Source: Bacteroidales bacterium WCE2004 (GTDB lineage Bacteria; Bacteroidota; Bacteroidia; Bacteroidales; UBA932). Taken from it: 64,000 bases of DNA. The position numbers and the translations under genes were made by a program. Where the stretch lies: positions 62,001 through 126,000 of the forward strand of contig FUZR01000003.1 of the NCBI GenBank assembly GCA_900167895.1, written 5' to 3'. Under the pieces are notes generated by a model. It was not told the DNA's origin. It searched no databases and worked only from the letters and a program-made list of their open reading frames with translations. The number at the start of each line of letters is the position of its first letter. The first letter of the stretch is position 1. Below are positions 1 to 64,000 of this stretch, one piece after another.

Positions 1-221
1 TACTTCGCGAACAGCGCGTCCACCGCAGCCTTGTCGCAGAAGTCCATCCGGACCAGCGGCAGCTCCTTGCCAAGGATGGCGCAGACGCCCTTGTAGTTGG
101 TCTCGTCGCAGTTGGAGAAGTTGTCGGCGATGACTACGTCGTAGCCCGCCTGGGTCAGTTCCACGGTCACGTGGCTGCCGATGAATCCGGCGCCGCCGGA
201 GACAAGTACGGTTTTGCTCAT
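1..221 (-). CDS. galE: UDP-glucose 4-epimerase, N-terminal part (cut by window edge)
   Basis: The first 73 residues of an NAD-dependent sugar epimerase of the extended short-chain dehydrogenase family, read from an ATG at 221. The dinucleotide-binding motif GGAGFIGSH lies at residues 9-17, followed by an acidic/Asn stretch (IADNFSN) typical of GalE. GalE interconverts UDP-glucose and UDP-galactose in the cytoplasm for surface glycan synthesis. The rest of the gene is outside the window, so other epimerases of this fold cannot be fully excluded. It lies 52 bp downstream of the outer-membrane barrel gene on the same strand and may share its transcript. Confidence 0.85.
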   Translation of the reverse strand, partial: MSKTVLVSGGAGFIGSHVTVELTQAGYDVVIADNFSNCDETNYKGVCAILGKELPLVRMDFCDKAAVDALFAK

Positions 222-273
222 ATCAGTTTCTTATATTTCCAGTTCTTGCCATCGTCCGTGACCTTCCCGCCCC

Positions 274-1032
274 TTACAGCCCCAGCGTCAGGCCGAAGGA
301 AACGGTGCGCGCGTTGCTGAGCGAGTTCGGGAAAAGCGGCGTAAGGCCGTACATCACGAACACGCCGATGTTGTTCCAGGAGAATCCCGCCTCCAGCGTG
401 GCGCGGAAATCGTTGAAGATGGCGTCGGCCTTGATCCGCTCTTTCGGGTGCTTGTATTTCGTGTAGCCGTTCACCAGCAGCTCGGCGCTGGCGCCGACAT
501 AGAGGGTCGACCGGCCCCACTCGAGGCCCACACGGACCGGAATGCCGAAATAGGTCGCGTGGATCTTGGATTTGTTGTAATTGTAGTCAGGCTGCGAGGA
601 CAGGATGCTGGCGGGCATGTAAGGTTCCGATCCCTTCCCGCTGAGCGTATACGTCGGATTCTTGAACGTGAAGTCCATGAAGGTCCAGCGGAGGCCGGCC
701 GTCATTTCGACATGACCGGCATGGACATGCAGCGCGGCCATCTCGAGGGCATAGAAGAAATTCTTGGACGTACGCATGTCCTGGAAACCGGGGTAATCGG
801 CCAAGGCCGTCCCCCACGCGCCATTGTAGGAGATGTCTGACAGGACGGAGGCGCCGAAATACATCGGGAAGGCTACGCTGACGCTCGTCTCCACGCGACT
901 GTCGCCCTGGGAGATCTCAACCCTGTTGAAGTCGTCCCAGGCGTCGAAATCGGCCTCGAAATGACGGGTCTGAGCGGACATCGGGATGGCGGCGAAAGCC
1001 AGGCCGGCAATAATCAGCCAAAGATTTTTCAT
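274..1032 (-). CDS. Exported outer-membrane beta-barrel-like protein, function unknown
   Basis: 252 residues. A signal peptide (about residues 1-20, ending near SAQ) is followed by alternating aromatic/hydrophobic strands and ends in ...TVSFGLTLGL, a typical last strand of a small barrel inserted in the outer membrane. It resembles the porin-family or PorT-like proteins common in Bacteroidetes, but I do not recognise a specific family and do not infer a substrate. The start is an ATG only 4 nt after a strong -7 box, so the message is probably leaderless. Confidence 0.75.
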   Translation of the reverse strand: MKNLWLIIAGLAFAAIPMSAQTRHFEADFDAWDDFNRVEISQGDSRVETSVSVAFPMYFGASVLSDISYNGAWGTALADYPGFQDMRTSKNFFYALEMAALHVHAGHVEMTAGLRWTFMDFTFKNPTYTLSGKGSEPYMPASILSSQPDYNYNKSKIHATYFGIPVRVGLEWGRSTLYVGASAELLVNGYTKYKHPKERIKADAIFNDFRATLEAGFSWNNIGVFVMYGLTPLFPNSLSNARTVSFGLTLGL

Positions 1033-1036
1033 AATA

Positions 1037-1066
1037 CAAAGTTAAATACTACGGAAATAAAGTCAA
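1037..1066 (-). promoter_or_regulatory. Bacteroidetes promoter of the barrel protein gene
   Basis: On the minus strand TTG (1064-1066) is followed by exactly 19 nt and the -7 box TAACTTTG (1037-1044), matching the TTG-N19-TAnnTTTG consensus. Only 4 nt separate the box from the ATG at 1032. Confidence 0.75.
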
Positions 1067-1075
1067 AGGATTCGA

Positions 1076-2404
1076 TTAAAATTCCAGCGCCACGCCGCGG
1101 TAGAAGTCAAGCAGCTTGGTCTGGTACAGGCACTGGTAGCGGGCCTGGATGTGCTCGGACTCGGCGCGGAGCCAGTTGTTGCGGGCGTCATTGTAGTCCG
1201 TCACGCCGGCCTTGCCGACCTTGTACTTCTCCTCGGTCAGCTCGTAGTGCTGGCGGGCGCTGGCGGCCGCTTCCTGGCTGCCCTCATAACGGGCCTGCGC
1301 GGTGACGGCGTTGTAGTAAGCCTGCTGGATCTCCTTATAGAGCGCCTTCTTAACGTTCTCCAGCTGGATCAGCTGGCCCCTGAGGTTGATCTCGGCCGTG
1401 CGGACACCGTTGCGGGCCGACATCCGCTGGAAGATCGGGATGCTCAGCGACAGGCCCAGCGATTGGCTGAAATTCTTCTTCAGCTGCGTGCCGAAGTTCG
1501 GGAGCGGAATCGGCGAACTGGAGTTGGTGTAGTAGTTGGTGCCGATGCCGCCGTTGAGGGAGAGGCGGGGCAGGTAGGCACCCTTGGCGCGGTCGACGCC
1601 CACCGCCGCCGCGTCAGCATTGATCCGGGCGACCTCGACGACCGGCTTGATGGCGACGGCGTCTTCATAGATGGCCTCCGGCCGCATCAGCAGGGCGCGG
1701 GAAGGATCCCCGACTTCCGGGACCACGATGTCGAAGCCCTCCGGCGAAGGGAGCTCCAGCAGCTGCGTGAGCTCCAGCACGGCGACGCGCAGGTTGCCTT
1801 CGGCCTGGATCTGCGACTGGCGGCTCTGGGCCAGGGTGGCCTGCTGCGCGGAGACCTCCGCGTCGCTGACCAGCCCGGCCAGCCGCCGCTCGCGGACCTG
1901 CTCGAGCAGCTGGGCGTCGTGGGACGCCTGTTCCGCGGCCACGCGCGCCAGTTCCTGGTTGTAGAGGATCTGCACGTAAGCCTGCGCCACGGCCACGCGG
2001 ATGTCGTCGCGGGCCTTCTCCAGGTCGGCGGTCGCCGCCGCCAGGTTCAGCTTGCTGATCTTGATGCCGTTCGAAATGTCGAATCCCTGGAAGATGGGGA
2101 GCTCGCCGCCGAGGGTGAAGCTCGTCGAGGACGTATTCGTATTATCGGAATACGTGTTGTCCTCCGTCAGGCCGCGGCCGAACGACATGCTCTCCGAAGC
2201 GGAGGCGGAGAGGCCGGGCAGGCGCCGGCCCTTCGCCGTGCTCAGGTCCACTTCGCGCTGCTCCACGGCGAGCGCGCTCTGCTGGACCGACAGATTGTGC
2301 TCGAGCGCATAGTCGATGCACTGCGAGAGGCTCCAGGGGCCCTGCTGCGCCTGGGCCGCGACGCCGGCGCAAAGACAAGCGGTGACAATCAGAAAGTGTT
2401 TCAT
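1076..2404 (-). CDS. TolC-family outer membrane efflux protein
   Basis: 442 residues, the usual size for TolC/OprM-type channel proteins. A signal peptide (MKHFLIVTACLCAGVAAQAQ) is followed by two long helical repeats rich in Ala, Glu, Gln and Arg, each opening with the family pattern of an early CIDYALEHN-like segment. It would trimerise into the outer-membrane exit duct for the tripartite pump encoded just upstream. It is the last gene of the efflux operon, 9 bp after the adaptor gene on the same strand. Confidence 0.9.
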   Translation of the reverse strand: MKHFLIVTACLCAGVAAQAQQGPWSLSQCIDYALEHNLSVQQSALAVEQREVDLSTAKGRRLPGLSASASESMSFGRGLTEDNTYSDNTNTSSTSFTLGGELPIFQGFDISNGIKISKLNLAAATADLEKARDDIRVAVAQAYVQILYNQELARVAAEQASHDAQLLEQVRERRLAGLVSDAEVSAQQATLAQSRQSQIQAEGNLRVAVLELTQLLELPSPEGFDIVVPEVGDPSRALLMRPEAIYEDAVAIKPVVEVARINADAAAVGVDRAKGAYLPRLSLNGGIGTNYYTNSSSPIPLPNFGTQLKKNFSQSLGLSLSIPIFQRMSARNGVRTAEINLRGQLIQLENVKKALYKEIQQAYYNAVTAQARYEGSQEAAASARQHYELTEEKYKVGKAGVTDYNDARNNWLRAESEHIQARYQCLYQTKLLDFYRGVALEF

Positions 2405-2413
2405 AGCAGTATG

Positions 2414-3514
2414 TTATTTCGTTTCATCTTTGAGGATGCGCGGTCCGCGGACTTTGTCGCCCTGATTCAGACCGTCCTTGATCTCGATGTTAATGCCGTC
2501 GCTCATGCCGGTCGTGACCTTGACGCGCTCGTAGGTGCCGTCGGCGTTCTGCCGGTAGACATAAGTGCTGTCCTTGATGAACTCAAGGGCGCTTTCCGGG
2601 ACGGAAAGGACCTGGCTCGCAGACTCCAGCACGAGTTCCGCATTGGCGCTGTAGCCGGAGCGGATCATCTTGTCGCCGCTCACCTTGACGGCCGCCTTGA
2701 TCTCGAACTGGTTGGCGCCGTTCACTTCGACCGCCTTCGGCGAAATGTATTCCAGCGAGGCCTCGCAGCTGTAGTCGGGCAGGGCGCCGATCTTGATGCT
2801 GATCGGCATGCCTTCCACCAGCGAGCCGACTTCCGTCTCGTCGACGTTGCCGTCGAAGATCAGGTCGGACATGTTGGCCACGACGGCGACGGTCGTGCCG
2901 TCATTCATCGTGTTGGCCTGGATCACGGAGTTGCCCACCTTGACGGGAATGTCGAGGATGAGGCCCGTGATGGTGGAGCGGACCAGGGTCGAGCTGCCCG
3001 TCTTGTTGGACGAGGACACGCCGTCGCGGATGACCTCCAGGGACTCCTGGGCGGCCGAGCGCTCTTCCTTGGCCTGGTTGTAGGCCTGGAATACCTTGTC
3101 GTACTCGTCATCACTGATGAGCTTCTTGTCGTAGAGGGCCTTCTCGCGCTCATAGTTGGTCTTGGCCTGCTTGAGGTTGATCTCGGCCAGGCGCACGCGG
3201 GACTGGGCGGCGCTCAGGGAATTCATGTCGGGGATGACGCGGAGCTTGGCGATCACCTCGCCCTCTCTGACCATCTGACCGGCCTCCTTGTAGAGTTCGG
3301 CGATGATGCCGTTGATCTGCGGCTTGACGTTGACCTCGTTGCGCGGCGTGATCTTGCCGGTGATGACGGTGGTCCGGTGGATGTCCATCACCGCGGTCTC
3401 CAGTTCCGTGTAGCGGACCTTCTCCGGGCGGGAGTTCTTGTAGAGGTACACGAAGGTACCGAGGATGAACAGCCCGATGAGGGCGAAAATGATGTACTTG
3501 GTAAAGCGTTTCAT
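2414..3514 (-). CDS. MacA/HlyD-type periplasmic adaptor of an ABC efflux pump
   Basis: 366 residues: an N-terminal membrane anchor (about residues 8-25), then a lipoyl-like half (VNVKPQINGIIAEL), a coiled-coil hairpin (about residues 100-170, heptad-rich LAEINLKQAKTNYEREKAL), the second lipoyl half and beta-barrel domains. It bridges inner-membrane permeases to the TolC protein. Its neighbours are two MacB-type permeases and an ABC ATPase upstream and TolC downstream, so a MacA-like role is more likely than an RND adaptor role. Confidence 0.88.
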   Translation of the reverse strand: MKRFTKYIIFALIGLFILGTFVYLYKNSRPEKVRYTELETAVMDIHRTTVITGKITPRNEVNVKPQINGIIAELYKEAGQMVREGEVIAKLRVIPDMNSLSAAQSRVRLAEINLKQAKTNYEREKALYDKKLISDDEYDKVFQAYNQAKEERSAAQESLEVIRDGVSSSNKTGSSTLVRSTITGLILDIPVKVGNSVIQANTMNDGTTVAVVANMSDLIFDGNVDETEVGSLVEGMPISIKIGALPDYSCEASLEYISPKAVEVNGANQFEIKAAVKVSGDKMIRSGYSANAELVLESASQVLSVPESALEFIKDSTYVYRQNADGTYERVKVTTGMSDGINIEIKDGLNQGDKVRGPRILKDETK

Positions 3515-3532
3515 ATGTGTTGTTTTTATTTA

Positions 3533-4780
3533 TTATTCATCTCTCATGGCGTCCACGGGCTTGATGGACATCGCGCGTCCCGCCGGGGCCAGGCCGGCCA
3601 CGACGCCGAGCACGGTCAGCGCCAGGGCGGCGCCGATGGCGACCCAGAAGTCGATCTGGAAGTCGGCCGGCGGGAATTCGTCCGAATGCGCGACGACGAA
3701 TTCAAGACCCCGGAGCGTGTACACGGCCAGCACGATTCCGAACGATCCTGCCACCAGGGTCAGCGCGATACTCTCCGAAATGATCTGCGAAAGGATGTTG
3801 CGCGGCGTGGCGCCGATGGCGCGGCGGATGCCGATCTCGGTCGTGCGCTCCTTGACCGTGACCATCATGATGTTGCTCACGCCGATCACGCCACCGAAGA
3901 TGGTGCCCAGACCGACCAGCCAGACCAGGAAGGCAACGCCTATGAACAAGCTGTCGATAATGTTGAAAATCTGTTCGGTATTGAAGATCTCGAGCGCCTG
4001 CTTGTCGGTCGGGTCGACCTTGTGCCGGGGCGCGATGATCTGGCGCATCTGCGTCTCCAGGTCAGACATCTTGACGCCAGACAGGCCCGTCACGCAGATC
4101 ACGTCCACGCCGTTGCCCCGGTTGTAGAGACTCTGCGCGACCGGCAGCGGAATGGAGATGCGGTAGGCCGGTGCCTCACCGACGGCGACCTGGGAGCTGC
4201 TGACGTCCACGCCAACGATCTGGTAGTAGGACGGCCCGACTTTGATGAACTCGCCGCAGGGATCGCCGCCATCCGGGAAGAGGTCTTTGTAGACCTGCTT
4301 TCCGATCACGCACACCCGCCGCGACTGCAGCAGATCCGCGTCGTTGAGGAAGCGCCCGTATTTGAGGCGCGGCTCTTCGATCTTGACGTAGTCCGGGTAC
4401 ACGCCCTGGACGGAGGCGTCGGAGGAATTCTCGCCATAAACCGCCCGCGAAGTGGGGGCGAAGACCATGGGCGTCACGGTCTCCAGTTCCGGCATCCACA
4501 GCTTGAGCCGGTCGATGTCGGTAAAGTCCAGTCGCCAGTAGCGTCCCTCCCGGAAGCCGCCATAGGGCTTGGAGGTCGTGGAACTGAACAGCATGCTGGT
4601 ATTCGTGGCGAAGCCGCTGAATATGCTGCTGACCACCTGTTTGTAGCCCCGGCCGCCGCCCACCATGACCAGGAGCATGAACACGCCCCAGAATACACCG
4701 AAGCCGGTGAGCAGGCTTCTGCTCTTATTTCGGGTCAAGGAATCCAGGATCTCCCGGATATTGTCTCTGTCTAGTCTCAT
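3533..4780 (-). CDS. MacB/FtsX-type ABC transporter permease
   Basis: 415 residues: one N-terminal transmembrane helix (about 20-45), a large periplasmic MacB core domain, then three C-terminal helices in an FtsX domain with the loop VKERTTEIGIRRAIGATP, a hallmark of the family. It probably pairs with the neighbouring permease as a heterodimer, because only one ATPase gene is present. Its ATG overlaps the stop of the upstream permease by 4 bp (ATGA), so translation is likely coupled. The substrate is not evident. Confidence 0.9.
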   Translation of the reverse strand: MRLDRDNIREILDSLTRNKSRSLLTGFGVFWGVFMLLVMVGGGRGYKQVVSSIFSGFATNTSMLFSSTTSKPYGGFREGRYWRLDFTDIDRLKLWMPELETVTPMVFAPTSRAVYGENSSDASVQGVYPDYVKIEEPRLKYGRFLNDADLLQSRRVCVIGKQVYKDLFPDGGDPCGEFIKVGPSYYQIVGVDVSSSQVAVGEAPAYRISIPLPVAQSLYNRGNGVDVICVTGLSGVKMSDLETQMRQIIAPRHKVDPTDKQALEIFNTEQIFNIIDSLFIGVAFLVWLVGLGTIFGGVIGVSNIMMVTVKERTTEIGIRRAIGATPRNILSQIISESIALTLVAGSFGIVLAVYTLRGLEFVVAHSDEFPPADFQIDFWVAIGAALALTVLGVVAGLAPAGRAMSIKPVDAMRDE

Positions 4781-6083
4781 TCTGCTCTGAGGGCTTCAAT
4801 AGGTGTGACTTTGGCGGCCCGGTGGGCCGGGAACAGGCCGGCCAGCGTGCCGGCTACTATCAGGACGACGGTCACCTCGATCGCTTCGCCCATACCGACG
4901 AGCGGGTTGACCAGGATCGCGATTTTCTGGTTGGCTACTTCCATGACGGACTGCCCGACGGTCTTGTCCAGGATCTGGCAGCCGATCATGCCGAGCAGCA
5001 TGCCAATATAACCGAAAGCGGCCGTGATGGCGACGCTCTCCGCCAGGATCAGCCGCGTGATGGCCCAGGGCCGCGCGCCGATGGCCTTGCGGATGCCGAA
5101 TTCGCGCGTGCGCTCCTTGACCGTGATGAGCATGATGTTGCCCACGCCCACGATGCCGCCGAGCAAGGTCAGGATGCCGATGAACCAGAAAGCATAATGG
5201 AGGGCCTTCTGCATCTTGCCCATCTGCATGTTCGACGTAAACTGATTGTCGATGCGGATGGCGCGGGAATCGTTCGGCGCCACGTTGTGGTGGCTGTTGA
5301 GCACCGCGCGGTATTCTTTCTCGAACGCTTCGTTCGCCGCTTCCGTCGGCAGGCCATGGAAGGTAAACGAGACCATGTCTACCCGGTTGCCCCGGGCGTA
5401 GATAGTTTGAACCGTAGTAAAGGGAGCATAGCACTCGAAGCTGCTGCTCGCAAAGTCGGACTCGCAGATGCCGACCACCTGGAAGGGCGTGTTGCCGACC
5501 TTGACATATTTTCCGATGATGCTCTCCACCGAGACCTTCCTTCTCCCGACCTGGCCGGACAGGGCTTCTTCCTCTTCCGTCAGGATGTCGAGCAGTTCGT
5601 TCGCCACATTCTCCGGCAGGACAATCACCTTGCGCTTCAGGGCGATGTCGTTGTCATTGACGAAACGGCCGTGCAGGATATCGAGATGATCCATCTCCTG
5701 ACGCTCCGGGTAATTGCCGGTGAGCAGTCCATTGATGCCATTCTTCCCATAGACGAGCCGGGTTCTCGTGCTCACGGAGGCGACGACCTTGTCGATGTGC
5801 TCAGCGAATATCTCGCCTGCCGTCAGATCGACATCCCGGTTGTCCAGGTTGATGCGGCGTCCTTCCTTCATGCCCGCATAGGGCTTGGAGGTCCAGTTGC
5901 CGTAGACATCCATCACGTTGGTGGCGATTCCCTCCCGGTTCTTCTCGAAGGAGTTGATCAGGCCGTTGCCCGCACCCAGCAGGAAGATGACGATGAAGAT
6001 GCCCCACGACACCGCGAAGCCCGTGAGACAGGTCCGGAGCTTGTTGCGGCGGAGGCTCGCCCATATCTCTGAAAAGATGTCTC

Positions 6084-6087
<4 letters not shown>
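4777..6087 (-). CDS. MacB/FtsX-type ABC transporter permease
   Basis: 436 residues with the same plan as the next gene: N-terminal helix, periplasmic MacB core domain, three C-terminal helices and the FtsX loop VKERTREFGIRKAIGARP. It overlaps the ATPase gene by 4 bp and the second permease by 4 bp. The two permeases are clearly homologous but diverged, which fits a heterodimeric pump for a small molecule, peptide or lipid-linked substrate; the sequence does not say which. Confidence 0.9.
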
Positions 6088-6806
<719 letters not shown>

Positions 6807-6833
6807 ATAGTGTCCTATTGAACTATTACACTG

Positions 6834-6863
6834 CAAAGGTACATATTATTTTCATATACGCAA
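6834..6863 (-). promoter_or_regulatory. Promoter of the ABC efflux operon
   Basis: Minus-strand TTG (6861-6863), 19-nt spacer and -7 box TACCTTTG (6834-6841), an exact consensus match. Predicted transcription starts about 20 nt before the ATG at 6806. Confidence 0.75.
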
Positions 6864-6972
6864 GAACCCCGTTAAAATTTTTCATATTATTTTCAGGCTT
6901 GCGACGCTTTCGCAAAAATAATAATTATTTATTGTTTTCCAATAATTATATATCGAATTTTTGATTTTTTCA

Positions 6973-7100
6973 TTCGTCGGTCAGGGTGGCCAGGCAAACC
7001 CGTGGCCGCCCGTGGCCTCGTGAACGGGAGGGGCCCGCGCCGACAGGCGTGGGAGGGATGAAGCGAAGCGGAAGGTTTGCCGGCCACCCTGACCGGCGAA
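6973..7100 (+). repeat. Palindromic structured element, copy A
   Basis: One of three copies (others at 10452-10575 and 61838-61962). Terminal arms of about 25 bp (starting CGGTCAGGGTGGCC, ending GGCCACCCTGACCG) pair with one extra base on the 5' side. The core carries CCCGT/ACGGG and CGCC-GACA-GGCG hairpins. Positions 6994-7038 are identical to 61857-61901. The arm sequence is unrelated to those of the other copies. Confidence 0.8.
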
Positions 7101-7122
7101 AAATACGCCCAGCAGACGCACA

Positions 7123-7153
7123 CCGGATGCCCGACCTGATCGGGCTTCTCCGG
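7123..7153. repeat. REP-like nested inverted repeat
   Basis: CCGGA...TCCGG encloses GCCCGA-CCTGA-TCGGGC, forming a two-part stem with a 5-nt loop. It lies 22 bp after palindromic element copy A. There is no T-run, so it is not an obvious terminator. Confidence 0.5.
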
Positions 7154-7195
7154 GGATGGCGTTTTTGCAAGTATTTACTAGTAAACGAATTGCAA

Positions 7196-7227
7196 TTTTG
7201 CTTAGGGGAAAAATCCCCAAAGCAAAA
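7196..7227. repeat. Long hairpin TTTTGCTT-A-GGGG / CCCC-A-AAGCAAAA
   Basis: Two 8+4 bp arms separated by an A/A mismatch and a 6-nt AAAAAT loop. Its role is unknown. It could stop transcription on either strand or be a repeat end. Confidence 0.5.
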
Positions 7228-7302
7228 CCAGAAGCGACTGATAATCAGCAATATGCGAAAACAGGGAGCGCGACAATCCATGGATGACCTTGTGTTAATG
7301 GC

Positions 7303-7333
7303 TTGGACTCCAGTTAAAATATTATTACATTTA
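7303..7333 (+). promoter_or_regulatory. Possible promoter of the BNR lipoprotein gene
   Basis: TTG at 7303-7305, 20 nt, then TACATTTA (7326-7333), which misses the final G of the -7 consensus. The gene also has a strong Shine-Dalgarno-like AAAGGAGG at 7368-7375, 12 nt before the ATG, which is unusual among the genes here. Confidence 0.35.
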
Positions 7334-7387
7334 TAATGGAATATCGCCGAAAAAGAGAACAACGTTTAAAGGAGGCGGAACAAAAGA

Positions 7388-8422
7388 ATGAATCGGATCA
7401 GGTTTTATTTTTTACTTACGGGTATGTTATTATTCTCCGGGTGTATTGGAGTAGAATCCGGGCGTACTGGAGAAGAATGGGTGAAAACTTCTTATATCCG
7501 GACACCGGATATTAACGTTCACGTTATCGGGACCTGCCATCAGGACACCCTTTTTATCGGCGGCCAGACGCGCGAACATAAAAATGGCCTGGTTTTCTAT
7601 CAGACATCCGATAGCGGGGCAACCTGGAAAAAAGGCGCGACACTTCCCGACGGGTATTATTTCAGCGACAGGTCGGTGGTTGTAAAAAACGGCCAATGCT
7701 GGGGTGTCGTCCAAACGAAAGTTCTCGGTGGAGACAAATATGCCTTCAGATATGACGCACGGAAAGATACCATCTTGATATCTGATTTTCATAAAGATAT
7801 GCTTAGCGTTCAATTCTGGCCTGGTGATGACGCATATTATAGCATCCTTGAGAATGGTAAATCCAGGCTGGTCCGTATAAAGCAAGATTTGTCAGGCTTT
7901 GATTATGTACGTGAACTTCCCCGGACTTTAAGTTCTCCAAAACTGCTTATTGACGGCATATGCTATGTAAAAAATACATACACACCCGATTATACCTCCA
8001 GTGAACTTTATGTAGAGAACAGCGGTTCTGTCAATCTTGGAGAGAATATAATTCAAGATATATTGTTCACAACAGATTCGACATGTATTTTCTGGAGTAC
8101 AAAAAAAGAAACGGATGCAGAATATCTATCCGTGTATGAGTATAATGTGAAGACTGAAACAAATAATCTTTTATCTGTTTTTGATTCCTATGATTTTCTG
8201 AAACCGGTGATGATTGACGGGGACAACATAGTCTTGATTGCAGATAATTTTGGCCCGATTTTCTTGGATATGACTATTTTATACAGTCCCGACAGAGGAA
8301 AGACGTGGCGATCTAAAAAAATGCCCTTATCCGCAAGTGACATGTATCTGGATGGGAAAAGATTATATGTTGACGGCGTTACAACAATCGACATTTATGA
8401 CTTCAATTTCCTTGACAAGTGA
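7388..8422 (+). CDS. BNR/Asp-box repeat lipoprotein, function unknown
   Basis: 344 residues with a lipoprotein signal ending LLFSGC (lipidated Cys19). Two Asp-box motifs are visible, SDSGATW at about 74-80 and SPDRGKTW at about 300-307, the turns that mark sialidase-type beta-propellers; no sialidase catalytic residues are apparent. It is probably a surface or periplasmic propeller that binds a partner or glycan. Base composition is much more AT-rich than the neighbours, and AAA/TTT/ATA codons are common, pointing to recent transfer. The AAAGGAGG just upstream supports this start. Confidence 0.75.
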   Translation: MNRIRFYFLLTGMLLFSGCIGVESGRTGEEWVKTSYIRTPDINVHVIGTCHQDTLFIGGQTREHKNGLVFYQTSDSGATWKKGATLPDGYYFSDRSVVVKNGQCWGVVQTKVLGGDKYAFRYDARKDTILISDFHKDMLSVQFWPGDDAYYSILENGKSRLVRIKQDLSGFDYVRELPRTLSSPKLLIDGICYVKNTYTPDYTSSELYVENSGSVNLGENIIQDILFTTDSTCIFWSTKKETDAEYLSVYEYNVKTETNNLLSVFDSYDFLKPVMIDGDNIVLIADNFGPIFLDMTILYSPDRGKTWRSKKMPLSASDMYLDGKRLYVDGVTTIDIYDFNFLDK

Positions 8423-8474
8423 TAATAGATAGACTCAACCTGTACGGCTTCGGCGCGAGGATAGACTTCCTATT

Positions 8475-8846
8475 CTAGTTCAGCCGGAGTTTCAGGAAGA
8501 AGCAGGTAAGCCAAATCCAGGCAAAAAGACCACCGAAGAGAAACCGCCCCACACGGTAATCCTCCATAAGGGCCGGGTCGGAGATGGACCCGGTACATTC
8601 GACACCGGAAGGGATCTGTTTGAATGAAAGCGTAATGGTATATGTCTCTCCCTTGGTAAGGTACTTCCGTTGGTAGTCCCGGCGGATCAGTCCCAGATAC
8701 ATACAGCGTATGATACCTCCGTCCTCATCCAGTTCGGTAATCTTATAAGACGGGCGGTTGTCGATCCTGTCGGCACAACGCCGGACGACATCCTTGAATT
8801 CCCCGGCAAACACTTTCTTTTTGTGGATTGAACGAAAAGTTCCCAT
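8475..8846 (-). CDS. Small hypothetical membrane-anchored protein
   Basis: 123 residues. A charged N-terminal part (about 1-95) is followed by a single hydrophobic helix (about 100-118, LFGGLFAWIWLTCFFL) and a short tail, so it is probably tail-anchored in the inner membrane. I do not recognise the family. It converges on the BNR lipoprotein gene and sits in the same AT-richer patch. The promoter is unclear (TAAGATTTG upstream has one base too many). Confidence 0.6.
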   Translation of the reverse strand: MGTFRSIHKKKVFAGEFKDVVRRCADRIDNRPSYKITELDEDGGIIRCMYLGLIRRDYQRKYLTKGETYTITLSFKQIPSGVECTGSISDPALMEDYRVGRFLFGGLFAWIWLTCFFLKLRLN

Positions 8847-8903
8847 AATGCAAGTTCAAATCTTATACGCCAAGAAGATACGAATAATTATTAGGAAATG
8901 TAC

Positions 8904-8936
8904 AAAAAAAGGACAGATCTTGCGAATCTGTCCTTT
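8904..8936 (-). terminator. Rho-independent terminator of tRNA-Leu(GAG)
   Basis: Minus-strand stem GGACAGAT/ATCTGTCC with a 7-nt loop followed by seven T, starting a few bases after the tRNA 3' end. Confidence 0.85.
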
Positions 8937-8938
8937 CG

Positions 8939-9021
8939 TGCGGTAGGTGAGAGTCGAACTCACACAGGCCAATGCCCACTACCCCCTCAAAGTAGCGTGT
9001 CTACCATTTCACCACTACCGC
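8939..9021 (-). tRNA. tRNA-Leu (anticodon GAG)
   Basis: An 83-nt class II tRNA. Acceptor GCGGTAG/CTACCGC, discriminator A, anticodon loop TTGAGGG on a 5-bp stem, a long variable arm, and T arm GTGAG-TTCGACT-CTCAC. CCA is not encoded. Confidence 0.93.
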
Positions 9022-9036
9022 AGTTGTTTGGGACTG

Positions 9037-9066
9037 CAAAAATAGGGATATTTCTGGAATTCGCAA
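9037..9066 (-). promoter_or_regulatory. Promoter of tRNA-Leu(GAG)
   Basis: Minus-strand TTG (9064-9066), 19 nt, -7 box TATTTTTG (9037-9044). It overlaps the region of the divergent promoter serving the hemerythrin/LuxR gene. Confidence 0.7.
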
Positions 9067-9076
9067 AAAAATTTGC

Positions 9077-9084
9077 TAAATTTG
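9077..9084 (+). promoter_or_regulatory. -7 box of the hemerythrin/LuxR regulator gene
   Basis: TAAATTTG, 5 nt before the ATG at 9090. No exact TTG lies at the ideal spacing (CTGG at 9054-9057 is nearest). Implies a leaderless start at 9090 or use of the second ATG at 9111. Confidence 0.55.
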
Positions 9085-9089
9085 TGTGT

Positions 9090-10028
9090 ATGGACAAGTT
9101 TACGAGCAACATGAAAGTTGCGCGCCTCGTCGAGGCCAACTACCGACTCCTCGGCGTACTCGCGCGCGTTGGCATAGACGGCAGTTTCGGCGAGAAGACG
9201 GTCTCCGAAGTCTGTATCTCCTCGGGGCTGGATCCGGACACGATCATCCTCCTCTGCGAAGTGTACACGTTCCCGAGTTTCAAGCCGTCGATGGAGCTGC
9301 TGCGCCGCTGCCACGTGGGCGACATCCTCCGCTACATGCACCAGTCGCACGACTACTACCTCAACCGGGCGATTTCCGAGATGGAGAAATCGATCACGAA
9401 ACTGCTCGAACCCTGCCAGCAGAAGCAGCGGGATGTGGTGTGGAACTTCTTCCATGGCTACAAGGTCGAGGTCAAGAACCACTTCGGCTTCGAAGAGCAG
9501 GAGGTCATTCCCTATGTCCAGGGGCTGATTATCGGGCAGACCCGCCCGGGCTTCTCGATCGACCGCTTCGAGGAGAACCACTCCAACATCGACGAGAAGC
9601 TGGGCGACTTCAAGAACCTGGTAATGAAGTCGCTGCCCGCCGTCTGCGACAACGACATCCGCCTGGACCTGCTGGTGCGCATCTACGCCCTGCAGGAAGA
9701 CCTGAAATGCCACACCTACATCGAGGACCACGTCCTGGTGCCGATGGTGCGCCTGCTGGAGAATCCCCAGCGCTTCCGCGACCGCGCGCGCGAGCAGGAC
9801 GAGGAGCCGGAGCAGCACCTGGAGCTGTCCGACCGCGAGAAAGAGATCCTGGTGAGCGTGGCGCAGGGCCTGCTCAACAAGGAGATCGCCGACAAGCACA
9901 ACATCTCCATCAACACGGTGATCACGCACCGCAAGAACATCACCCGCAAGACGGGCATCCGCACGGTGCCGGGTCTGACGGTGTATGCCATCCTCAACAA
10001 CCTGATCGACATCAATTCCATCGAATAA
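9090..10028 (+). CDS. Hemerythrin-domain LuxR-family transcriptional regulator
   Basis: 312 residues. The N-terminal two-thirds carry a hemerythrin-like helical bundle with candidate di-iron ligands His84/87, His122, His131, Glu135, His164, His208 and His214. The C-terminal part (about 246-308) is a LuxR helix-turn-helix, with LSDREKEILVSVAQG and the recognition region NKEIADKHNISINTVITHR. It is probably a cytoplasmic sensor of oxygen, NO or iron state that controls transcription. The open frame continues upstream through the tRNA gene and is not real there; the ATG at 9090 follows the -7 box by 5 nt, and Met8 (9111) is the alternative start. queH starts within its stop codon (TAATG). Confidence 0.85.
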   Translation: MDKFTSNMKVARLVEANYRLLGVLARVGIDGSFGEKTVSEVCISSGLDPDTIILLCEVYTFPSFKPSMELLRRCHVGDILRYMHQSHDYYLNRAISEMEKSITKLLEPCQQKQRDVVWNFFHGYKVEVKNHFGFEEQEVIPYVQGLIIGQTRPGFSIDRFEENHSNIDEKLGDFKNLVMKSLPAVCDNDIRLDLLVRIYALQEDLKCHTYIEDHVLVPMVRLLENPQRFRDRAREQDEEPEQHLELSDREKEILVSVAQGLLNKEIADKHNISINTVITHRKNITRKTGIRTVPGLTVYAILNNLIDINSIE

Positions 10029-10720
10029 TGACGGTCGAAGCGCCGGGCGGCGCCCGGGACATCCTGCTGCACGCATGTTGCGCGCCTTGTTCCGGAGCGG
10101 TGCTCGAATGCCTCCGGGACAGCGGGATTCGGCCGGTCGTCTTCTTCAGCAATTCGAATATCGCTCCGCGCGAGGAATATGAGCTGCGCCTGTCGGAGCT
10201 GCGCCGCTATGGCGAAGTGATGGGCGTGGAGGTCGTGGCCGACGAATATGACCACGACGCCTGGCTGGCGGCGGTCCGCGGGCTCGAGCGCGAGCCGGAG
10301 CGGGGCGCCCGCTGCGCGGCGTGCTTCCGCTTCCGCCTGGCGCGTGCCGCGCGCTACGCCGCCTCCCGCGGCCTCTCCGTCGTCGCCACCACCCTCGCCT
10401 CCTCCCGCTGGAAAGACCTCGACCAGGTCAACGCCGCCGGGCTTGACGCGTGCGGCAGGGTCGACCCCTGCAAAACCGTGGCCACCCATGGCCTCGTAAA
10501 TGGGGGGGACCCAACCGTCAGGTTGGGGGGGATGAGCGCGGAGCGCGAAGTTTTGCAGGGGTCGAGCCCTGCCGCCGCGGACGTGGTATTCTGGGCGCAG
10601 AACTGGCGGAAAGGCGGACTGCAGCCGCGCCGCAACGAAATCATCCGCGAACAGGGATTCTATAACCAGACCTGGTGCGGATGCGAGTTTTCAAGACAAC
10701 CATCCACTAAAAACCAATAG
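10028..10720 (+). CDS. queH: Epoxyqueuosine reductase QueH with an in-frame palindromic insertion
   Basis: 230 residues of the QueH (DUF208) family, which reduces epoxyqueuosine to queuosine in tRNA using Fe-S/metal centres. Motifs: HACCAPC at 15-21, CAACF at 96-100 and the C-terminal WCGC (Cys217, Cys219), so all expected cysteines are present. Residues about 142-183 do not belong to the family. They are encoded by palindromic element copy B (10452-10575), which sits in frame between NAAGLDA and ADVVFWAQNWRKGG. Length without it would be close to the normal ~190. Whether the protein stays active, or the RNA or protein insert is removed, cannot be told. Its start overlaps the regulator stop by one base. 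Confidence 0.88.
   Translation: MTVEAPGGARDILLHACCAPCSGAVLECLRDSGIRPVVFFSNSNIAPREEYELRLSELRRYGEVMGVEVVADEYDHDAWLAAVRGLEREPERGARCAACFRFRLARAARYAASRGLSVVATTLASSRWKDLDQVNAAGLDACGRVDPCKTVATHGLVNGGDPTVRLGGMSAEREVLQGSSPAAADVVFWAQNWRKGGLQPRRNEIIREQGFYNQTWCGCEFSRQPSTKNQ
10452..10575 (+). repeat. Palindromic structured element, copy B (inside queH)
   Basis: Arms of about 25 bp: 5' GCGGCAGGGTCGACCCCTGC..., 3' ...GCAGGGGTCGAGCCCTGCCGC read inverted, matching with one extra G. The core shows paired changes against copies A and C: CCCAT/ATGGG in place of CCCGT/ACGGG, and AACC-GTCA-GGTT as the small hairpin. It has no stop codon in the queH frame. Confidence 0.85.
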
Positions 10721-10723
10721 GGT

Positions 10724-10900
10724 ATGTTATCTACAGTCATTTACATCCTGGGTATCGTCGCCGCTATCTGGTGCGTGCTCGACATCTTCAAGTCCAACAA
10801 GCTGGAGCCCCTCTACAAGGTCCTCCTCTCCATCGCGGTCCTGGCCTTCAGCTGGGTCGGCTTCGCGGTCTATTATTTCCTGGTCCGCCAAAAACTCTAG
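10724..10900 (+). CDS. Small two-helix membrane protein (PLDc_N-like)
   Basis: 58 residues starting MLSTVIYILGIVAAIWCVLD. Two hydrophobic helices (about 4-19 and 34-53) are separated by a short polar loop (FKSNKLEPLYK), and the protein ends LVRQKL. The pattern resembles the PLDc_N small membrane proteins frequent in Bacteroidetes, but it is too short for a firm call. It lies 3 bp after queH on the same strand and its stop overlaps the stop of the convergent FeoB-associated gene (CTAG). Confidence 0.7.
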   Translation: MLSTVIYILGIVAAIWCVLDIFKSNKLEPLYKVLLSIAVLAFSWVGFAVYYFLVRQKL

Positions 10901-11070
10901 CGGGACCTGTCCTTGCAGAAAGGACAGCTCTCCCCGCCACTGCAGCCGCTGCAGCCTGACGTCCCGCAGCTGCCGCAACCGCCCACCCTTCCGGCGCGCA
11001 CGAAAGTACGCACCGCGAAGAACAGCGCAGCGGCCACAAGCAACAGGATGATCAGGCTGGGAAGGTTCAT
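10897..11070 (-). CDS. FeoB-associated Cys-rich membrane protein
   Basis: 57 residues: one N-terminal transmembrane helix (about 4-22), then a cysteine cluster (GGCGSCGTSGCSGCSGG, then CPFC) at the C-terminus. This is the typical layout of the small FeoB-associated proteins (FeoC-like role, possibly metal handling at the cytoplasmic mouth). It follows feoB by 16 bp on the same strand, which supports the call. Confidence 0.85.
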   Translation of the reverse strand: MNLPSLIILLLVAAALFFAVRTFVRAGRVGGCGSCGTSGCSGCSGGESCPFCKDRSR

Positions 11071-11086
11071 ATCACAACGACAGACT

Positions 11087-13435
11087 TTATCCGATAAAAA
11101 TTCCGGCCACCAGATACGCCAGCCACGCGACGACCCAGGCCACGGCGCACTGGAACAGCACCATGATGCACGCCCACTTGCCGCCGAGCTCGCGCTTGAC
11201 CGCGGCGATGGCGGCTACGCACGGCGTGTAGAGCAGACAGAAAGCCAGCATCGGGATGGCGGTCAGCACCGTCATCGAAGCCGTCACGTCCAACACCTCC
11301 ATCGTCGCCACGACGCTCTCCTTCGCCAGGAAACCGGTCACAAGCGAAGTCACGATGCGCCAGTCGCCCAGCCCGAGCGGGCTGAAGACCGGGGCGATCA
11401 GGCCGGCGATGCCCGCCAGCATGCTGTTCTCCGGATCCACCATCTGCAGGCGCCAGTTGAAGCTCTGCAGGATCCAGATCACGACCGAAGCCACGAAAAT
11501 CACGGTGAAAGCACGCTGCAGGAAGTCCTTGGTCTTGTCCCAGAGCAGGTGTCCCACATTCTTCGCGCCCGGCATCCGGTAGTTCGGCAGCTCCATCACG
11601 AACGGCGCCGCCTCGCCCTTCTTCGGCGACAGCTTGGAGATCAGCGCGATCAGCACGCCCACCAGGATGGCCGACAGATACAGGATCACCAGCACCAGGC
11701 CGCCGTGGCCCGGGAAGAAAGCGCTCGTGAAGAAGGCATAGATCGGGATCTTTGCCGAGCAGCTCATATAAGGTGTCAGCAGGATTGTCATCTTGCGGTC
11801 GCGCGACGAAGGAAGCGTACGCGTGGCCATCACGGCCGGCACGCTGCAGCCGAAGCCGATCAGCAGCGGCACGATGCTCCGGCCGCTGAGGCCGATCTTG
11901 CGCAGCAGCTTGTCGGTCACGAACGCGACGCGCGCCATGTAGCCGCTGTCCTCCAGCATCGACAGGAAGAAGAACAGGATGATGATGATCGGCACAAAGC
12001 TGACCACCGTGCCCACGCCGCCGAACACGCCGTCCACGACGAGCGAACGCACGGCATCGCTCACGTTCCAGCGCTCCATCGCGCCGTCCAGCACGCCGGC
12101 GAGCCACTGGATCCCCTGATCCAGCAGGTCCTGCAGCGGCGCGCCCAGCACGTCGATCGACAGATAGATCACCAGCGACATCACCAGGGCGAAGATGGGG
12201 ATGGCCGTCCAGCGGCCCGTCAGGACCTTGTCGATCCGGCGGCTGCGGCGGTATTCCTTGCTCTCATGCGGCTTGACGACCGTCTGCGCCGTGAGCTTGC
12301 GGATGAAGGAGAAACGCATGTCGGCCATGGCCGCGTTGCGGTCCAGGCCGCGTTCCTGCTCCATCTGGACGATGATGTGCTCCACCATCTCCTTCTCGTT
12401 CTGCTGCAGGCCCAGGGCCTTCTCGATCGCGGCGTCGCCCTCCACGAGGCGGCTGGCCGCGAATCGCACCGGGATGCCCGCGCGCTCGGCGTGGTCCTCG
12501 ATCAGGTGCATCACGCCGTGCAGGCAGCGGTGCACCGCGCCGCCGTGGTCGTTCTTGTCGCAGAAATCCTGGCGGGCGGGCTTCTCCTGGAAGCGGGCCA
12601 CGTGCATCGCGTGCTCCACGAGCTCCTCGATGCCCTCGTTCCTGGCGGCGGAGATCGGCACGACCGGCAGGCCGAGGATCTCCTCCATCTGGTTGACACG
12701 GATGGTGCCGCCGTTGTTGCGGACCTCATCCATCATATTGAGCGCCAGCACCATCGGCTTGTCCAGCTCCATCAGCTGCATCGTCAGGTAGAGGTTGCGC
12801 TCGATATTGCCGGCATCCACGATGTTGATGATGCCGCAGGGATTCTCGTCGAGGATGAATTCGCGCGAGACGATCTCCTCGGAGGTATAAGGCGAAAGCG
12901 AATAGATGCCCGGGAGGTCGGTCACGAGCGTGTCGGCATGCCCCCGGATCTGGCCGTCCTTGCGGTCCACCGTCACGCCCGGGAAATTGCCGACGTGCTG
13001 GTTGGAACCGGTCAGCTGGTTGAAGAGCGTCGTCTTGCCGCAGTTCTGGTTGCCCGCGAGGGCGAACGTGAGCGTGGTCCCCGCCGGGAGCGGGCTCTCC
13101 TGCTTCTTGTCGTGGAACTTGCCCGTCTCGCCGAAGCCCGGATGGGCGACCGGATTGACGGAGCGGACCGACGTATCGTCGGCGATGCTGGCCACCGGTT
13201 CGTCCAGACCGTCCGTCTGCGCGACGGTGATCTTGGCGGCGTCCGCCAGGCGGAGCGTCAGCGCGTATCCGTTGATCCGCAGCTCCATCGGGTCGCCGAG
13301 CGGCGCGTATTTGACCAGTTTGACCTGAGCGCCGGGGATCAGGCCCATATCCAGGAAATGCTGGCGCAGGGCGCCCTTGCCCCCGACCGCCAGGATGACG
13401 GCATGCCCGCCTATAGGTAATTCTCGAAGTGTCAT
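11087..13435 (-). CDS. feoB: FeoA-FeoB fusion ferrous iron transporter
   Basis: 782 residues. Residues 1-75 form a FeoA-like SH3 domain (MTLRELPIGGHAVILAVGGK...). Next comes a G-protein domain with G1 GNQNCGKTT (about 128-136), VTVDRKDG and DLPG switch motifs, and NMMD (G4). From about 390 to the end are gate and core helices, with GCSVPAVMATR, the Cys-containing FeoB pore motif. It imports Fe(II) across the inner membrane, gated by GTP. FeoA fused to FeoB is common in Bacteroidetes. The start at 13435 is the only sensible ATG; its upstream region lacks a clean -7 box. Confidence 0.95.
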   Translation of the reverse strand: MTLRELPIGGHAVILAVGGKGALRQHFLDMGLIPGAQVKLVKYAPLGDPMELRINGYALTLRLADAAKITVAQTDGLDEPVASIADDTSVRSVNPVAHPGFGETGKFHDKKQESPLPAGTTLTFALAGNQNCGKTTLFNQLTGSNQHVGNFPGVTVDRKDGQIRGHADTLVTDLPGIYSLSPYTSEEIVSREFILDENPCGIINIVDAGNIERNLYLTMQLMELDKPMVLALNMMDEVRNNGGTIRVNQMEEILGLPVVPISAARNEGIEELVEHAMHVARFQEKPARQDFCDKNDHGGAVHRCLHGVMHLIEDHAERAGIPVRFAASRLVEGDAAIEKALGLQQNEKEMVEHIIVQMEQERGLDRNAAMADMRFSFIRKLTAQTVVKPHESKEYRRSRRIDKVLTGRWTAIPIFALVMSLVIYLSIDVLGAPLQDLLDQGIQWLAGVLDGAMERWNVSDAVRSLVVDGVFGGVGTVVSFVPIIIILFFFLSMLEDSGYMARVAFVTDKLLRKIGLSGRSIVPLLIGFGCSVPAVMATRTLPSSRDRKMTILLTPYMSCSAKIPIYAFFTSAFFPGHGGLVLVILYLSAILVGVLIALISKLSPKKGEAAPFVMELPNYRMPGAKNVGHLLWDKTKDFLQRAFTVIFVASVVIWILQSFNWRLQMVDPENSMLAGIAGLIAPVFSPLGLGDWRIVTSLVTGFLAKESVVATMEVLDVTASMTVLTAIPMLAFCLLYTPCVAAIAAVKRELGGKWACIMVLFQCAVAWVVAWLAYLVAGIFIG

Positions 13436-13504
13436 CTAACTCTAATTAACCAACCTGCAAAGTTGGTACGCGCGCGCGACATGCGCAATCCCTATTTATG
13501 GGGA

Positions 13505-14380
13505 TTATTCAGACAGGAAAGCGCCCCGCTGCAGGGAAGCCTCGCGATATTCCTTCAGCTCAAGGAGCCGGGAACGGAACTCCCGGATAAAGCGCCAGGG
13601 CACGGCAGAATGGTTCTTGAAACCCATCCCGACCAGCTCCAGCACCTCGCGGAAACGCATCCAGCCGAAGCGGCGGTTCGGGTCGCTGACCTTGACGACA
13701 GCGGCGATACACTTGAGCTCCAGCCGCTTGTCGCGGGACATATATCGGCTCGACCGGTCATGCACCGCGCGCGACTCCGGCACCACGCCGCAATGCAGGC
13801 CGTGGTAGTGCAGGCGGTCGATCCAGTTGTCGTCCTCGCCATACTGCTTGAAGGCAGGCGAGAATCCGCCCACGGTCTCGATGGCCTCGCGGCTCACGAG
13901 CCAGTGCGCGGCCATCACGAAAGGCACCTCCACGACCAGCGTCTTGCTGTAGTGCCTGCGCAGCGCGGCGTCGATGTACGGCCCGCACTTGTGGTTGAAA
14001 CGGTGGTCGCGCCGCCCATAGGCACCCAGCTGCATCGGGCTGAGGATTCCCCATCCGGGCTTGTAGGACTCCACGAGCCGCAGCAGCGTGTCGTGCTCCA
14101 GCCATGCGTCCTGGTTGAGCAGGTAGGCGAAATCGTAGCCCTCGTCGAGGACGATGCGCAGGCCGATGTTGTTGGCGGCGCCAAAGCCCAGGTTCTCACC
14201 CGTCTCGATGATGCGCACCTCCGGATAGTCCGCGCGGATCATCGCGAGCGTCTCGTCCGTAGAACCGTTGTCAACCACGAGCACATCCACCGGAACCGAA
14301 GAACTGGCCAGGCTCCGGAAGCATTTCTTGACCCATTTCTGGGCATTGTAGGTGACGACGATGACGAGGATCTTAGGCAT
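13505..14380 (-). CDS. Family 2 glycosyltransferase
   Basis: 291 residues with a GT-A fold N-terminus: VIVVTYNAQKWVKKC, VDNGSTDETL (about 35-44) and the DxD-region LLNQDAWLE. The rest contains an ED motif (GEDDNWIDR) placed as expected for the catalytic base. It is a cytoplasmic or membrane-associated sugar transferase acting on a surface glycan; donor and acceptor are not readable. Its start overlaps the end of the upstream glycosyltransferase by 8 bp, so the two are cotranscribed. Confidence 0.88.
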   Translation of the reverse strand: MPKILVIVVTYNAQKWVKKCFRSLASSSVPVDVLVVDNGSTDETLAMIRADYPEVRIIETGENLGFGAANNIGLRIVLDEGYDFAYLLNQDAWLEHDTLLRLVESYKPGWGILSPMQLGAYGRRDHRFNHKCGPYIDAALRRHYSKTLVVEVPFVMAAHWLVSREAIETVGGFSPAFKQYGEDDNWIDRLHYHGLHCGVVPESRAVHDRSSRYMSRDKRLELKCIAAVVKVSDPNRRFGWMRFREVLELVGMGFKNHSAVPWRFIREFRSRLLELKEYREASLQRGAFLSE

Positions 14381-15323
14381 GGAAGTACTTGATGAAAAGC
14401 TGTTTCGGAGTCAGCCGGGTGAAGATGCTGCGGGTGATGTTGCGGTAGGTCTCCCAGGCGATGCGGTCCGCCTCCGAACGGGTGGAACGCAGGCGGGCGG
14501 ACGCCTTGGCGCGCTTGGCGCTCTCGGCGAGCCAGACCGGCAGGGCAAGCAGGAAATATTTGACGCGGGACCCGCCGCTGAAGAAGAGCAGCGAGCCACG
14601 GACGGCCGCCGGACGGACGGCCGGGGAAATGCGCGTGGCGGTGGTGCGCCACTTGTGGGTGATGCAGGCGGCGCGGTCCACATAGACGCCGTAGCCCCTG
14701 CGCCGCGCGAGCGTGGAAAGGGCGATGTCCTCCGGCGTGAAGAAATAGGTCTCGTCGAACCAGCCCAGCTTCCGGAAGACGTCGGTCTTGATCAGGAAGG
14801 CGGCGCCGGTGATGTTGGATGTACGGAAGACCTCGCCGAAGAGCGGGGTCTTGCCGACCGTGTCGTCGATGGGCTCCCGGTGCAGGTGCCACTGCTGCAG
14901 CACGTAATAGCGCGCCGGATAAGGCGGGCGGCCGCAGAGCTGCAGCGAGCCGTCGGCGTTGAGCAGCCGGGGGCTGACGATCGCGGCGTCCTGCGGCAGG
15001 CGCTCCAGGTCTGCGACCAGCGTGCCGACAAGGTCTTCGCGGATCTCCGTGTCGTCGTTGACCACGAAACAATAGCGCCCGCGGGCCTTGCGCAGGGCCA
15101 GGTTGTTGTTTTCGGAGAAACCGCGGATCTCGTTGCTCTCGATCCAGCGGACCCAGGGGAAGTCCGCGATCGCCTTCGCAAGATTCTGGGGCGAGAAGCG
15201 ATACGCCACCACGAAAGTCTCGCTGGGCACCGTCGTATGCGCCTGCAGCCCCTGCAGACAGGGGTACAGGTTGTCCAGGCGGTTCATACAGACGATGATA
15301 ATGCTGACCAGCGGGGAATCCAT
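14373..15323 (-). CDS. Family 2 glycosyltransferase (rhamnosyltransferase-like)
   Basis: 316 residues with the GT-A start VSIIIVCMNRLDNL, the DxD segment VVNDDTEIRED (about 90-100) and the later ED-type site YFFTPEDIALS. The layout is that of WbbL/rhamnosyltransferase-like GT2 enzymes that build polysaccharide or lipopolysaccharide. The start ATG lies 4 nt after a -7 box, so the mRNA is probably leaderless. First gene of a two-gene glycosyltransferase unit. Confidence 0.88.
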   Translation of the reverse strand: MDSPLVSIIIVCMNRLDNLYPCLQGLQAHTTVPSETFVVAYRFSPQNLAKAIADFPWVRWIESNEIRGFSENNNLALRKARGRYCFVVNDDTEIREDLVGTLVADLERLPQDAAIVSPRLLNADGSLQLCGRPPYPARYYVLQQWHLHREPIDDTVGKTPLFGEVFRTSNITGAAFLIKTDVFRKLGWFDETYFFTPEDIALSTLARRRGYGVYVDRAACITHKWRTTATRISPAVRPAAVRGSLLFFSGGSRVKYFLLALPVWLAESAKRAKASARLRSTRSEADRIAWETYRNITRSIFTRLTPKQLFIKYFHA

Positions 15324-15327
15324 ATTA

Positions 15328-15356
15328 CAAATATAAAAAAAAGACGGCTAGAGCAA
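15328..15356 (-). promoter_or_regulatory. Promoter of the glycosyltransferase pair
   Basis: Minus-strand TTG (15354-15356), 18 nt, -7 box TATATTTG (15328-15335), 4 nt before the ATG. It lies between the two operons, just past the rimM stop. Confidence 0.6.
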
Positions 15357-15812
15357 GCCGTCCGGAAGGTCAAGATCCAGAATTTGTTTGTCCGGGTCCG
15401 CGGAGCGGATCAGGTCGGGATGCAGGGGGACGAGCGTCTCCCCGACATAGATGCAGAGATTGCCCGGAATGGGCTCCGTGCCGGTCACGACGCCCACCCG
15501 CTCTCCGCGGTTGAGCAGGGTCCAGCCGGTGAAATCCATCTCCTCTTCCTCCTCCCATTCGCCCTCGATGTAGACGGCGCGGCCGACCACCTCCTCGGCG
15601 TCCTCCAGGGACGTGATATCGTTGAGATGGACGATGGCCTTGGAACTGCCGCGCTGCTGGAGATCCTGGATAAAAAAGGGAACCGGCAGTCCATCGAATT
15701 CGATGAACACCGGTTCCTGAAGGTCGATCTGTCCGACCTCGATGTCGCGCACTCCGATCAGGAGGCCTCCATCGGTGCCGTTGGATTTAAGGATCTTGGC
15801 GATCTGGAGCAT
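15348..15812 (-). CDS. rimM: Ribosome maturation factor RimM
   Basis: 154 residues, slightly short for RimM (about 170). An N-terminal barrel (LKSNGTDGGLLIGV...VFIEFDGLPVPFFI) is followed by the PRC-barrel half, with TGWTLLNRGERVGVVTG and the terminal VPLHPDLI...DLPDGLL. It assists 30S head assembly by binding S19. It starts on the last base of rpsP (15812), in the classic rpsP-rimM pair. Confidence 0.9.
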   Translation of the reverse strand: MLQIAKILKSNGTDGGLLIGVRDIEVGQIDLQEPVFIEFDGLPVPFFIQDLQQRGSSKAIVHLNDITSLEDAEEVVGRAVYIEGEWEEEEEMDFTGWTLLNRGERVGVVTGTEPIPGNLCIYVGETLVPLHPDLIRSADPDKQILDLDLPDGLL

Positions 15813-16375
15813 TATGCCTCGGCAGGGGCCTCTGCAGCAGCTTCCTCGACCGGAGCCTCGGCAGCCTCTTCGGCAGCGGCGGCCTCAGCGGCCTCGGCAG
15901 CCTTCTGGGCAGCAGCCTCGGCGGCCTTCTTGGCGATAGCCTCGGCGCGGGCTTCGTTGACCTTGGTCTCCTCAGCCTTGGCAGCCTTCTTAGCCTCGAT
16001 GGCGGCATTCTTGATGCCGGTCTTCTTGGCCTCGACCTTGGCGTCCCGCTGGGCCTTCCAGTCGTTCCACTTCTTGTCGGCCGCCTCCTGGGTGAGGGCA
16101 CCCTTGGCGACACCGCCGTCGAGGTGGTGGCGCAGCATCACACCCTCGTAGGAGAGGATGCGGCGGGCGGTGAGGGTCGGCTCGGCACCCACCTTCAGCC
16201 ATGCGAGAGCACGCTCGGAGTTGAGAATGATCGTAGCAGGGTTGGTGTTGGGGTTGTAGGAGCCAAGTTGCTCGATGAAACGACCATCGCGCGGGGAGCG
16301 CGAATCAGCCACAACAATGTGGAAGAATGCGAAATTCTTCTTACCGTGGCGCTGTAAACGAATCTTAACAGCCAT
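15812..16375 (-). CDS. rpsP: 30S ribosomal protein S16 with long Ala/Glu tail
   Basis: 187 residues. The first ~80 are canonical S16 ([32 protein letters not shown]... split across the N-terminus and the YNPNT region). The remaining ~100 residues form a low-complexity Lys/Ala then Ala/Glu helix-rich tail, a feature known from Bacteroidetes S16. It is a 30S body component. First gene of the rpsP-rimM operon, with a consensus promoter 58 bp upstream. Confidence 0.95.
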
Positions 16376-16432
16376 TGTGAATCTGTTGTTTTAAATTAAA
16401 CCTAAATACATTCCTACCCGAGGAATGGACGG

Positions 16433-16463
16433 CAAAGATAGAGCAAAACTCCGGAATACACAA
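16433..16463 (-). promoter_or_regulatory. Promoter of rpsP-rimM
   Basis: Minus-strand TTG (16461-16463), 20 nt, -7 box TATCTTTG (16433-16440); leader of about 50 nt before the ATG at 16375. Confidence 0.7.
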
Positions 16464-16477
16464 TACCTTACGCAAAA

Positions 16478-17158
16478 TTATTTGTGCCGCAGGTAGCGGA
16501 AACCGGGATGGTTGCGCGTGTTCTGGCCGGGCGGCAGGAGGTAGTCGCGCGGGATGCCGCAGCGGCGCAGGCACCACATCAGCGACAGCTGGTCGCGGCG
16601 GCCCAGGCGCGGCAGGCGGCTCCACCACATCTCGTCCAGGGCGACGATGTCCGGGTCGTTGTGCCGGCGGAAGATGACGTTGTTCTCATTGAGGCCGGCG
16701 TGGCGCGGCAGGCCCTTGGCCCGCAGGTACGCCCAGACCCACAGCAGCTCGAAGATGTTCAGGTATTTCATGTCGAAGCACTTGCGCGCCTCGGCATACG
16801 TGCAGTCCCGGTCGGGGTGCGTGACGCCGCTGTACTTCACGCCCGCGGCGGCCTTGATGCGCGCCGCGCGGTAGAGCGTCCCGTCCAGCAGGGCGATGTT
16901 GCCGTCGATCCAGACGCTGCACTCATATTCGGGCAGGAGGACGTGCGGATGCATCTTGGGCCAGCGGGAGGCCATCCGGGGGTTGCCGGCGGGCAACTCC
17001 GCAAGCTCACGGATCTCCCACACGCCGACACGGCCGGACGTCTTTTCGCCCGGCCCTACGAAACAGATGAAGTCGAAACCTTCTTCGACCACGGCGGGCT
17101 GCTGCAGCTCGTCATAGCCGCCGATGATGCAGGTGTAGATCGCAATCTTTTCCATCAT
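16478..17158 (-). CDS. DUF616-family putative glycosyltransferase
   Basis: 226 residues of the DUF616 family (KIAIYTCIIGGYDELQQP at the N-terminus, SVWIDGNIAL near the middle, ENNVIFRRHNDP and RRDQLSLMW toward the end). Family members are associated with capsule and cell-wall glycan synthesis, probably as transferases. The start ATG at 17158 overlaps the stop of the upstream flippase fusion as ATGA; Met2 at 17155 is equally possible. Last gene of the long suf-led operon. Confidence 0.75.
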   Translation of the reverse strand: MMEKIAIYTCIIGGYDELQQPAVVEEGFDFICFVGPGEKTSGRVGVWEIRELAELPAGNPRMASRWPKMHPHVLLPEYECSVWIDGNIALLDGTLYRAARIKAAAGVKYSGVTHPDRDCTYAEARKCFDMKYLNIFELLWVWAYLRAKGLPRHAGLNENNVIFRRHNDPDIVALDEMWWSRLPRLGRRDQLSLMWCLRRCGIPRDYLLPPGQNTRNHPGFRYLRHK

Positions 17159-19506
17159 TTGTACGGGATTTTGAAGAATTGCCCCAGCTGGGTGTCCGCC
17201 AGTTCGGGGTCGAACGGCACGAAGCCGCTCCAGTGGTAGAAGGTATACTCGCCGAAGAGCACGCGCCCGTCCGGCGTCTCGTAGAAGTCGATGCGCACTT
17301 GCGGGAACTTGCCCGCGAGGGCCTCCGCCAGGGCGAGCATCTGCTCGAAATGCGCGGGCTTCGCGGGCGGCGTCGCCGCGTTGGGATGCCCGTTGCGGAT
17401 GTCCAGGTGCTGCCAGGAAGTGTCGAAGAAATCGAATTTGGTCTCCTCGTCCGGATTGTCGCGGTCCGTCGCGACGAAGAGGAAGCCCGGCTTGCCGCCG
17501 AAGCAGAAGATCTTGTAGTCGGCGAGGCCGGCGCCCAGGTATTCTTCCGCGATGATGCGGCGCGGGACGTCCTTGTAGGCCCATTCGCGGTCCCGCTTCC
17601 AGTAGTCGCAGGCCAGGGCCGCCGCGAGCTTGTCGCAGGCGGCCTGCCGGTCGAACGAAGCCTTGTCGGTGCAGATGATGGTGCTGCCGCTGTCGTGCGT
17701 GCATTTCAGCACGAACTGCGCCGGCAGCGCCTCCCAGTCGATCTGCTCCGGGCGCTCCCACACGCCGAGCGTCGGCACGACGTGCTCCGCGCCGATGCGC
17801 TCCGCCACGTAGGGCTTCACGGCCGCTTTGTCCACCAGCGTGTGGTAGAGCGGATTGCGGTCATGCAGCTTCTGCCACTGGATCTTCTCGGTGAAGGTGA
17901 AAGCCCCGCTCACCGACAGGGGCCGGCCGAAAACGAGCCTGTATTTCGTCCGCAGGAAGCCGCCGTCCGGCAGCCACTTCCCGATCTTGCGGAACACGTA
18001 CGCCCGTTCCCCGGGCGTCATCAGGTAGGCCCAGATGAACAAGGCCATCACCAGCCACCCGAACAGGATGCCGAACAGGCGCAGGCCCAGCGACCGGGAC
18101 GGGAAGGCCCACAGGATGATGGGGACCTCCAGCACGGCGCAGCTCACCCCGACCAGGAAAAGAACCAGCGTCACGAACGGCCGAATCGGGAATCCGGTGA
18201 GCTTGTGGGCCAGCGCGACGCGCTCCACGGCCACGACCAGATAGACGACGGCGAAGACCAGATAAGCCCATTCCGGGCCGGCGCCCAGCTTGAAGGCCAG
18301 CCAGACGAGCGGCAGGCCCAGGTAGGAAGTCAGGCCGGTGAGCAGATAATAGCGACGGACGCGTCCCGTGGCCTGCACGAGCGTGAGCAGCGGATTGCTG
18401 CCCAGGTCCACCAGCAGGCAGGCCAGCGTCAGGTACAGGAAAGTGACGGTATGGGGCGGGAGGGCCTTGTCGGGGCCCAGCCAGAGGTGCAGCAGCTGCT
18501 CGCCCGCCCCCAGGATGGGCGCGGCGAAGAACAGGATGACGAGCCAGGAATACTTGACGCCCTTGCGCACCAGCTCGAAGCAATAGTCCTTCTCGCCCGC
18601 CGCCCAGCTCTTGGTGATCTGCGGGTTGAGCGCGGTCAGGAAATTGGTCACGAACTGCTTGATGATGTTCTCGACCTGCAGGACAAGGCCCCGGGCGGCA
18701 TTGAGCGTGACGCCGAAGAAGACGTTGACGACCTGGTTGGCGCCCTGCGTATTGAACACGTAGGCGCTCGAGCCGAAGAAGCTCCAGCCGGCGAAGGCGG
18801 TCATCTCGCGCACCAGCGCGCCGTCCCAGACCAGCCGGCCGCGCGACTCGGCGAAGTGCCGGCGGCAGTAGAAGCCGTAGGCGGCGCGCACGAGCACGGC
18901 CACGCCGAGCATCAGCACGGCGTAGGTGACCAGCTTGTCGTAGGACGAGAAATACAGGAGCAGCGCCACGGTCAACTTGAGCACCGCCTCGCCGATGCTG
19001 ATCACGGCGAAGGCCGACATCCGCTCGTGCGCGATGATGGCGGCGTTGTAGGGGACGGCCAGCAGGTTGACCACCAGCACGCCCATGGCGCACTGCAGCA
19101 CCCAGCGGGCGGCGTCCATCCGCTCCGCGGGAATGTCCATGCGGTTGTTGAGCCACCACACGCCGGCCGTCTCCACGAGCACGACCAGCAGCGCGGCGAA
19201 GCCCAGCTGGATGAGCACGCCCGTCGAGAAGATGCGGCGCAGACGGGCGGGATCGCCCTCGCCCAGGCCCACGGCCAGGAAGCGGCTGATCGCCGCGGAC
19301 ACGGAGGCCGTGAGGAAGGTGAACACGGTCACCACGCCGCCCACGGCGTTGTAGACGCCATAGTCGTCGATGCCCAGCGTCCGGAACACCACACGCGAGG
19401 TGAACAGGCCGATCAGCATCAGCAGGAGCATGCGGAAGTACAGCAGAAGGGTGTTGCGCGCCAGTCTTCTGCTGTTCTCCGAAAGATGTCCTGCAGCCGG
19501 AGGCAT
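17155..19506 (-). CDS. Polysaccharide flippase fused to a TupA-like ATP-grasp domain
   Basis: 783 residues in one uninterrupted frame. Residues about 15-505 are a MATE/Wzx-type flippase: 12 or so hydrophobic helices, with NTLLLYFRMLLLMLIGLFT at the start and VGGVVTVFTFLTASVS. Residues about 515-783 are an ATP-grasp domain of the TupA kind (FTEKIQWQKLHDRNPL, FVLKCTHDSGS, IAEEYLG, DYKIFCFGGKP, VRIDFYETPDGRVLFGEYT). It would pair lipid-linked glycan export with ligation of an amino acid or similar group, at or below the inner membrane. A fused gene rather than two genes is unusual. Read-through error is possible but no frame change is seen. Confidence 0.8.
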   Translation of the reverse strand: MPPAAGHLSENSRRLARNTLLLYFRMLLLMLIGLFTSRVVFRTLGIDDYGVYNAVGGVVTVFTFLTASVSAAISRFLAVGLGEGDPARLRRIFSTGVLIQLGFAALLVVLVETAGVWWLNNRMDIPAERMDAARWVLQCAMGVLVVNLLAVPYNAAIIAHERMSAFAVISIGEAVLKLTVALLLYFSSYDKLVTYAVLMLGVAVLVRAAYGFYCRRHFAESRGRLVWDGALVREMTAFAGWSFFGSSAYVFNTQGANQVVNVFFGVTLNAARGLVLQVENIIKQFVTNFLTALNPQITKSWAAGEKDYCFELVRKGVKYSWLVILFFAAPILGAGEQLLHLWLGPDKALPPHTVTFLYLTLACLLVDLGSNPLLTLVQATGRVRRYYLLTGLTSYLGLPLVWLAFKLGAGPEWAYLVFAVVYLVVAVERVALAHKLTGFPIRPFVTLVLFLVGVSCAVLEVPIILWAFPSRSLGLRLFGILFGWLVMALFIWAYLMTPGERAYVFRKIGKWLPDGGFLRTKYRLVFGRPLSVSGAFTFTEKIQWQKLHDRNPLYHTLVDKAAVKPYVAERIGAEHVVPTLGVWERPEQIDWEALPAQFVLKCTHDSGSTIICTDKASFDRQAACDKLAAALACDYWKRDREWAYKDVPRRIIAEEYLGAGLADYKIFCFGGKPGFLFVATDRDNPDEETKFDFFDTSWQHLDIRNGHPNAATPPAKPAHFEQMLALAEALAGKFPQVRIDFYETPDGRVLFGEYTFYHWSGFVPFDPELADTQLGQFFKIPYK

Positions 19507-19510
19507 AAGC

Positions 19511-20167
19511 TTATTCCGTTACCGCAGCTTCACCCTGCTGCGCCTTGAGATCGTCGTAGAAAGCAACTGTAGACGCCTCCATATACGGACCCAGCCACAG
19601 CAGGCCGATACCGAGGGTCAGGATAGAGAGAAGGAACCAGCCGATGAAGCTGAACACGAGCAAGAACAGACGGAACTTGTGCCCCCTCATCATCTCCTGG
19701 CTGCGCTTGCTGGCATCCCAGGCGCTGATCTCAGGATGCTCTTCGAGGATATACGGCGTCATCGCATAGGCAAAGTACATGATGATGGCCGGGACGATGA
19801 GCAGACACATCCAGAGGAAGAGCTTGAGGTTCATCAGGAACATACCCCACACCTTGTGCCAATAGTTTGAGAAAGCGAGCCGGAACAAATTCTCCGGGAT
19901 CCTGTCGTCGCGATTTTCATACAACAGCCGGAAAGCATTCGAGGCCCCGACTTCCAGCGGGCTCATCAGAAATGTCCTGAACACGCTGATGCCAGTGGAG
20001 ATGCACTCGATCAGAAGAAACGAGAAGGGTATATACAGCGGCAGTTGCGTAGGAACGGTCAACAGCAGAATAAAGAAGAGAAAGGCCAGCATCGCGAGCA
20101 CGGCGGGCGCCCAGTTGCCACGCAGGCTTGCGCGCGCCGACCGTTTGTATTCCCGGATTGTCTTCAT
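19511..20167 (-). CDS. DUF975-family integral membrane protein
   Basis: 218 residues beginning MKTIREYKRSARASLRGNWA, the diagnostic N-terminus of DUF975, followed by about five or six transmembrane segments (FLFFILLLTVPTQLPLY, WMCLLIVPAIIMYFAYAM, LLVFSFIGWFLLSILTLGIG). Function is unknown in the family. It sits 16 bp after ispE and 4 bp before the flippase fusion, inside the operon. Confidence 0.8.
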   Translation of the reverse strand: MKTIREYKRSARASLRGNWAPAVLAMLAFLFFILLLTVPTQLPLYIPFSFLLIECISTGISVFRTFLMSPLEVGASNAFRLLYENRDDRIPENLFRLAFSNYWHKVWGMFLMNLKLFLWMCLLIVPAIIMYFAYAMTPYILEEHPEISAWDASKRSQEMMRGHKFRLFLLVFSFIGWFLLSILTLGIGLLWLGPYMEASTVAFYDDLKAQQGEAAVTE

Positions 20168-20183
20168 ATGAGGTTATCGTGTG

Positions 20184-20939
20184 TTATTTGCGGAACAGGC
20201 CGAACACGGCAGAGCCGGAACCGGACATCGACGCGTAGACGGCGCCGTCGGCGTAGAAGCGCGCCTTGAGCCGCTCCACCTCCGGGTGGATCGGGAAGAC
20301 GGACGTCTCGAAATCGTTGAACAGCACGTCCGGCCACATCTCCACCGGATAGCGGAGCGCTTCGCGCAGCGGAGGCAGGGCGAGCCGCTCGCGCGGAATG
20401 ACGCGCGAATAGGCCTCGCTCGTGCTCACGCGCACGCCTTCCGGCACCTCGACCCGGATCTCATAGCCGGACAGGTCGAGATCATAGTCGGACAGGCGGT
20501 CGCCGCGGCCCTCGCCGAACATCGGGCGGTTGTAGATGAAGATCGGGCAGTCGGAGCCCAGGCAGGCGGCGTAGTCCGCCAGCTGCCAGTCCTCCAGCCC
20601 GAGCTGGAACATCTCGGTCAGCGCCATCAGCGTGAACGCCGCGTCGGCCGAGCCGCCGCCCAGGCCGGCGCCCACGGCGGTGCGCTTCTCCAGGCGGATC
20701 TCCACCGGAGGCAGGTCGAAGTCGGACTTGAGCAGCGAGTAGGCGCGCAGCGTGAGGTCGTCCTGCCAGGTCACGTTGTCCGACGGCACGAAACGGAGCT
20801 TGTCGGACGGGACGATCTCCAGGACGTCCGTCATCCCGAAATACGGGACGAACAGGGTCTCGATGTCGTGGTACCCGTCGGGACGGCGGCGCAGCACGCT
20901 CAGGCCCAGGTTGATCTTGACGTTAGGATAGACGACCAT
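20184..20939 (-). CDS. ispE: 4-diphosphocytidyl-2-C-methyl-D-erythritol kinase
   Basis: 251 residues of the GHMP kinase fold. PNVKINLGLSVLRRRPDGYH is the IspE N-terminus, the ATP loop GAGLGGGSADAAF is near 90-103, and the C-terminal SGSGSAVFGLF motif is present. It phosphorylates CDP-methylerythritol in the MEP isoprenoid pathway; ispD of the same pathway is also in this window. The start overlaps the end of sufD by 17 bp. Confidence 0.95.
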   Translation of the reverse strand: MVVYPNVKINLGLSVLRRRPDGYHDIETLFVPYFGMTDVLEIVPSDKLRFVPSDNVTWQDDLTLRAYSLLKSDFDLPPVEIRLEKRTAVGAGLGGGSADAAFTLMALTEMFQLGLEDWQLADYAACLGSDCPIFIYNRPMFGEGRGDRLSDYDLDLSGYEIRVEVPEGVRVSTSEAYSRVIPRERLALPPLREALRYPVEMWPDVLFNDFETSVFPIHPEVERLKARFYADGAVYASMSGSGSAVFGLFRK

Positions 20940-21519
20940 AGATCTCTTCGGCTAACGGTTCGGGCAGGCGGCGGAGCACCGGGGCGAGGAAGGCGATCAT
21001 CTGAAGATGACGGGCCTCCGCCTCGGGAATGCCGCGCGAACGCAGGTAAAACAGTTCGTCCGGATTGAGGTAGCCGGTCGTGGCGCCGTGCGAGCACTTG
21101 ACGTCGTCGGCATAGATCTCCAGCTGCGGCCGGGACTCGACCCTGGCCGCGTCGGAGAGCAGGAGCGTATGGTTCTCCTGGTAGGCCTCCGTCTTCTGGG
21201 CGTCCTGGGCCACGTAGATCAGGCCGTCGAAGGACGCGCGCGCCGTCCCGCCCACGATGCCCTTGAAGAGCTGGCGGGAGACGCAGTGGGGGACGTCGTG
21301 GCGCACGAGCACGCGGATATCCACGTTCTCGGCGTCCGGACACAGATACAGCCCGGCCAGGTCGAGCGAGGCGCCGGGACCGGTCAGGTCGACCTCCAGG
21401 ACCAGGCGCGTGTCCGTGGCGGGCGGGACGACGAGGGTCATCGACAACTCCTCCCCGGCTTCCAGCCGGAGATACTGCGGCACGCTGTCGCGTCCGATGA
21501 CGTACACTTTGTTATCCAT
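20923..21519 (-). CDS. sufD: Short SufD-like Fe-S scaffold subunit
   Basis: 198 residues, less than half the usual SufD length (about 420-450). The C-terminal beta-helix core is well kept: SRQLFKGIVGG, ENHTLLLSDAARVESRPQLE, DDVKCSHGATTG and LFYLRSRGI. The N-terminal helical part of SufD is absent, and no upstream frame restores it because sufC ends there. It would join SufB and SufC in the SufBC2D complex that builds Fe-S clusters. The shortening may be lineage-specific or a real loss. It overlaps sufC by 8 bp. Confidence 0.85.
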   Translation of the reverse strand: MDNKVYVIGRDSVPQYLRLEAGEELSMTLVVPPATDTRLVLEVDLTGPGASLDLAGLYLCPDAENVDIRVLVRHDVPHCVSRQLFKGIVGGTARASFDGLIYVAQDAQKTEAYQENHTLLLSDAARVESRPQLEIYADDVKCSHGATTGYLNPDELFYLRSRGIPEAEARHLQMIAFLAPVLRRLPEPLAEEIYGRLS

Positions 21520-22267
21520 CGATGCCTTCGTAGCCTTTCTGTTCGATCAGGTCCACCAGCTCGCGGCCGCCCGTGCGGACGATGCGGCCGTCCTTGAGCA
21601 CGTGGACGACATCCGGGACGATGTATTCCAGCAGGCGCTGGTAGTGCGTGATCACGATGGCGGACGTCTCCGGCGTGCGGAGGCGGTTGACGCCCTCGGC
21701 CACGATCCGCAGCGCGTCCACGTCGAGGCCGGAATCCGTCTCGTCGAGGATGCTGAGGGTAGGCTCGAGCATCGCCATCTGGAAGATCTCGCAGCGCTTC
21801 TTCTCGCCACCCGAGAAGCCGACGTTGACTTCGCGGCGGGCGAACTCGCCCTTCATCTTCACGAGATTCATCTTCTCCTTGAGGAGCTTGATATATTCGG
21901 CCGGGGTGAGCTCGGGCAGGCCTTTTGCCTTGCGGCGCGCCGCGATCGCGGCCTTCATGAAGTTGGTGATGCTCACGCCGGGGATCTCCACCGGATACTG
22001 GAAGCTCAGGAAAAGGCCGGCCCAGGAACGCTCCTCGGGCTCGAGGGCGAGCAGGTCGCGGCCTTCGTACAAGACGCTGCCCTCCGTCACCTCGAAGGTC
22101 GGCCGGCCGGCGAGGACGGCGCCCAGGGTGCTCTTGCCGGCTCCGTTGGGCCCCATCACCGCGTGCACTTCGCCGCGGCGGATGGTCAGGTCCACCCCCT
22201 TGAGGATCTCCTTGCCGTCTACGGAGGCGTGGAGATTGCGGATATCCAGTAATATTTCGTTATTCAT
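21512..22267 (-). CDS. sufC: Fe-S assembly ATPase SufC
   Basis: 251 residues with Walker A GPNGAGKST, the SufC-type signature NVGFSGGEKKRCEI, and Walker B LSILDETDSGLDVDAL. The DETDSGLD form is characteristic of SufC rather than transporter ATPases. It drives conformational change of SufB/SufD in the cytoplasm. It overlaps pnuC upstream by 8 bp and sufD downstream by 8 bp. Confidence 0.96.
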   Translation of the reverse strand: MNNEILLDIRNLHASVDGKEILKGVDLTIRRGEVHAVMGPNGAGKSTLGAVLAGRPTFEVTEGSVLYEGRDLLALEPEERSWAGLFLSFQYPVEIPGVSITNFMKAAIAARRKAKGLPELTPAEYIKLLKEKMNLVKMKGEFARREVNVGFSGGEKKRCEIFQMAMLEPTLSILDETDSGLDVDALRIVAEGVNRLRTPETSAIVITHYQRLLEYIVPDVVHVLKDGRIVRTGGRELVDLIEQKGYEGIDG

Positions 22268-22865
22268 GCTTGTTGTAGAGTTTTTTCCAGGAAATGAGGG
22301 ACCAGATGGCGTTGGCCAGGTACAGGGCGCTGACGATCGGCATCAGATAGAGTCCCGAAAGGATGTAAAGGACGATGTTCGCCGCGTTGACCACCAGCCA
22401 GACGACCCAGCATTCCCAGCATTTCTGGGCGCTGAGGAACTGGGCCAGCAGCGTGAACATCAGCAGGTAGGAGTCCAGCCAGGGGGAAGGATCCACCTGG
22501 AAGACCGCGGGCCACTTGGCGGGCAGCCAGTCCAGGCACATCGCCCAGACGGCGCCGAACACGCAGACCGCGATGATGAGGCCCGGCCACTGCTCCTGCC
22601 GGATGTGGCAGACCTTGAGACGCCGGGCGTCGGCCTGGCTGCGCTCGCCCTCCCGGGGATGCGTCCAGCGCCAGTGGCCAAAGGCGTTGATGGCGAAGGA
22701 CACCGGCTGGAGCAGCATCGCGCTGTAGAGGTGCTGCTGCCAGAAGAGGATGAAAAGGAACACGTTGTACACGTATCCCACCCAGAAGTTGGTCTTCGAG
22801 TTTCGGCCTGCCAGGAAAACGCAGGTCAGGCCCAGCACGGCCGATATGATCTCGACCCAGGTCAT
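22260..22865 (-). CDS. pnuC: PnuC-family nicotinamide riboside transporter
   Basis: 201 residues with about seven transmembrane helices. Family features: [17 protein letters not shown], the central [11 protein letters not shown] (the PnuC GWxxW-like site) and W-rich [15 protein letters not shown]. PnuC proteins take up vitamin B3 ribosides or related vitamins by facilitated diffusion. It is embedded between sufB and sufC, overlapping both by 4-8 bp. There is no visible thiamine or NAD riboswitch, so the substrate is open. Confidence 0.88.
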
Positions 22866-24310
22866 CCGACGGAACCTTCAAGTGAGACGGACAGGAGCTT
22901 CTGCGCCTCGACGGCAAACTCCATCGGCAGGCGCGACAGGACCTCGCGGGCGTAGCCGCCCACGATGAGCGCGACGGCGTCTTCGGGGGCGATGCCGCGC
23001 TGGGTGCAGTAGAAGAGCTGGTCTTCGCTGATCTTGGAGGTCGTGGCTTCGTGCTCCACGATGGCGTGCGGGTTCTGGCTCCGGATCACCGGGAACGTGT
23101 GCGCGCCGCAGGTGCTGCCGATCAGCAGGGAGTCGCACTGCGAGTAGTTGCGCGCGCCCTCGGCCGCCGGGCCCATCTGCACGAGGCCGCGGTAGCTGTT
23201 CTCGCTGTGGCCGGCGGAGATGCCCTTGGAGACCACCCGGCTGCGCGTGCCGCGGCCCAGATGGATCATCTTGGTGCCCGTGTCGGCCTGCTGCCAGTTG
23301 TTGGTCATCGCCACGCTGTAGAATTCCGAAGAGGAGTAGTCTCCCTTCAGGATGGTGCTCGGGTATTTCCAGGTGACGGCGGAGCCCGTCTCCACCTGGG
23401 TCCAGGACAGATGCGAGCCGCTTCCCTTGCAGATACCGCGCTTGGTCACGAGGTTCAGGATGCCTCCGCGTCCCTGCGCGTCGCCGGGATACCAGTTCTG
23501 CACGGTACTGTATTTGACGTCCGCGTCCTTCTCCACGATGATCTCCACCACGGCGGCGTGCAGCTGGTTCTCGTCGCGCATCGGGGCGGTGCAGCCCTCC
23601 ATGTAGCTGAGCTGCGCGCCCTCGTCGGCGACGATGAGCGTGCGCTCGAACTGGCCGGTGCCGGCCGCGTTGATGCGGAAATAGCTGGACAGCTCCATCG
23701 GGCACCTGACCCCCTTGGGGACATAGCAGAAGGAGCCGTCGGAGAAGACGGCGGAGTTGAGCGCCGCGAAATAGTTGTCCCCGACGGGGACCACCGTGGC
23801 GAGGTACTTGCGCACCAGGTCGGGGTGTTCGCGGACGGCCTCGGAGAAGGAGCAGAAAATGATGCCCTTCTCGGCCAGGGTCTTGCGGAAGGTCGTCGTC
23901 ACGCTCACGGAGTCGAAGACGGCGTCCACCGCCACCTCGCCCTTGGGCTTGACGCCCGCCAGGACTTCCCGCTCGTGGAGCGGAATGCCCAGTTTATCGA
24001 AAGTATCCATCAGGGCGGGGTCGATCGTCTCCGGCCGGTCCTCGTCCCGCTTGGGTGCAGCCCAATAAATGATGTCCTGGAAGTCTATGCGCGGAAGCTT
24101 GAGGTGGCCCCAGTGCGGCATTTTCATCTTCTGCCACTTGCGGAACGCGCCCAGCCGGAACTCGAGCAGCCACTCCGGCTCCCCCTTCTTGGCGGAAATC
24201 ATCCGGATGATGTCTTCGTTGAGCCCCTTGGGAATGTACTCCTGGGCGACGTCGGTCACGAAGCCCTCTTTGTACTCCTGCGCAGCAAAATCTTTGATTA
24301 TTTCTTCCAT
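22862..24310 (-). CDS. sufB: Fe-S cluster assembly protein SufB
   Basis: 482 residues, normal SufB length, starting [20 protein letters not shown]. Hallmarks: [45 protein letters not shown], the Cys-containing [14 protein letters not shown] and [14 protein letters not shown] segment (STCGAHTFP). Core scaffold on which Fe-S clusters are assembled. The longer open frame upstream to 24556 is not used, because the promoter lies between. First gene of an apparent eight-gene operon ending at 16478. Confidence 0.96.
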
Positions 24311-24317
24311 TGAAGGG

Positions 24318-24349
24318 CAAAGATAGCGAATCTCTCCAAATCCACCAAA
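24318..24349 (-). promoter_or_regulatory. Promoter of the suf-led operon
   Basis: Minus-strand TTTTG region (CAAAA, 24346-24350), about 20 nt, -7 box TATCTTTG (24318-24325), 7 nt before the sufB ATG, so the leader is minimal. Confidence 0.7.
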
Positions 24350-24362
24350 AAAGGCGCACGGG

Positions 24363-24380
24363 ATCCACCTTAAGGTGGAT
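24363..24380. promoter_or_regulatory. Perfect 18-bp palindrome, candidate operator
   Basis: ATCCACCTTAAGGTGGAT is exactly self-complementary. It lies between the divergent sufB promoter and the promoter of the gene at 24441, about 15 bp upstream of the suf -33 element. The size and place fit a dimeric repressor or activator site; the protein is unknown. Confidence 0.45.
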
Positions 24381-24416
24381 TGTCCCCCCGGCGGCTCCCG
24401 GGCAGGATTTTTGTTA

Positions 24417-24424
24417 TATCTTTG
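24417..24424 (+). promoter_or_regulatory. -7 box of the gene at 24441
   Basis: TATCTTTG, 16 nt before the ATG; no clear TTG at the expected distance. Confidence 0.5.
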
Positions 24425-24440
24425 CACAAAACTTGACAAC

Positions 24441-25415
24441 ATGAAAAAACATTTTCTGATCACAGTCCTGTTCGCCGCGGCCCTGTGCGGGCTTCCCGCG
24501 GCGGCACAGTCCATTTGTTTCTGGACCAACGACGCGGACGCCGTTCCGATCCGCATCTATATCGACCATGAGTATTTCGGCGACGTGACCGTCGCCTACG
24601 AAGAGCAGCCCCTGATCGACTCCGAGGGCTGCGTGAGCGTGGACACGACGCCCGACCGCCATGAGCTCACGGCCGTGGACAAGTACGGCCGTGTCTACAA
24701 GGGCTGGCCGGGCTGGATCCGTCCGCGTGCGGACAAGGTCAACTACCTGAAGATCCGCGCCGGGCAGTTCCGCAACGTGAACCGCGAAGATTATGACTGG
24801 GTGTTCGTCGACTGGATCCCGATCTATGTGGACGTCCCCGTCGGCGGCTACGGCGTCCCGCTCGAGGACCTCGACCCGCTGGTCGACAACGACCTGCTGG
24901 TCGGGATGGGCATCGCAGCCCTCGGAGCGACGGCCGCGATGGGTGTCGCCGCCGCCCGCAACTGGACGATTCCCGACAACCGTTTCCCCTATTGCGCGAT
25001 CGGCCTGGGCACCGAATACATGACGATCCTGCATGAATGGCGCAACGTCGCCCAGTTCCGGGCCCGTTTCGGCAACCTCGGCGGCGTGTCGCTGATGGCG
25101 GACGCCGGCCACGCCCTCATCCTGGATTATTATCACCGTCCGTATTCTTCGATGCACCAGCCCGCCTCGATCTTCACCTTCAGCTTCGGCGCAGGTCTGG
25201 ACTACGGCGGATTCGGCTTCTCCGTCCACTACAAGCCGGCCTTCGAGGACTCTTTCGACACCTTCCTGAAGGCCCGGATCGCCTATGACTGGTGGGTCTC
25301 CAAAGGCACCGCCATCAACTTCAACGCCGGTTTCGGCGTAGGCGGTTTCGGCGCGGAAGGACTTTTCGACTACTACACGTTCCCCTTCGGCGTCAGCCTC
25401 CTGTTCAAACTGTAA
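24441..25415 (+). CDS. Exported hypothetical protein with C-terminal barrel-like region
   Basis: 324 residues with a signal peptide ([23 protein letters not shown]). The N-terminal third (to about 130) is a compact beta-rich domain reminiscent of PEGA-like folds ([20 protein letters not shown]). A hydrophobic helix follows (about 155-175), then repeated amphipathic strands ending [11 protein letters not shown], as in outer-membrane barrels. No family recognised with confidence. The ATG at 24441 was chosen because it gives a proper signal peptide and follows a -7 box. The symporter gene starts 1 bp after its stop. Confidence 0.7.
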
Positions 25416-25416
25416 C

Positions 25417-26892
25417 ATGTCTCCCGCTGTCCTGCTGCTCGTCATCGCCTTGTATCTGGGAGCCGTCATCGGCGCCAGCTGGTGGATTTCGCGGCGTGCG
25501 CAGGGCAGCGCGGATTTCTTCCGGGGCGGGCGCAAGTCGCCCTGGTGGGCCGTGGCGGTGGCCATGGTCAGCACGTCCATTTCCGGAATCACCTTCGTGT
25601 CCGTGCCGGGCATGGTGGCGGCCTCGCAGTGGGGCTACCTGCAGATGGCCGTGGGCTTCGTGGCGGGCTACGCCGTGATCGCCTACGTGCTGCTGCCGCT
25701 CTACTACCGCCTCAACCTGAGCAGCCTCTACGCGTGGCTCGAGGACCGTTTCGGGACGTGGAGCCACCGGGCGGGCGCCGGTTTCTTCCTGCTCTCAAAG
25801 GTCCTGCTCTGCGGGGTGCGGATGTACCTGACAGCCATCGTGCTGCAGCTCATCGTCTTCGCGCCGCTGGGCATCCCCTTCTGGGTCAACGTGGCCGCCA
25901 CGATGCTGTGCGTGTGGCTCTATACTTTCCGCGGCGGGGTGCGCTCGCTGGTCTGGACCGACATGGTCCAGACGCTCGCGCTCGTGACCGTGGTGGTGCT
26001 CTGCCTGGTGCAGATCGGGCGGGCGATGGGACTGGACGCAGGCGCGCTGTACGGCAGCCTGCGGGACAGCAGGATGAGCCGTATCTGGTTCTTCGACGAC
26101 TGGCGCGACACGCGCTTCTTCTGGAAGCAGTTCTTCGCCGGGATGTTCACCACCATAGCGATGACCGGGCTGGACCAGGACATGATGCAGAAAAACCTGT
26201 CCTGCAAGACTTTGCGCGCCAGCCAGCGCAACATGATGTGCTACGGCGCCGCCTTCATCCCGGTCAACCTGCTCTTCCTCGCGCTCGGCGTGCTGCTGTA
26301 TCAGTTCGCCGCGGCGCGCGGCATTTCCGTGGCGAAGCCCGACGACCTCTTCCCCACCATCGCGTGCGGGGCGGACGCCGCCGGCGCCGCCTACATGCCG
26401 CCCGTCGCCTCCCTGCTGTTCGCCCTCGGCCTCACGGCCTCGGCCTTCAGCAGCTCCGGCTCCGCGCTCACCGCGCTCACGACCACGTTCACCCTGGACT
26501 TCCTGCACGCGGACAAGCGCCTGGACGAGGCGGGGCTGCTGCGCACCCGCCGCCGCGTCCATCTCGGCGCCGCCGTCGTGCTGGGCCTCGTGATCCTGGG
26601 CTTCGGCGCCATCCGCGACGGGAGCGTGATCGACGCCATCTACACCGTCGCCGGCTACACCTACGGGCCGCTGCTGGGCCTGTTCTTCTTCGGCATCCTG
26701 ACCCGGCGCCGCGTGCGCGACGGCTGGGTCCCGTTCATCTGCCTGCTCTCGCCCGTGCTCTGCTACATCCTGTCCGCGCACAGCGCCGAATGGCTGGGCG
26801 GCTACCGGGTCGGCTTCGAGCTGCTGCTCATCAACGCCGGGCTGACCTGGCTGGGCCTCTGGCTCAGCGGCGTCGGGCTGCGGCGCGGATAA
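25417..26892 (+). CDS. Sodium:solute symporter (SSS family)
   Basis: 491 residues with about 13 transmembrane helices. Family motifs: SADFFRGGRKSPWWAVAVAM at the first loop, STSISGITFVSVPG, and the Na-site region TASAFSSSGSALTALTTTF. It imports a solute with Na+ across the inner membrane; the close match in layout is to sugar/sialic-acid type SSS transporters of Bacteroidetes, but substrate is not determinable. It directly follows the exported protein gene and is probably cotranscribed. Confidence 0.92.
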   Translation: MSPAVLLLVIALYLGAVIGASWWISRRAQGSADFFRGGRKSPWWAVAVAMVSTSISGITFVSVPGMVAASQWGYLQMAVGFVAGYAVIAYVLLPLYYRLNLSSLYAWLEDRFGTWSHRAGAGFFLLSKVLLCGVRMYLTAIVLQLIVFAPLGIPFWVNVAATMLCVWLYTFRGGVRSLVWTDMVQTLALVTVVVLCLVQIGRAMGLDAGALYGSLRDSRMSRIWFFDDWRDTRFFWKQFFAGMFTTIAMTGLDQDMMQKNLSCKTLRASQRNMMCYGAAFIPVNLLFLALGVLLYQFAAARGISVAKPDDLFPTIACGADAAGAAYMPPVASLLFALGLTASAFSSSGSALTALTTTFTLDFLHADKRLDEAGLLRTRRRVHLGAAVVLGLVILGFGAIRDGSVIDAIYTVAGYTYGPLLGLFFFGILTRRRVRDGWVPFICLLSPVLCYILSAHSAEWLGGYRVGFELLLINAGLTWLGLWLSGVGLRRG

Positions 26893-26907
26893 TCTCCGGG
26901 CTTTTCG

Positions 26908-26915
26908 TATCTTTG
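26908..26915 (+). promoter_or_regulatory. -7 box of the DUF3108 gene
   Basis: TATCTTTG, 5 nt before the ATG at 26921, so the mRNA would be leaderless; -33 element not evident. Confidence 0.5.
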
Positions 26916-26920
26916 CGACG

Positions 26921-27661
26921 ATGAAACGAATCCTTTCCGCCCTCCTCCTCCTGCTGGCCTGCACGGCCGCAGACGCCCGCAAGCTCCCCGCCGGCGCCCT
27001 CGGCACGGTCTCCTATGACGTCCGCTACAAACTCGGCGCGATGAACGCCAAGGTCGCCACGGCCACCATCTCGCTGGATCCCGCGACCCGGGAGGGCCAG
27101 GCGTCCTACCATACCCACGCGCTCATCCGGACTTCGTCCATCTTCCGCCTCTTCCTCGGCTCCGACTACATCGTCGACGCCTGGATCGGCCAGGCCGACC
27201 TGCAGCCGGTCTATTTCATCAACCCCTTCAAGAAGGGCGGCAAGGACGGCAAATTCGAATGCATCTACCACGGAAGCGACATCGAAGTCGTCACCGTGAT
27301 GCCGCCGAAAGGCTATGAGCGCAAGGTCCTGCCCCAGGACGGGCGCACGATGGACCTGCTGACGCTGCTGCACCATGTCCGCTTCCTGGAGATGGACGCT
27401 TCTTCCCGCCCCCTGTCGCTGCAGGTCCTGATGGGCGGCTCCGCCTTCCCGGGCGTCCTGACCTGCGAGGGCCCGGACGCGGAGCGCTTCCCCGGCCAGG
27501 CCACGGAGCGCTTCCTGCTCCGCCTGACGGAGCGCGGCCTGATGGAGAACGGCAGCGGCAACGAGATTCACCTCTGGCGTTCAACAGGAACTGACCGCCG
27601 TCTGCTCGGCCTCGAGGTTCCTCTCAGCACGGGCACGATGGCGGTCAGCGTCAGCAAATAG
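26921..27661 (+). CDS. DUF3108-family exported protein
   Basis: 246 residues with a signal peptide (MKRILSALLLLLACTAADA). DUF3108 features: TVSYDVRYKLGAMNAKVATA, SDYIVDAWIG, FKKGGKDGKFE and the final strand pair ending LEVPLSTGTMAVSV. Role unknown; periplasmic or envelope-associated. The last 61 bp before its end (27589-27649) are repeated exactly at 30636-30696 beyond the GH115 gene. Because this stretch encodes the natural last strands of the family, the copy here is the functional one. Confidence 0.85.
   Translation: MKRILSALLLLLACTAADARKLPAGALGTVSYDVRYKLGAMNAKVATATISLDPATREGQASYHTHALIRTSSIFRLFLGSDYIVDAWIGQADLQPVYFINPFKKGGKDGKFECIYHGSDIEVVTVMPPKGYERKVLPQDGRTMDLLTLLHHVRFLEMDASSRPLSLQVLMGGSAFPGVLTCEGPDAERFPGQATERFLLRLTERGLMENGSGNEIHLWRSTGTDRRLLGLEVPLSTGTMAVSVSK
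27589..27649 (+). repeat. 61-bp direct repeat, copy 1 (3' end of DUF3108 gene)
   Basis: Identical to 30636-30696. It starts and ends with the inverted repeat CTGACCGCC ... GGCGGTCAG and contains the smaller palindromes CTCGGCCTCGAG-like and GAGGTTCCTC. The two copies bound the GH115 gene. Confidence 0.9.
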
Positions 27662-27747
27662 GCCTCCGGAGCCCGTTCATTGCGGCATTTGTCCATTTTG
27701 GACAAGTATTGCGTCTTTCCGTATCCGAACGGCACGGAGATTCTCCC

Positions 27748-27755
27748 TATATTTG
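27748..27755 (+). promoter_or_regulatory. -7 box of the GH115 gene
   Basis: TATATTTG, 23 nt before the ATG at 27779; the gene therefore carries its own promoter inside the repeat-bounded segment. Confidence 0.5.
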
Positions 27756-27778
27756 CCCTACCGAATACCACATACGCC

Positions 27779-30631
27779 ATGAACCGATTTCTACGTGTCC
27801 TGGGGCTCCTGTCCCTGCTGGCCGCACCGTCCTGCGGGAACGGCCGGGAACCCGTCCTGGAAGATTTCCCTACCGTCTCCGAATACGCATCCGCCGGCTG
27901 CTTCCCCCTTGCCGGGGAGACGGCCGCCGCCATCTGCTTTGACCCGGCCGACTTTCCGGTGGTCCGCGTGAGCGCCGGCATGCTGGCCGACGACGTGGAG
28001 CGCCTGACCGGGCTCCGGCCCGCACTCACGGAGGCGGCGACGCCCGGAGACCTGCCTGCCGGCCCCGCCGTCGTCGCCGGGACCGTCGGCAGCAGCGGGT
28101 TGATCGATGCGCTGGCGCGCGAAGGCCTCATCCGCACGGACGACCTCGACGGCAAATGGGAATCGTTCACCGTCCAGACGGTCCGGCGGCCCGGGGCGGC
28201 AGGCCCGCTGCTCGTCATCGCCGGCAGCGACCGCCGGGGCACGGCCTACGGGCTCACCACCCTGAGCCGGGCCGCCGGCGTCTCTCCCTGGTACTGGTGG
28301 GCCGACGTCACCCCGCCCCACCGCAAGGCCCTGTATGTCCGGCGCGGGCGCTTCCTCCAGCCGGAGCCTGCCGTGCAGTATCGCGGGATCTTCATCAACG
28401 ACGAACGCTTCGGCGGCTGGGCGCTCTGGGCCGAACAGACATTCGACCCGGAAAGCGAGAAAGTCGGCCCCAAGACCTACCGAAAGGTCTTCGAGCTGCT
28501 CCTGCGCCTGCGGGGGAACCTCCTCTGGCCCGCCATGCACAACGGCTCGCAGGCCTTCAACGCCGACCCGGAGAACGCCCGCCTCGCCGACGAATACGCC
28601 ATCGTGATGGGCTCCTCGCACTGTGAGCAGATGCTGCGCAACAACGAAGACGAATGGAAGAACGCCGGCACCTGGGGCGACTTCAACTACCTGACCAACC
28701 GGGACAACATGGTCCGCTACTGGGAAGAGCGGGTACAGGCAAACGGCGCTTACGAGAACATCTATACCCTGGGACTCCGCGGCATCCACGACTATCCGAT
28801 GGAGGGCGCGGGCACCACGGCTGAGCGGGTGGCCGTCATGCAGCAGGCCATCGGAGATCAGCGCGCCATCCTCCGGCGCAACGTCGCGACGCCGGTGGAG
28901 GAGATCCCCCAGGTGCTGTGCACCTATGAGGAGGTCCTCGAGGCCTACCACAACGGGCTCGAGGTGCCCGAAGACGTGACCCTCCTCTGGTCGGACGACA
29001 AGCAGGGATATACCCGCAACCTGTCCAACCCCGAAGAGCGGAAGCGCAAAGGCGGGGCCGGCATCTATTACCACCTCTCCTACCACGGCGACCCGGCGTC
29101 CTGGATCTGGCTGAGTCCGCTTTCTCCGGCTTTCGTCGCGACGGAACTCACCGAAGCCTACACCTACGGCGCCCGGAAGATCTGGGTGTTCAACGTGGGA
29201 GACATCAAACCGGCCGAGAAGGAGATTTCCTTCGTCATGGACCTGGCCTGGGACCTGGAGCGGTGGGGCCCGGAGAACGCCCACCGCTATATGCGGGCGT
29301 GGTTCTCCGACATATTCGGGCCTGCACTCGGGCGCGAGATGGCGGCCGTCCAGGAGACTTACTACCGGCTGATGGCATCCGGGAAGGATTCCCAGGTCTG
29401 GTTCGTCGACTACTCCGAGCAGGACATCCGGGACCGGCTCCAGGCCTGGGCGGAGGCGGAGCGGCAGGCCCTCCGGTTGGAGAAGCGCGTGCCCCCGGCC
29501 CTCCGGGACGCCTATTTTGAACTGTTCCTCTATCCCGTCCGCGGCGCCTCGCTGCTCAACCGCTACCAGCTGCTGGCGCGCTGCAGCATGGCGCACGCCA
29601 CCGTCGGCGACGGGCCGCAGGCCCTGGCCGACGGGGCGGCGGCCACCGAGGCCTATACCGGACTGAACGCGTGGACGGAGCGCTACAACAAGGAGCTCCT
29701 GGGCGGCAAATGGGACCATTTCTTCTCCTGGCAGCCCTACCACTGGTTCCGCTCGCCCCGGATGGACGCTCCGGTCGCCACGGAGTCCCTCCTGGAGGAG
29801 GTAAAGCGCGCCCCGGCTGCCCGGTCCGTCTCGCCCGAAGCGGCGCTGTCGGACGCCGGCGCCCTGATCCGGACCGACACGGCGGGCGACATCCCCATCT
29901 GGATGAGAGCGCTCACGCCCATCCGGAATTTCTCCAAGGCCGCGGCAGACAATGCCTTCTGCACGGTCAGCCTGGGAGAAGACAGCTTCACCGCATCGGC
30001 CACGCCCATCAACAACATCTGGCACGCCACACAAGTGGGGCCCATGTGGAGCAGGGTCGGGACGCTGCATCTGCGCGAAGGCGAGAACCGCCTGCGGGTG
30101 AGCGGACTGGCGTCCGACGCCCGGCTCGACCGGATCTATCTGGGCGTCTGTCCGCCGTTCGAAGAGGCGCCGGCGGCCACCCTCCCGGCCAGCGCCTTCC
30201 GGACGGCGCAGGACAGCCGGGAGGGGCGCATCCGGACGGTCCGCTCGCTGGGCTACGCCGACGGCGTGCTGGTCCTCCCCTTCGACACGCCTTCCTACGA
30301 TACTGTAGAGGATGCGCCTTCCGTCGAATACGACCTGATCCTGGCGGCGGGAGAGAACCGCATCGAGATCCGCACGCTGCCCACCCTGCATGTCTACGAA
30401 GGCCGGCAGGCGCGCTATGCGGCCAGCCTGGACGGCGGCGAAGCGGCCGTCTTCGACATCCACACCGACGATTTCTCCGCCGAATGGCGCAAGAACGTCC
30501 TGCAGGGCTATTCTTCCCGAAGCCTGCACCTCTGCCTGGACAAGCCCGGGAAGCATACGCTCCGCATCTGCCTGCTCGACCCCGGCATCGTCCTCCAGGA
30601 CATCCGGATCTATTCCGGTGCCCGCCCTTGA
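27779..30631 (+). CDS. GH115 family alpha-glucuronidase, lipoprotein
   Basis: 950 residues. A lipoprotein signal ends LLAAPSC (Cys19). The GH115 catalytic region covers about 150-620: WYWWADVTPPHRKALY, YRGIFINDERFGGWALWAEQTF, LRLRGNLLWPAMHNGSQAF, GSSHCEQMLRNNEDEW, LLWSDDKQGYTRNLS and WVFNVGDIKPAEKEI. A C-terminal beta domain follows. GH115 enzymes remove glucuronic acid or its 4-O-methyl form from xylan side chains, probably here at the cell surface or periplasm. The gene is flanked by exact 61-bp direct repeats. The start at 27779 gives the lipobox. Confidence 0.92.
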   Translation: MNRFLRVLGLLSLLAAPSCGNGREPVLEDFPTVSEYASAGCFPLAGETAAAICFDPADFPVVRVSAGMLADDVERLTGLRPALTEAATPGDLPAGPAVVAGTVGSSGLIDALAREGLIRTDDLDGKWESFTVQTVRRPGAAGPLLVIAGSDRRGTAYGLTTLSRAAGVSPWYWWADVTPPHRKALYVRRGRFLQPEPAVQYRGIFINDERFGGWALWAEQTFDPESEKVGPKTYRKVFELLLRLRGNLLWPAMHNGSQAFNADPENARLADEYAIVMGSSHCEQMLRNNEDEWKNAGTWGDFNYLTNRDNMVRYWEERVQANGAYENIYTLGLRGIHDYPMEGAGTTAERVAVMQQAIGDQRAILRRNVATPVEEIPQVLCTYEEVLEAYHNGLEVPEDVTLLWSDDKQGYTRNLSNPEERKRKGGAGIYYHLSYHGDPASWIWLSPLSPAFVATELTEAYTYGARKIWVFNVGDIKPAEKEISFVMDLAWDLERWGPENAHRYMRAWFSDIFGPALGREMAAVQETYYRLMASGKDSQVWFVDYSEQDIRDRLQAWAEAERQALRLEKRVPPALRDAYFELFLYPVRGASLLNRYQLLARCSMAHATVGDGPQALADGAAATEAYTGLNAWTERYNKELLGGKWDHFFSWQPYHWFRSPRMDAPVATESLLEEVKRAPAARSVSPEAALSDAGALIRTDTAGDIPIWMRALTPIRNFSKAAADNAFCTVSLGEDSFTASATPINNIWHATQVGPMWSRVGTLHLREGENRLRVSGLASDARLDRIYLGVCPPFEEAPAATLPASAFRTAQDSREGRIRTVRSLGYADGVLVLPFDTPSYDTVEDAPSVEYDLILAAGENRIEIRTLPTLHVYEGRQARYAASLDGGEAAVFDIHTDDFSAEWRKNVLQGYSSRSLHLCLDKPGKHTLRICLLDPGIVLQDIRIYSGARP

Positions 30632-30635
30632 CATC

Positions 30636-30696
30636 AACTGACCGCCGTCTGCTCGGCCTCGAGGTTCCTCTCAGCACGGGCACGATGGCGGTCAGC
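30636..30696 (+). repeat. 61-bp direct repeat, copy 2 (downstream of GH115)
   Basis: Exact copy of the DUF3108 gene 3' end (27589-27649), 5 bp after the GH115 stop and followed by an alternative in-frame ending (SITNI, stop at 30711). Spacing between copies is 3047 bp. Confidence 0.9.
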
Positions 30697-30721
30697 ATAA
30701 CCAATATTTAATTAATCCTAA

Positions 30722-32989
30722 TTATAGCATTATAGAAATGCTCTGACGAATGTCCCGGGAACTGGCTGCGGCCGAAATGACGTATTCGCCCGCATCAAGT
30801 TTCCACGCCCGCTCATAGCCGTCGAACCAGCGCAGGTCCGCCAGTTTGACGGTCATCGTGAGCACTTCGCTGGCCTTGGGCTTCAGTTCGGACGTCTTTC
30901 CGAAAGCTCGGAGTTCCTTCACGGGTTTCACGGCGCTTCCTTCCGGCGCGCCGACATAGATCTGCACGGCTTCGCGGCCGCTGCGTTTGCCGGTGTTGGT
31001 CACCTTCACGCTGATCTTCAGCTCGTCGCCGTCGCGCTCGGCCTTCAGGTCGGAATACGCGAAATCCGTGTAGCTCAGGCCAAAGCCGAAAGGATACAGG
31101 ATCGTCTCGGGATGGCGGTCGAAGTGGCGGTAGCCGACGAAGATGTCTTCGTCGTAGTTGACGTCGCCGGGATTGCCGTTGGACATCGGGAAGTCTTTGG
31201 CGGAAGAATAATCCTCATAACGTTTCGCGATCGTCATCGGCAGCTTGCCCGAAGGGGAAACCTTGCCGGCGAGGATGTCGGCCACGCTGTTGCCGGCTTC
31301 CTGCCCGTCCATCCAGGTATGGAGGATCGCATCCGGCTGGTCGCTCCAGCCCATGTCCACGATGTTGCCCATATTCAGCAGGACAATCACCTTCTTGCCG
31401 GCCTTGTGGAAGGTCTCGCAGAGCAGGTCGACGTTGGCCTGTTCGGTCTCCGAGAGATACCAGTCACCCGGGGTCAGGGTGCGGTCTCCGCCTTCGCCGG
31501 CCATGCGGCCGATGCTGTAGACGCAGACATCGTTGCGCTTGGCGGCCGCCTGCGCGGTCTCCCGGCTGATGGCCGTCTCCTGCACGGTGGGGATGATCCA
31601 GAAGTACTCCGCCGGCTGCTTGGCCTTCTCCTGCTTCACATAGTCACGGTAGGATTCCGCGAGCTGCTTGTCCAGCCGGAACCCGGCAGCCTCCAGTCCC
31701 GCATCGACGGTCACCTTGTAGGCGCGGTTCACGTAGCCGGAGCCGGAGCCGCCGACCATCGTGTCATAGGACGGCACGCCGAAGAGGGCCACCTTGCCCT
31801 TCTTGCCCAGGGGCAGGGCGCTTTCGTTCTTCAGCAGGACCATTCCCTGGGCCGCGGCCTCGCGCGTAATCTGGGCGTGCGCGGCGAGGTCGGGCTTGTT
31901 GCTGTACTCGTAGCGCTTGAAGGTGGGGGACGCCACCATCACCTGCAGGATGCGGCGGACGCAGTCGTCCAGGAAGCGGATGTCCAGGCGGCCGCTCTGC
32001 ACGGCGTCGAGGATGTCGTCATACTGGTGGGGCGTGCCCGGCATCAGCATGTCGTTGCCGGCCGCAATCTGGCGGGCGCCGTTCTCCTCGGCCCACCAGT
32101 CGGTCATCACGAAGCCCTTGAAGCCCCATTCTCCGCGGAGAACGTCCGTCAACAGCCAGCGGTTCTCCGAAGAAAGCACGCCGTTGATCTTGTTGTAGGA
32201 AGACATGATGGTCCAGGGCTGGGCCTCCTTCACGACGATTTCAAAACCCTTGAGATAGATCTCGCGCAGGGCGCGCTCGCTGACGGAAGCGTTCTGCCCG
32301 TTGCGCAGGGTCTCCTGGCTGTTGGCGGCGAAATGCTTCACGGACGTACCGACGCCGTTGCTCTGGACGCCGCGGACGTATGCAGCCGCAATCTTTCCCG
32401 CGAGCAGCGGGTCCTCGCTGTAATACTCGAAGTTGCGCCCGCACAGCGGGTTGCGGTGGATGTTCATCGCCGGGGCGAGAAGCACGTCGGCGCCGTATTC
32501 CAGGACCTCGTTGCCCATGGCGGCCGTCACGCGCTCGACGAGTCCGGTATCCCACGACGCCGACAGGAGCGACCCGATGGGGAAGGCGGTGCAATAGTAG
32601 GTATTGTCATCACCCGGGCGGGTGGCGTCGATGCGGAGGCCGGCAGGGCCGTCGGCAAGGACCATCGTGGTGATGCCCAGCCTTTCCACGGGCACGACGT
32701 CACCGGCGGCGCCCTTCACGCGGCCGCTGGAGAAGGCGGTAACTCCGTCGCTCTGGGGCTTCTCGACAAGGCCGCGCATGTCCACGGACTTGCGCTCCGG
32801 CATCCCGGGCGCGGGCCCGGGGCCGTTCTCGTCTCCCACATAGCGGTTGGCGCCTACGACGAGGGTGATTTTCTCCTCGAGCGTCATCGCCTTCAATACC
32901 TCATCGTTATTGTTGCGGTCGAGCTGAGGGACCTGCGCGAAGGCCGCCATTGTACAGAGCAACGCTCCGGTTGTAAGGATTGCTTTCAT
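30722..32989 (-). CDS. GH3 family glycoside hydrolase (beta-glucosidase/xylosidase type)
   Basis: 755 residues with a signal peptide (MKAILTTGALLCTMAAFAQ). N-terminal GH3 barrel with LADGPAGLRID, NIHRNPLCGRNFEYYSEDP, KHFAANSQE and the nucleophile Asp297 in GFVMTDWW. The (alpha/beta)6 second domain runs from about 380 to 600 (VGGSGSGYVNR, WMDGQEAGNSVADIL). A C-terminal fibronectin III-like domain follows (LSYTDFAYSDL..., VTNTGKRSGREAVQIY). It hydrolyses beta-linked sugars in the periplasm. Last gene of the SusCD operon. Confidence 0.95.
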   Translation of the reverse strand: MKAILTTGALLCTMAAFAQVPQLDRNNNDEVLKAMTLEEKITLVVGANRYVGDENGPGPAPGMPERKSVDMRGLVEKPQSDGVTAFSSGRVKGAAGDVVPVERLGITTMVLADGPAGLRIDATRPGDDNTYYCTAFPIGSLLSASWDTGLVERVTAAMGNEVLEYGADVLLAPAMNIHRNPLCGRNFEYYSEDPLLAGKIAAAYVRGVQSNGVGTSVKHFAANSQETLRNGQNASVSERALREIYLKGFEIVVKEAQPWTIMSSYNKINGVLSSENRWLLTDVLRGEWGFKGFVMTDWWAEENGARQIAAGNDMLMPGTPHQYDDILDAVQSGRLDIRFLDDCVRRILQVMVASPTFKRYEYSNKPDLAAHAQITREAAAQGMVLLKNESALPLGKKGKVALFGVPSYDTMVGGSGSGYVNRAYKVTVDAGLEAAGFRLDKQLAESYRDYVKQEKAKQPAEYFWIIPTVQETAISRETAQAAAKRNDVCVYSIGRMAGEGGDRTLTPGDWYLSETEQANVDLLCETFHKAGKKVIVLLNMGNIVDMGWSDQPDAILHTWMDGQEAGNSVADILAGKVSPSGKLPMTIAKRYEDYSSAKDFPMSNGNPGDVNYDEDIFVGYRHFDRHPETILYPFGFGLSYTDFAYSDLKAERDGDELKISVKVTNTGKRSGREAVQIYVGAPEGSAVKPVKELRAFGKTSELKPKASEVLTMTVKLADLRWFDGYERAWKLDAGEYVISAAASSRDIRQSISIML

Positions 32990-32992
32990 ATG

Positions 32993-34759
32993 CTACTCGA
33001 TCCAGCCGGTGTACTCATCCGCGCCTTCGTATCCGGCGTTCTGCTTGAACTTATACTCCTCGCCGGCGCCGGCAGAAAGGTTGATCTGCTCGGTCGGAAT
33101 CGGAGCGAAGCCCTTCGTGATCTCAAAGCGCTGGCCGTAGCCGCCGTTGAAATCACTTGCGTGGTTCGTGCTCTTTCTGCCCTTGAAGTAGCACTCGACG
33201 CCTTCCTGCTTGTCCAGCGCGGCCTTGGCATACTCCACGCCATAACGGCGCAGGTCACCGAGTCTCACGCCTTCGAATGCGAGCTCCCAGCGGCGCTCGT
33301 TGCGGAGGTTCTCTTCAGTCAGCGGGATGGCGGGCAGACCGGCGCGGGCGCGCACCTTGTCGAAGGACGCCTTGTTTCCATTGATCTCGGCATCCATCAG
33401 CAGGACCTCGGCGAAGCGGATCAGCACCATGTCGTCACAGAAGTTGTACTGGTAGTCGTCCTTGGTCCAGGAAAGGTTGTTGTACATGACGAGCAGATAA
33501 GACCATTTGATGGTTCCGGAGGCATCCCGGCCCATCACGGGCATCACCTTAGCCTGGTAATAACCGGTCTCCTGGCAGTTGTCACCCTTCACGCCGTAGT
33601 TATAGCCTCTCACGAAATCGTCGGGGCCCATGATGGAAGCCTCACGACGCGGGTCGTTGGGCTCGATGGTCTCCCATTCCTTGATGAAGGCGGGGCTGAC
33701 GGGGCAGTTGCCGTATCCATAGCTCAGCGGGAAGGTGTCTCCGTTCAGGCACTTCTGCTTGTTGCCGCGGACACCGCCGATGAAGAGGGCGGTCTGGTTG
33801 GAATATTTCCGGTAGGGATCGCCGGCGCTCAGGGCGTTGAACTTGATCACGAACATCGCTTCCGGATTGACTTTTCCGTCATCGGACACATAAGCGTAGC
33901 CTTTGTCCTTCCACTTGGCCGGGCAAAGCTCGTCGGACATCGTGATGCGGTTGCTGTACGCCCACAGGTTATGGAAGTCCGGAACCAGGGAGTAGCCCGA
34001 ATTCTCTACGCAGTCCTTGATATATGCGCCCACGGCCGATTTGGTAAGTTCCGTCCCGTCGGGAAGGCTGACCACCTCGTCGTTGTAGAAGCCGGAATAG
34101 AACAGGTAGACGCGACCGAGGAGGGCCTCAGCGCAGTATTTGTCGACGTGGCCGTCGCCAGCGGACCGCTTTGAAGGCATGATGTCGATGGCCGTCTTGA
34201 GGTCAAGCATGATCTGTCCCCAGAGCGCTTCCCCGGAAATCTGGGGAAGGGTGGGATCCGCCACGGTGGTCAGGGGGCAGGGCACGTTCCCGAACTGGCT
34301 CGCCAGCTCGTAGTAATAATAGGCGCGCAGGAACAGGGCCTGGCCGGTGTAATCGGCCTTCATCTCGTCGGAAATGAAAGAGCAGTCCTTGAGCACCTCG
34401 AGCGCGTTGTTCGCCCGCGCGATACCCACATAGCGGCTTTTATAGACTCCGTTGTATCCGTCGCCCTGCTTGAGCATCATGTCCGCAGCCTGGATGATGG
34501 AGACGTTGGCGCCGTCGCCGCCGAGGCATTCGTCGGCCGTCGCCAGCGCCCAGGGATAGTGCCACGTGACTTTGTTGGATTCCTGGATGGCGTTCAGGTT
34601 GTTGTAGATACCGGTCAGCATCTGCTCCACCTCTCCGGCATTCGAAGGGAAGTCGGCCGTGGTCTTGGTCATATAGTTGGTCGTATCGAGAAGACCCTCA
34701 CAGGACGCAGCCAGAAGCGTCAATGCGGCAACTGCCGTTATTTTCAATAATGTTTTCAT
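32993..34759 (-). CDS. SusD/RagB-family glycan-binding lipoprotein
   Basis: 588 residues from the ATG at 34759, with lipobox LLAASC. SusD features: LLDTTNYMTKTTADF at the N-terminus, TPR-like helices (LFLRAYYYYELASQFGNVPC) and the C-terminal VRARAGLPAIPLTEENLRNERRWELAFEGVRLGDLRRYG, spread over separate segments. It sits on the cell surface as the lid and glycan receptor of the SusC channel encoded just upstream. A GTG three codons earlier (34768) is a weaker start. Confidence 0.95.
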   Translation of the reverse strand: MKTLLKITAVAALTLLAASCEGLLDTTNYMTKTTADFPSNAGEVEQMLTGIYNNLNAIQESNKVTWHYPWALATADECLGGDGANVSIIQAADMMLKQGDGYNGVYKSRYVGIARANNALEVLKDCSFISDEMKADYTGQALFLRAYYYYELASQFGNVPCPLTTVADPTLPQISGEALWGQIMLDLKTAIDIMPSKRSAGDGHVDKYCAEALLGRVYLFYSGFYNDEVVSLPDGTELTKSAVGAYIKDCVENSGYSLVPDFHNLWAYSNRITMSDELCPAKWKDKGYAYVSDDGKVNPEAMFVIKFNALSAGDPYRKYSNQTALFIGGVRGNKQKCLNGDTFPLSYGYGNCPVSPAFIKEWETIEPNDPRREASIMGPDDFVRGYNYGVKGDNCQETGYYQAKVMPVMGRDASGTIKWSYLLVMYNNLSWTKDDYQYNFCDDMVLIRFAEVLLMDAEINGNKASFDKVRARAGLPAIPLTEENLRNERRWELAFEGVRLGDLRRYGVEYAKAALDKQEGVECYFKGRKSTNHASDFNGGYGQRFEITKGFAPIPTEQINLSAGAGEEYKFKQNAGYEGADEYTGWIE

Positions 34760-34773
34760 TTCAGACACGGTTA

Positions 34774-37700
34774 TTAGAATTTGATGTTAAGACCCGCGAG
34801 GATGGTGCGGGGCTGGGGATAGAAACCGAGGTCGATGCCCTTGGCCCAGGAGTCAAATCCGCTGGACGTTCCGACTTCAGGATCCATACCCTTGTATCCG
34901 GTGATCGTGAACAGGTTCTGGGCCTGGACATAGAGACGGAGCTGGCCGAACGGGGAATCCTTCCACAGTCTTTTGAAATCATATCCGAGCGTCACCGTCT
35001 GGAAGCGGAAGAAGTCGCCGTTCTCGATGAACATATCGGTGTTGAGGCCTTTGCTGTTGCTGGAATACAGGATGGGCAGTTTGTTGGACGTGCCGGCACC
35101 GTGCCAGTAGTCATACACCTCCGTGGTATAGTTCTGATAAGGTCTGTGGCCGTACTGTCTCCAGGCACGGAAGACCTGGTGGCCGAACATGCCGTATCCG
35201 CTGACGCCGAAATCAAAGCCCTTGTAGTTGATGCTGATGTTGAGGCCCGCCGTGAAATGGGGGTTGGGGTCGCCGGTCATCCTCTTGTCGTTGTCCTGGT
35301 TGAGGACGCCGTCGCCATCGAGGTCAAGGACCCGGAGGTCGCCGGGCTGGGGATTGTCGCTGAGGGTCGGCTTGCCGGCTGCCAGCCAGGCGTCGACTTC
35401 CTCCTGCGTCTGGAAGACACCGTCCGTGACATAGGTATGGAAATAGCCGATCGGATAGCCGACTTCGGCACGGTACAGTTCGGCGGCCTGCTCGACGACG
35501 GCGCGGCCGTGGATGACACCCTCGCCGTTGGCGATGCGGGTGACGATGTTCTTGTTGTAAGCGCCGTTCACGCTGATGCTGTAGAAGAAGTCTTTGTTCA
35601 CTTCGTCGTTCCAGGAAAGGGCAAGTTCGACGCCGGTATTGCGCACGTCACCGCCGTTGATATAAGGGGCGTCGGCGCCATAGTGACCCATGATGGGGGC
35701 TTTCACCAGCCAGTCCTTGGTGTCCTTCTGGTACCAGTCGAAGACGACTCCCAGGCGGCTTGCGAAGAAACGGGCGTCCAGACCGAAGTCAAGCTGCTGC
35801 GAGGTTTCCCAGGTAACATTGGGATTGGGGAGCTTGTCGGCGTAGGCGCCGTTGGCGGGCTGGTCGGTAATGCCGTTGGCGAAACCGTATCTGCCGTCGT
35901 TCGGGCTGACCTGGACAGTAGCCAGATAGTGGAAGTTGTCGATGGCGCAGTTACCGTTCTGGCCCCAGCTTCCGCGGAGCTTCAGGAAATTGAGGGTGTT
36001 CTTCACGCCCGCCATCCAGGGTTCGTTGGTCATCACCCAACCGGCGGAGACGGAAGGGAACGTACCCCAGCGGTGACCCGGAGCGAAATTGGAGGAGCCG
36101 TCACGGCGAAGGATCACGGAAATCATATATTTCTCGGCGTAGTCGTAGTTGATACGTCCGAAGTAAGATTCGAGGCCGCTGTCATCCCAGGGAGATCCCT
36201 TGATCTTGCTCTCCGTAATCAGGCCCTTCATGTTGCCCACATAGGCGTGCGTGGGATCGTCAACCCACTTTCCGTCTTCCCTGCCGGCGCCGACCGTCTC
36301 GCCGTAGCCGGAGTGCTCGATGGACATACCGACCATCGCGTCGAAGTTGTGCTGGCCGATATTGAACTTGTATGTCGCCGTATTCTCCCAGGACCAGTTC
36401 CATCCGAGGCTGGCCTCCTGGGACACCTTGTCGACATCGAGGAACTTCGTGGAATTGGCCTGATAGGTCATATCATAGGAACGCTTGCTGCTGGCACTTG
36501 CCTTATAGTTGAACTGGCTCCTGACAATCAGGTTCTTGATGGGCTGGATGCGCACGTTGGCAGACATGTTCAGCGCATAGTTGTATCTCCAGTTGTTGCC
36601 CTGGCTGGTTCTCGAGATCACATACAGCGGGTTGATGGCGTCGCCGTCGAACTTGAAGATCCCGTAGGCCGCGTAGTCCTCATAGGACGTGTACTCGCCG
36701 TCGGCCCTCCGCATGGGAGCGAGCGGGTTCGCCGTCAGTGCGTCGAACATATTGTTGGAGTACTGGTTGCTGAGGTTGATACCGCTCTTCGAGCTATAGG
36801 AGAAGTTCACGTTCTCACCGACGGTGATGATGTCGAGATCGTCCTTCCGGAGAACCACGTGGTCGGAGTTCAGGCGCACCGTCGCGCGCTTGTAGTTGGA
36901 GGCCGCCGGCTTGCCGAAGATACCTTCCTGGTTGGTGAAGCTGACACCCATCGAGAATTTGGACCGGTCAGTTCCGCCGGCCAGATTGACGGCATGGTTG
37001 GAAACGGGGGCGTTGTCGTTGTGGAACTCCCGGATCCAGTTGGTACCGGTGAAGGAACCGTCCATGATGCTCTGATAAAGGTCGGGGCTGAGGACGGTGG
37101 AGAAATCCGTGGGCGTGAGCCTGTTGTTCTTCTCCGCGGTGTTGATCACCTCGATATACTGCTTTGCGTCCAGCACGGTCGGGATGACGGGGGCGTTCTG
37201 CCACCCGACATAGCCGTCGTAGCTGATCTGGAGATTGCCTTCCTTGCCCTGCTTGGTGGTCACCAGGATGACACCGTTCGCGGCCCGGGCGCCATAAATG
37301 GCAGCCGAGGCCGCATCCTTCAGGATGTCGATGCTCTCGATGTCGGCGGGGTTGAGGGTGCTGATGTCGCCGCCGGCCACGCCGTCGATGACATACAGCG
37401 GCTTATAAGAGCCGATCGTACCCATACCGCGGATGTTGACGTTGAATCCGTCACCGGGCTGGCCGGAATTGGCGATGATGTTCACACCGGGTGTCGAAGA
37501 CTGCAGCGCACCCAGCGCGCTGGTGTTGTTGAGCTTCGCGAGGTCCTCACCCTTGATCTGGATGGTCGAACCGGTGATCAGCTTCTTTTTCTGGACTCCG
37601 TAGCCGACGACGACCACATCCTCGAGGAACTCCAGGCTGCTGGTGAGCACGACGTTGATGACGCTGTTCCCGTTCACGGCCACTTCCTTGGAATCATAGC

Positions 37701-37953
37701 CGAGCGAAGAGAACTCCAGTACCGCGTCAGCGCGCGTCACGATCGTGAACTGGCCGTCCAGGTCGGAAACCGTACCGTTGTCCGTCCCTTTCTCAATAAT
37801 ACCGGCACCCATCACCGGCTGGTTTGTCTCATCGACAATACGGCCGCTCACGCTCAGGGTCTGAGCTTGGGCTGTTGAACTGAGAATTGCACCGATGACA
37901 AAAGCCAACGTCATGCAACATCTCATCAAGACAGTTTTTGACAATTGTTTCAT
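34774..37953 (-). CDS. SusC/RagA-family TonB-dependent transporter
   Basis: 1059 residues from the ATG at 37953, with a signal peptide ending near SSTAQAQ. A carboxypeptidase-like regulatory domain (VSGRIVDETNQPVMGAGI) is followed by the SusC plug signature (VVVGYGVQKKKLITGS, GVNIIANSGQPGDGFNVNIRGMGTI, YVIDGVAGGDISTLNP) and a 22-strand barrel ending TILAGLNIKF. It imports glycan fragments through the outer membrane with TonB energy. The open frame extends to 38427 but overlaps the phosphatase gene in another frame and is not used. Confidence 0.96.
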   Translation of the reverse strand: MKQLSKTVLMRCCMTLAFVIGAILSSTAQAQTLSVSGRIVDETNQPVMGAGIIEKGTDNGTVSDLDGQFTIVTRADAVLEFSSLGYDSKEVAVNGNSVINVVLTSSLEFLEDVVVVGYGVQKKKLITGSTIQIKGEDLAKLNNTSALGALQSSTPGVNIIANSGQPGDGFNVNIRGMGTIGSYKPLYVIDGVAGGDISTLNPADIESIDILKDAASAAIYGARAANGVILVTTKQGKEGNLQISYDGYVGWQNAPVIPTVLDAKQYIEVINTAEKNNRLTPTDFSTVLSPDLYQSIMDGSFTGTNWIREFHNDNAPVSNHAVNLAGGTDRSKFSMGVSFTNQEGIFGKPAASNYKRATVRLNSDHVVLRKDDLDIITVGENVNFSYSSKSGINLSNQYSNNMFDALTANPLAPMRRADGEYTSYEDYAAYGIFKFDGDAINPLYVISRTSQGNNWRYNYALNMSANVRIQPIKNLIVRSQFNYKASASSKRSYDMTYQANSTKFLDVDKVSQEASLGWNWSWENTATYKFNIGQHNFDAMVGMSIEHSGYGETVGAGREDGKWVDDPTHAYVGNMKGLITESKIKGSPWDDSGLESYFGRINYDYAEKYMISVILRRDGSSNFAPGHRWGTFPSVSAGWVMTNEPWMAGVKNTLNFLKLRGSWGQNGNCAIDNFHYLATVQVSPNDGRYGFANGITDQPANGAYADKLPNPNVTWETSQQLDFGLDARFFASRLGVVFDWYQKDTKDWLVKAPIMGHYGADAPYINGGDVRNTGVELALSWNDEVNKDFFYSISVNGAYNKNIVTRIANGEGVIHGRAVVEQAAELYRAEVGYPIGYFHTYVTDGVFQTQEEVDAWLAAGKPTLSDNPQPGDLRVLDLDGDGVLNQDNDKRMTGDPNPHFTAGLNISINYKGFDFGVSGYGMFGHQVFRAWRQYGHRPYQNYTTEVYDYWHGAGTSNKLPILYSSNSKGLNTDMFIENGDFFRFQTVTLGYDFKRLWKDSPFGQLRLYVQAQNLFTITGYKGMDPEVGTSSGFDSWAKGIDLGFYPQPRTILAGLNIKF

Positions 37954-37985
37954 AAGCAGTTGTTGAATTGATTGATTAGAGTGTA

Positions 37986-39263
37986 TTATCTGTTGTTTCT
38001 GGCATTGTCGCATAGGTTCCGGTAGAACGCCCGGAAGTCGCTCCACCTGTAATAGGGAGCCTGTTCTCCGGGCAGCGGGAGCGTCACCTCCCGGCCGCAA
38101 AGAAGGGCCTTGACCAGGATTTCGCCGCCCGGCTTCCTGCTTTTGTAGAAGACCAGCTGGATATTGCCGGCCATGCAGGTATTGTAATTCTGGTATACGT
38201 ATTTGAAATCGTCCGGATCGGTCGGGACCGTCAGGGAACCGTCCAGGCCCAGGAGGATGTTGAGCGGGCCGAGATAGGAATCGTGTCCGAAACGCAGGTC
38301 CGCGATTTCGGTACTCCTGCCCGAAATCACGGCCTCGGCCCTGTCCAGGATATCTTCGACGATGGGGACCGCGAGATAGCGCCTGGACCAGTAATGCCGG
38401 TAGGCGCCCGCGTTCGACACTTCCCACCGGCTGTACATTTCTTCCAGAGAATAAGGCTCCCCCATCATCCCCTCATATCCGATGCTGGGGAGAGAGGTGT
38501 AGAAGGTATTCAAGGTGGACTGGATGGTCATTTTCTCCCGTTCGCCCAGCGACGCGTCCTTGAAGAACATCTCCACGAACGGCATTCTCCTCGCTGCGGG
38601 ACCGGCGGAGACGGAAGGCTCGCCCGCTACCGGGAACGGCTCCGGATCGATGGTCCAGCGCCGGGGATTTTCCTTCGCGTCCGGAACGACGGCGTCGAGC
38701 GTCGCCCGGGAAGCCCGCTGGAAAATATCCAGTTTGCGGTTCTGCCTGGCCAGCGACTGGCAGAAGGCGGCCATGCTGACGATGCAACGGCCTTCGAGGG
38801 AAGAGAACGCCTCGACGCGTCCGCCTTTCCGGAATATTTCCGGGAAAGAATCGTACATGGTCTTTGCGACGCGCACGTGCTGCTCATATCCCCGCGGCGT
38901 CAGCTCCGTGACGCCGACGGTCAGTTCCGGCAGGATGGAAGAGAACTGCCGGTAGAACGATTCTCCCGTTTCCGTGAGAATTCCCCTGGTATATGCGTCG
39001 GTCAGCAGCGAGTCCATGCGCCTGTACAGGGAAGCCTCCCAGTAGTAGCGGGACCCATGGCGGCCGTAATGGCTGAGGTAGAACGGCTTGTACCCTCTGG
39101 GCGGAGGGGTCGGCCTGCAGGTCTCGGTGGGATACGGGAAATCGTTGCCGTATGACCGCTGCGGATCCGCATAGACCTCTTCGCGGACATCCGCCCGCTG
39201 TCCCCAGGCCAGTGGGAACGAAAAAAGCAATAAGACAAGCAGTAAAATCTTGTTTTTCAACAT
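37986..39263 (-). CDS. Histidine acid phosphatase (MINPP/phytase-like), exported
   Basis: 425 residues with a signal peptide (MLKNKILLLVLLLFSFPLAWG). The phosphohistidine motif RHG (68-70, in HYGRHGSRYYWE) and a proton-donor HD pair (His327-Asp328, in LRFGHDSYLGPL) place it in branch 2 of the histidine phosphatases, next to multiple inositol-polyphosphate phosphatase. It would act in the periplasm or on the surface to remove phosphate from inositol phosphates or phosphorylated glycans. It is the first gene of the SusCD operon and is divergent from the HTCS regulator, so it belongs to the uptake system. Confidence 0.88.
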   Translation of the reverse strand: MLKNKILLLVLLLFSFPLAWGQRADVREEVYADPQRSYGNDFPYPTETCRPTPPPRGYKPFYLSHYGRHGSRYYWEASLYRRMDSLLTDAYTRGILTETGESFYRQFSSILPELTVGVTELTPRGYEQHVRVAKTMYDSFPEIFRKGGRVEAFSSLEGRCIVSMAAFCQSLARQNRKLDIFQRASRATLDAVVPDAKENPRRWTIDPEPFPVAGEPSVSAGPAARRMPFVEMFFKDASLGEREKMTIQSTLNTFYTSLPSIGYEGMMGEPYSLEEMYSRWEVSNAGAYRHYWSRRYLAVPIVEDILDRAEAVISGRSTEIADLRFGHDSYLGPLNILLGLDGSLTVPTDPDDFKYVYQNYNTCMAGNIQLVFYKSRKPGGEILVKALLCGREVTLPLPGEQAPYYRWSDFRAFYRNLCDNARNNR

Positions 39264-39310
39264 GTTATAAAATGGTTACTATCGGTGTTTTGTTCTATTT
39301 CAGCACATTG

Positions 39311-39318
39311 CAAAATTA
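39311..39318 (-). promoter_or_regulatory. -7 box of the phosphatase-SusCD-GH3 operon
   Basis: Minus-strand TAATTTTG, about 47 nt before the ATG at 39263; no exact TTG at 19-20 nt, which would fit an activator-dependent promoter under the divergent HTCS. Confidence 0.55.
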
Positions 39319-39383
39319 TTCAACGCAATCAGCAACGATGGTAAAAAATGTTGCAATCTTGTGTCTACTACGTTTCATTGTCT

Positions 39384-39391
39384 TATATTTG
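39384..39391 (+). promoter_or_regulatory. -7 box of the HTCS gene
   Basis: TATATTTG ends 4 nt before the GTG start at 39396; TTG at 39359-39361 is 22 nt upstream. Confidence 0.5.
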
Positions 39392-39395
39392 AGCC

Positions 39396-42300
39396 GTGAA
39401 ACGCTTGCTGCCAATCTTAACTGCCATACTGCTCCTGATACTCTGCCCGTCCGTGCACGGCGCGGAGTTCCGGCACCTGACCATCAACGACGGGCTGTCC
39501 GACAACAGCATCTACGTCGTGTTCAAAGACTCCCGGGGCTTCCTGTGGATCGGCACCCACGTGGGCCTCAACCGCTACGACGGTTTCCGCTTCAAACATT
39601 TCTTTGAGGGGCCGGATGCCATTCCCGACAATTCCATCAACGACATCTTCGAAGATGCGGAGGGGCGCCTCTGGATCCATACACCGCTGGGATACTCCTA
39701 TATGGACCTTTCGGACGAGCGGGTGGTCCAGGACCCTTCCCCCTGGCTGGCCAGCCACGGGATCACGGGCAAGATCAACGTCCTGAAGGTCGATGCGCGC
39801 GGCAACATCTGGGCGGTCTGCGGCTCCACGCTCTATAAGGTGGAGCTCCGACCGGACAGGACCGGGTCATGGACCATTGAAGGCAAACCCGCCGACGTCC
39901 CGGCGACCGACCTGGTCTTCTCCGGGGACGAGATCACCCTCTGCTGCGCCGACGGGCGCATCGTCCGCATCGACCCCGTCACGATGAAGACCGTGTCGGT
40001 GGAGACCCCTGTCACGGGGAACTCCGACCTGACGGATACGAATTACCGGCTGTTCAAGGATTCCGCCGGCCTGGAGATCATCTTCACGGGCGAGGTCTCC
40101 TGGACCCACGACACCGCCACCGGCGAATGGAAGTCGCACCGTCTGCTGATCAAAGATGTGGCTACCGACGCTTCGGGGCGCGTCTGGATTGCCACCGACC
40201 ACGACGGCCTGCTGATTTACACCCCGGGAGAAGATGTCGCGGACCTGTTCGGCCGCGAGCGGCCGGCTGACACGCCCTTCCTGGGCGAATGCATCCAATG
40301 CCTCTACAGCGACGACGACGGCGTCATGTGGCTCGGCACCTACAAGAGCGGGCTGAGTTTCATTTATGACGGGAAGAACACCTTTGCGCACACGCCGCTG
40401 GAAGACGTCACCACCGTCCTGGAAGACAACGCCGGAACCATCTGGCTCGGCACCGACGGCAGCGGCATCGTCCGCCTCGATCCCGAGACCGGGGAGCGCA
40501 CCCATATCCGGATGGACCAGGACGGACTGCTTTCCGACATCGTGGTGAGCAGCACGCTTGCCCCGGACGGCTCCCTCTGGTTCGGCGGCTTCCGGAGCGG
40601 CCTCACCCGTTTCAGCGACGGCAACTGGACGGCCTACCACACGGCCGACGGCAAGCTGGCGAGCAACGACATCTGGGACATCAAATGTTCCCGGGACGGG
40701 AAAATCTATATCGGCACCCTCGGGGCGGGCCTGCAGGTCATGGACATCGCCACGGGCGCATCGGCGGTCTACAACCACGGGAACAGCCCGCTGAAGGAAG
40801 ACCACGTCAGCTCGCTCTGCTTCTCCGAAAGCGGGCTCCTGTACATCGGGCACGCCAAAGGCGTCGACGTGTTCGACCCGCGGACCGGGACCATCCGGGC
40901 CGTCGGGTCCGGACAGCTGGACGGGCTGCACGTCCGGGATATCTTCATTGACTCCCGGGGCCTGCTATGGATTGCCTCCAACAAGGGCATCCACGCCTAC
41001 GACATCGCCTCCGGGAAGGCTTACCTGGTGGATATCCGGGGCAACTCCACCAATTTCCACACCGTCTCCGTGGCGGAAGACTCCCTGGGCGGTCTCTGGG
41101 TGTGCTCCAACAACCTGCTCTCCCGCATCCAGGTGAATGCCGTGAAGGACGGCTGGAGTTTCTTCGCCACTTCATACGGGACGGACGAAGGCGTGCCGGA
41201 CGTCCTCTTCAACAAGAATGCGATGGTCAGCCTCAGCAACGGCGACATCCTGGCAGGCAGCCAGCGGGGCATCGTAAGGATCGCCCCCCGGGACGTCATC
41301 GAGCGCCAGGACTCCACTTTTGTCATCTTCAGCGGAATCGTCCTGCCGGAGGGAGAGCGAAACGTAGAACCCCACATGTCCCTCTCCTGGAAGCAGCGCT
41401 CCTTCATCATCAACCTGGCCTCCTCCACCATCGGCAAGCCCGGCCAGCCGAGGTTCATCTTCAGCACGGACGGGAGCCAATGGACCCCGACGCCGGACGG
41501 CATGCCGGCCGTGCAGTTCGCCAACGCGAAATCCGGCCGGATGAAGCTGGAAGTCGCCATCGCCGATGCGGAAGGCAACGCTTCCGGGCCGGTGAGCAGC
41601 CTGGACATCACGGTCCGTCCGCCCTGGTACAGAAGCACGCTGGCCTTCCTCCTCTATTCCCTGCTGCTGCTCGGATTCCTGTCCGTCCTCTACCGGATCA
41701 GCCGGAAGCGCCGGGCGGAGCGGGAAGAAAAGGCCATTTCTGAAATGAAGCAAATCTTCTTCATCAATATCAGCCACGAGCTCCGCACGCCGCTTTCCCT
41801 CATCCTCTCTCCTCTCTCCGACGCGATCGGGAAGGAGCAGGACGCGCAGGTCAAGGGCGAGCTGACCATCGCCGAAAGGAATGCCCGCAAGCTGCTGGAC
41901 ATGGTGAACCAGATGCTCGACCTCAGGAGCCTGATGATGAACGCCCAGAGCGTCCATTTCTCGCGGAAGGACCTCGTGGACACGGTCCGCTCTTCGGTCG
42001 CGCAGTTCCTGGCCCTGAAGGAGAAAGGCATCACGCTGACTTTCCGGACCGCCAAGGACCATATCGAGATGCTGTTCGATGAGGACAAGGTCTCGAAGGT
42101 GGTGAGCAACCTCCTGAGCAACGCCATCAAATATACCGAAGAAGGCGGCCGGGTGAACGTCGACCTCTCCCTGGATGGCGGCGACGCCGTCATCCGGGTG
42201 TCCGACAACGGCAAGGGGATCCCCGACAAGGAGAAGCCGCATCTCTTCGACCGCTTCTGGCAGGGCGAAGGCTCCGCCAACAAGGGCGGGAGCGGGATCG

Positions 42301-43250
42301 GCCTCAACATCGTCCGGGAATATGTATCCATGCATGAAGGACGGGTGGAGGTTTCCGACACCCCGGGAGGCGGCGCGACGTTCACGGTGTTCCTTCCCGC
42401 CAAGGAATGCAACGCCTCCGGCGACGGATTCGTGAAGAGTTCGCTATACGAAGAAGAGGCGTCCGCAGGCGCCGGGCCGGACCGGACCGCAGCCCGCAGG
42501 GTCAACCTGCTGCTGGTGGACGACAGCGACGACTTCCTGGATTATCTCTCCGGCATCCTCTCTTCCGACTATAACGTCATCACGGCCACGGACGGCCTGG
42601 CGGCGCTGAAGAAGATGGAGACCCTCCGTCCGGACATCGTGGTCTCGGACGTGATGATGCCCAACATGGACGGCAACGAGCTCTGCCAACGGATCAAAGC
42701 CAACCCGGCGACGACCCACATCCCGGTCGTGATGCTGACGGCCCGGCTCACCGACGAGAACGAGAAGAAGAGCCGCGACTGCGGGGCGGACGACTACTTC
42801 ACCAAGCCGTTCGACCTCCAGGTCCTCCGGGAGCATATCGCCATCCTCGTCTCCCGGACCGGCATCGACACCTCCGGCAAACTGAAGGCCCGCATCGAGG
42901 AGCGGAAAGTGGAATCCGTGGACCGCAAATTCGTCGACAAGGTGACGGCCTTCATCGAGGAGAACATCTCCGAAAGCGAATTGAGCGTGGAGCAGATCGC
43001 CGAAGCCATGGGCATGTCGCGGGCCAACATCTACCGCCGCATGGTCGCCGCCACCGGCAACACGCCGTCGGAGTTCATCAAGATCGTCCGGCTCCGCCAC
43101 GCCGAGCGGCTGCTGATGCAGAGCGGGCTCACCATCTCCGAGATCTGCTACGAAGTCGGCTTCACCTCGCCGCGCTATTTCAGCAAGTGCTACAAGGAAT
43201 TCTTCGGATACGTCCCTTCCAAGGCCAGACGGAGCTTCAGCAGGGAATAA
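39396..43250 (+). CDS. Hybrid two-component system regulator (HTCS)
   Basis: 1284 residues in a single chain: signal sequence, two seven-bladed Reg_prop propellers (to about 640; repeats such as FKDSRGFLWIGTHVGLNRYDG), Y_Y_Y domain, one transmembrane helix (about 747-766), HisKA with phospho-His794 (NISHELRTPLSLIL), HATPase (DNGKGIPDKEK, GGSGIGLNIV), a receiver with phospho-Asp1085 (VVSDVMMPNMDG), and an AraC-type DNA-binding domain (about 1175-1280). It senses a glycan in the periplasm and should activate the divergent operon. The GTG start lies 4 nt after a -7 box. Confidence 0.96.
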   Translation: MKRLLPILTAILLLILCPSVHGAEFRHLTINDGLSDNSIYVVFKDSRGFLWIGTHVGLNRYDGFRFKHFFEGPDAIPDNSINDIFEDAEGRLWIHTPLGYSYMDLSDERVVQDPSPWLASHGITGKINVLKVDARGNIWAVCGSTLYKVELRPDRTGSWTIEGKPADVPATDLVFSGDEITLCCADGRIVRIDPVTMKTVSVETPVTGNSDLTDTNYRLFKDSAGLEIIFTGEVSWTHDTATGEWKSHRLLIKDVATDASGRVWIATDHDGLLIYTPGEDVADLFGRERPADTPFLGECIQCLYSDDDGVMWLGTYKSGLSFIYDGKNTFAHTPLEDVTTVLEDNAGTIWLGTDGSGIVRLDPETGERTHIRMDQDGLLSDIVVSSTLAPDGSLWFGGFRSGLTRFSDGNWTAYHTADGKLASNDIWDIKCSRDGKIYIGTLGAGLQVMDIATGASAVYNHGNSPLKEDHVSSLCFSESGLLYIGHAKGVDVFDPRTGTIRAVGSGQLDGLHVRDIFIDSRGLLWIASNKGIHAYDIASGKAYLVDIRGNSTNFHTVSVAEDSLGGLWVCSNNLLSRIQVNAVKDGWSFFATSYGTDEGVPDVLFNKNAMVSLSNGDILAGSQRGIVRIAPRDVIERQDSTFVIFSGIVLPEGERNVEPHMSLSWKQRSFIINLASSTIGKPGQPRFIFSTDGSQWTPTPDGMPAVQFANAKSGRMKLEVAIADAEGNASGPVSSLDITVRPPWYRSTLAFLLYSLLLLGFLSVLYRISRKRRAEREEKAISEMKQIFFINISHELRTPLSLILSPLSDAIGKEQDAQVKGELTIAERNARKLLDMVNQMLDLRSLMMNAQSVHFSRKDLVDTVRSSVAQFLALKEKGITLTFRTAKDHIEMLFDEDKVSKVVSNLLSNAIKYTEEGGRVNVDLSLDGGDAVIRVSDNGKGIPDKEKPHLFDRFWQGEGSANKGGSGIGLNIVREYVSMHEGRVEVSDTPGGGATFTVFLPAKECNASGDGFVKSSLYEEEASAGAGPDRTAARRVNLLLVDDSDDFLDYLSGILSSDYNVITATDGLAALKKMETLRPDIVVSDVMMPNMDGNELCQRIKANPATTHIPVVMLTARLTDENEKKSRDCGADDYFTKPFDLQVLREHIAILVSRTGIDTSGKLKARIEERKVESVDRKFVDKVTAFIEENISESELSVEQIAEAMGMSRANIYRRMVAATGNTPSEFIKIVRLRHAERLLMQSGLTISEICYEVGFTSPRYFSKCYKEFFGYVPSKARRSFSRE

Positions 43251-44338
43251 CCGACTTCTGACGGGATGTCGAGGGCCTGCAGGAAAGCGAATTCCTCCTG
43301 GCCGGCCTGCAGCATCTCATTGTCGCACAGATACCAGACCGTATCGTCTTCCGCCAGGTTGACGGGGAACTGCAGCAGCTGGAACAGCGGGCTGGCTTCG
43401 TTGGGATAATGCTCGATGTATGACTTGCGGCTGCGCTTGTCCCAGATCCAGACCGCGACCTCCGGCACGGCCGCCTTCTGCTGGAAGATCACGTTGAACA
43501 GCAGGAAGTTCCGGCTCTCGAACGCGTTGTTGACATAGTAGAGGTCGTGTTTCATCACGAGGTCGACCAGCTCCTCCTGGCTGCGGCACTGCAGGAGTTC
43601 TTCGGGCGCAGCATAATCCCCGAAATCCAGGGTGTACGTCTTCAGGATATTCCCTTGCGGGTCGATGCTGTATTGGAGTCGGTCGTGCGACTGGAAATAC
43701 AGGCCGGACGTCGCGCCCGGGCGGCGGAACAGCTTCTCGAACCCGAATCCATAGGCGGAGAGCGTCGTCTTCCGCAACGGCAGCGCCGATTGGAGCGGCT
43801 TGAGCTCCGCATCCGCGAAAAGCAGCCGGTCGTCCGCATACGCGGCATCTTCCTCGTGGCACAGCGTGAAGCAGAGCCGGCCGTCGTCGAGGACGGAGAC
43901 GGAAGACGCCGGCGCGGCCAGCGTGTGTCTTCCGACGAAGTCTCCGGACACCGTATACACCAGCACGTCGGTCCCCATGCTCAGGATATAGAGATTCCCC
44001 TGCCGGTCGACGTCCACATCATCGATGGCCATATATTCCTGCGGCCCGCGCCCTACCCGGGCGATTTTGTTTTGCAATTCGCCGGAGGCGTTGAAACAGA
44101 AGATGTTGTAATCGTAGTCGACGACCATGAACCCGGCCGCCGTCTCCTTGCACTGCATCACTTCCCCGATCATCGCCCCGGCCGTCCGGAGCGGCAGGAT
44201 CTCCACCTTCGCGGCGCAGTCGTCGACGACCGAGCAGTTGGAACGGGTCTCAAACTTCAGGATTTCATCCGCGGACTTGTCGTCCGCGCACGAGAGCACG
44301 CCCAGGAGCAGCAGGGAAATGGAAAGGATTTTCTTCAT
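43190..44338 (-). CDS. 6-bladed beta-propeller lipoprotein
   Basis: 382 residues from the ATG at 44338, with lipobox LLLGVLSC. Repeated propeller strands (NKIARVGRGPQEYMAIDDVDVDRQ... and GNLYILSMGTDVLVY) match the Bacteroidetes 6-bladed propeller family (DUF5128-like). Likely anchored in the envelope; function unknown. Its 3' end overlaps the convergent 3' end of the HTCS gene by 61 bp. An upstream ATG at 44377, 4 nt from the -7 box, would place 13 residues before the signal peptide and is less likely. Confidence 0.8.
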   Translation of the reverse strand: MKKILSISLLLLGVLSCADDKSADEILKFETRSNCSVVDDCAAKVEILPLRTAGAMIGEVMQCKETAAGFMVVDYDYNIFCFNASGELQNKIARVGRGPQEYMAIDDVDVDRQGNLYILSMGTDVLVYTVSGDFVGRHTLAAPASSVSVLDDGRLCFTLCHEEDAAYADDRLLFADAELKPLQSALPLRKTTLSAYGFGFEKLFRRPGATSGLYFQSHDRLQYSIDPQGNILKTYTLDFGDYAAPEELLQCRSQEELVDLVMKHDLYYVNNAFESRNFLLFNVIFQQKAAVPEVAVWIWDKRSRKSYIEHYPNEASPLFQLLQFPVNLAEDDTVWYLCDNEMLQAGQEEFAFLQALDIPSEVGYSLLKLRLALEGTYPKNSL

Positions 44339-44381
44339 AGTGTGATGGTTTTCTGTCAGCGTATACTGGATCTCCATGTCT

Positions 44382-44389
44382 CAAAGATA
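44382..44389 (-). promoter_or_regulatory. -7 box of the 6-bladed propeller gene
   Basis: Minus-strand TATCTTTG; 43 nt upstream of the chosen start at 44338. Confidence 0.5.
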
Positions 44390-44409
44390 CGCATTTCCTC
44401 TTTTGTCGT

Positions 44410-45492
44410 TTACGGGAGCAGGTCGGCCAGGATGGCGTCAAGGTCCGGGCGGCCTTCATGGACCAGGATTTCCCCGGTCCGGCAGTCGATCAGAAAGACT
44501 CTCGGGATAAACTCGATGCCATAGTCTTTATAAACCTTGCTGCTGCTTTTCGCCAACACATTGATCCAGACCATCTCTTTCTCCTTCACAAATGATTTCC
44601 ATTCCGCGACTTTGGAATCCTGGGATATACTGTAGATTTCCAGGCCCTTGTCATGATACTTTGCATAGACATCCTTCAGCATGGGGATGGATTCAACGCA
44701 AGGCATGCACCAGGTCGCCCAGAAATCCAGGATGACATAGCGGATTTCCGGATTGTCAACGACAGCGCTCAGGCGGACAGGGATGTCGTCCGTGTCCGGA
44801 TATTCCATATCGATGTAGTGCTGACCCACGAGATTGACCTCCTCTTCGAGCGCAGTTTTCTTGCTTGCCGACGCTTCCGCCCTGCGGGCCATGTTCTTTT
44901 TCAAGGTCGAGATATACTTCTTATAGGCCTTGGCCAGGTCCGGGGACAGACGGTCAATGATTTCCGATGCCCGGGGGAGGTCTTCGTAGAAATCGTCAGC
45001 ATAAACCAGAGCCAGGAGATTCGTTTGCTCATTGCTGATCGCCTCCTCCCAAAGAGCTTCCTTTGCATCGGGATCTGCAGTCACAATCTTCTGGTAAGCA
45101 TCATTCAGGACCGTCCCTGTCGCGCCCGTGCCCATATCCGACTCATCTTCGGCCTGGACATCGACGAGGATGGTTCCGGGCTCCAGGAAGAAATCCTTCA
45201 GCTGGCCCCCGTCATACGGATTGGCATAGACATCCTCGGGATTCTTGGCATACAGGAACACGTGGGTCGGAGCCGCGACGGGGAGCTGAAACTCAAAGGT
45301 CCCATTCTCGACCGTCGTAGAGGCAAGGGGCTTCCATTTGTTCCATTCGTCCTGCAGAACGAGTTCCGCCCCTTCCTTGACACCCTGGACGGTACCCTTC
45401 ACGATACAGTTGTCGCCGGTCTTCTTGCACGACACCACGGCCAGCAGCACCATCGCCGCTGCCAGGAACTTGTTTTTAAATATACTGCCCAT
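44410..45492 (-). CDS. TlpA-like thiol:disulfide lipoprotein with DUF4369-type N-terminus
   Basis: 360 residues from the ATG at 45492, with lipobox LLAVVSC. An N-terminal beta domain (about 25-125, GTVQGVKEGAELVLQDEW...) is followed by a helical linker and a thioredoxin domain with the active site WCMPC (Cys262, Cys265) in DFWATWCMPCVESIP. It is a periplasmic-side redox protein. Such proteins are frequent and variable in Bacteroidetes. Its upstream frame to 45636 is not used because the -7 box lies between. Confidence 0.88.
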   Translation of the reverse strand: MGSIFKNKFLAAAMVLLAVVSCKKTGDNCIVKGTVQGVKEGAELVLQDEWNKWKPLASTTVENGTFEFQLPVAAPTHVFLYAKNPEDVYANPYDGGQLKDFFLEPGTILVDVQAEDESDMGTGATGTVLNDAYQKIVTADPDAKEALWEEAISNEQTNLLALVYADDFYEDLPRASEIIDRLSPDLAKAYKKYISTLKKNMARRAEASASKKTALEEEVNLVGQHYIDMEYPDTDDIPVRLSAVVDNPEIRYVILDFWATWCMPCVESIPMLKDVYAKYHDKGLEIYSISQDSKVAEWKSFVKEKEMVWINVLAKSSSKVYKDYGIEFIPRVFLIDCRTGEILVHEGRPDLDAILADLLP

Positions 45493-45506
45493 CTGTTTTC
45501 GTTTTC

Positions 45507-45514
45507 CAAATATA
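45507..45514 (-). promoter_or_regulatory. -7 box of the TlpA-like gene
   Basis: Minus-strand TATATTTG, 14 nt before the ATG at 45492. Confidence 0.5.
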
Positions 45515-45595
45515 CGCATTCTTCCACGAATTCCGCCACGCCCCTCCGTTTTTTGAAGCACCTGATTATGAGGCGATTGCGGTTTTGCTTGCGGG

Positions 45596-45650
45596 CATGT
45601 TCCCGCAAGCAGAAAATCCAACCGCCCGGAATACAAGCAGTTGGATTTAC
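45596..45650. terminator. Two hairpins downstream of the tRNA-fragment repeat
   Basis: GCTTGCGGG-CATGTT-CCCGCAAGC sits next to a second stem, AAATCCAAC/GTTGGATTT (minus strand). The second is followed on the minus strand by TCT rather than a full T-run. Probably terminates transcription coming from the FISUMP gene. Confidence 0.4.
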
Positions 45651-45652
45651 GC

Positions 45653-45680
45653 GTGCCTCGGGCGGGACTCGAACCCGCAC
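45653..45680 (-). repeat. 28-bp copy of the tRNA-Leu(UAA) 3' end
   Basis: Identical to 46511-46538: the whole T arm, 3' acceptor strand and discriminator of tRNA-Leu(UAA), in the same orientation. It begins 1 bp after the FISUMP stop codon. No D arm or anticodon arm precedes it, so it is not a tRNA gene; it looks like an attachment-site copy or a tRNA remnant. Confidence 0.88.
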
Positions 45681-45681
45681 C

Positions 45682-46401
45682 TTAATCTGTGACTGGGCGG
45701 ACAGGAAGCCCATGGCTGCGAAACAGTGTTTCCGTCTCGATTGAACGGGGCCAACCCGTGTGCCAGCCAAGCGAACCTCCCGGGAAGAAAGAGAAGCACC
45801 ACGCTTCGACCGGATTGTCCGAATTGAGGGAAGAAGTCCAGTACTGCCCAGTCTTGGAGGGCTCTACGGGTGCAACTCCCATCCAGACACCGGAGGCCGG
45901 AAGGTATATGGAGTTGCCATTCTTTTTGCTGGTAACCTTGAAGCCCCCTATCAGAACCTTGAAATCCCCTTCTTCGGACGCCCTCTGCGTCCAAGCCCAA
46001 GAGCAATTCTCCAGGAGTTCGGTCCATTCTTCTGCGGTAGGAATCCGCCAATTCTCACCCCATTTTTGACAAGCGACATCGTCGGCGCTGTCCAGGCGCG
46101 TCTTTCCGTCCGAACCGCAATACTCCGTGAGGACCGAAGGATCCTGCTTGTCGAGCAAAATCTCATCCATATCAGAATAATCGGGCGTATTACTCATGCT
46201 GTAGTTCCTCCACCAATAGCTCTCCTTCGCCTCAACCTCGCCCCAGGCAAAATAGCTGCCGACGTCGAAGGTCGACGACGCACCGACATTGCAGGATGCC
46301 CATTTGACGCTCAGCCCCAGATCGACGGCTTCCTGCGCAAAGCCCGTCCGGGCGCTCAGCCCCAGGACGGCGAGAACAAGAATAAAATGCAATTTCTTCA
46401 T
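45682..46401 (-). CDS. FISUMP-domain exported protein
   Basis: 239 residues with a signal peptide (MKKLHFILVLAVLGLSARTGFAQ). The mature part shows the Fibrobacter-type major paralogous domain: VDLGLSVKWASCNVGA, YFAWGE, WRIPTAEEWTELL, IYLPASGVW and YWTSSL. This C-type-lectin-like fold probably binds or displays something at the envelope. The gene lies exactly between the tRNA-Leu(UAA) gene and a 28-bp copy of that tRNA's 3' end, and has its own promoter. Confidence 0.82.
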   Translation of the reverse strand: MKKLHFILVLAVLGLSARTGFAQEAVDLGLSVKWASCNVGASSTFDVGSYFAWGEVEAKESYWWRNYSMSNTPDYSDMDEILLDKQDPSVLTEYCGSDGKTRLDSADDVACQKWGENWRIPTAEEWTELLENCSWAWTQRASEEGDFKVLIGGFKVTSKKNGNSIYLPASGVWMGVAPVEPSKTGQYWTSSLNSDNPVEAWCFSFFPGGSLGWHTGWPRSIETETLFRSHGLPVRPVTD

Positions 46402-46429
46402 TGAAGTGATTCATATGTGGTTCGGGTAA

Positions 46430-46460
46430 TAAAGTTAGGCATTCCCACCCAATAATCAAA
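46430..46460 (-). promoter_or_regulatory. Promoter of the FISUMP gene
   Basis: Minus-strand TTTG (46457-46460), 19 nt, TAACTTTA (46430-46437), one mismatch at the last base of the -7 box. Confidence 0.55.
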
Positions 46461-46481
46461 AACCATTTCAGCATAACGCAA

Positions 46482-46509
46482 AGAGAGCACCGGATAATCG
46501 GTGCTCTCT
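46482..46509 (-). terminator. Hairpin after tRNA-Leu(UAA)
   Basis: An 11-bp stem AGAGAGCACCG/CGGTGCTCTCT with a 6-nt loop, starting 3 nt after the tRNA. The T-run is short (TTT), so termination may be partial or the hairpin may aid 3' processing. Confidence 0.55.
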
Positions 46510-46511
46510 TG

Positions 46512-46811
46512 TGCCTCGGGCGGGACTCGAACCCGCACGGCCGTTTCGGGCCAAGGGATTTTCTTACCACTATGGCTTTCGCCACCAGTCGTTGTTTGTG
46601 GTCCGGACTATTCCTTCACCGTGGATCCTCGATCTTTAGGTGTGTCGTGTCTAGTCTCTGCACCTTCCTCCTGCCGGAGGCTTGGCTCAAGATTACCATC
46701 GGCATTATCCGTTAAGGCTTCCTTGACTTTACGACATTCTACGTCATCCCTTTCGGAATGCGCACTCAAATTTGTCTAAGTCCCTCGTGTCTACCATTCC
46801 ACCACCAAGGC
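46512..46811 (-). tRNA. tRNA-Leu (anticodon UAA), interrupted by a group I intron
   Basis: Exon 1 is 46778-46811 (34 nt) and exon 2 is 46512-46562 (51 nt); together they give an 85-nt class II tRNA. The acceptor GCCTTGG/CCGAGGC pairs with one G-U, the spliced anticodon loop is CTTAAAA on stem GGGA/TCCC, the variable arm is long, and the T arm is GCGGG-TTCGAGT-CCCGC. CCA is not encoded. The intron sits between U34 and A35. Confidence 0.92.
46563..46777 (-). ncRNA. Group I intron in tRNA-Leu(UAA)
   Basis: 215 nt, no ORF. P1: exon ACTT pairs with intron GAGT (46764-46767), leaving the required U-G pair at the 5' splice site. Early hairpin CATTCC-GAAA-GGGATG. The P/Q-like AATCTTGAGCCAAGCC is present. 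P7: R-side GACTA (46652-46656) with S-side TAGTC (46606-46610, in GGAATAGTCC). Late hairpin TGGC-GAAA-GCCA. The last base is the terminal G (46563). Same insertion site as the cyanobacterial/plastid tRNA-Leu intron. Confidence 0.9.
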
Positions 46812-46818
46812 GTGGGTG

Positions 46819-46848
46819 CAAAGGTAGCTATTTTTCGTCAACTACCAA
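46819..46848 (-). promoter_or_regulatory. Promoter of tRNA-Leu(UAA)
   Basis: Minus-strand TTG (46846-46848), 19 nt, -7 box TACCTTTG (46819-46826), 7 nt before the tRNA 5' end. Confidence 0.75.
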
Positions 46849-46869
46849 TGCCCCGGGATATCTGCGGGT

Positions 46870-48354
46870 CTAGCGGCCGCCCATGCCGAAGAATCCGCGC
46901 GGCTCGGTCCTGGCCTCGGGGTCGATGACCTTGGCCACGGTCGCGGCGATCTTGCGGGCGCCCTGCTGGGTCGGATGGATGCCGTCCGGCAGGTAAAGGG
47001 CCTCCTGGCCCTCGAAGGCCGTATGGAGGTCGATCACGCCGGCGAGGCCGTTCTTCTTGACGGCCTTCTCGATGATCGGGATGATCTCCCCGGCAATAAC
47101 CTGCTCGTCGATGGTCCAGCTGTCCTTGATGGCCGGAATCGGCGTGCAGAGGTAGATCTTCGGCTGCGAAGGCAGGGCCTTGAGCGCGTCGACCATCTTC
47201 TGCAGGTCGCCGGCGAACTCCTTCTTGTGGGCCCAGTTGTAGCCCTTGGAGTCGTTGGTGCCGAGCTTGATGACGACCACGTCGGGCTGGAACGCGAGCG
47301 CATCCTGCCAGGCGAGTTCGTTCATATACGGGTAGTCGCCGGAATTCATCACGGTGCGGGCGCTCACGCCGAAGTTGCGCACCCAGTAGTTGTCGCCGAG
47401 CATCGTCTGCATCTGGGCGGGATAGCCGTTGAGGGCACGCAGGTCTATGCCGTCGCCGTCGGTAATGCTGTCACCGATGCAGGCCACGCGGACGGCGCCC
47501 GGTTTCGGGGCCTTGAGCCTTTCCAGCCAGGAGGAGAGGTCGGAGACCATCTGGTCGTGGTAGGCGAAGAAAGGCATATAGCCGTAGCCGTGGCCGCCGG
47601 TCGGGTAGATGTGCAGCGAGCAGTCGTTGCCGGCGTTGCGCATCGCGGTGTAGTAGGCGACGGCGTTCGGCACGGGCGGGACGAGGTTGTCGTCGCTCGA
47701 CAGCACGATGAAGGCGGGCGGGGTGAGGTGGCTGCGGACCTGGTACTGGTTGCTGTAGAGGCGCACCAGTTCAGGGTCGGCCTGCTGGTCGCCGAGCAGG
47801 CCGTCCAGCGAGCCCTGGTGCGTGCCGGGGCCCATCGTGATGACCGGATAGACCAGGATCTGGAAATTCGGGCGCAGCTCGTAGGGCGTGTGCGTGGCGA
47901 TCGTGGAGGCGAGGTGGCCGCCGGCGGACGAGCCCATGATGCCGATGTCGTCGGGATTCAGGCTCCAGACGGCGGCGCTGTCGCGCATCGTGCGCATCGC
48001 GTTCTCCACATCCGTGAACGGCAGGCTGCGGTCGCCGTGGGGGATGCGGTAGTTGACCAGCGCGAAGGCGATGCCGCGCTCGTTGAAGAACGGCGCCCAG
48101 GCGGCGCCTTCGTGCGTGTTGGACAGGACGGCGTATCCGCCGCCCGGGCAGCACACGACGCCGCGGCCGCTCGGCTCCTGCGGCAGGTACACCACCATCT
48201 GCGCGGCCCCGTCGGGCGTGAGGTCCAGGGTGAACTGGCGCGCCGGACGGGCAAGCCCCTCGGGCTCGGCGGCCTGTCCGAACGGGAAACCGGGCTGCGC
48301 GCCGGCGGTCAGCGTGGCGGCGAGCAGCAGGGAAACAATCAGGATCTTTCTCAT
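46870..48354 (-). CDS. Exported two-domain esterase: alpha/beta hydrolase plus SGNH hydrolase
   Basis: 494 residues with a signal peptide (MRKILIVSLLLAATLTAGAQ). Domain 1 (about 55-285) is a BD-FAE/acetyl-esterase-like alpha/beta hydrolase with oxyanion CCPGGGY, Ser143 in GSSAGG, Asp near 222 and His255 (GGHGYG). Domain 2 (about 286-480) is an SGNH/GDSL hydrolase with Ser296 in GDSITDG, GTND and DGIHP. Both active sites look complete, so it may remove two kinds of acyl or feruloyl/acetyl groups from plant glycans in the periplasm. Fits the xylan-type enzymes nearby. Confidence 0.88.
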   Translation of the reverse strand: MRKILIVSLLLAATLTAGAQPGFPFGQAAEPEGLARPARQFTLDLTPDGAAQMVVYLPQEPSGRGVVCCPGGGYAVLSNTHEGAAWAPFFNERGIAFALVNYRIPHGDRSLPFTDVENAMRTMRDSAAVWSLNPDDIGIMGSSAGGHLASTIATHTPYELRPNFQILVYPVITMGPGTHQGSLDGLLGDQQADPELVRLYSNQYQVRSHLTPPAFIVLSSDDNLVPPVPNAVAYYTAMRNAGNDCSLHIYPTGGHGYGYMPFFAYHDQMVSDLSSWLERLKAPKPGAVRVACIGDSITDGDGIDLRALNGYPAQMQTMLGDNYWVRNFGVSARTVMNSGDYPYMNELAWQDALAFQPDVVVIKLGTNDSKGYNWAHKKEFAGDLQKMVDALKALPSQPKIYLCTPIPAIKDSWTIDEQVIAGEIIPIIEKAVKKNGLAGVIDLHTAFEGQEALYLPDGIHPTQQGARKIAATVAKVIDPEARTEPRGFFGMGGR

Positions 48355-48370
48355 ATAGATTGGTTATTAA

Positions 48371-49684
48371 TCAGAAATACTTCTTTTCCTGGCGGTCCAG
48401 CGAGATGAAGATGAACAGCATCACGGAGAACGCCCACAGCGACGAGCCGCCGTAGCTGAGCAGCGGCAGCGGGATGCCGATCACCGGCATCAGGCCGATG
48501 GTCATCCCGATGTTGATGAACAGGTGCATGAACAGGCACGCGGCCAGACAGTAGCCATAAATCCGCGTGAACGACTCCCGGCTCTTGTCGGCGTCCGAGA
48601 TGATGCGCCAGATCATGAACACATACAGCAGGATCACGGCCAGGCAGCCCAGGAAGCCCCACTCCTCCCCCACGGTACAGAAGATGAAGTCGGTGCTCTG
48701 CTCCGGCACGAAGCCGTAGGTGGTCTGCGTCCCCTGCAGGTAGCCCTTGCCGGAGAAGCCGCCGGAGCCGATGGCGATCATCGACTGCCGGACGTTGTAG
48801 CCCACGCCCGCCGGGTCCTCCTTCAGGCCGAGCAGGACCTCGATGCGCTTGCGCTGGTGGTCCTGGAGGACGTTGTTGAACACGAAATCCGTGGCGAAGA
48901 CCACCATCACGCCCGCCACGAAGGCGAGCACGGTGCGGGTCAGCGCCGTGCGGCGCCGGACGCGCTCCTCCCGCCGGCTGCTGCGCAGCACCTGGAGGAA
49001 ATAGCCGAGGCACACGGCCAGCAGCACCGCCACCGGCACCCATCCGGGTGCGATGAGGGTCAGGATGAACAGCAGGATCGCCATGCCCATCAGGAACAGC
49101 CACCAGCCCGACAGGCCCTCGCGGTACAGCACGAAGATGAAGCCGACATAGACCAGGGCGGAACCCGTCTCGCTCTCCCCCAGGATGGCCAGCATCGGCA
49201 GGCCGATGATGGCGGCCACCCACAGGAAATGCCTGCGGTTGGACAGGCGGAAGGCCGGTTTGCTCATCACCGCCGCCAGCAGCAGCGAGGTGGTGATCTT
49301 GGATATCTCGGCCGGCTGGAACTTGACGGGGCCCAGCTCGAACCAGGAATGCGAGCCCTTGACGTCCCGGCTCACGAAGATGACCAGCACCAGCAGGAAG
49401 AACACGCCGATGTAGGCATAAGGCGAAAGGACCTCCCAGAGCCGCGGATGGATGACGAACAGGATGAGCAGGTCCAGCGCGAACGCGGTCAGCATCCAGA
49501 TGAACTGCTTGCCGCTGCGCGCGCTCCAGTCGAAGATGGAAGACGGTTCCGTGCTGTGGATGGACGCATAGATGTTCATCCAGCCGATCAGGATGAGCAG
49601 CAGGTAGCAGCCCACCAGCCACCAGTCCACGGTCTTTCCAAGTCCCCGGTCGAAGGAGCCGGGCATTCCGTCTGCCTGTCTCAT
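48371..49684 (-). CDS. rodA: Rod-shape peptidoglycan polymerase RodA
   Basis: 437 residues with about ten transmembrane helices, of the SEDS family. KVTTSLLLAA-like WxxAEISKITT region (KFQPAEISKITTSLLLA), GESETGSALVYVGFIFVLYREG, and a C-terminal PVIGIPLPLLSYGGSSLWA, the family signature. It polymerises glycan strands during cell elongation together with PBP2 encoded 1 bp upstream. Last gene of the mre operon. Confidence 0.95.
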   Translation of the reverse strand: MRQADGMPGSFDRGLGKTVDWWLVGCYLLLILIGWMNIYASIHSTEPSSIFDWSARSGKQFIWMLTAFALDLLILFVIHPRLWEVLSPYAYIGVFFLLVLVIFVSRDVKGSHSWFELGPVKFQPAEISKITTSLLLAAVMSKPAFRLSNRRHFLWVAAIIGLPMLAILGESETGSALVYVGFIFVLYREGLSGWWLFLMGMAILLFILTLIAPGWVPVAVLLAVCLGYFLQVLRSSRREERVRRRTALTRTVLAFVAGVMVVFATDFVFNNVLQDHQRKRIEVLLGLKEDPAGVGYNVRQSMIAIGSGGFSGKGYLQGTQTTYGFVPEQSTDFIFCTVGEEWGFLGCLAVILLYVFMIWRIISDADKSRESFTRIYGYCLAACLFMHLFINIGMTIGLMPVIGIPLPLLSYGGSSLWAFSVMLFIFISLDRQEKKYF

Positions 49685-49685
49685 A

Positions 49686-51509
49686 TCAGAAGAATCGGGT
49701 GGTCATCATGCGGTCCTCCATATACTGCCGTTCCGGAGAAATCTCGCCGTTGAGATACTTCTCCAGCATCAGCGAAGCCACCGGCAGCGCCCAGGTGGCG
49801 CCAAAACCGGCGTTCTCGACATACGCGGCCACGGCAATCTTCGGATTGTCCTTGGGCGCGAAACAGATGAACACGGAATTGTCCTTTCCGTGGGGGTTCT
49901 GGGCGGTGCCGGTCTTGCCGCACACGTCCAGGCCCGGGATGCGGGCGCTGAAGGCGGTGCCGCCCGCCGAGCCGCCGCCGTTGACGGCCATGTACATGCC
50001 CTCCACGGCCGTATGGAAATGGGTGGTGTCCACCATCGTGTACTGCCGCTCCTTGTATTTGGGGTCGATCTCGACCCCGTCGGAATCCTTGACGATGTGG
50101 GGAATGTAGTAGTAGCCGCGGTTGGCCATGATGGCCGCGAGGTTCGCGATCTGCAGCGGCGTTGCGCCGATCTCGCCCTGTCCGATGGACAGCGAGATCA
50201 CGGTCTGGAAGCGCCAGGCGCCCTTGCCGTAGATCTTGTCATAGAAGGCCGAGGTCGGGATGTTGCCGCCCAGCTCGGACGGGAAGTCGCTGCCGAGCTT
50301 GCGGCCGAAGCCGAAGCTCTGCACATACTCGCGCCAGACGTCCAGGGCCTCCGCCGTGTTCTTGTATTTCTTGTTGTCCAGGATGTTGCGGAAGACGTAG
50401 CAGAAATAGCCATTGCACGAAGTGGCGATGGCGCTCAGCAGGTTCAGCGGCGAGGCGTGGCCGTGGCAGCCGAGCCGGCGGTTGTTGCCGTACGGGAAGC
50501 CGTAGTTGCACGGATACATGTTGGACGGCTGCAGGACGCCTTCCTGCAGGCCGATCAGGCCGTTGATCAGCTTGAACACGGAGCCCGGCGGGTAGGACGC
50601 CATCACCGTGCGGTTGAACATCGGTTTGCGCGGGTCGCGCGAAATCTCGGCGTAGTGCTTGCCGATGTCGCTCAGCACGTCCACGTCGATGCCGGGGCTC
50701 GAGACCATCGCCAGGATCTCGCCGGTGGACGGCTCGATGGCGACGACCGACCCCACCTTGCCGGCCATCAGCTGCTGGCCGTACTGCTGCAGGTGCGCGT
50801 CGATCGTGGAGACGACGTCCTTGCCGGGCTCGGCTTCCTTGTCGTCCTCCCCGTCCATGTAGGGCGACTGCACGCGGTTGCGGGAGTCGCGCAGGAAGAT
50901 GTGGTAGCCCTTGACGCCGCGCAAGTCCGCTTCGCGGGCCGCTTCCAGGCCGGTCTTGCCGACATAGTCGCCCGAGCGGTAGTCGGGATGGTTCTTGATG
51001 AAGTCCGCATCCACCTCGGAGATGTAGCCGAGCAGGTTGCCGCCGGCGTTGAAGGGATACTGGCGCACGCTGCGCACCTCGGCCTTGAAGCCGGGGAAGC
51101 GGTAGGACTCCTCGATGAAGCGGATGTAGTTCTCCTGCGGGATGTGCTTGAGCAGCGTGAGGGTCTGCCAGCCGATGCGGGTGCGGTACTTGCGGTAGTA
51201 GGCCATCCGCTCGCGGATGAAATCCGCCTCCACGCCCAGCGCCTCCGCCAGGGCCAGCGTGTCGAAGGGGGCCACGTCGCGCGGCGTCACCGCGATGTCG
51301 TAGCAGACTTCGTTGCCCACGAGGATCTCGCCGTTGCGGTCGTAGATGACGCCGCGCGGCGGGTAGATGTAGTTGTAGACCATCGAGTTGTTCGATGCGT
51401 CACGCTTGTATTTGTCGTTGATGATCTGGATGTAGAACAGCTTCACCAGCAACAGGGCCGCCACGGCCACGAGGCCGAAGAGCAGACGGTTCTTGCGGTT
51501 CATCTCCAT
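49686..51509 (-). CDS. mrdA: Penicillin-binding protein 2 (elongation transpeptidase)
   Basis: 607 residues: N-terminal membrane helix (about 8-26), dimerisation domain (PPRGVIYDRNGEILVGNEV), then transpeptidase with SVFK active site (near residue 310, in YPPGSVFKLINGL), SCN (ATSCNGYF) and KTGTAQNP. It cross-links peptidoglycan on the periplasmic face as partner of RodA. It overlaps mreD by 10 bp. Confidence 0.95.
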   Translation of the reverse strand: MEMNRKNRLLFGLVAVAALLLVKLFYIQIINDKYKRDASNNSMVYNYIYPPRGVIYDRNGEILVGNEVCYDIAVTPRDVAPFDTLALAEALGVEADFIRERMAYYRKYRTRIGWQTLTLLKHIPQENYIRFIEESYRFPGFKAEVRSVRQYPFNAGGNLLGYISEVDADFIKNHPDYRSGDYVGKTGLEAAREADLRGVKGYHIFLRDSRNRVQSPYMDGEDDKEAEPGKDVVSTIDAHLQQYGQQLMAGKVGSVVAIEPSTGEILAMVSSPGIDVDVLSDIGKHYAEISRDPRKPMFNRTVMASYPPGSVFKLINGLIGLQEGVLQPSNMYPCNYGFPYGNNRRLGCHGHASPLNLLSAIATSCNGYFCYVFRNILDNKKYKNTAEALDVWREYVQSFGFGRKLGSDFPSELGGNIPTSAFYDKIYGKGAWRFQTVISLSIGQGEIGATPLQIANLAAIMANRGYYYIPHIVKDSDGVEIDPKYKERQYTMVDTTHFHTAVEGMYMAVNGGGSAGGTAFSARIPGLDVCGKTGTAQNPHGKDNSVFICFAPKDNPKIAVAAYVENAGFGATWALPVASLMLEKYLNGEISPERQYMEDRMMTTRFF

Positions 51510-52015
51510 CGCTCGCCGGTCTGTTCAAGCATCAGGTAGGCGATAGCCATGGATACGGCGGAGCTCGCCAGCAGGGAGATGCCGAACTTGAGGGCGCCGA
51601 AGCCCAGGGAATACATCCCGGCGCCGTCCACCCAGATGTGGATGATGAGGTAGATCGCCGTCAGGATGACGATGCAGAGCAGGAATTTCGGCCAGCCCTG
51701 CCGGTGGAAGGAGAGGTCTTCGCCGCGGGCGAAGAGTTCGGAGCCGAAGGCCAGCCGGACCACGCTCTGGCGCATCAGCGCCACGGGGACCAGTGCGAGG
51801 GAGGTCAGCCCGAGCTGCCCGGTCACGAGGAAATCGGCCACCAGGCCCGACAGGAAGGCCACGACCATCGTGCGGACCGTTCCGTACCGGAGCGGGAGGC
51901 ACAGGATGAGCGCGGGCAGGTAGACCAGCAACAGGTACTGCGTGAAATTGAAATAATTCCACACGGCCACCTGGGCCAGGAACAGCAGGATGAATTTGAT
52001 GGCCGAAAGTTTCAT
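51500..52015 (-). CDS. mreD: Rod shape-determining protein MreD
   Basis: 171 residues with five or six transmembrane helices (IKFILLFLAQVAVWNYFNFTQYLLL, VAFLSGLVADFLVTGQLGL), the expected size and layout for MreD, which links MreC to the elongation machinery. Assigned by position between mreC and mrdA as much as by sequence, because MreD proteins diverge widely. It overlaps mreC by 4 bp. Confidence 0.88.
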   Translation of the reverse strand: MKLSAIKFILLFLAQVAVWNYFNFTQYLLLVYLPALILCLPLRYGTVRTMVVAFLSGLVADFLVTGQLGLTSLALVPVALMRQSVVRLAFGSELFARGEDLSFHRQGWPKFLLCIVILTAIYLIIHIWVDGAGMYSLGFGALKFGISLLASSAVSMAIAYLMLEQTGERWR

Positions 52016-52845
52016 CGCGCGTCCTCCGTCTTTTCTTCCAGCGAAAGGATCTCCGTCCGCTCCAGGTTCTCCACCACGGTCACGTAGCGCAGCGCGGCGA
52101 AATCCTGGAACAGGAACACCTCCACCTGCAGGGTGGATCCGTCCACGAGACGCGCGTCGCCGGTGACTCCGATCGGAAGGCCCGGAGGGAAGATCGTCGA
52201 ATAGCCGCTGGTCCGGACGGTGTCGCCCGGCGTGATTTCATAATGCGGCGGGAGGTCGCGCAGGATGGCGCGGCCCGTGCCGCGGCCGTCCCAGGAGAGG
52301 GGCGCCACGATGTCGGTCCGCCCGAGCCGCGCGCCCACGCTCATCTCGGGATTCATGAGCGTCAGGCCATAGGCGTAGTGCCGGTCCACCGCCTCGACGA
52401 TGCCGACCACGCCGCGGTCGGAAATGATGCCCGACTGCGGGCGGATACCGTCTTCGGATCCTTTGTTGAGGATGATGTAGTTGCGCGTGCGGTTGCGGCT
52501 CATCTTGACGACGGTCGCCGGCGTGAAGCGGTAGCTGGCCGCTTCGCGCTCCGCCATCCTGTCCAGCTCCTCCTGCGCCACATCGCGGCGCTCATAGGCG
52601 CGCAGGCGCTCCTGCAGCCGGGCGTTCTCCGCCTGGAGATCCCGGTTGAGGCGGTCGAGCTGGAACTGGCTGCGCACCGTCTCGCCGCTGCCCCACAAGA
52701 AGGCCATGGTGCGGTGCGACATTCGCGTGAGCCAGATATTCTGCATCGTCGAACTGCCATGCAACAATGCGAGCGCAGCAACCTCCAACAGGATGAAGGT
52801 TGCCGCGCACACGAAATAGGATGACGTTTTCTGACCCCGCGGCAT
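52012..52845 (-). CDS. mreC: Rod shape-determining protein MreC
   Basis: 277 residues: one N-terminal membrane helix (about 10-30), a coiled coil (about 65-105, LDRLNRDLQAENARLQERL), then the MreC beta-barrel half (GSEDGIRPQSGIISDRGVVG, GDTVRTSGYSTIFPPGLPIG). Periplasmic scaffold of the elongasome that activates PBP2. It begins 1 bp after mreB. Confidence 0.93.
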   Translation of the reverse strand: MPRGQKTSSYFVCAATFILLEVAALALLHGSSTMQNIWLTRMSHRTMAFLWGSGETVRSQFQLDRLNRDLQAENARLQERLRAYERRDVAQEELDRMAEREAASYRFTPATVVKMSRNRTRNYIILNKGSEDGIRPQSGIISDRGVVGIVEAVDRHYAYGLTLMNPEMSVGARLGRTDIVAPLSWDGRGTGRAILRDLPPHYEITPGDTVRTSGYSTIFPPGLPIGVTGDARLVDGSTLQVEVFLFQDFAALRYVTVVENLERTEILSLEEKTEDAR

Positions 52846-52846
52846 C

Positions 52847-53875
52847 CTAACGCATCAGGAAGGAATACCGGTCGGTGTGCTTGAGCGCATCGCATGTGCC
52901 GCGCGCCACGGCGTGGAGCGGATCTTCGGCCACATGGAAGGCGATATTGACCTTGTCCTGGAAGCGCCGGGCCAGGCCGCGCAGCAGGGCGCCGCCGCCG
53001 GACAGATAGATGCCGTTCTCCACGATGTCGGCGTAGAGCTCCGGCGGGGTGTTCTCCAGGACGTGCAGGATGGACGTCTCGATCTTGGCGATGGATTTGT
53101 CGAGGCAATGGGCGATCTCCTGGTGGGTGATCGTGGCCTCGACCGGGTGCGCCGTCATGAGGTTCGGGCCGCGCACGATGAACGGCTCGGGCTGCTCGTC
53201 TTCGGGCAGGTCGGGAATCACGGCGCCTACAGCCATCTTGATCTTCTCGGCGGTGATCTCACCGACCTTGATGTTGTGCTGCTGGCGGAGGTAGTACTGG
53301 ATGTCGCTCGTGAACACGTCGCCGGCCGTACGGATGCTGTCCTGCTGGACCAGGCCGCCCAGGGAGATCACGGCGATCTCCGTGGTACCGCCACCGATGT
53401 CGACGACCATGTTGCCCTGCGGTGCCTCGACGTTGAGACCAATACCGAGGGCTGCCGCCATCGGCTCGAAGATCAGGAAGACGTCGCGACCGCCGGCGTG
53501 CTCGGTGGAGTCGCGCACGGCGCGGATCTCCACCTCCGTGGAGCCGGAGGGGATGCCCACCACCACCTTGAGGTTGGGGGTGAAGAGCTGGCGGTGACGG
53601 CCGCCGGCCTGCTTGATGAAGCCGCGGATCATCATCTCCGCCGCATTGAAGTCGGCGATCACGCCGTCGCGCAGGGGGCGGACGGTCTTGACGCCGGGAC
53701 TCGTGCGTTCGTGCATCAGTTTGGCCTGCGTGCCAAGGGCGATGCATTTGCCCGTATTATTGTCGATAGCCACGATGCTGGGCTCGTCCAACACGATCTG
53801 GTCGTTCTGATAGATGACGGTGTTGGCGGTGCCGAGGTCGATGGCCAGCTCCTGATTCAGGAAAGAAAATGCCAT
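52847..53875 (-). CDS. mreB: Rod shape-determining actin homologue MreB
   Basis: 342 residues. Actin-type phosphate loops (IDLGTANTVIYQ at the N-terminus, VVDIGGGTTEIAVISLGG near 155-175) and the adenosine site (LSGGGALLRGL) are intact. It forms short membrane filaments that orient wall synthesis. First gene of mreB-mreC-mreD-mrdA-rodA, a conserved order. Confidence 0.97.
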   Translation of the reverse strand: MAFSFLNQELAIDLGTANTVIYQNDQIVLDEPSIVAIDNNTGKCIALGTQAKLMHERTSPGVKTVRPLRDGVIADFNAAEMMIRGFIKQAGGRHRQLFTPNLKVVVGIPSGSTEVEIRAVRDSTEHAGGRDVFLIFEPMAAALGIGLNVEAPQGNMVVDIGGGTTEIAVISLGGLVQQDSIRTAGDVFTSDIQYYLRQQHNIKVGEITAEKIKMAVGAVIPDLPEDEQPEPFIVRGPNLMTAHPVEATITHQEIAHCLDKSIAKIETSILHVLENTPPELYADIVENGIYLSGGGALLRGLARRFQDKVNIAFHVAEDPLHAVARGTCDALKHTDRYSFLMR

Positions 53876-53901
53876 AGCGTAACCGGTTACTGATTGAATT
53901 A

Positions 53902-53909
53902 CAAATGTA
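53902..53909 (-). promoter_or_regulatory. -7 box of the mre operon
   Basis: Minus-strand TACATTTG, 26 nt before the mreB ATG; no clear -33 TTG. Confidence 0.5.
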
Positions 53910-53921
53910 AATAAAAATCCT

Positions 53922-53929
53922 TAATTTTG
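53922..53929 (+). promoter_or_regulatory. -7 box of ispD
   Basis: TAATTTTG, 19 nt before the ATG at 53949, divergent from the mre promoter with only 12 bp between the boxes. Confidence 0.5.
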
Positions 53930-53948
53930 TGGAAAGAAAACATCTTTT

Positions 53949-54626
53949 ATGCGCAGAAAAATATACGGTATTTTCGTGGCCGGCGGAAGCGGCACCCGGA
54001 TGGGCGGAGAAGTCCCCAAGCAGTTCCTGATGCTGGACGGACGCCCCATCCTCCAGCGCTCCATCGAGTGCTTCCTGGAGGCCGAGCCGGACCTCAAAGT
54101 CATCACCGTATTGCCCCGCATCCATTTCCAGACCTGGAAGGATCTCTGCGCCGTCCACTCCTTCCACTGCCCGCAGACCCTGGTCGCGGGCGGGCTGACC
54201 CGTTTCCATTCCGTGCAGAACGCGCTCCGCAAGGTGCCCGACGGCGCCATCGTCGCCATCCACGACGGCGTGCGCCCGCTCGTCAGCCCGGCGCTCGTCC
54301 GGCGGATGCTGGACCGGATGGAGGAGGAGGGCTGCCGGGCGCTGCTGCCCGTCGTGCCCGTCGTCGACACGCTGCGCTCCACGGACCCCGCCACGCCCGA
54401 TCCGGACCGCTCCAGGATTGTCGCGGTCCAGACGCCCCAGATCTTCCGCTCCGAGGACATCAAGGCCGCCTACACGCAGGCCTACGACCTCTCGTTCACG
54501 GACGACGCCTCCGTGGCCGCCCGCAAAGAAATACCGCTCACCCTGGAGCAGGGCGAGCGGTTCAATCTCAAAATCACGACTCCCGAGGATCTCGTCCTCG
54601 CAGAGGCCATCCTTACACGGCGGTAA
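53949..54626 (+). CDS. ispD: 2-C-methyl-D-erythritol 4-phosphate cytidylyltransferase
   Basis: 225 residues. Nucleotidyltransferase start FVAGGSGTRMGGEVPKQFL (the CTP loop), AIVAIHDGVRPLVS, PVVPVVDTLR, and VQTPQIFRSEDIKAAY are all IspD hallmarks. It makes CDP-methylerythritol in the MEP pathway, two steps from IspE found at 20-21 kb. Its last 14 bp overlap the convergent Lrp-type gene. Confidence 0.95.
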   Translation: MRRKIYGIFVAGGSGTRMGGEVPKQFLMLDGRPILQRSIECFLEAEPDLKVITVLPRIHFQTWKDLCAVHSFHCPQTLVAGGLTRFHSVQNALRKVPDGAIVAIHDGVRPLVSPALVRRMLDRMEEEGCRALLPVVPVVDTLRSTDPATPDPDRSRIVAVQTPQIFRSEDIKAAYTQAYDLSFTDDASVAARKEIPLTLEQGERFNLKITTPEDLVLAEAILTRR

Positions 54627-55113
54627 TCGCGTGGAAGCTGGTGCTCTTGTAGTCCTTCACCCACACTTCGCGCTCGAAAGACTGGTCCAGGGAGATCATC
54701 GTGTCCGTCGACTGGATGTAGGGGATCCGCTGGATGGTGTTCAGCAGAATACTCATCAGGTGCTCATTGTCGAAACAGTACACCTTCAGGAAAAGGGCGG
54801 CCTTGCCGGTCACGAAGTGGCACTCCACAATCTCGGGAATGTGTTTCAGTGCGGCGACGACGTCCGGATACTTGTTGTCCTCGGACAGGTTCACGCTGAT
54901 GAACGCGCAGACGTTGAGTCCGAGCGCGTTGGGCTTGACGACCATCCGCGAACCGGTGATGACACCATTGCTCTCCATCTTGTGGACGCGCTGGTGGATC
55001 GCAGCCCCGGAAATGCCGCATTCGCGGGCGATTTCCAAGAACGGCATGCGAGCGTTGTTGACCAGGTAGGAAAGGATTTTCCGGTCGATAGCATCAATCT
55101 GGTAGTTCGCCAT
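54613..55113 (-). CDS. Lrp/AsnC-family transcriptional regulator
   Basis: 166 residues from the ATG at 55113: MANYQIDAIDRKILSYLVNN then helix-turn-helix (FLEIARECGISGAAIHQRVHKME), followed by the RAM ligand-binding domain (FISVNLSEDNKYPDVVAAL, GKAALFLKVYCFDNEHL). Senses an amino acid or related metabolite and controls transcription as an octamer. Upstream frame to 55368 is inside topA and not used; it follows topA by 2 bp. Confidence 0.92.
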   Translation of the reverse strand: MANYQIDAIDRKILSYLVNNARMPFLEIARECGISGAAIHQRVHKMESNGVITGSRMVVKPNALGLNVCAFISVNLSEDNKYPDVVAALKHIPEIVECHFVTGKAALFLKVYCFDNEHLMSILLNTIQRIPYIQSTDTMISLDQSFEREVWVKDYKSTSFHAITAV

Positions 55114-55115
55114 AA

Positions 55116-57431
55116 TTATGATCTTTTCTTGAATCTTCTGGTCTTGGAAGAAGCGTCCGGTGCGGGAGCTTCCGCAATGATCCTGCGGCAGTCCTCCTCC
55201 GTCAGCGTGGTGGCGTCCGTCCCGCGGGGAATACGGAAATTGCGGCCGTCGAACTTGATGTAAGGGCCGTAGCGGCCGTTGACGACGGAGATGCCCGCCT
55301 CCTCGAACTCGCGGATCGAGGGATTCGCGGCCGTGCCGGAAATGGCCTCGCTCACCAGCTTCTCGCACTCCTCCTGGCTGATCCGCAGGGGATCGGCGCC
55401 GCGCGGCAGGGAAATGTTCTTGTCTCCGTACTTGATGTAGGGGCCGAAGCGGCCCTTGAGGACCTGGATCTCCACGCCCTCGTACACACCGACACGGCGC
55501 GGGAATTCCAGGAGCTTGAGCGCCTCCTCGAGGGTCAGCGTCTCGATGAGCTGTCCCTTGGCGAGGCTGGCGGACTGGCGGTCGTCGCCCTCGCCCTTCT
55601 GGACGTAGGCGCCGAACTGTCCGAAACGGGCGATGACGGTGCGGCCGTCGGCGGGATCGACGCCGATCACGCGCTCGACGTGGCTGTACTGCCCGTCGCT
55701 CATCGTCGTTTCCACTTTCTTATGGAAGTCGCCGTAGAAGGAGGAGATCACGTCGTTCCAGACCTTCTTGCCCTCGGCGATGCTGTCGAAATCCTTCTCC
55801 ACGTCGGCCGTGAAGTCATAGTCCATGATGCGCGGGAAATTCTCCACGAGGTAGTCGGAGACCACCACGCCGATCTCCTGCGGGATCAGCTTGCCGCGCT
55901 CCGCACCCACCGACTCCGTCTTGTTGCTGATGCTGACGGTGCCGTTCTTGAGCGCGAAATTGGACACGGGGACCTTGCGGCCCTCGACGTCGCCCTTGAA
56001 AATATAGCCGCGCCCGGTGGTCAGCGTAGAGATGGTCGGGGCATAGGTGGAAGGACGGCCGATGCCGAGCTCCTCGAGTTTCTTGACGAGGGTCGCCTCG
56101 GAGTAGCGGGCGGGCGCCTGGGTGAACTTGCACTCGGCGGTGAGGCCCTTTTCCGTAAGGATGTCCCCGGCGTTGACCGGCGGCAGGATGGTGGTGTTGT
56201 CCTCCTGGACGTCGTCGTCGCTGCCCTCCATATAGAGTTTGAGGAAGCCGTCGAAGAGAATCTCCGTGGCCTGGATGCCGAACTGCTCCGGGCGCTTGTC
56301 CGAAGACAGCTTGATGGAGGTGCCGAGGACCTTGGCCTCGGACATCTGGGAGGCGACGGTGCGCTTCCAGATCAGTTCGTAAAGTTTCTTCTCCTGGGCC
56401 GTGCCCTCGATCTCCGTGTTGGCGATGAAGGTCGGGCGGATGGCCTCGTGCGCCTCCTGGGCACCCTTGGCACGGGTCTTATACTGACGCGGGTGCGAAT
56501 ACGCCTCGCCGAAATTCTCCAAGATGAACTGCTTGGAGGTGCCGAGCGCCAGGGCGGACAGGTTGGTGGAGTCCGTACGCATGTACGTGATCAGACCGCG
56601 CTCGTAAAGGCCCTGCGCGAGGCGCATCGTCAGGCTCACCGGGAAACGGAGCTTGCGGGCGGCCTCCTGCTGCAGGGTGGAGGTGGTGAAAGGCGGAGCC
56701 GGGAAACGGACGGCGTCCTTCTTCTCGACGGAAGCGACGCGGTACGTGGCTCCGACGCTGTCCTGCAGGAACTTGCGGGCCTCGTCCGGGGTGGAGAAGC
56801 GGGTGTCGAGCAGGCCCTTGACCTTGACGCCGCCGGCCAGGAACTGGCCCTCCACCTTATAATAAGGTGAACTCTGGAAGGCGATGATCTCCTTCTCGCG
56901 GTCCACCACCAGGCGCAGCGCCACGCTCTGCACGCGGCCGGCCGACAGGCCCCGCTGGATCTTGCGCCACAGGATCGGCGACAGCTCGAAGCCGACGAGG
57001 CGGTCCAGCACACGGCGGGCCTGCTGCGCGTTGACGAGGTTGTCGTCGATGTCGCGCGGCGTCTCGATGGCATGCAGGATGGCGTCCTTGGTGATTTCGT
57101 GGAAAACGATGCGGCGCGTGCGGGCACGCTCGAGGCCGAGCGTCTCGACAAGGTGCCAGGAAATGGCTTCTCCCTCACGGTCCTCATCGGAAGCCAGCCA
57201 GATGAGCTCGGCCTGGGCGGCGGCCTTCTTCAGTTCGGCGACGACCTTCTTCTTCTCGGACGGCACCACATATTCGGGCTTGAACCCGGCCGCGACGTCC
57301 ACGCTGAGCTTCTTGTCCTGCAGGTCGCGGATGTGTCCGAAACTGGACATGACCGTAAAATCCTTCCCTAAATATTTCTGAATGGTCTTCGCTTTGGCCG
57401 GAGACTCGACGATGACTAAGTTCCCTCCCAT
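55116..57431 (-). CDS. topA: DNA topoisomerase I
   Basis: 771 residues from the ATG at 57431 (MGGNLVIVESPAKAKTIQKY). TOPRIM (SFGHIRDL, ASDEDREGEAISWHL), the catalytic Tyr in GLITYMRTDSTNLS, and SAGRVQSVAL are present. The C-terminus lacks zinc-finger cysteines and instead has repeated basic modules (KGRFGPYIKYGDKN, NGRYGPYIKFDGRN) ending in a Lys/Arg tail, as usual in Bacteroidetes. It relaxes negative supercoils. The TTG at 57461 is a weaker start. Confidence 0.95.
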   Translation of the reverse strand: MGGNLVIVESPAKAKTIQKYLGKDFTVMSSFGHIRDLQDKKLSVDVAAGFKPEYVVPSEKKKVVAELKKAAAQAELIWLASDEDREGEAISWHLVETLGLERARTRRIVFHEITKDAILHAIETPRDIDDNLVNAQQARRVLDRLVGFELSPILWRKIQRGLSAGRVQSVALRLVVDREKEIIAFQSSPYYKVEGQFLAGGVKVKGLLDTRFSTPDEARKFLQDSVGATYRVASVEKKDAVRFPAPPFTTSTLQQEAARKLRFPVSLTMRLAQGLYERGLITYMRTDSTNLSALALGTSKQFILENFGEAYSHPRQYKTRAKGAQEAHEAIRPTFIANTEIEGTAQEKKLYELIWKRTVASQMSEAKVLGTSIKLSSDKRPEQFGIQATEILFDGFLKLYMEGSDDDVQEDNTTILPPVNAGDILTEKGLTAECKFTQAPARYSEATLVKKLEELGIGRPSTYAPTISTLTTGRGYIFKGDVEGRKVPVSNFALKNGTVSISNKTESVGAERGKLIPQEIGVVVSDYLVENFPRIMDYDFTADVEKDFDSIAEGKKVWNDVISSFYGDFHKKVETTMSDGQYSHVERVIGVDPADGRTVIARFGQFGAYVQKGEGDDRQSASLAKGQLIETLTLEEALKLLEFPRRVGVYEGVEIQVLKGRFGPYIKYGDKNISLPRGADPLRISQEECEKLVSEAISGTAANPSIREFEEAGISVVNGRYGPYIKFDGRNFRIPRGTDATTLTEEDCRRIIAEAPAPDASSKTRRFKKRS

Positions 57432-57500
57432 TTTACTTCTCTTTTCTATTTCGGACTGCAAAGAAAATCAGAAACTCGGTAAAATTCAAAATTTAATCGT

Positions 57501-57508
57501 TAATTTTG
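57501..57508 (+). promoter_or_regulatory. -7 box of the class A PBP gene
   Basis: TAATTTTG, 30 nt before the ATG at 57539. Confidence 0.5.
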
Positions 57509-57538
57509 CGTTCATTAAGAAGGGGTCATAATATAATT

Positions 57539-59935
57539 ATGACAAATTTTTTGCCGATGAAAGAGAACACCAAGAAGAAGATTGTCAAGTGGTTTTGGAT
57601 CCTTGTAACGGCTCCTTTCGCCCTTGTGCTCCTGCTCGTCCTGCTGGTGGGCATCTTCGCGAAGATTCCCTCCTTCGAGGAACTCGAGCACCCCGACAAC
57701 AAACTCGCTACGCAAGTCATCGCCGAGAACGGAGAAGTTCTCGCCACGTTCCATATCGAGAACCGCACCTACGTCAGCTACGAAGAGCTTTCCCCGTACC
57801 TCGTCCAGGCCGCCGTGGCCACGGAAGACGCCCGTTTCTACAAGCATTCCGGCATCGACATCAAGGGCCTGGGGCGCGTGTTCTTCAAGACGCTCCTGAT
57901 GCGCGATTCGAGCCAGGGCGGCGGCAGCACCATCACCCAGCAGCTCGCCAAGACGCTCTACCCGCGCCGCGAGATCACCAACAAGTTCCAGATGGTGGGC
58001 ATCAAGCTCAAGGAGTGGATCACCGCCGTCAAGATCGAGCGCGACTACACCAAGGAGGAGATCGTGGACATGTACCTCAACTCCATCTTCTTCGGCAGCA
58101 GCGCCTACGGCGTCAAGGCTGCCGCGGAGACGTATTTCGCCAAGGAGCCGGCCGACCTGACGGTCGAGGAGGCGGCCCTGCTCGTGGGCATGGTCAACAA
58201 GCCCACGCGCTACAACCCCGTCCTCAACCCCGAGTTCTCCCTGCAGCGCCGCAACTTCGTGATCGGCCAGATGGAGCGGAACGGCTACCTGACCGAGGCG
58301 CAGCGCGATTCCATCCGCCAGATTCCGATCAAGCTCAATTTCCAGGTGCAGGACCACAACGCCGGCCGCGCCCCGTATTTCCGCGACATGCTGCGCCGCG
58401 ACATGCAGGCCTCGCGCCCCAAACGCTCCGACTACCAGTGGCCGGAGGACTACGCGCACGACTCCCTGCGCTGGCGCGACGACCCCATCTACGGATGGCT
58501 CAACAAGCACAAGAAGGCCGACGGCAGCCAGTACGACCTGGACCGCGACGGCCTGCGCATCTATACCTCCATCCATTATAAGATGCAGCAGTATGCCGAG
58601 GAGGCCGTCGAGGAGCATCTGGGCAAAAACCTCCAGAAGGCCTTCGACCGCGAGCTCCGCGGCAAGCGCAACCGCCCGTTCGCCAACGACGTGACCGCCA
58701 AGATGACGGAGACCCTGATGAACCAGGCCCGCAAGTGGAGCGACCGCTACCGCCTGCAGCACCGCGCCGGCAAGTCCGACGCCGAGATTTTCGCGCAGTT
58801 CTCCAAGAAGGAGAAGATGCGCGTTTTCGCCTGGAACGCCAAGGGCTACGTCGACACGCTGATGACCCCCGACGACTCCATCCGCTACTACAAGAGCATC
58901 CTGCGCTGCGGCTTCATGGCCATCGAACCCAACACCGGCTACATCCGCGCCTACGTCGGCGGCCCCAACTACCGCTATTTCAAATACGACAACGTCCGCC
59001 AGGGCAAGCGTCAGGTCGGTTCGACCATCAAGCCCTACCTTTATACACTGGCGATGCAGGAGGGCATGACCCCCTGCGACCGCGTGGTCCTGCTCCCGCA
59101 GACGTTCCTGCTGCCTGACGGCAACGTATGGACGCCGCGAAGCACCGACAAGGAGGAGATGATCGGCCAGACGGTCACCCTGCGCTGGGGCCTCGCCCAC
59201 AGCTCCAACAACGTCTCGGCCTTCCTGATGAAGGAGCTCGGCCCGGCCGCCATGGTCCGGATGGTCCACCAGATGGGCGTCCAGACGCACCTCGACGAGG
59301 TATACTCGCTGTGCGTGGGCGCCGCCGAAGTCCCCGTGTTCGACATGGTGGCGGCCTACAACACCTTCCCGTCCCACGGCACCTACATCACGCCGCAGTA
59401 TGTCTACCGGATCACCGACAGCGACGGCCGCACGATCGACGAATTCACCAACCAGAAGCGCGACGCCATCTCCGAGCAGACGGCCTACCTGATGGTCGAG
59501 CTGATGCGCGGCGTGGTCAACGAAGGCACCGGCAACCGCCTGCGCTCCGTCTACAACCTGCGCGGCGAGATCGCCGGCAAGACCGGTACGACCAACGACA
59601 ACTCCGACGGCTGGTTCATCGGCTACACGCCCAACATCACCGCCGGCGTGTGGGTGGGCGGCGAGGACCGCAGCGTCCGCTTCACCTCCACGGCCCTCGG
59701 CCAGGGCGCCAACGCCGCCCTCCCGATCTGGGGCATCTGGATGAAGAAATGCCTCGCGGACCCGACCATCGGCTGGTCCATGGAGGGCGACGCCTTCCAG
59801 GTCCCGACCGGCGGCGCGCTGCAGTTCAACTGCGCGACCGACGGCGTCTTCCTGGGCGGCTACGGAGACGACTACGTGGGCGCCGACGGCGCCACGGGCG
59901 ACCGCAACGAAGAAGAAGAATATTATTTCAACTAG
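57539..59935 (+). CDS. Class A penicillin-binding protein (PBP1A type)
   Basis: 798 residues. A membrane helix (about 19-41) is followed by the glycosyltransferase domain with catalytic Glu96 (VATEDARFYKHSGID) and QGGGSTITQQLAKTLYPR. The transpeptidase has Ser495 (VGSTIKPYLY), SSNNVSA and GKTGTTNDNSDGWF. It polymerises and cross-links peptidoglycan. The Met at residue 7 (MKENTKKK) is an alternative start. It is followed 3 bp later by ddl on the same strand, forming a cell-wall gene group with prmC. Confidence 0.95.
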   Translation: MTNFLPMKENTKKKIVKWFWILVTAPFALVLLLVLLVGIFAKIPSFEELEHPDNKLATQVIAENGEVLATFHIENRTYVSYEELSPYLVQAAVATEDARFYKHSGIDIKGLGRVFFKTLLMRDSSQGGGSTITQQLAKTLYPRREITNKFQMVGIKLKEWITAVKIERDYTKEEIVDMYLNSIFFGSSAYGVKAAAETYFAKEPADLTVEEAALLVGMVNKPTRYNPVLNPEFSLQRRNFVIGQMERNGYLTEAQRDSIRQIPIKLNFQVQDHNAGRAPYFRDMLRRDMQASRPKRSDYQWPEDYAHDSLRWRDDPIYGWLNKHKKADGSQYDLDRDGLRIYTSIHYKMQQYAEEAVEEHLGKNLQKAFDRELRGKRNRPFANDVTAKMTETLMNQARKWSDRYRLQHRAGKSDAEIFAQFSKKEKMRVFAWNAKGYVDTLMTPDDSIRYYKSILRCGFMAIEPNTGYIRAYVGGPNYRYFKYDNVRQGKRQVGSTIKPYLYTLAMQEGMTPCDRVVLLPQTFLLPDGNVWTPRSTDKEEMIGQTVTLRWGLAHSSNNVSAFLMKELGPAAMVRMVHQMGVQTHLDEVYSLCVGAAEVPVFDMVAAYNTFPSHGTYITPQYVYRITDSDGRTIDEFTNQKRDAISEQTAYLMVELMRGVVNEGTGNRLRSVYNLRGEIAGKTGTTNDNSDGWFIGYTPNITAGVWVGGEDRSVRFTSTALGQGANAALPIWGIWMKKCLADPTIGWSMEGDAFQVPTGGALQFNCATDGVFLGGYGDDYVGADGATGDRNEEEEYYFN

Positions 59936-59938
59936 GAT

Positions 59939-60955
59939 ATGAGCAAGTACAAGACCATCGCCGTGATCTACGGCAGCGATTCCTCCGAGTGGGAGGTTTC
60001 GTGCCGGAGCGGCGAGTTCGTGGCTTCCCGCATCGACGGGAACGAATATGACATCTATGAGATCTTCGCCCGCTTCGGCAAGTGGCAGCTCGTCGCCGCC
60101 AAGAAGTGCAACTCGATGCGCGTGACCTTCCCCGAGGGCGCGCGTCCGGAGGTGGACAAGACGGATTTTTCCATCCAGGTCCTGGGCGAGCGTGTCAAGT
60201 TCGACTATGCTTATATCGTCCAGCACGGTGCGCCGGGCGAGACGGGGCAGTTCGAGGGCTACCTCGAAATGCTCGGCATCCCCTGCAGCACCTGCGACTC
60301 CAGCACCTGCGCGATCGTCTTCGACAAGTACGCCTGCAAGTGCTATGTCCGCGAGCTGGGCCTCGCCAACTGCGCGCCGGACGTGTTCGTCCGCCAGGGC
60401 ATGGACGCCGCGGAGATCGACGCCAGGGTGCAGAAGGGGCTGAAGTTCCCGGTGTTCGTGAAGCCGACCCAGGGCGGCTCGAGCTTCGGCGTCACGCGTG
60501 TCACGCGCGCCGAAGACCTCCAGGCCGCCGTCCAGTTCGCTTTCAGCGAGAACCCCACGGTGCTCATCGAGCAGGGTGTGACCGGGCGCGAGCTGACCTG
60601 CGCGGCCTATTTCGACGGCGAGAAGGTCTGCACGCTGCCGCTGATTGAGATCGTCACGGACAACGAGTATTTCGACTACGACGCCAAGTACAACGGCCAC
60701 AGCCAGGAGCTCTGCCCCGCCCCCGTGTCCGAGGAGGAGCGCGAGCTCGTGCAGCGCACCACCGCCGGGATCTACGCCCGCCTGGGCTGCCGCGGCGTGG
60801 TCCGGATGGACTACATCCTCGCGGACGACGGTCTCTACTTCCTGGAGATCAACCTCATCCCGGGCATGACGAGCGCTTCGCTCGTGCCCAAGATGGTGCG
60901 TGCCGCCGGGATGGACATGACCGCCTTCCTGACGACCATCATCGAGCATACCTAG
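59939..60955 (+). CDS. ddl: D-alanine--D-alanine ligase
   Basis: 338 residues of the ATP-grasp fold. Family motifs: IVQHGAPGETGQFEGYLEMLG (split at the HGxxGE site), FVKPTQGGSSFGVT, LIEQGVTGRELTCA, and the metal-binding EINLIPGMTSASLVP. It makes the D-Ala-D-Ala dipeptide for peptidoglycan in the cytoplasm. It starts 3 bp after the class A PBP and overlaps the prmC start by one base. Confidence 0.95.
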   Translation: MSKYKTIAVIYGSDSSEWEVSCRSGEFVASRIDGNEYDIYEIFARFGKWQLVAAKKCNSMRVTFPEGARPEVDKTDFSIQVLGERVKFDYAYIVQHGAPGETGQFEGYLEMLGIPCSTCDSSTCAIVFDKYACKCYVRELGLANCAPDVFVRQGMDAAEIDARVQKGLKFPVFVKPTQGGSSFGVTRVTRAEDLQAAVQFAFSENPTVLIEQGVTGRELTCAAYFDGEKVCTLPLIEIVTDNEYFDYDAKYNGHSQELCPAPVSEEERELVQRTTAGIYARLGCRGVVRMDYILADDGLYFLEINLIPGMTSASLVPKMVRAAGMDMTAFLTTIIEHT

Positions 60956-61812
60956 TGCTGCTGTCCGACTTCATACGCGACGGCGCCAGGCGCCTCGAGA
61001 CCCTTTACCCTTCGCCGGAGGCGAGGGGTTTGGTTTTGATGCTCTGCGCTGAGAAGCTCGGCACCACATCCTACACCCACATCGTCGAGCCGCAGACGCC
61101 CGTCCCCGAAGACCGGCTCGCGGAGCTGGAGGAGGACCTGCGGCGGCTGGCGGGCGGCGAGCCCATCCAGTATGTGCTCGGCGTCGCGGAGTTCTGCGGA
61201 CACCGCTTCGCCGTGGGGCCCGGCGTGCTGGTCCCGCGGCCGGAGACGGAGCTGCTGGTGGCCGACGCTGTCCGCCTGCTGCGGGAAATGGAGCTGGACC
61301 GCGCGCCACGGGTGCTGGACCTCTGCACCGGTTCGGGCTGCATCGCGTGGAGTATCGCCAAGGAGGTCCGGGACGCCGAGGTGATCGGCGTGGACCTGTC
61401 GGAAACGGCCCTGGGCTACGCCCGCAGGCAGTTTCCGGGCGAGACGGGCCCGACGTTCCTGCAGGCCGACGTGCTGGACACGGAGCAGGATTTTCCCTAC
61501 GGGACTTTCGACCTGATCGTCAGCAATCCGCCGTACGTGCTGGAGCGGGAGCGGGCGCAGATGCGGCCCAACGTGCTGGAGCACGAGCCCGCGCTGGCGC
61601 TCTTCGTGCCGGACGACGACCCGCTGCGCTTCTACCGCGCGGTGGCGCGCTGGGCGCAGCGTTTCCTGCGGCCCGGCGGGGCCGGTGTCGTCGAGATCAA
61701 CGAGACGCTCGGCCCGGAGACGGCCGCCGTCTTCCGCGACGCGGGATTAAAAAACGTACAAAACGTCCCCGATTTCTACGAAAAAATACGATTCGTCCGG
61801 TTCTCCGCCTGA
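60955..61812 (+). CDS. prmC: Release factor glutamine methyltransferase PrmC
   Basis: 285 residues starting at GTG 60955, whose first base is the last base of the ddl TAG. N-terminal helical domain with GEPIQYVLG, then a Rossmann methyltransferase with LDLCTGSGCIAWSIA and the catalytic NPPYV. It methylates the GGQ glutamine of RF1/RF2. The GTG start fits the observed overlap; no better ATG is near. Confidence 0.93.
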   Translation: MLLSDFIRDGARRLETLYPSPEARGLVLMLCAEKLGTTSYTHIVEPQTPVPEDRLAELEEDLRRLAGGEPIQYVLGVAEFCGHRFAVGPGVLVPRPETELLVADAVRLLREMELDRAPRVLDLCTGSGCIAWSIAKEVRDAEVIGVDLSETALGYARRQFPGETGPTFLQADVLDTEQDFPYGTFDLIVSNPPYVLERERAQMRPNVLEHEPALALFVPDDDPLRFYRAVARWAQRFLRPGGAGVVEINETLGPETAAVFRDAGLKNVQNVPDFYEKIRFVRFSA

Positions 61813-61837
61813 CCTGTTCATCCTCTTTCTATTTTCT

Positions 61838-61962
61838 GCCGACAGGCAGTGCTGTCGCAAACCCGTGGCCGCCCGTGGCCTCGTGAACGGGAGGGGCCCG
61901 CTTCCGAAGGAAGTGGGAGGGATGAGCGCAGCGAAGGTTTGCGACAGCAGCTGCCTGTCGGC
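61838..61962 (+). repeat. Palindromic structured element, copy C
   Basis: Arms GCCGACAGGCAG-TGCTGTCGC... and ...GCGACAGCAGCTGCCTGTCGGC match inverted with one unpaired base. The core 61857-61901 is identical to copy A; the internal small hairpin differs (CTTCC-GAA-GGAAG) but still pairs. It lies between prmC and a lipoprotein gene. Confidence 0.82.
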
Positions 61963-62038
61963 GAAGATTAAACGATTAATCTGAGGTTTAAACGGATAAA
62001 AGTCCGTCAATTTGCAGCAGACCAAACTGTATGCAGAT

Positions 62039-63214
62039 ATGAAAACATTCAGATTCTCCGCGGCGCTCCTCTGCGCCCTCGCCCTCGCAGGATGCGACGG
62101 GCGGAAAAACGGCCTGGACCTTCCTCAGCACGACACCGGGCTCTTCTCCCTGTCGGACGTGGCCCAGATGATCTCCGAACTCCCGCTGCAAAGCGAACAC
62201 CTCGATGAAGTGTACGACGCCGTGAGCGCCTCGTCGGGCCACGGCTACGACGAGGAGTACCTGCTCAACGACCTCTTCACCGCGCCGGGGGCGGGCGTGG
62301 GCGACGACGGGAAGCCCACCAAGGCCGGCGGATACAAGACGCCGCTGCGCGACCTGTTCACCGACTACCTCGCACAGAAATACGGCACCAAGGCCGGTGC
62401 GGCCGACGTCGAACGCTACATCAACGCGCTCAGCACCTCCGACATGCAGATCTACTGGCCCTATTCGGAGAACTGGGACGGCCGGGAATTCCCCATCGTC
62501 ACCTTCGACCCCGGCTATGGCGCCGAGTCCAACTACGGTTACCTGATCCGCCTCGGCGCGGACGGCGCGCACGTGGTGGACTCGGTCCTCGTCAACGAAC
62601 AGGTGGCCCAGGAGCGGCCGGTGTGGGTGATCAACCGCAACGACGACGCGGGCTTCACCCCGCTCGAGCTCTTCGCGTCCGAGACCAAGGCCGGGAAGAA
62701 GGACGAGGGGAAGAAGGAAGAAGAGAAAGAGTACATCTTCAGCATCCAGAGTTTCAAGATGCTGCGCAACTACGACAGCTGGTTCGGAGGCGCGTCCGAA
62801 TTCTTCATCAAGACGGGAGCGGTGGACGGGTTCAAGGCCACCAAGGACGAGGATCTCAAGAACTACTCCCCCAGCCTGACCGACCTGATGCTCGTCGTCC
62901 GGCGCCATCAGCTCAAGAAGAAAATCCCCTTCGACGCGGTCCTGCTGACCAACTTCACGGACCAGATGGAGAAGATCGCCTTCATGGTGGTCGAGGACGA
63001 CGGCGGCACGACCACCAACTGGAAGTGCAGCGCGGTGGTCAAGTACAACTCCAAGTCCTATGGATTCGAGCTGGACATCCCCTACAAGGACAAGGACGAC
63101 ATCGTCTGGCGGGGACAGCTGACACGGAATTTCTTCCAGGAAATCCTCGAGAAGGGCGGCGGCACGCTCACCGGCCGCTTCGGCGACGTGGAGATCACTT
63201 TTGGTCTGCAGTGA
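62039..63214 (+). CDS. Hypothetical lipoprotein
   Basis: 391 residues from the ATG at 62039 with lipobox CALALAGC (Cys19). The mature part is acidic and mixed alpha/beta. A Lys/Glu-rich linker (about 220-230, KKDEGKKEEEKEY) divides it into an N-terminal half with YDEEYLLNDLF and YWPYSENWDGREFP and a C-terminal half. I do not recognise the family. The upstream frame to 62012 is not used. It converges on the U32 peptidase gene, overlapping it by 20 bp. Confidence 0.7.
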   Translation: MKTFRFSAALLCALALAGCDGRKNGLDLPQHDTGLFSLSDVAQMISELPLQSEHLDEVYDAVSASSGHGYDEEYLLNDLFTAPGAGVGDDGKPTKAGGYKTPLRDLFTDYLAQKYGTKAGAADVERYINALSTSDMQIYWPYSENWDGREFPIVTFDPGYGAESNYGYLIRLGADGAHVVDSVLVNEQVAQERPVWVINRNDDAGFTPLELFASETKAGKKDEGKKEEEKEYIFSIQSFKMLRNYDSWFGGASEFFIKTGAVDGFKATKDEDLKNYSPSLTDLMLVVRRHQLKKKIPFDAVLLTNFTDQMEKIAFMVVEDDGGTTTNWKCSAVVKYNSKSYGFELDIPYKDKDDIVWRGQLTRNFFQEILEKGGGTLTGRFGDVEITFGLQ

Positions 63215-64000
63215 CTGTCATCTCGCAGGCCGCGCAGTCGAAACGGAGCGCCAGGCGGCGGCCGTTGTTGAGCAGGAAAAGCTCCTTCGGCGGCCTGGCG
63301 CCCTGGTATTTGGGGCAGAGGCCGAGTTCGTAGCGGACGCAGTACTTGCTGCGCATGAGTTCAGATTCTTCGCTGCGCTCAGAATGACAGGAAACGGCAG
63401 GATGACGAGGGGAAGACTGGGAATGACCGGGAGCAGGAAGGGCGTCCAGGTCCTCGGCGACCAGGCGGCGGATGCCGTTGATGGTCGAGGCGCTGAGCAG
63501 CGGCAAGCGTCCGCCGGCCGTCTCGACCTTCAGCTCTTCGAGCGAGAAATGATAGACGCCGCTGCGCTTGGAGAGCTGCTCGCGCAGCATCGCCTCCGCG
63601 CGCTCGCGGTTCTCGGCCGTCTCCACGTCCATATGGAACGGGCTCAGCACCTCGCGGCCGTCCGACGTGACGGCGCGCACCTCCAGGACATATTTGCCGT
63701 GCAGGCGCAGCGAGAGGCGCACCGGGATCTCCCGGTGGCAGGCCTGCGTCTCCAGCGTCTTCTCGAAGGCGGTGTTGATGTTGCGGTAGAGGGTCATCCC
63801 CTCCCGGAGGTCGGGGACATCCTTGCAGCTGACCTGCAAGCCCTCGCAGACGTCGCCGCGGAAGCCCGTGACGCCGTCGGCGGTCGCGATGGCGAAGCCG
63901 TCGCCGTTGTGCAGCGCAAGGTCGCGCCGCAGCGGCCGGACGTCGAAAGACATCGTCCGGCCCGGCTGGCGCCGGATGCGCTGCACCGTCCCAACGGCCT
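63195..64000 (-). CDS. U32-family peptidase, C-terminal part (cut by window edge)
   Basis: About 268 residues visible. Features of the U32 C-terminus: SFDVRPLRRDLALHNGDGF, NINTAFEKTL, LPLLSASTINGIRRL and LMRSKYCVRYELGLCPKY with Cys pairs (also CAAC). U32 proteins such as RlhA act in RNA hydroxylation or protein turnover. The segment that normally links the two last domains is replaced by a low-complexity stretch containing CHSERSEES, encoded by a repeat at 63361-63390. The 5' end lies beyond the window. Confidence 0.82.
   Translation of the reverse strand, partial: AVGTVQRIRRQPGRTMSFDVRPLRRDLALHNGDGFAIATADGVTGFRGDVCEGLQVSCKDVPDLREGMTLYRNINTAFEKTLETQACHREIPVRLSLRLHGKYVLEVRAVTSDGREVLSPFHMDVETAENRERAEAMLREQLSKRSGVYHFSLEELKVETAGGRLPLLSASTINGIRRLVAEDLDALPAPGHSQSSPRHPAVSCHSERSEESELMRSKYCVRYELGLCPKYQGARPPKELFLLNNGRRLALRFDCAACEMTVTADQK
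63361..63390 (-). repeat. CHSERSEES-type dispersed repeat inside the U32 gene
   Basis: Contains TTCTTCGCTGCGCTCAGAAT, read in the gene as SERSEES. From general knowledge this short inverted-repeat-like sequence is scattered through many bacterial genomes. Here it is in frame. Confidence 0.65.

Follow-up and report, generated by a model that had tools for sequence, protein, structure and literature searches.

Protein-coding palindromes have been described from Rickettsia, Wolbachia, an archaeon and enterobacteria (PMC10969869, PMC2996958, PMC2759123), in the portions of those papers available to us. The RPE and their relatives in Wolbachia and Methanocaldococcus are presented there as small non-autonomous palindromes that lie in frame in many unrelated genes (PMC10969869, PMC2996958), and the ERIC/RU-1, YPAL/RU-2 and RU-3 units as non-autonomous, 100–200 bp long, able to carry ORFs and found within genes (PMC2759123). 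The accessible part of another source has REP/BIME palindromes, which are sometimes intragenic, as proposed to be handled as single strands, and mentions a CGTC tag at one end of RPE and a GTAG tag of REP (PMC3733652). As far as its available text goes, a review of MITEs regards as unexplored what the Rickettsia insertions have contributed to the evolution of proteins (PMC10969869).

The window studied here, a stretch of 64,000 nucleotides from the genome of Bacteroidales bacterium WCE2004, holds three copies of a palindromic element of about 110–190 bp, in which complementary arms of 20–30 bp flank a conserved core. Like the RPE, the element is dispersed (31 copies in this one genome) and lies in frame in many unrelated genes. 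It differs from the RPE, as these are described in the text available, in its lineage, in arms that are not conserved between copies, in a covarying pseudoknot core and in the frequent occurrence of both orientations with flips at fixed sites, and no homology is claimed. With REP/BIME it shares the proposed single-strand handling and the intragenic copies, and with MITEs and the ERIC-type units a non-autonomous nature, a similar size and residence in genes. It probably acts as the RPE do while being a new structural type, with a mover that is a trans factor working on the folded single strand. The reading we favour, with rather more confidence than doubt, is that of a non-autonomous family of mobile palindromes whose own-strand fold is kept, which is read in frame, whose cores are swapped or flipped and which is copied by a trans-acting enzyme. 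No published description of this palindrome family was found in titles and the starts of abstracts, a search that reached few subscription papers or preprints. Rfam gave no match for the element, either in the window and four loci at the gathering threshold or with copy 3 at a permissive one. One stretch of the window showed similarity to plasmids in three weak records.

All three window copies are on the + strand. Copy 1 (6973–7100; model match G000:C3:68985-69090) is intergenic. By folding, it consists of a 5′ arm (6973–7000) in which A6992 is unpaired, a P3 hairpin (7034–7053, also supported by covariation) and a 3′ arm (7074–7100). Its pseudoknot (7001–7028; S1 7001–7007/7014–7020, S2 7009–7013/7024–7028), like those of the other two copies, was placed by comparing the sequence with the covarying columns. 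Copy 2 (10452–10575) lies in frame within queH (+ strand, 10028–10720; epoxyqueuosine reductase, PF02677 E 1e-54, with relatives both with and without the insert), as shown by folding, reading frame and relatives. It has a 5′ arm (10452–10476), a pseudoknot (10477–10504; S1 10477–10483/10490–10496, S2 10485–10489/10500–10504), a P3 hairpin (10510–10527) and a 3′ arm (10550–10575) with an extrahelical G at 10566. Copy 3 (61838–61962), defined by folding and alignment, is intergenic and has the opposite orientation in the near relative RUG544; its parts are a 5′ arm (61838–61863), a pseudoknot (61864–61891; S1 61864–61870/61877–61883, S2 61872–61876/61887–61891), a P3 hairpin (61897–61917) and a 3′ arm (61936–61962) with an extrahelical G at 61950. 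The arms and P3 hairpins of copies 2 and 3 rest on folding.

The original prediction had placed three copies at these positions, and both the sequence as read and the folding, which is far beyond that of shuffled sequences (z = −7.06, −7.22 and −8.11; 0 of 200 dinucleotide shuffles as good for any copy), bear this out. The 45 identical bases it ascribed to two of them are common to copies 1 and 3 (GCAAACCC...CCCGC, counted by eye), each arm pair does leave a single base unpaired (in copy 1 this is A6992, on the 5′ side; in copies 2 and 3 it is a G on the 3′ side), and the change of CCCGT/ACGGG to CCCAT/ATGGG and the changes in the small hairpin are present. Its statement that the arms are unrelated between copies is not wholly right: many copies have the innermost GCAAAACC/GGTTTTGC in common, and the ~10 bp that follow are weakly alike (by eye).

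When the core of copy 3 was used as a nucleotide query against the WCE2004 genome (2.3 Mb), 40 matches were obtained at E ≤10. On reading, 24 of these (L001–L024, E ≤0.004) were genuine, as were two longer forms (L029 and L030, retained despite an E of 0.58), and L025–L028 and ten matches without a locus were discarded as chance. A covariance model made from 21 copies read from the nucleotide search, the genome-wide search that had been proposed with the prediction, then gave 31 copies in this genome, the weakest at E 3e-8, and the arms were complementary in all 26 copies that were folded. In a search of 61 genomes the same model matched at least 33 of the 37 from the same genus, with at least 510 matches summed over the 33, and none of the 24 from other families. 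In a wider draw at least 50 of 149 genomes of the family and at least 11 of 25 genera were matched, and in an order-wide draw at least 5 of 344 genomes, three of them outside the family and representing three further families. All these figures are lower bounds, as the model scored up to 63, 25 and 11 candidates per genome in the three draws under strict filters. The 33 of 37 is not a rate for the whole genus, since at least three genomes of that genus (G106, G156 and G076) were without a match in the 149-genome draw, with up to 25 candidates scored in each.

The core comprises an H-type pseudoknot, the P3 hairpin, a variable P4 hairpin that is often present, and unpaired AGGGG and AGGG runs. 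The element has five helices, one of them the pseudoknot, with changes on both sides. For the 95 distinct rows to which the 101 matches of alignment A3 reduce, 93.1% of 3508 cells were paired over 40 pairs. Both-side changes were seen in 34 of the 40 pairs (26.2 in shuffles), including 6 of the 7 pseudoknot pairs, and the covariation score was 0.510, compared with 0.144 for shuffled and at most 0.096 for slid alignments. As the alignment model contained no pseudoknot, the pseudoknot counts gain nothing from the fit, whereas those of the other helices do. In the pseudoknot helix covariation is strong at three pairs, and one position lacks pairing in most copies (59 of 90); P4 is paired in only 73.6% of its cells. 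Two helices contain GGG runs that are nearly constant, whereas other pairs in the same helices vary. In A3 there are four near-invariant GGG runs, with GGG-N-GGG occurring twice, even where paired, and this invariance suggests a second role for them, e.g. in a G-quadruplex. Longer P3 hairpins were seen in L029, L030, L091, L197 and L035, and L135, L138 and L018 have a hairpin-bearing insert (~57 bp, measured in L138) within the core, which the RUG544 copy at the ribF site does not have.

In the arms, Watson–Crick pairing among the 91 copies with alignable arms is at least 84% of those aligned at a given position, for every position out to pair 22, percentages that are upper bounds since local alignment favours paired positions; the other 4 of the 95 were left out, the arm alignment having stopped short of the core. 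An extra base, mostly G, recurs 12–17 pairs from the core and is on the 3′ side in 28 of 34 gap positions. Integron attC sites likewise conserve structure over sequence and carry extrahelical bases, and the palindrome is like them in both respects; it is unlike them in having a conserved centre and variable arms. GTAG or GTGG is found at the core edge, inside the arms, and GACG adjoins the 3′ arm in one subfamily and is absent from others (by eye). Members of the GTAG subfamily have this motif close to the 5′ core edge and GACG close to the 3′ one, which recall the GTAG and CGTC tags of REP and RPE as given in the available part of PMC3733652.

The mismatches within the arms indicate which strand folds. 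Over the first 26 arm pairs of the 91 copies, G·T mismatches outnumbered A·C mismatches by 62 to 15 (p 6e-8) and G·A outnumbered C·T by 42 to 4; a neutral double-stranded palindrome should give ratios near one in both cases. Whole arm alignments of 95 copies gave 86 G·T and 31 A·C. Part of the G·T excess is supplied by one recurrent position 15 bp from the core. The G·T:A·C ratio was 17:2 in antisense, 21:5 in sense and 24:8 in intergenic copies, with some of the ORFs that count as antisense being shadow ORFs. In antisense copies the host mRNA is the other strand; as the excess persists there, the constraint is on the element's own strand and not on the host message. The folding strand is most likely single-stranded DNA, with RNA as a possibility. 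Selection could keep the own-strand fold because a trans-acting enzyme would recognise it when copying the element. The claim that the folded shape is selected is thus supported twice, by the covariation score (0.510, shuffled 0.144) and by the 62:15 imbalance.

The same imbalance bears on whether the palindrome might be a cis-acting RNA element of the host, for example a regulator or mRNA stabiliser. Some copies (L119 and L133) do come just after TAnnTTTG, which we take to be a promoter-like motif. That function is highly unlikely all the same, given the single-strand signal on the element's own strand in antisense copies (17:2) and positions that are polymorphic between near relatives.

The element occurs within or between genes and in either orientation; its in-frame residence in genes had gone unnoticed in the original prediction. 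A frame scan based on codon usage was applied to 97 copies, which remained of the 105 listed once duplicates and those too close to the end of a locus had been removed. Of these, 51 fell into a weak class and 4 lay between opposite genes; 32 had the same strand and phase on both sides with the frame open, 2 agreed in phase and contained a stop, and 8 differed in phase. Coding flanks on one strand thus allowed 42 of the 97 to be classed, and in 32 of these the frame continues open across the element. The remaining ten were read singly: nine are intergenic, some with an upstream stop codon at the outer edge of the arm, and the other (L137/L125) is in frame inside gcvPB, its phase having been missed by the scan. 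Five weak copies with stops were also read and all are intergenic, the 46 further weak copies being left to their scan class. No copy among those read breaks a gene out of frame. A looser count, by ORFs open through the element, gives 60 copies (25 sense and 35 antisense), using five of the six reading phases (sense 20, 5 and 0; antisense 16, 17 and 2). The stricter 32 is preferred because some of these ORFs are shadow ORFs (e.g. L127, L206, L207 and L212).

Hosts assigned by profile are queH, dsbD-like, ksgA, uvrD-like, rsmF-like, spoU/rlmB-like, recG, polA, ribF, xerC-like, hemW-like and gcvPB, and their classes include rRNA methyltransferases, DNA polymerase A, RecG, a UvrD-type helicase, a Xer-type recombinase, RibF and GcvPB. 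Four further gene names were given by eye without a profile: rsmG (L133), tpiA (L119), aroB and mtaB. At queH the spacing was divisible by three at all 12 loci with both halves, of which 5 have the palindrome and the others are empty or have different inserts. In 114 of the best 120 QueH relatives (6 were without an anchor) the stretch from QVN to NWRKGG ranges from 24 to 104 residues. A second type of in-frame insert (SGPAGPGTLAETKSE...), unmatched by the model, was seen at the same queH and rsmF sites (L036, L297 and protein P0036). Near 12208–12316 of L035, a copy lies where queH and a Xer-like gene have been joined, probably through an assembly join or recombination between copies.

In the favoured reading of a mobile family the host ribosome would read through the element, and the protein would gain about 40–45 residues, as the retention of frame implies. 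Alternatively, splicing could take the element out of the RNA, or the ribosome could bypass it, and it would then never appear in the protein; a highly structured sequence with a pseudoknot would suit such a process. This is extremely unlikely: the 32 strictly classed in-gene copies keep the frame without stops and all 12 queH loci have a spacing that is a multiple of three, neither of which would be needed if the element were removed, and both orientations occur.

Sites were then compared between WCE2004 and RUG544. The 16 of 25 queried WCE2004 sites that were aligned comprised 6 that are empty in RUG544, 5 filled in the same orientation, 2 flipped (the recG copy and window copy 3) and 3 with other content. 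The six give the check on empty sites that had been suggested with the prediction a positive answer. The queH copy, in a separate comparison, is filled in RUG544 with the same orientation, and the recG site is empty in G008, G004 and G072. Among ten between-species pairs at the same site, seven had opposite and three the same orientation. These pairs have junctions at most 7 residues apart, pairs not spanning the junction were dropped, and two L031 pairs, one of each orientation kind, are excluded from the count. When copy 3 is compared with its RUG544 counterpart the extra base flips along with the core, and changes in the arms are matched on both sides (by eye).

QueH proteins 95–97% identical to that of the window keep the arm residues and have a different core, and P0019 (82% identity to the window QueH) reads like a reversed core in similar arms. 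These comparisons, made on protein sequence only, suggest that cores have been swapped inside kept arms. At ksgA the arms differ among WCE2004, G082 and G015 yet largely still pair (by eye). For the mobile family that we favour, exchange of cores may take place by gene conversion between copies, and flipping of the element by recombination across the inverted arms.

The origin of the arms allows more than one explanation. L121 and L122 of WCE2004 have identical cores, and their arms are near chance beyond 6 bp (identities of 0.5, 0.6, 0.6 and 0.4); L332 and L336 of G186 behave alike, and in both pairs the arms still pair within each copy. Similarly, in G136 near-identical cores have differing outer arms with near-perfect pairing within copies (by eye). 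Such pairs are what would be expected if the arms were remade at each insertion, host flank being copied in inverted form beside a travelling core to give each copy perfect arms of its own at birth. Exchange of cores within kept arms gives the same pattern, however: identical cores with unrelated arms are explained equally well by core exchange onto old arms and by fresh arms, and core replacement within old arms is the simpler cause.

Mean arm identities were determined for 89 same-genome pairs outside G119 whose cores are at least 93% identical. They were 0.72 at pairs 7–12, 0.77 at 13–17, 0.78 at 18–22, 0.62 at 23–27 and 0.51 at 28–35, with chance at 0.46–0.48 (0.43 at pairs 28–35). These means show that the inner arms are common to most recent relatives, with the outermost part differing, and the 0.72–0.78 at pairs 7–22 speaks against arms remade at every insertion.

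Ten filled/empty comparisons were scored for inverted similarity of arm and host flank, each score being ranked against the arms of other copies and taken as the better of two looks. The best ranks were 1/95, 5/94, 7/94, 7/94, 8/94, 16/94, 24/94, 34/94, 52/94 and 57/94. On the side of remaking are ksgA, where the right arm end resembles inverted host flank (rank 5/94) and the left arm aligns with residues of the RUG544 empty allele (LSVAGT vs LTVSET), the region upstream of L133 (7/94), recG (7/94 and 8/94) and a core-less copy of a MITE in G119 (1/95). Against it, half of the comparisons rank only 16, 24, 34, 52 and 57 of 94; the null test for inverted copying is weak; the two recG comparisons indicate opposite arms; the empty recG sites of G008, G004 and G072 have no obvious trace of either arm; and the core-less G119 copy may be a deletion product. 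On balance we think it rather unlikely that arms are remade in this way, and doubtful that the element travels as a folded, pseudoknotted single strand which builds its arms by inverted copying of adjacent host DNA and so adds ~40 or more codons, in frame where it survives in genes. If true, remaking of arms would be a new way to insert DNA and lengthen proteins.

The arms might instead be host palindromes, the core having inserted into the loop of pre-existing hairpins. The copy-specific outer arms of 7–20 bp in G136 (by eye) would fit, as would short palindromes at the junction in empty alleles, CTGAC-C-GTCAG at ksgA and TGCCGGCA at L133, which were seen by eye and without a chance comparison. 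No palindrome as long as the arms is seen at recG, ksgA or L133, whose empty sites are clean (by eye), and such an origin is very improbable.

The nature of the mobilising factor was also considered for the favoured mobile family. No mobilising gene was found through the neighbourhoods of 12 Y1 genes or with a reverse transcriptase profile, and the linked transposase or reverse transcriptase that had been envisaged was thus not found. A reverse transcriptase is present in 12 of the 37 genomes, but PF00078 has no match in the WCE2004 genome (95.31% complete), and a retro-mechanism or group II intron was therefore set aside. PF01797 (Y1/HUH) was matched in 27 of the 37 genomes, with two divergent proteins in WCE2004, which raises the possibility that the palindrome is REP-like and owes its movement to the RAYT/HUH proteins encoded in these genomes. 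RAYT recognises a folded single strand with imperfect pairing, according to the available part of PMC3733652. Unlike REP, however, the element is about 125 bp rather than 20–40 bp (~4 times the length), its arms are not conserved and it has no fixed GTAG end. Furthermore, the covariance model found no copy in the neighbourhoods of 12 Y1 genes, both WCE2004 ones included, several of which are flanked by other hairpins (by eye). Movement by these proteins is accordingly improbable, and the statement that the palindrome is not an IS end or simple REP stands as far as Rfam and these 12 genes can tell.

Unlike a MITE, the element has no family-wide terminal inverted repeats, the outer arms (pairs 28–35) being 0.51 identical where chance gives 0.43, and at the clean empty sites in recG and ksgA there is no fixed target and no clear target-site duplication (by eye). 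At L133 the element is bordered by GCCGG on either side, which may represent a duplication of 5 bp (by eye). A duplication seen in G119 was considered as the element's own and rejected, since a pattern search showed it to belong to a separate MITE with several interior kinds. This MITE (L360–L382) has ends like GATTATCCGCAAAATTACC and AT-rich duplications of ~8–10 bp, and one version carries the palindrome and has spread with it.

The family offers a new system, in uncultured Bacteroidales, for studying the enlargement of proteins by selfish DNA. With at least 510 matches, empty alleles, flips and QueH variants with and without the insert, its movement, the reading of the fold by machinery and the tolerance of housekeeping enzymes for a 40-residue insert are all testable.

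Positions 7196–7249 of the window, close to copy 1, contain a hairpin followed by CTGATAATCAGC, similar to those found on either side of a Y1 (HUH) gene at L268, and this may be the REP-like repeat of that gene.
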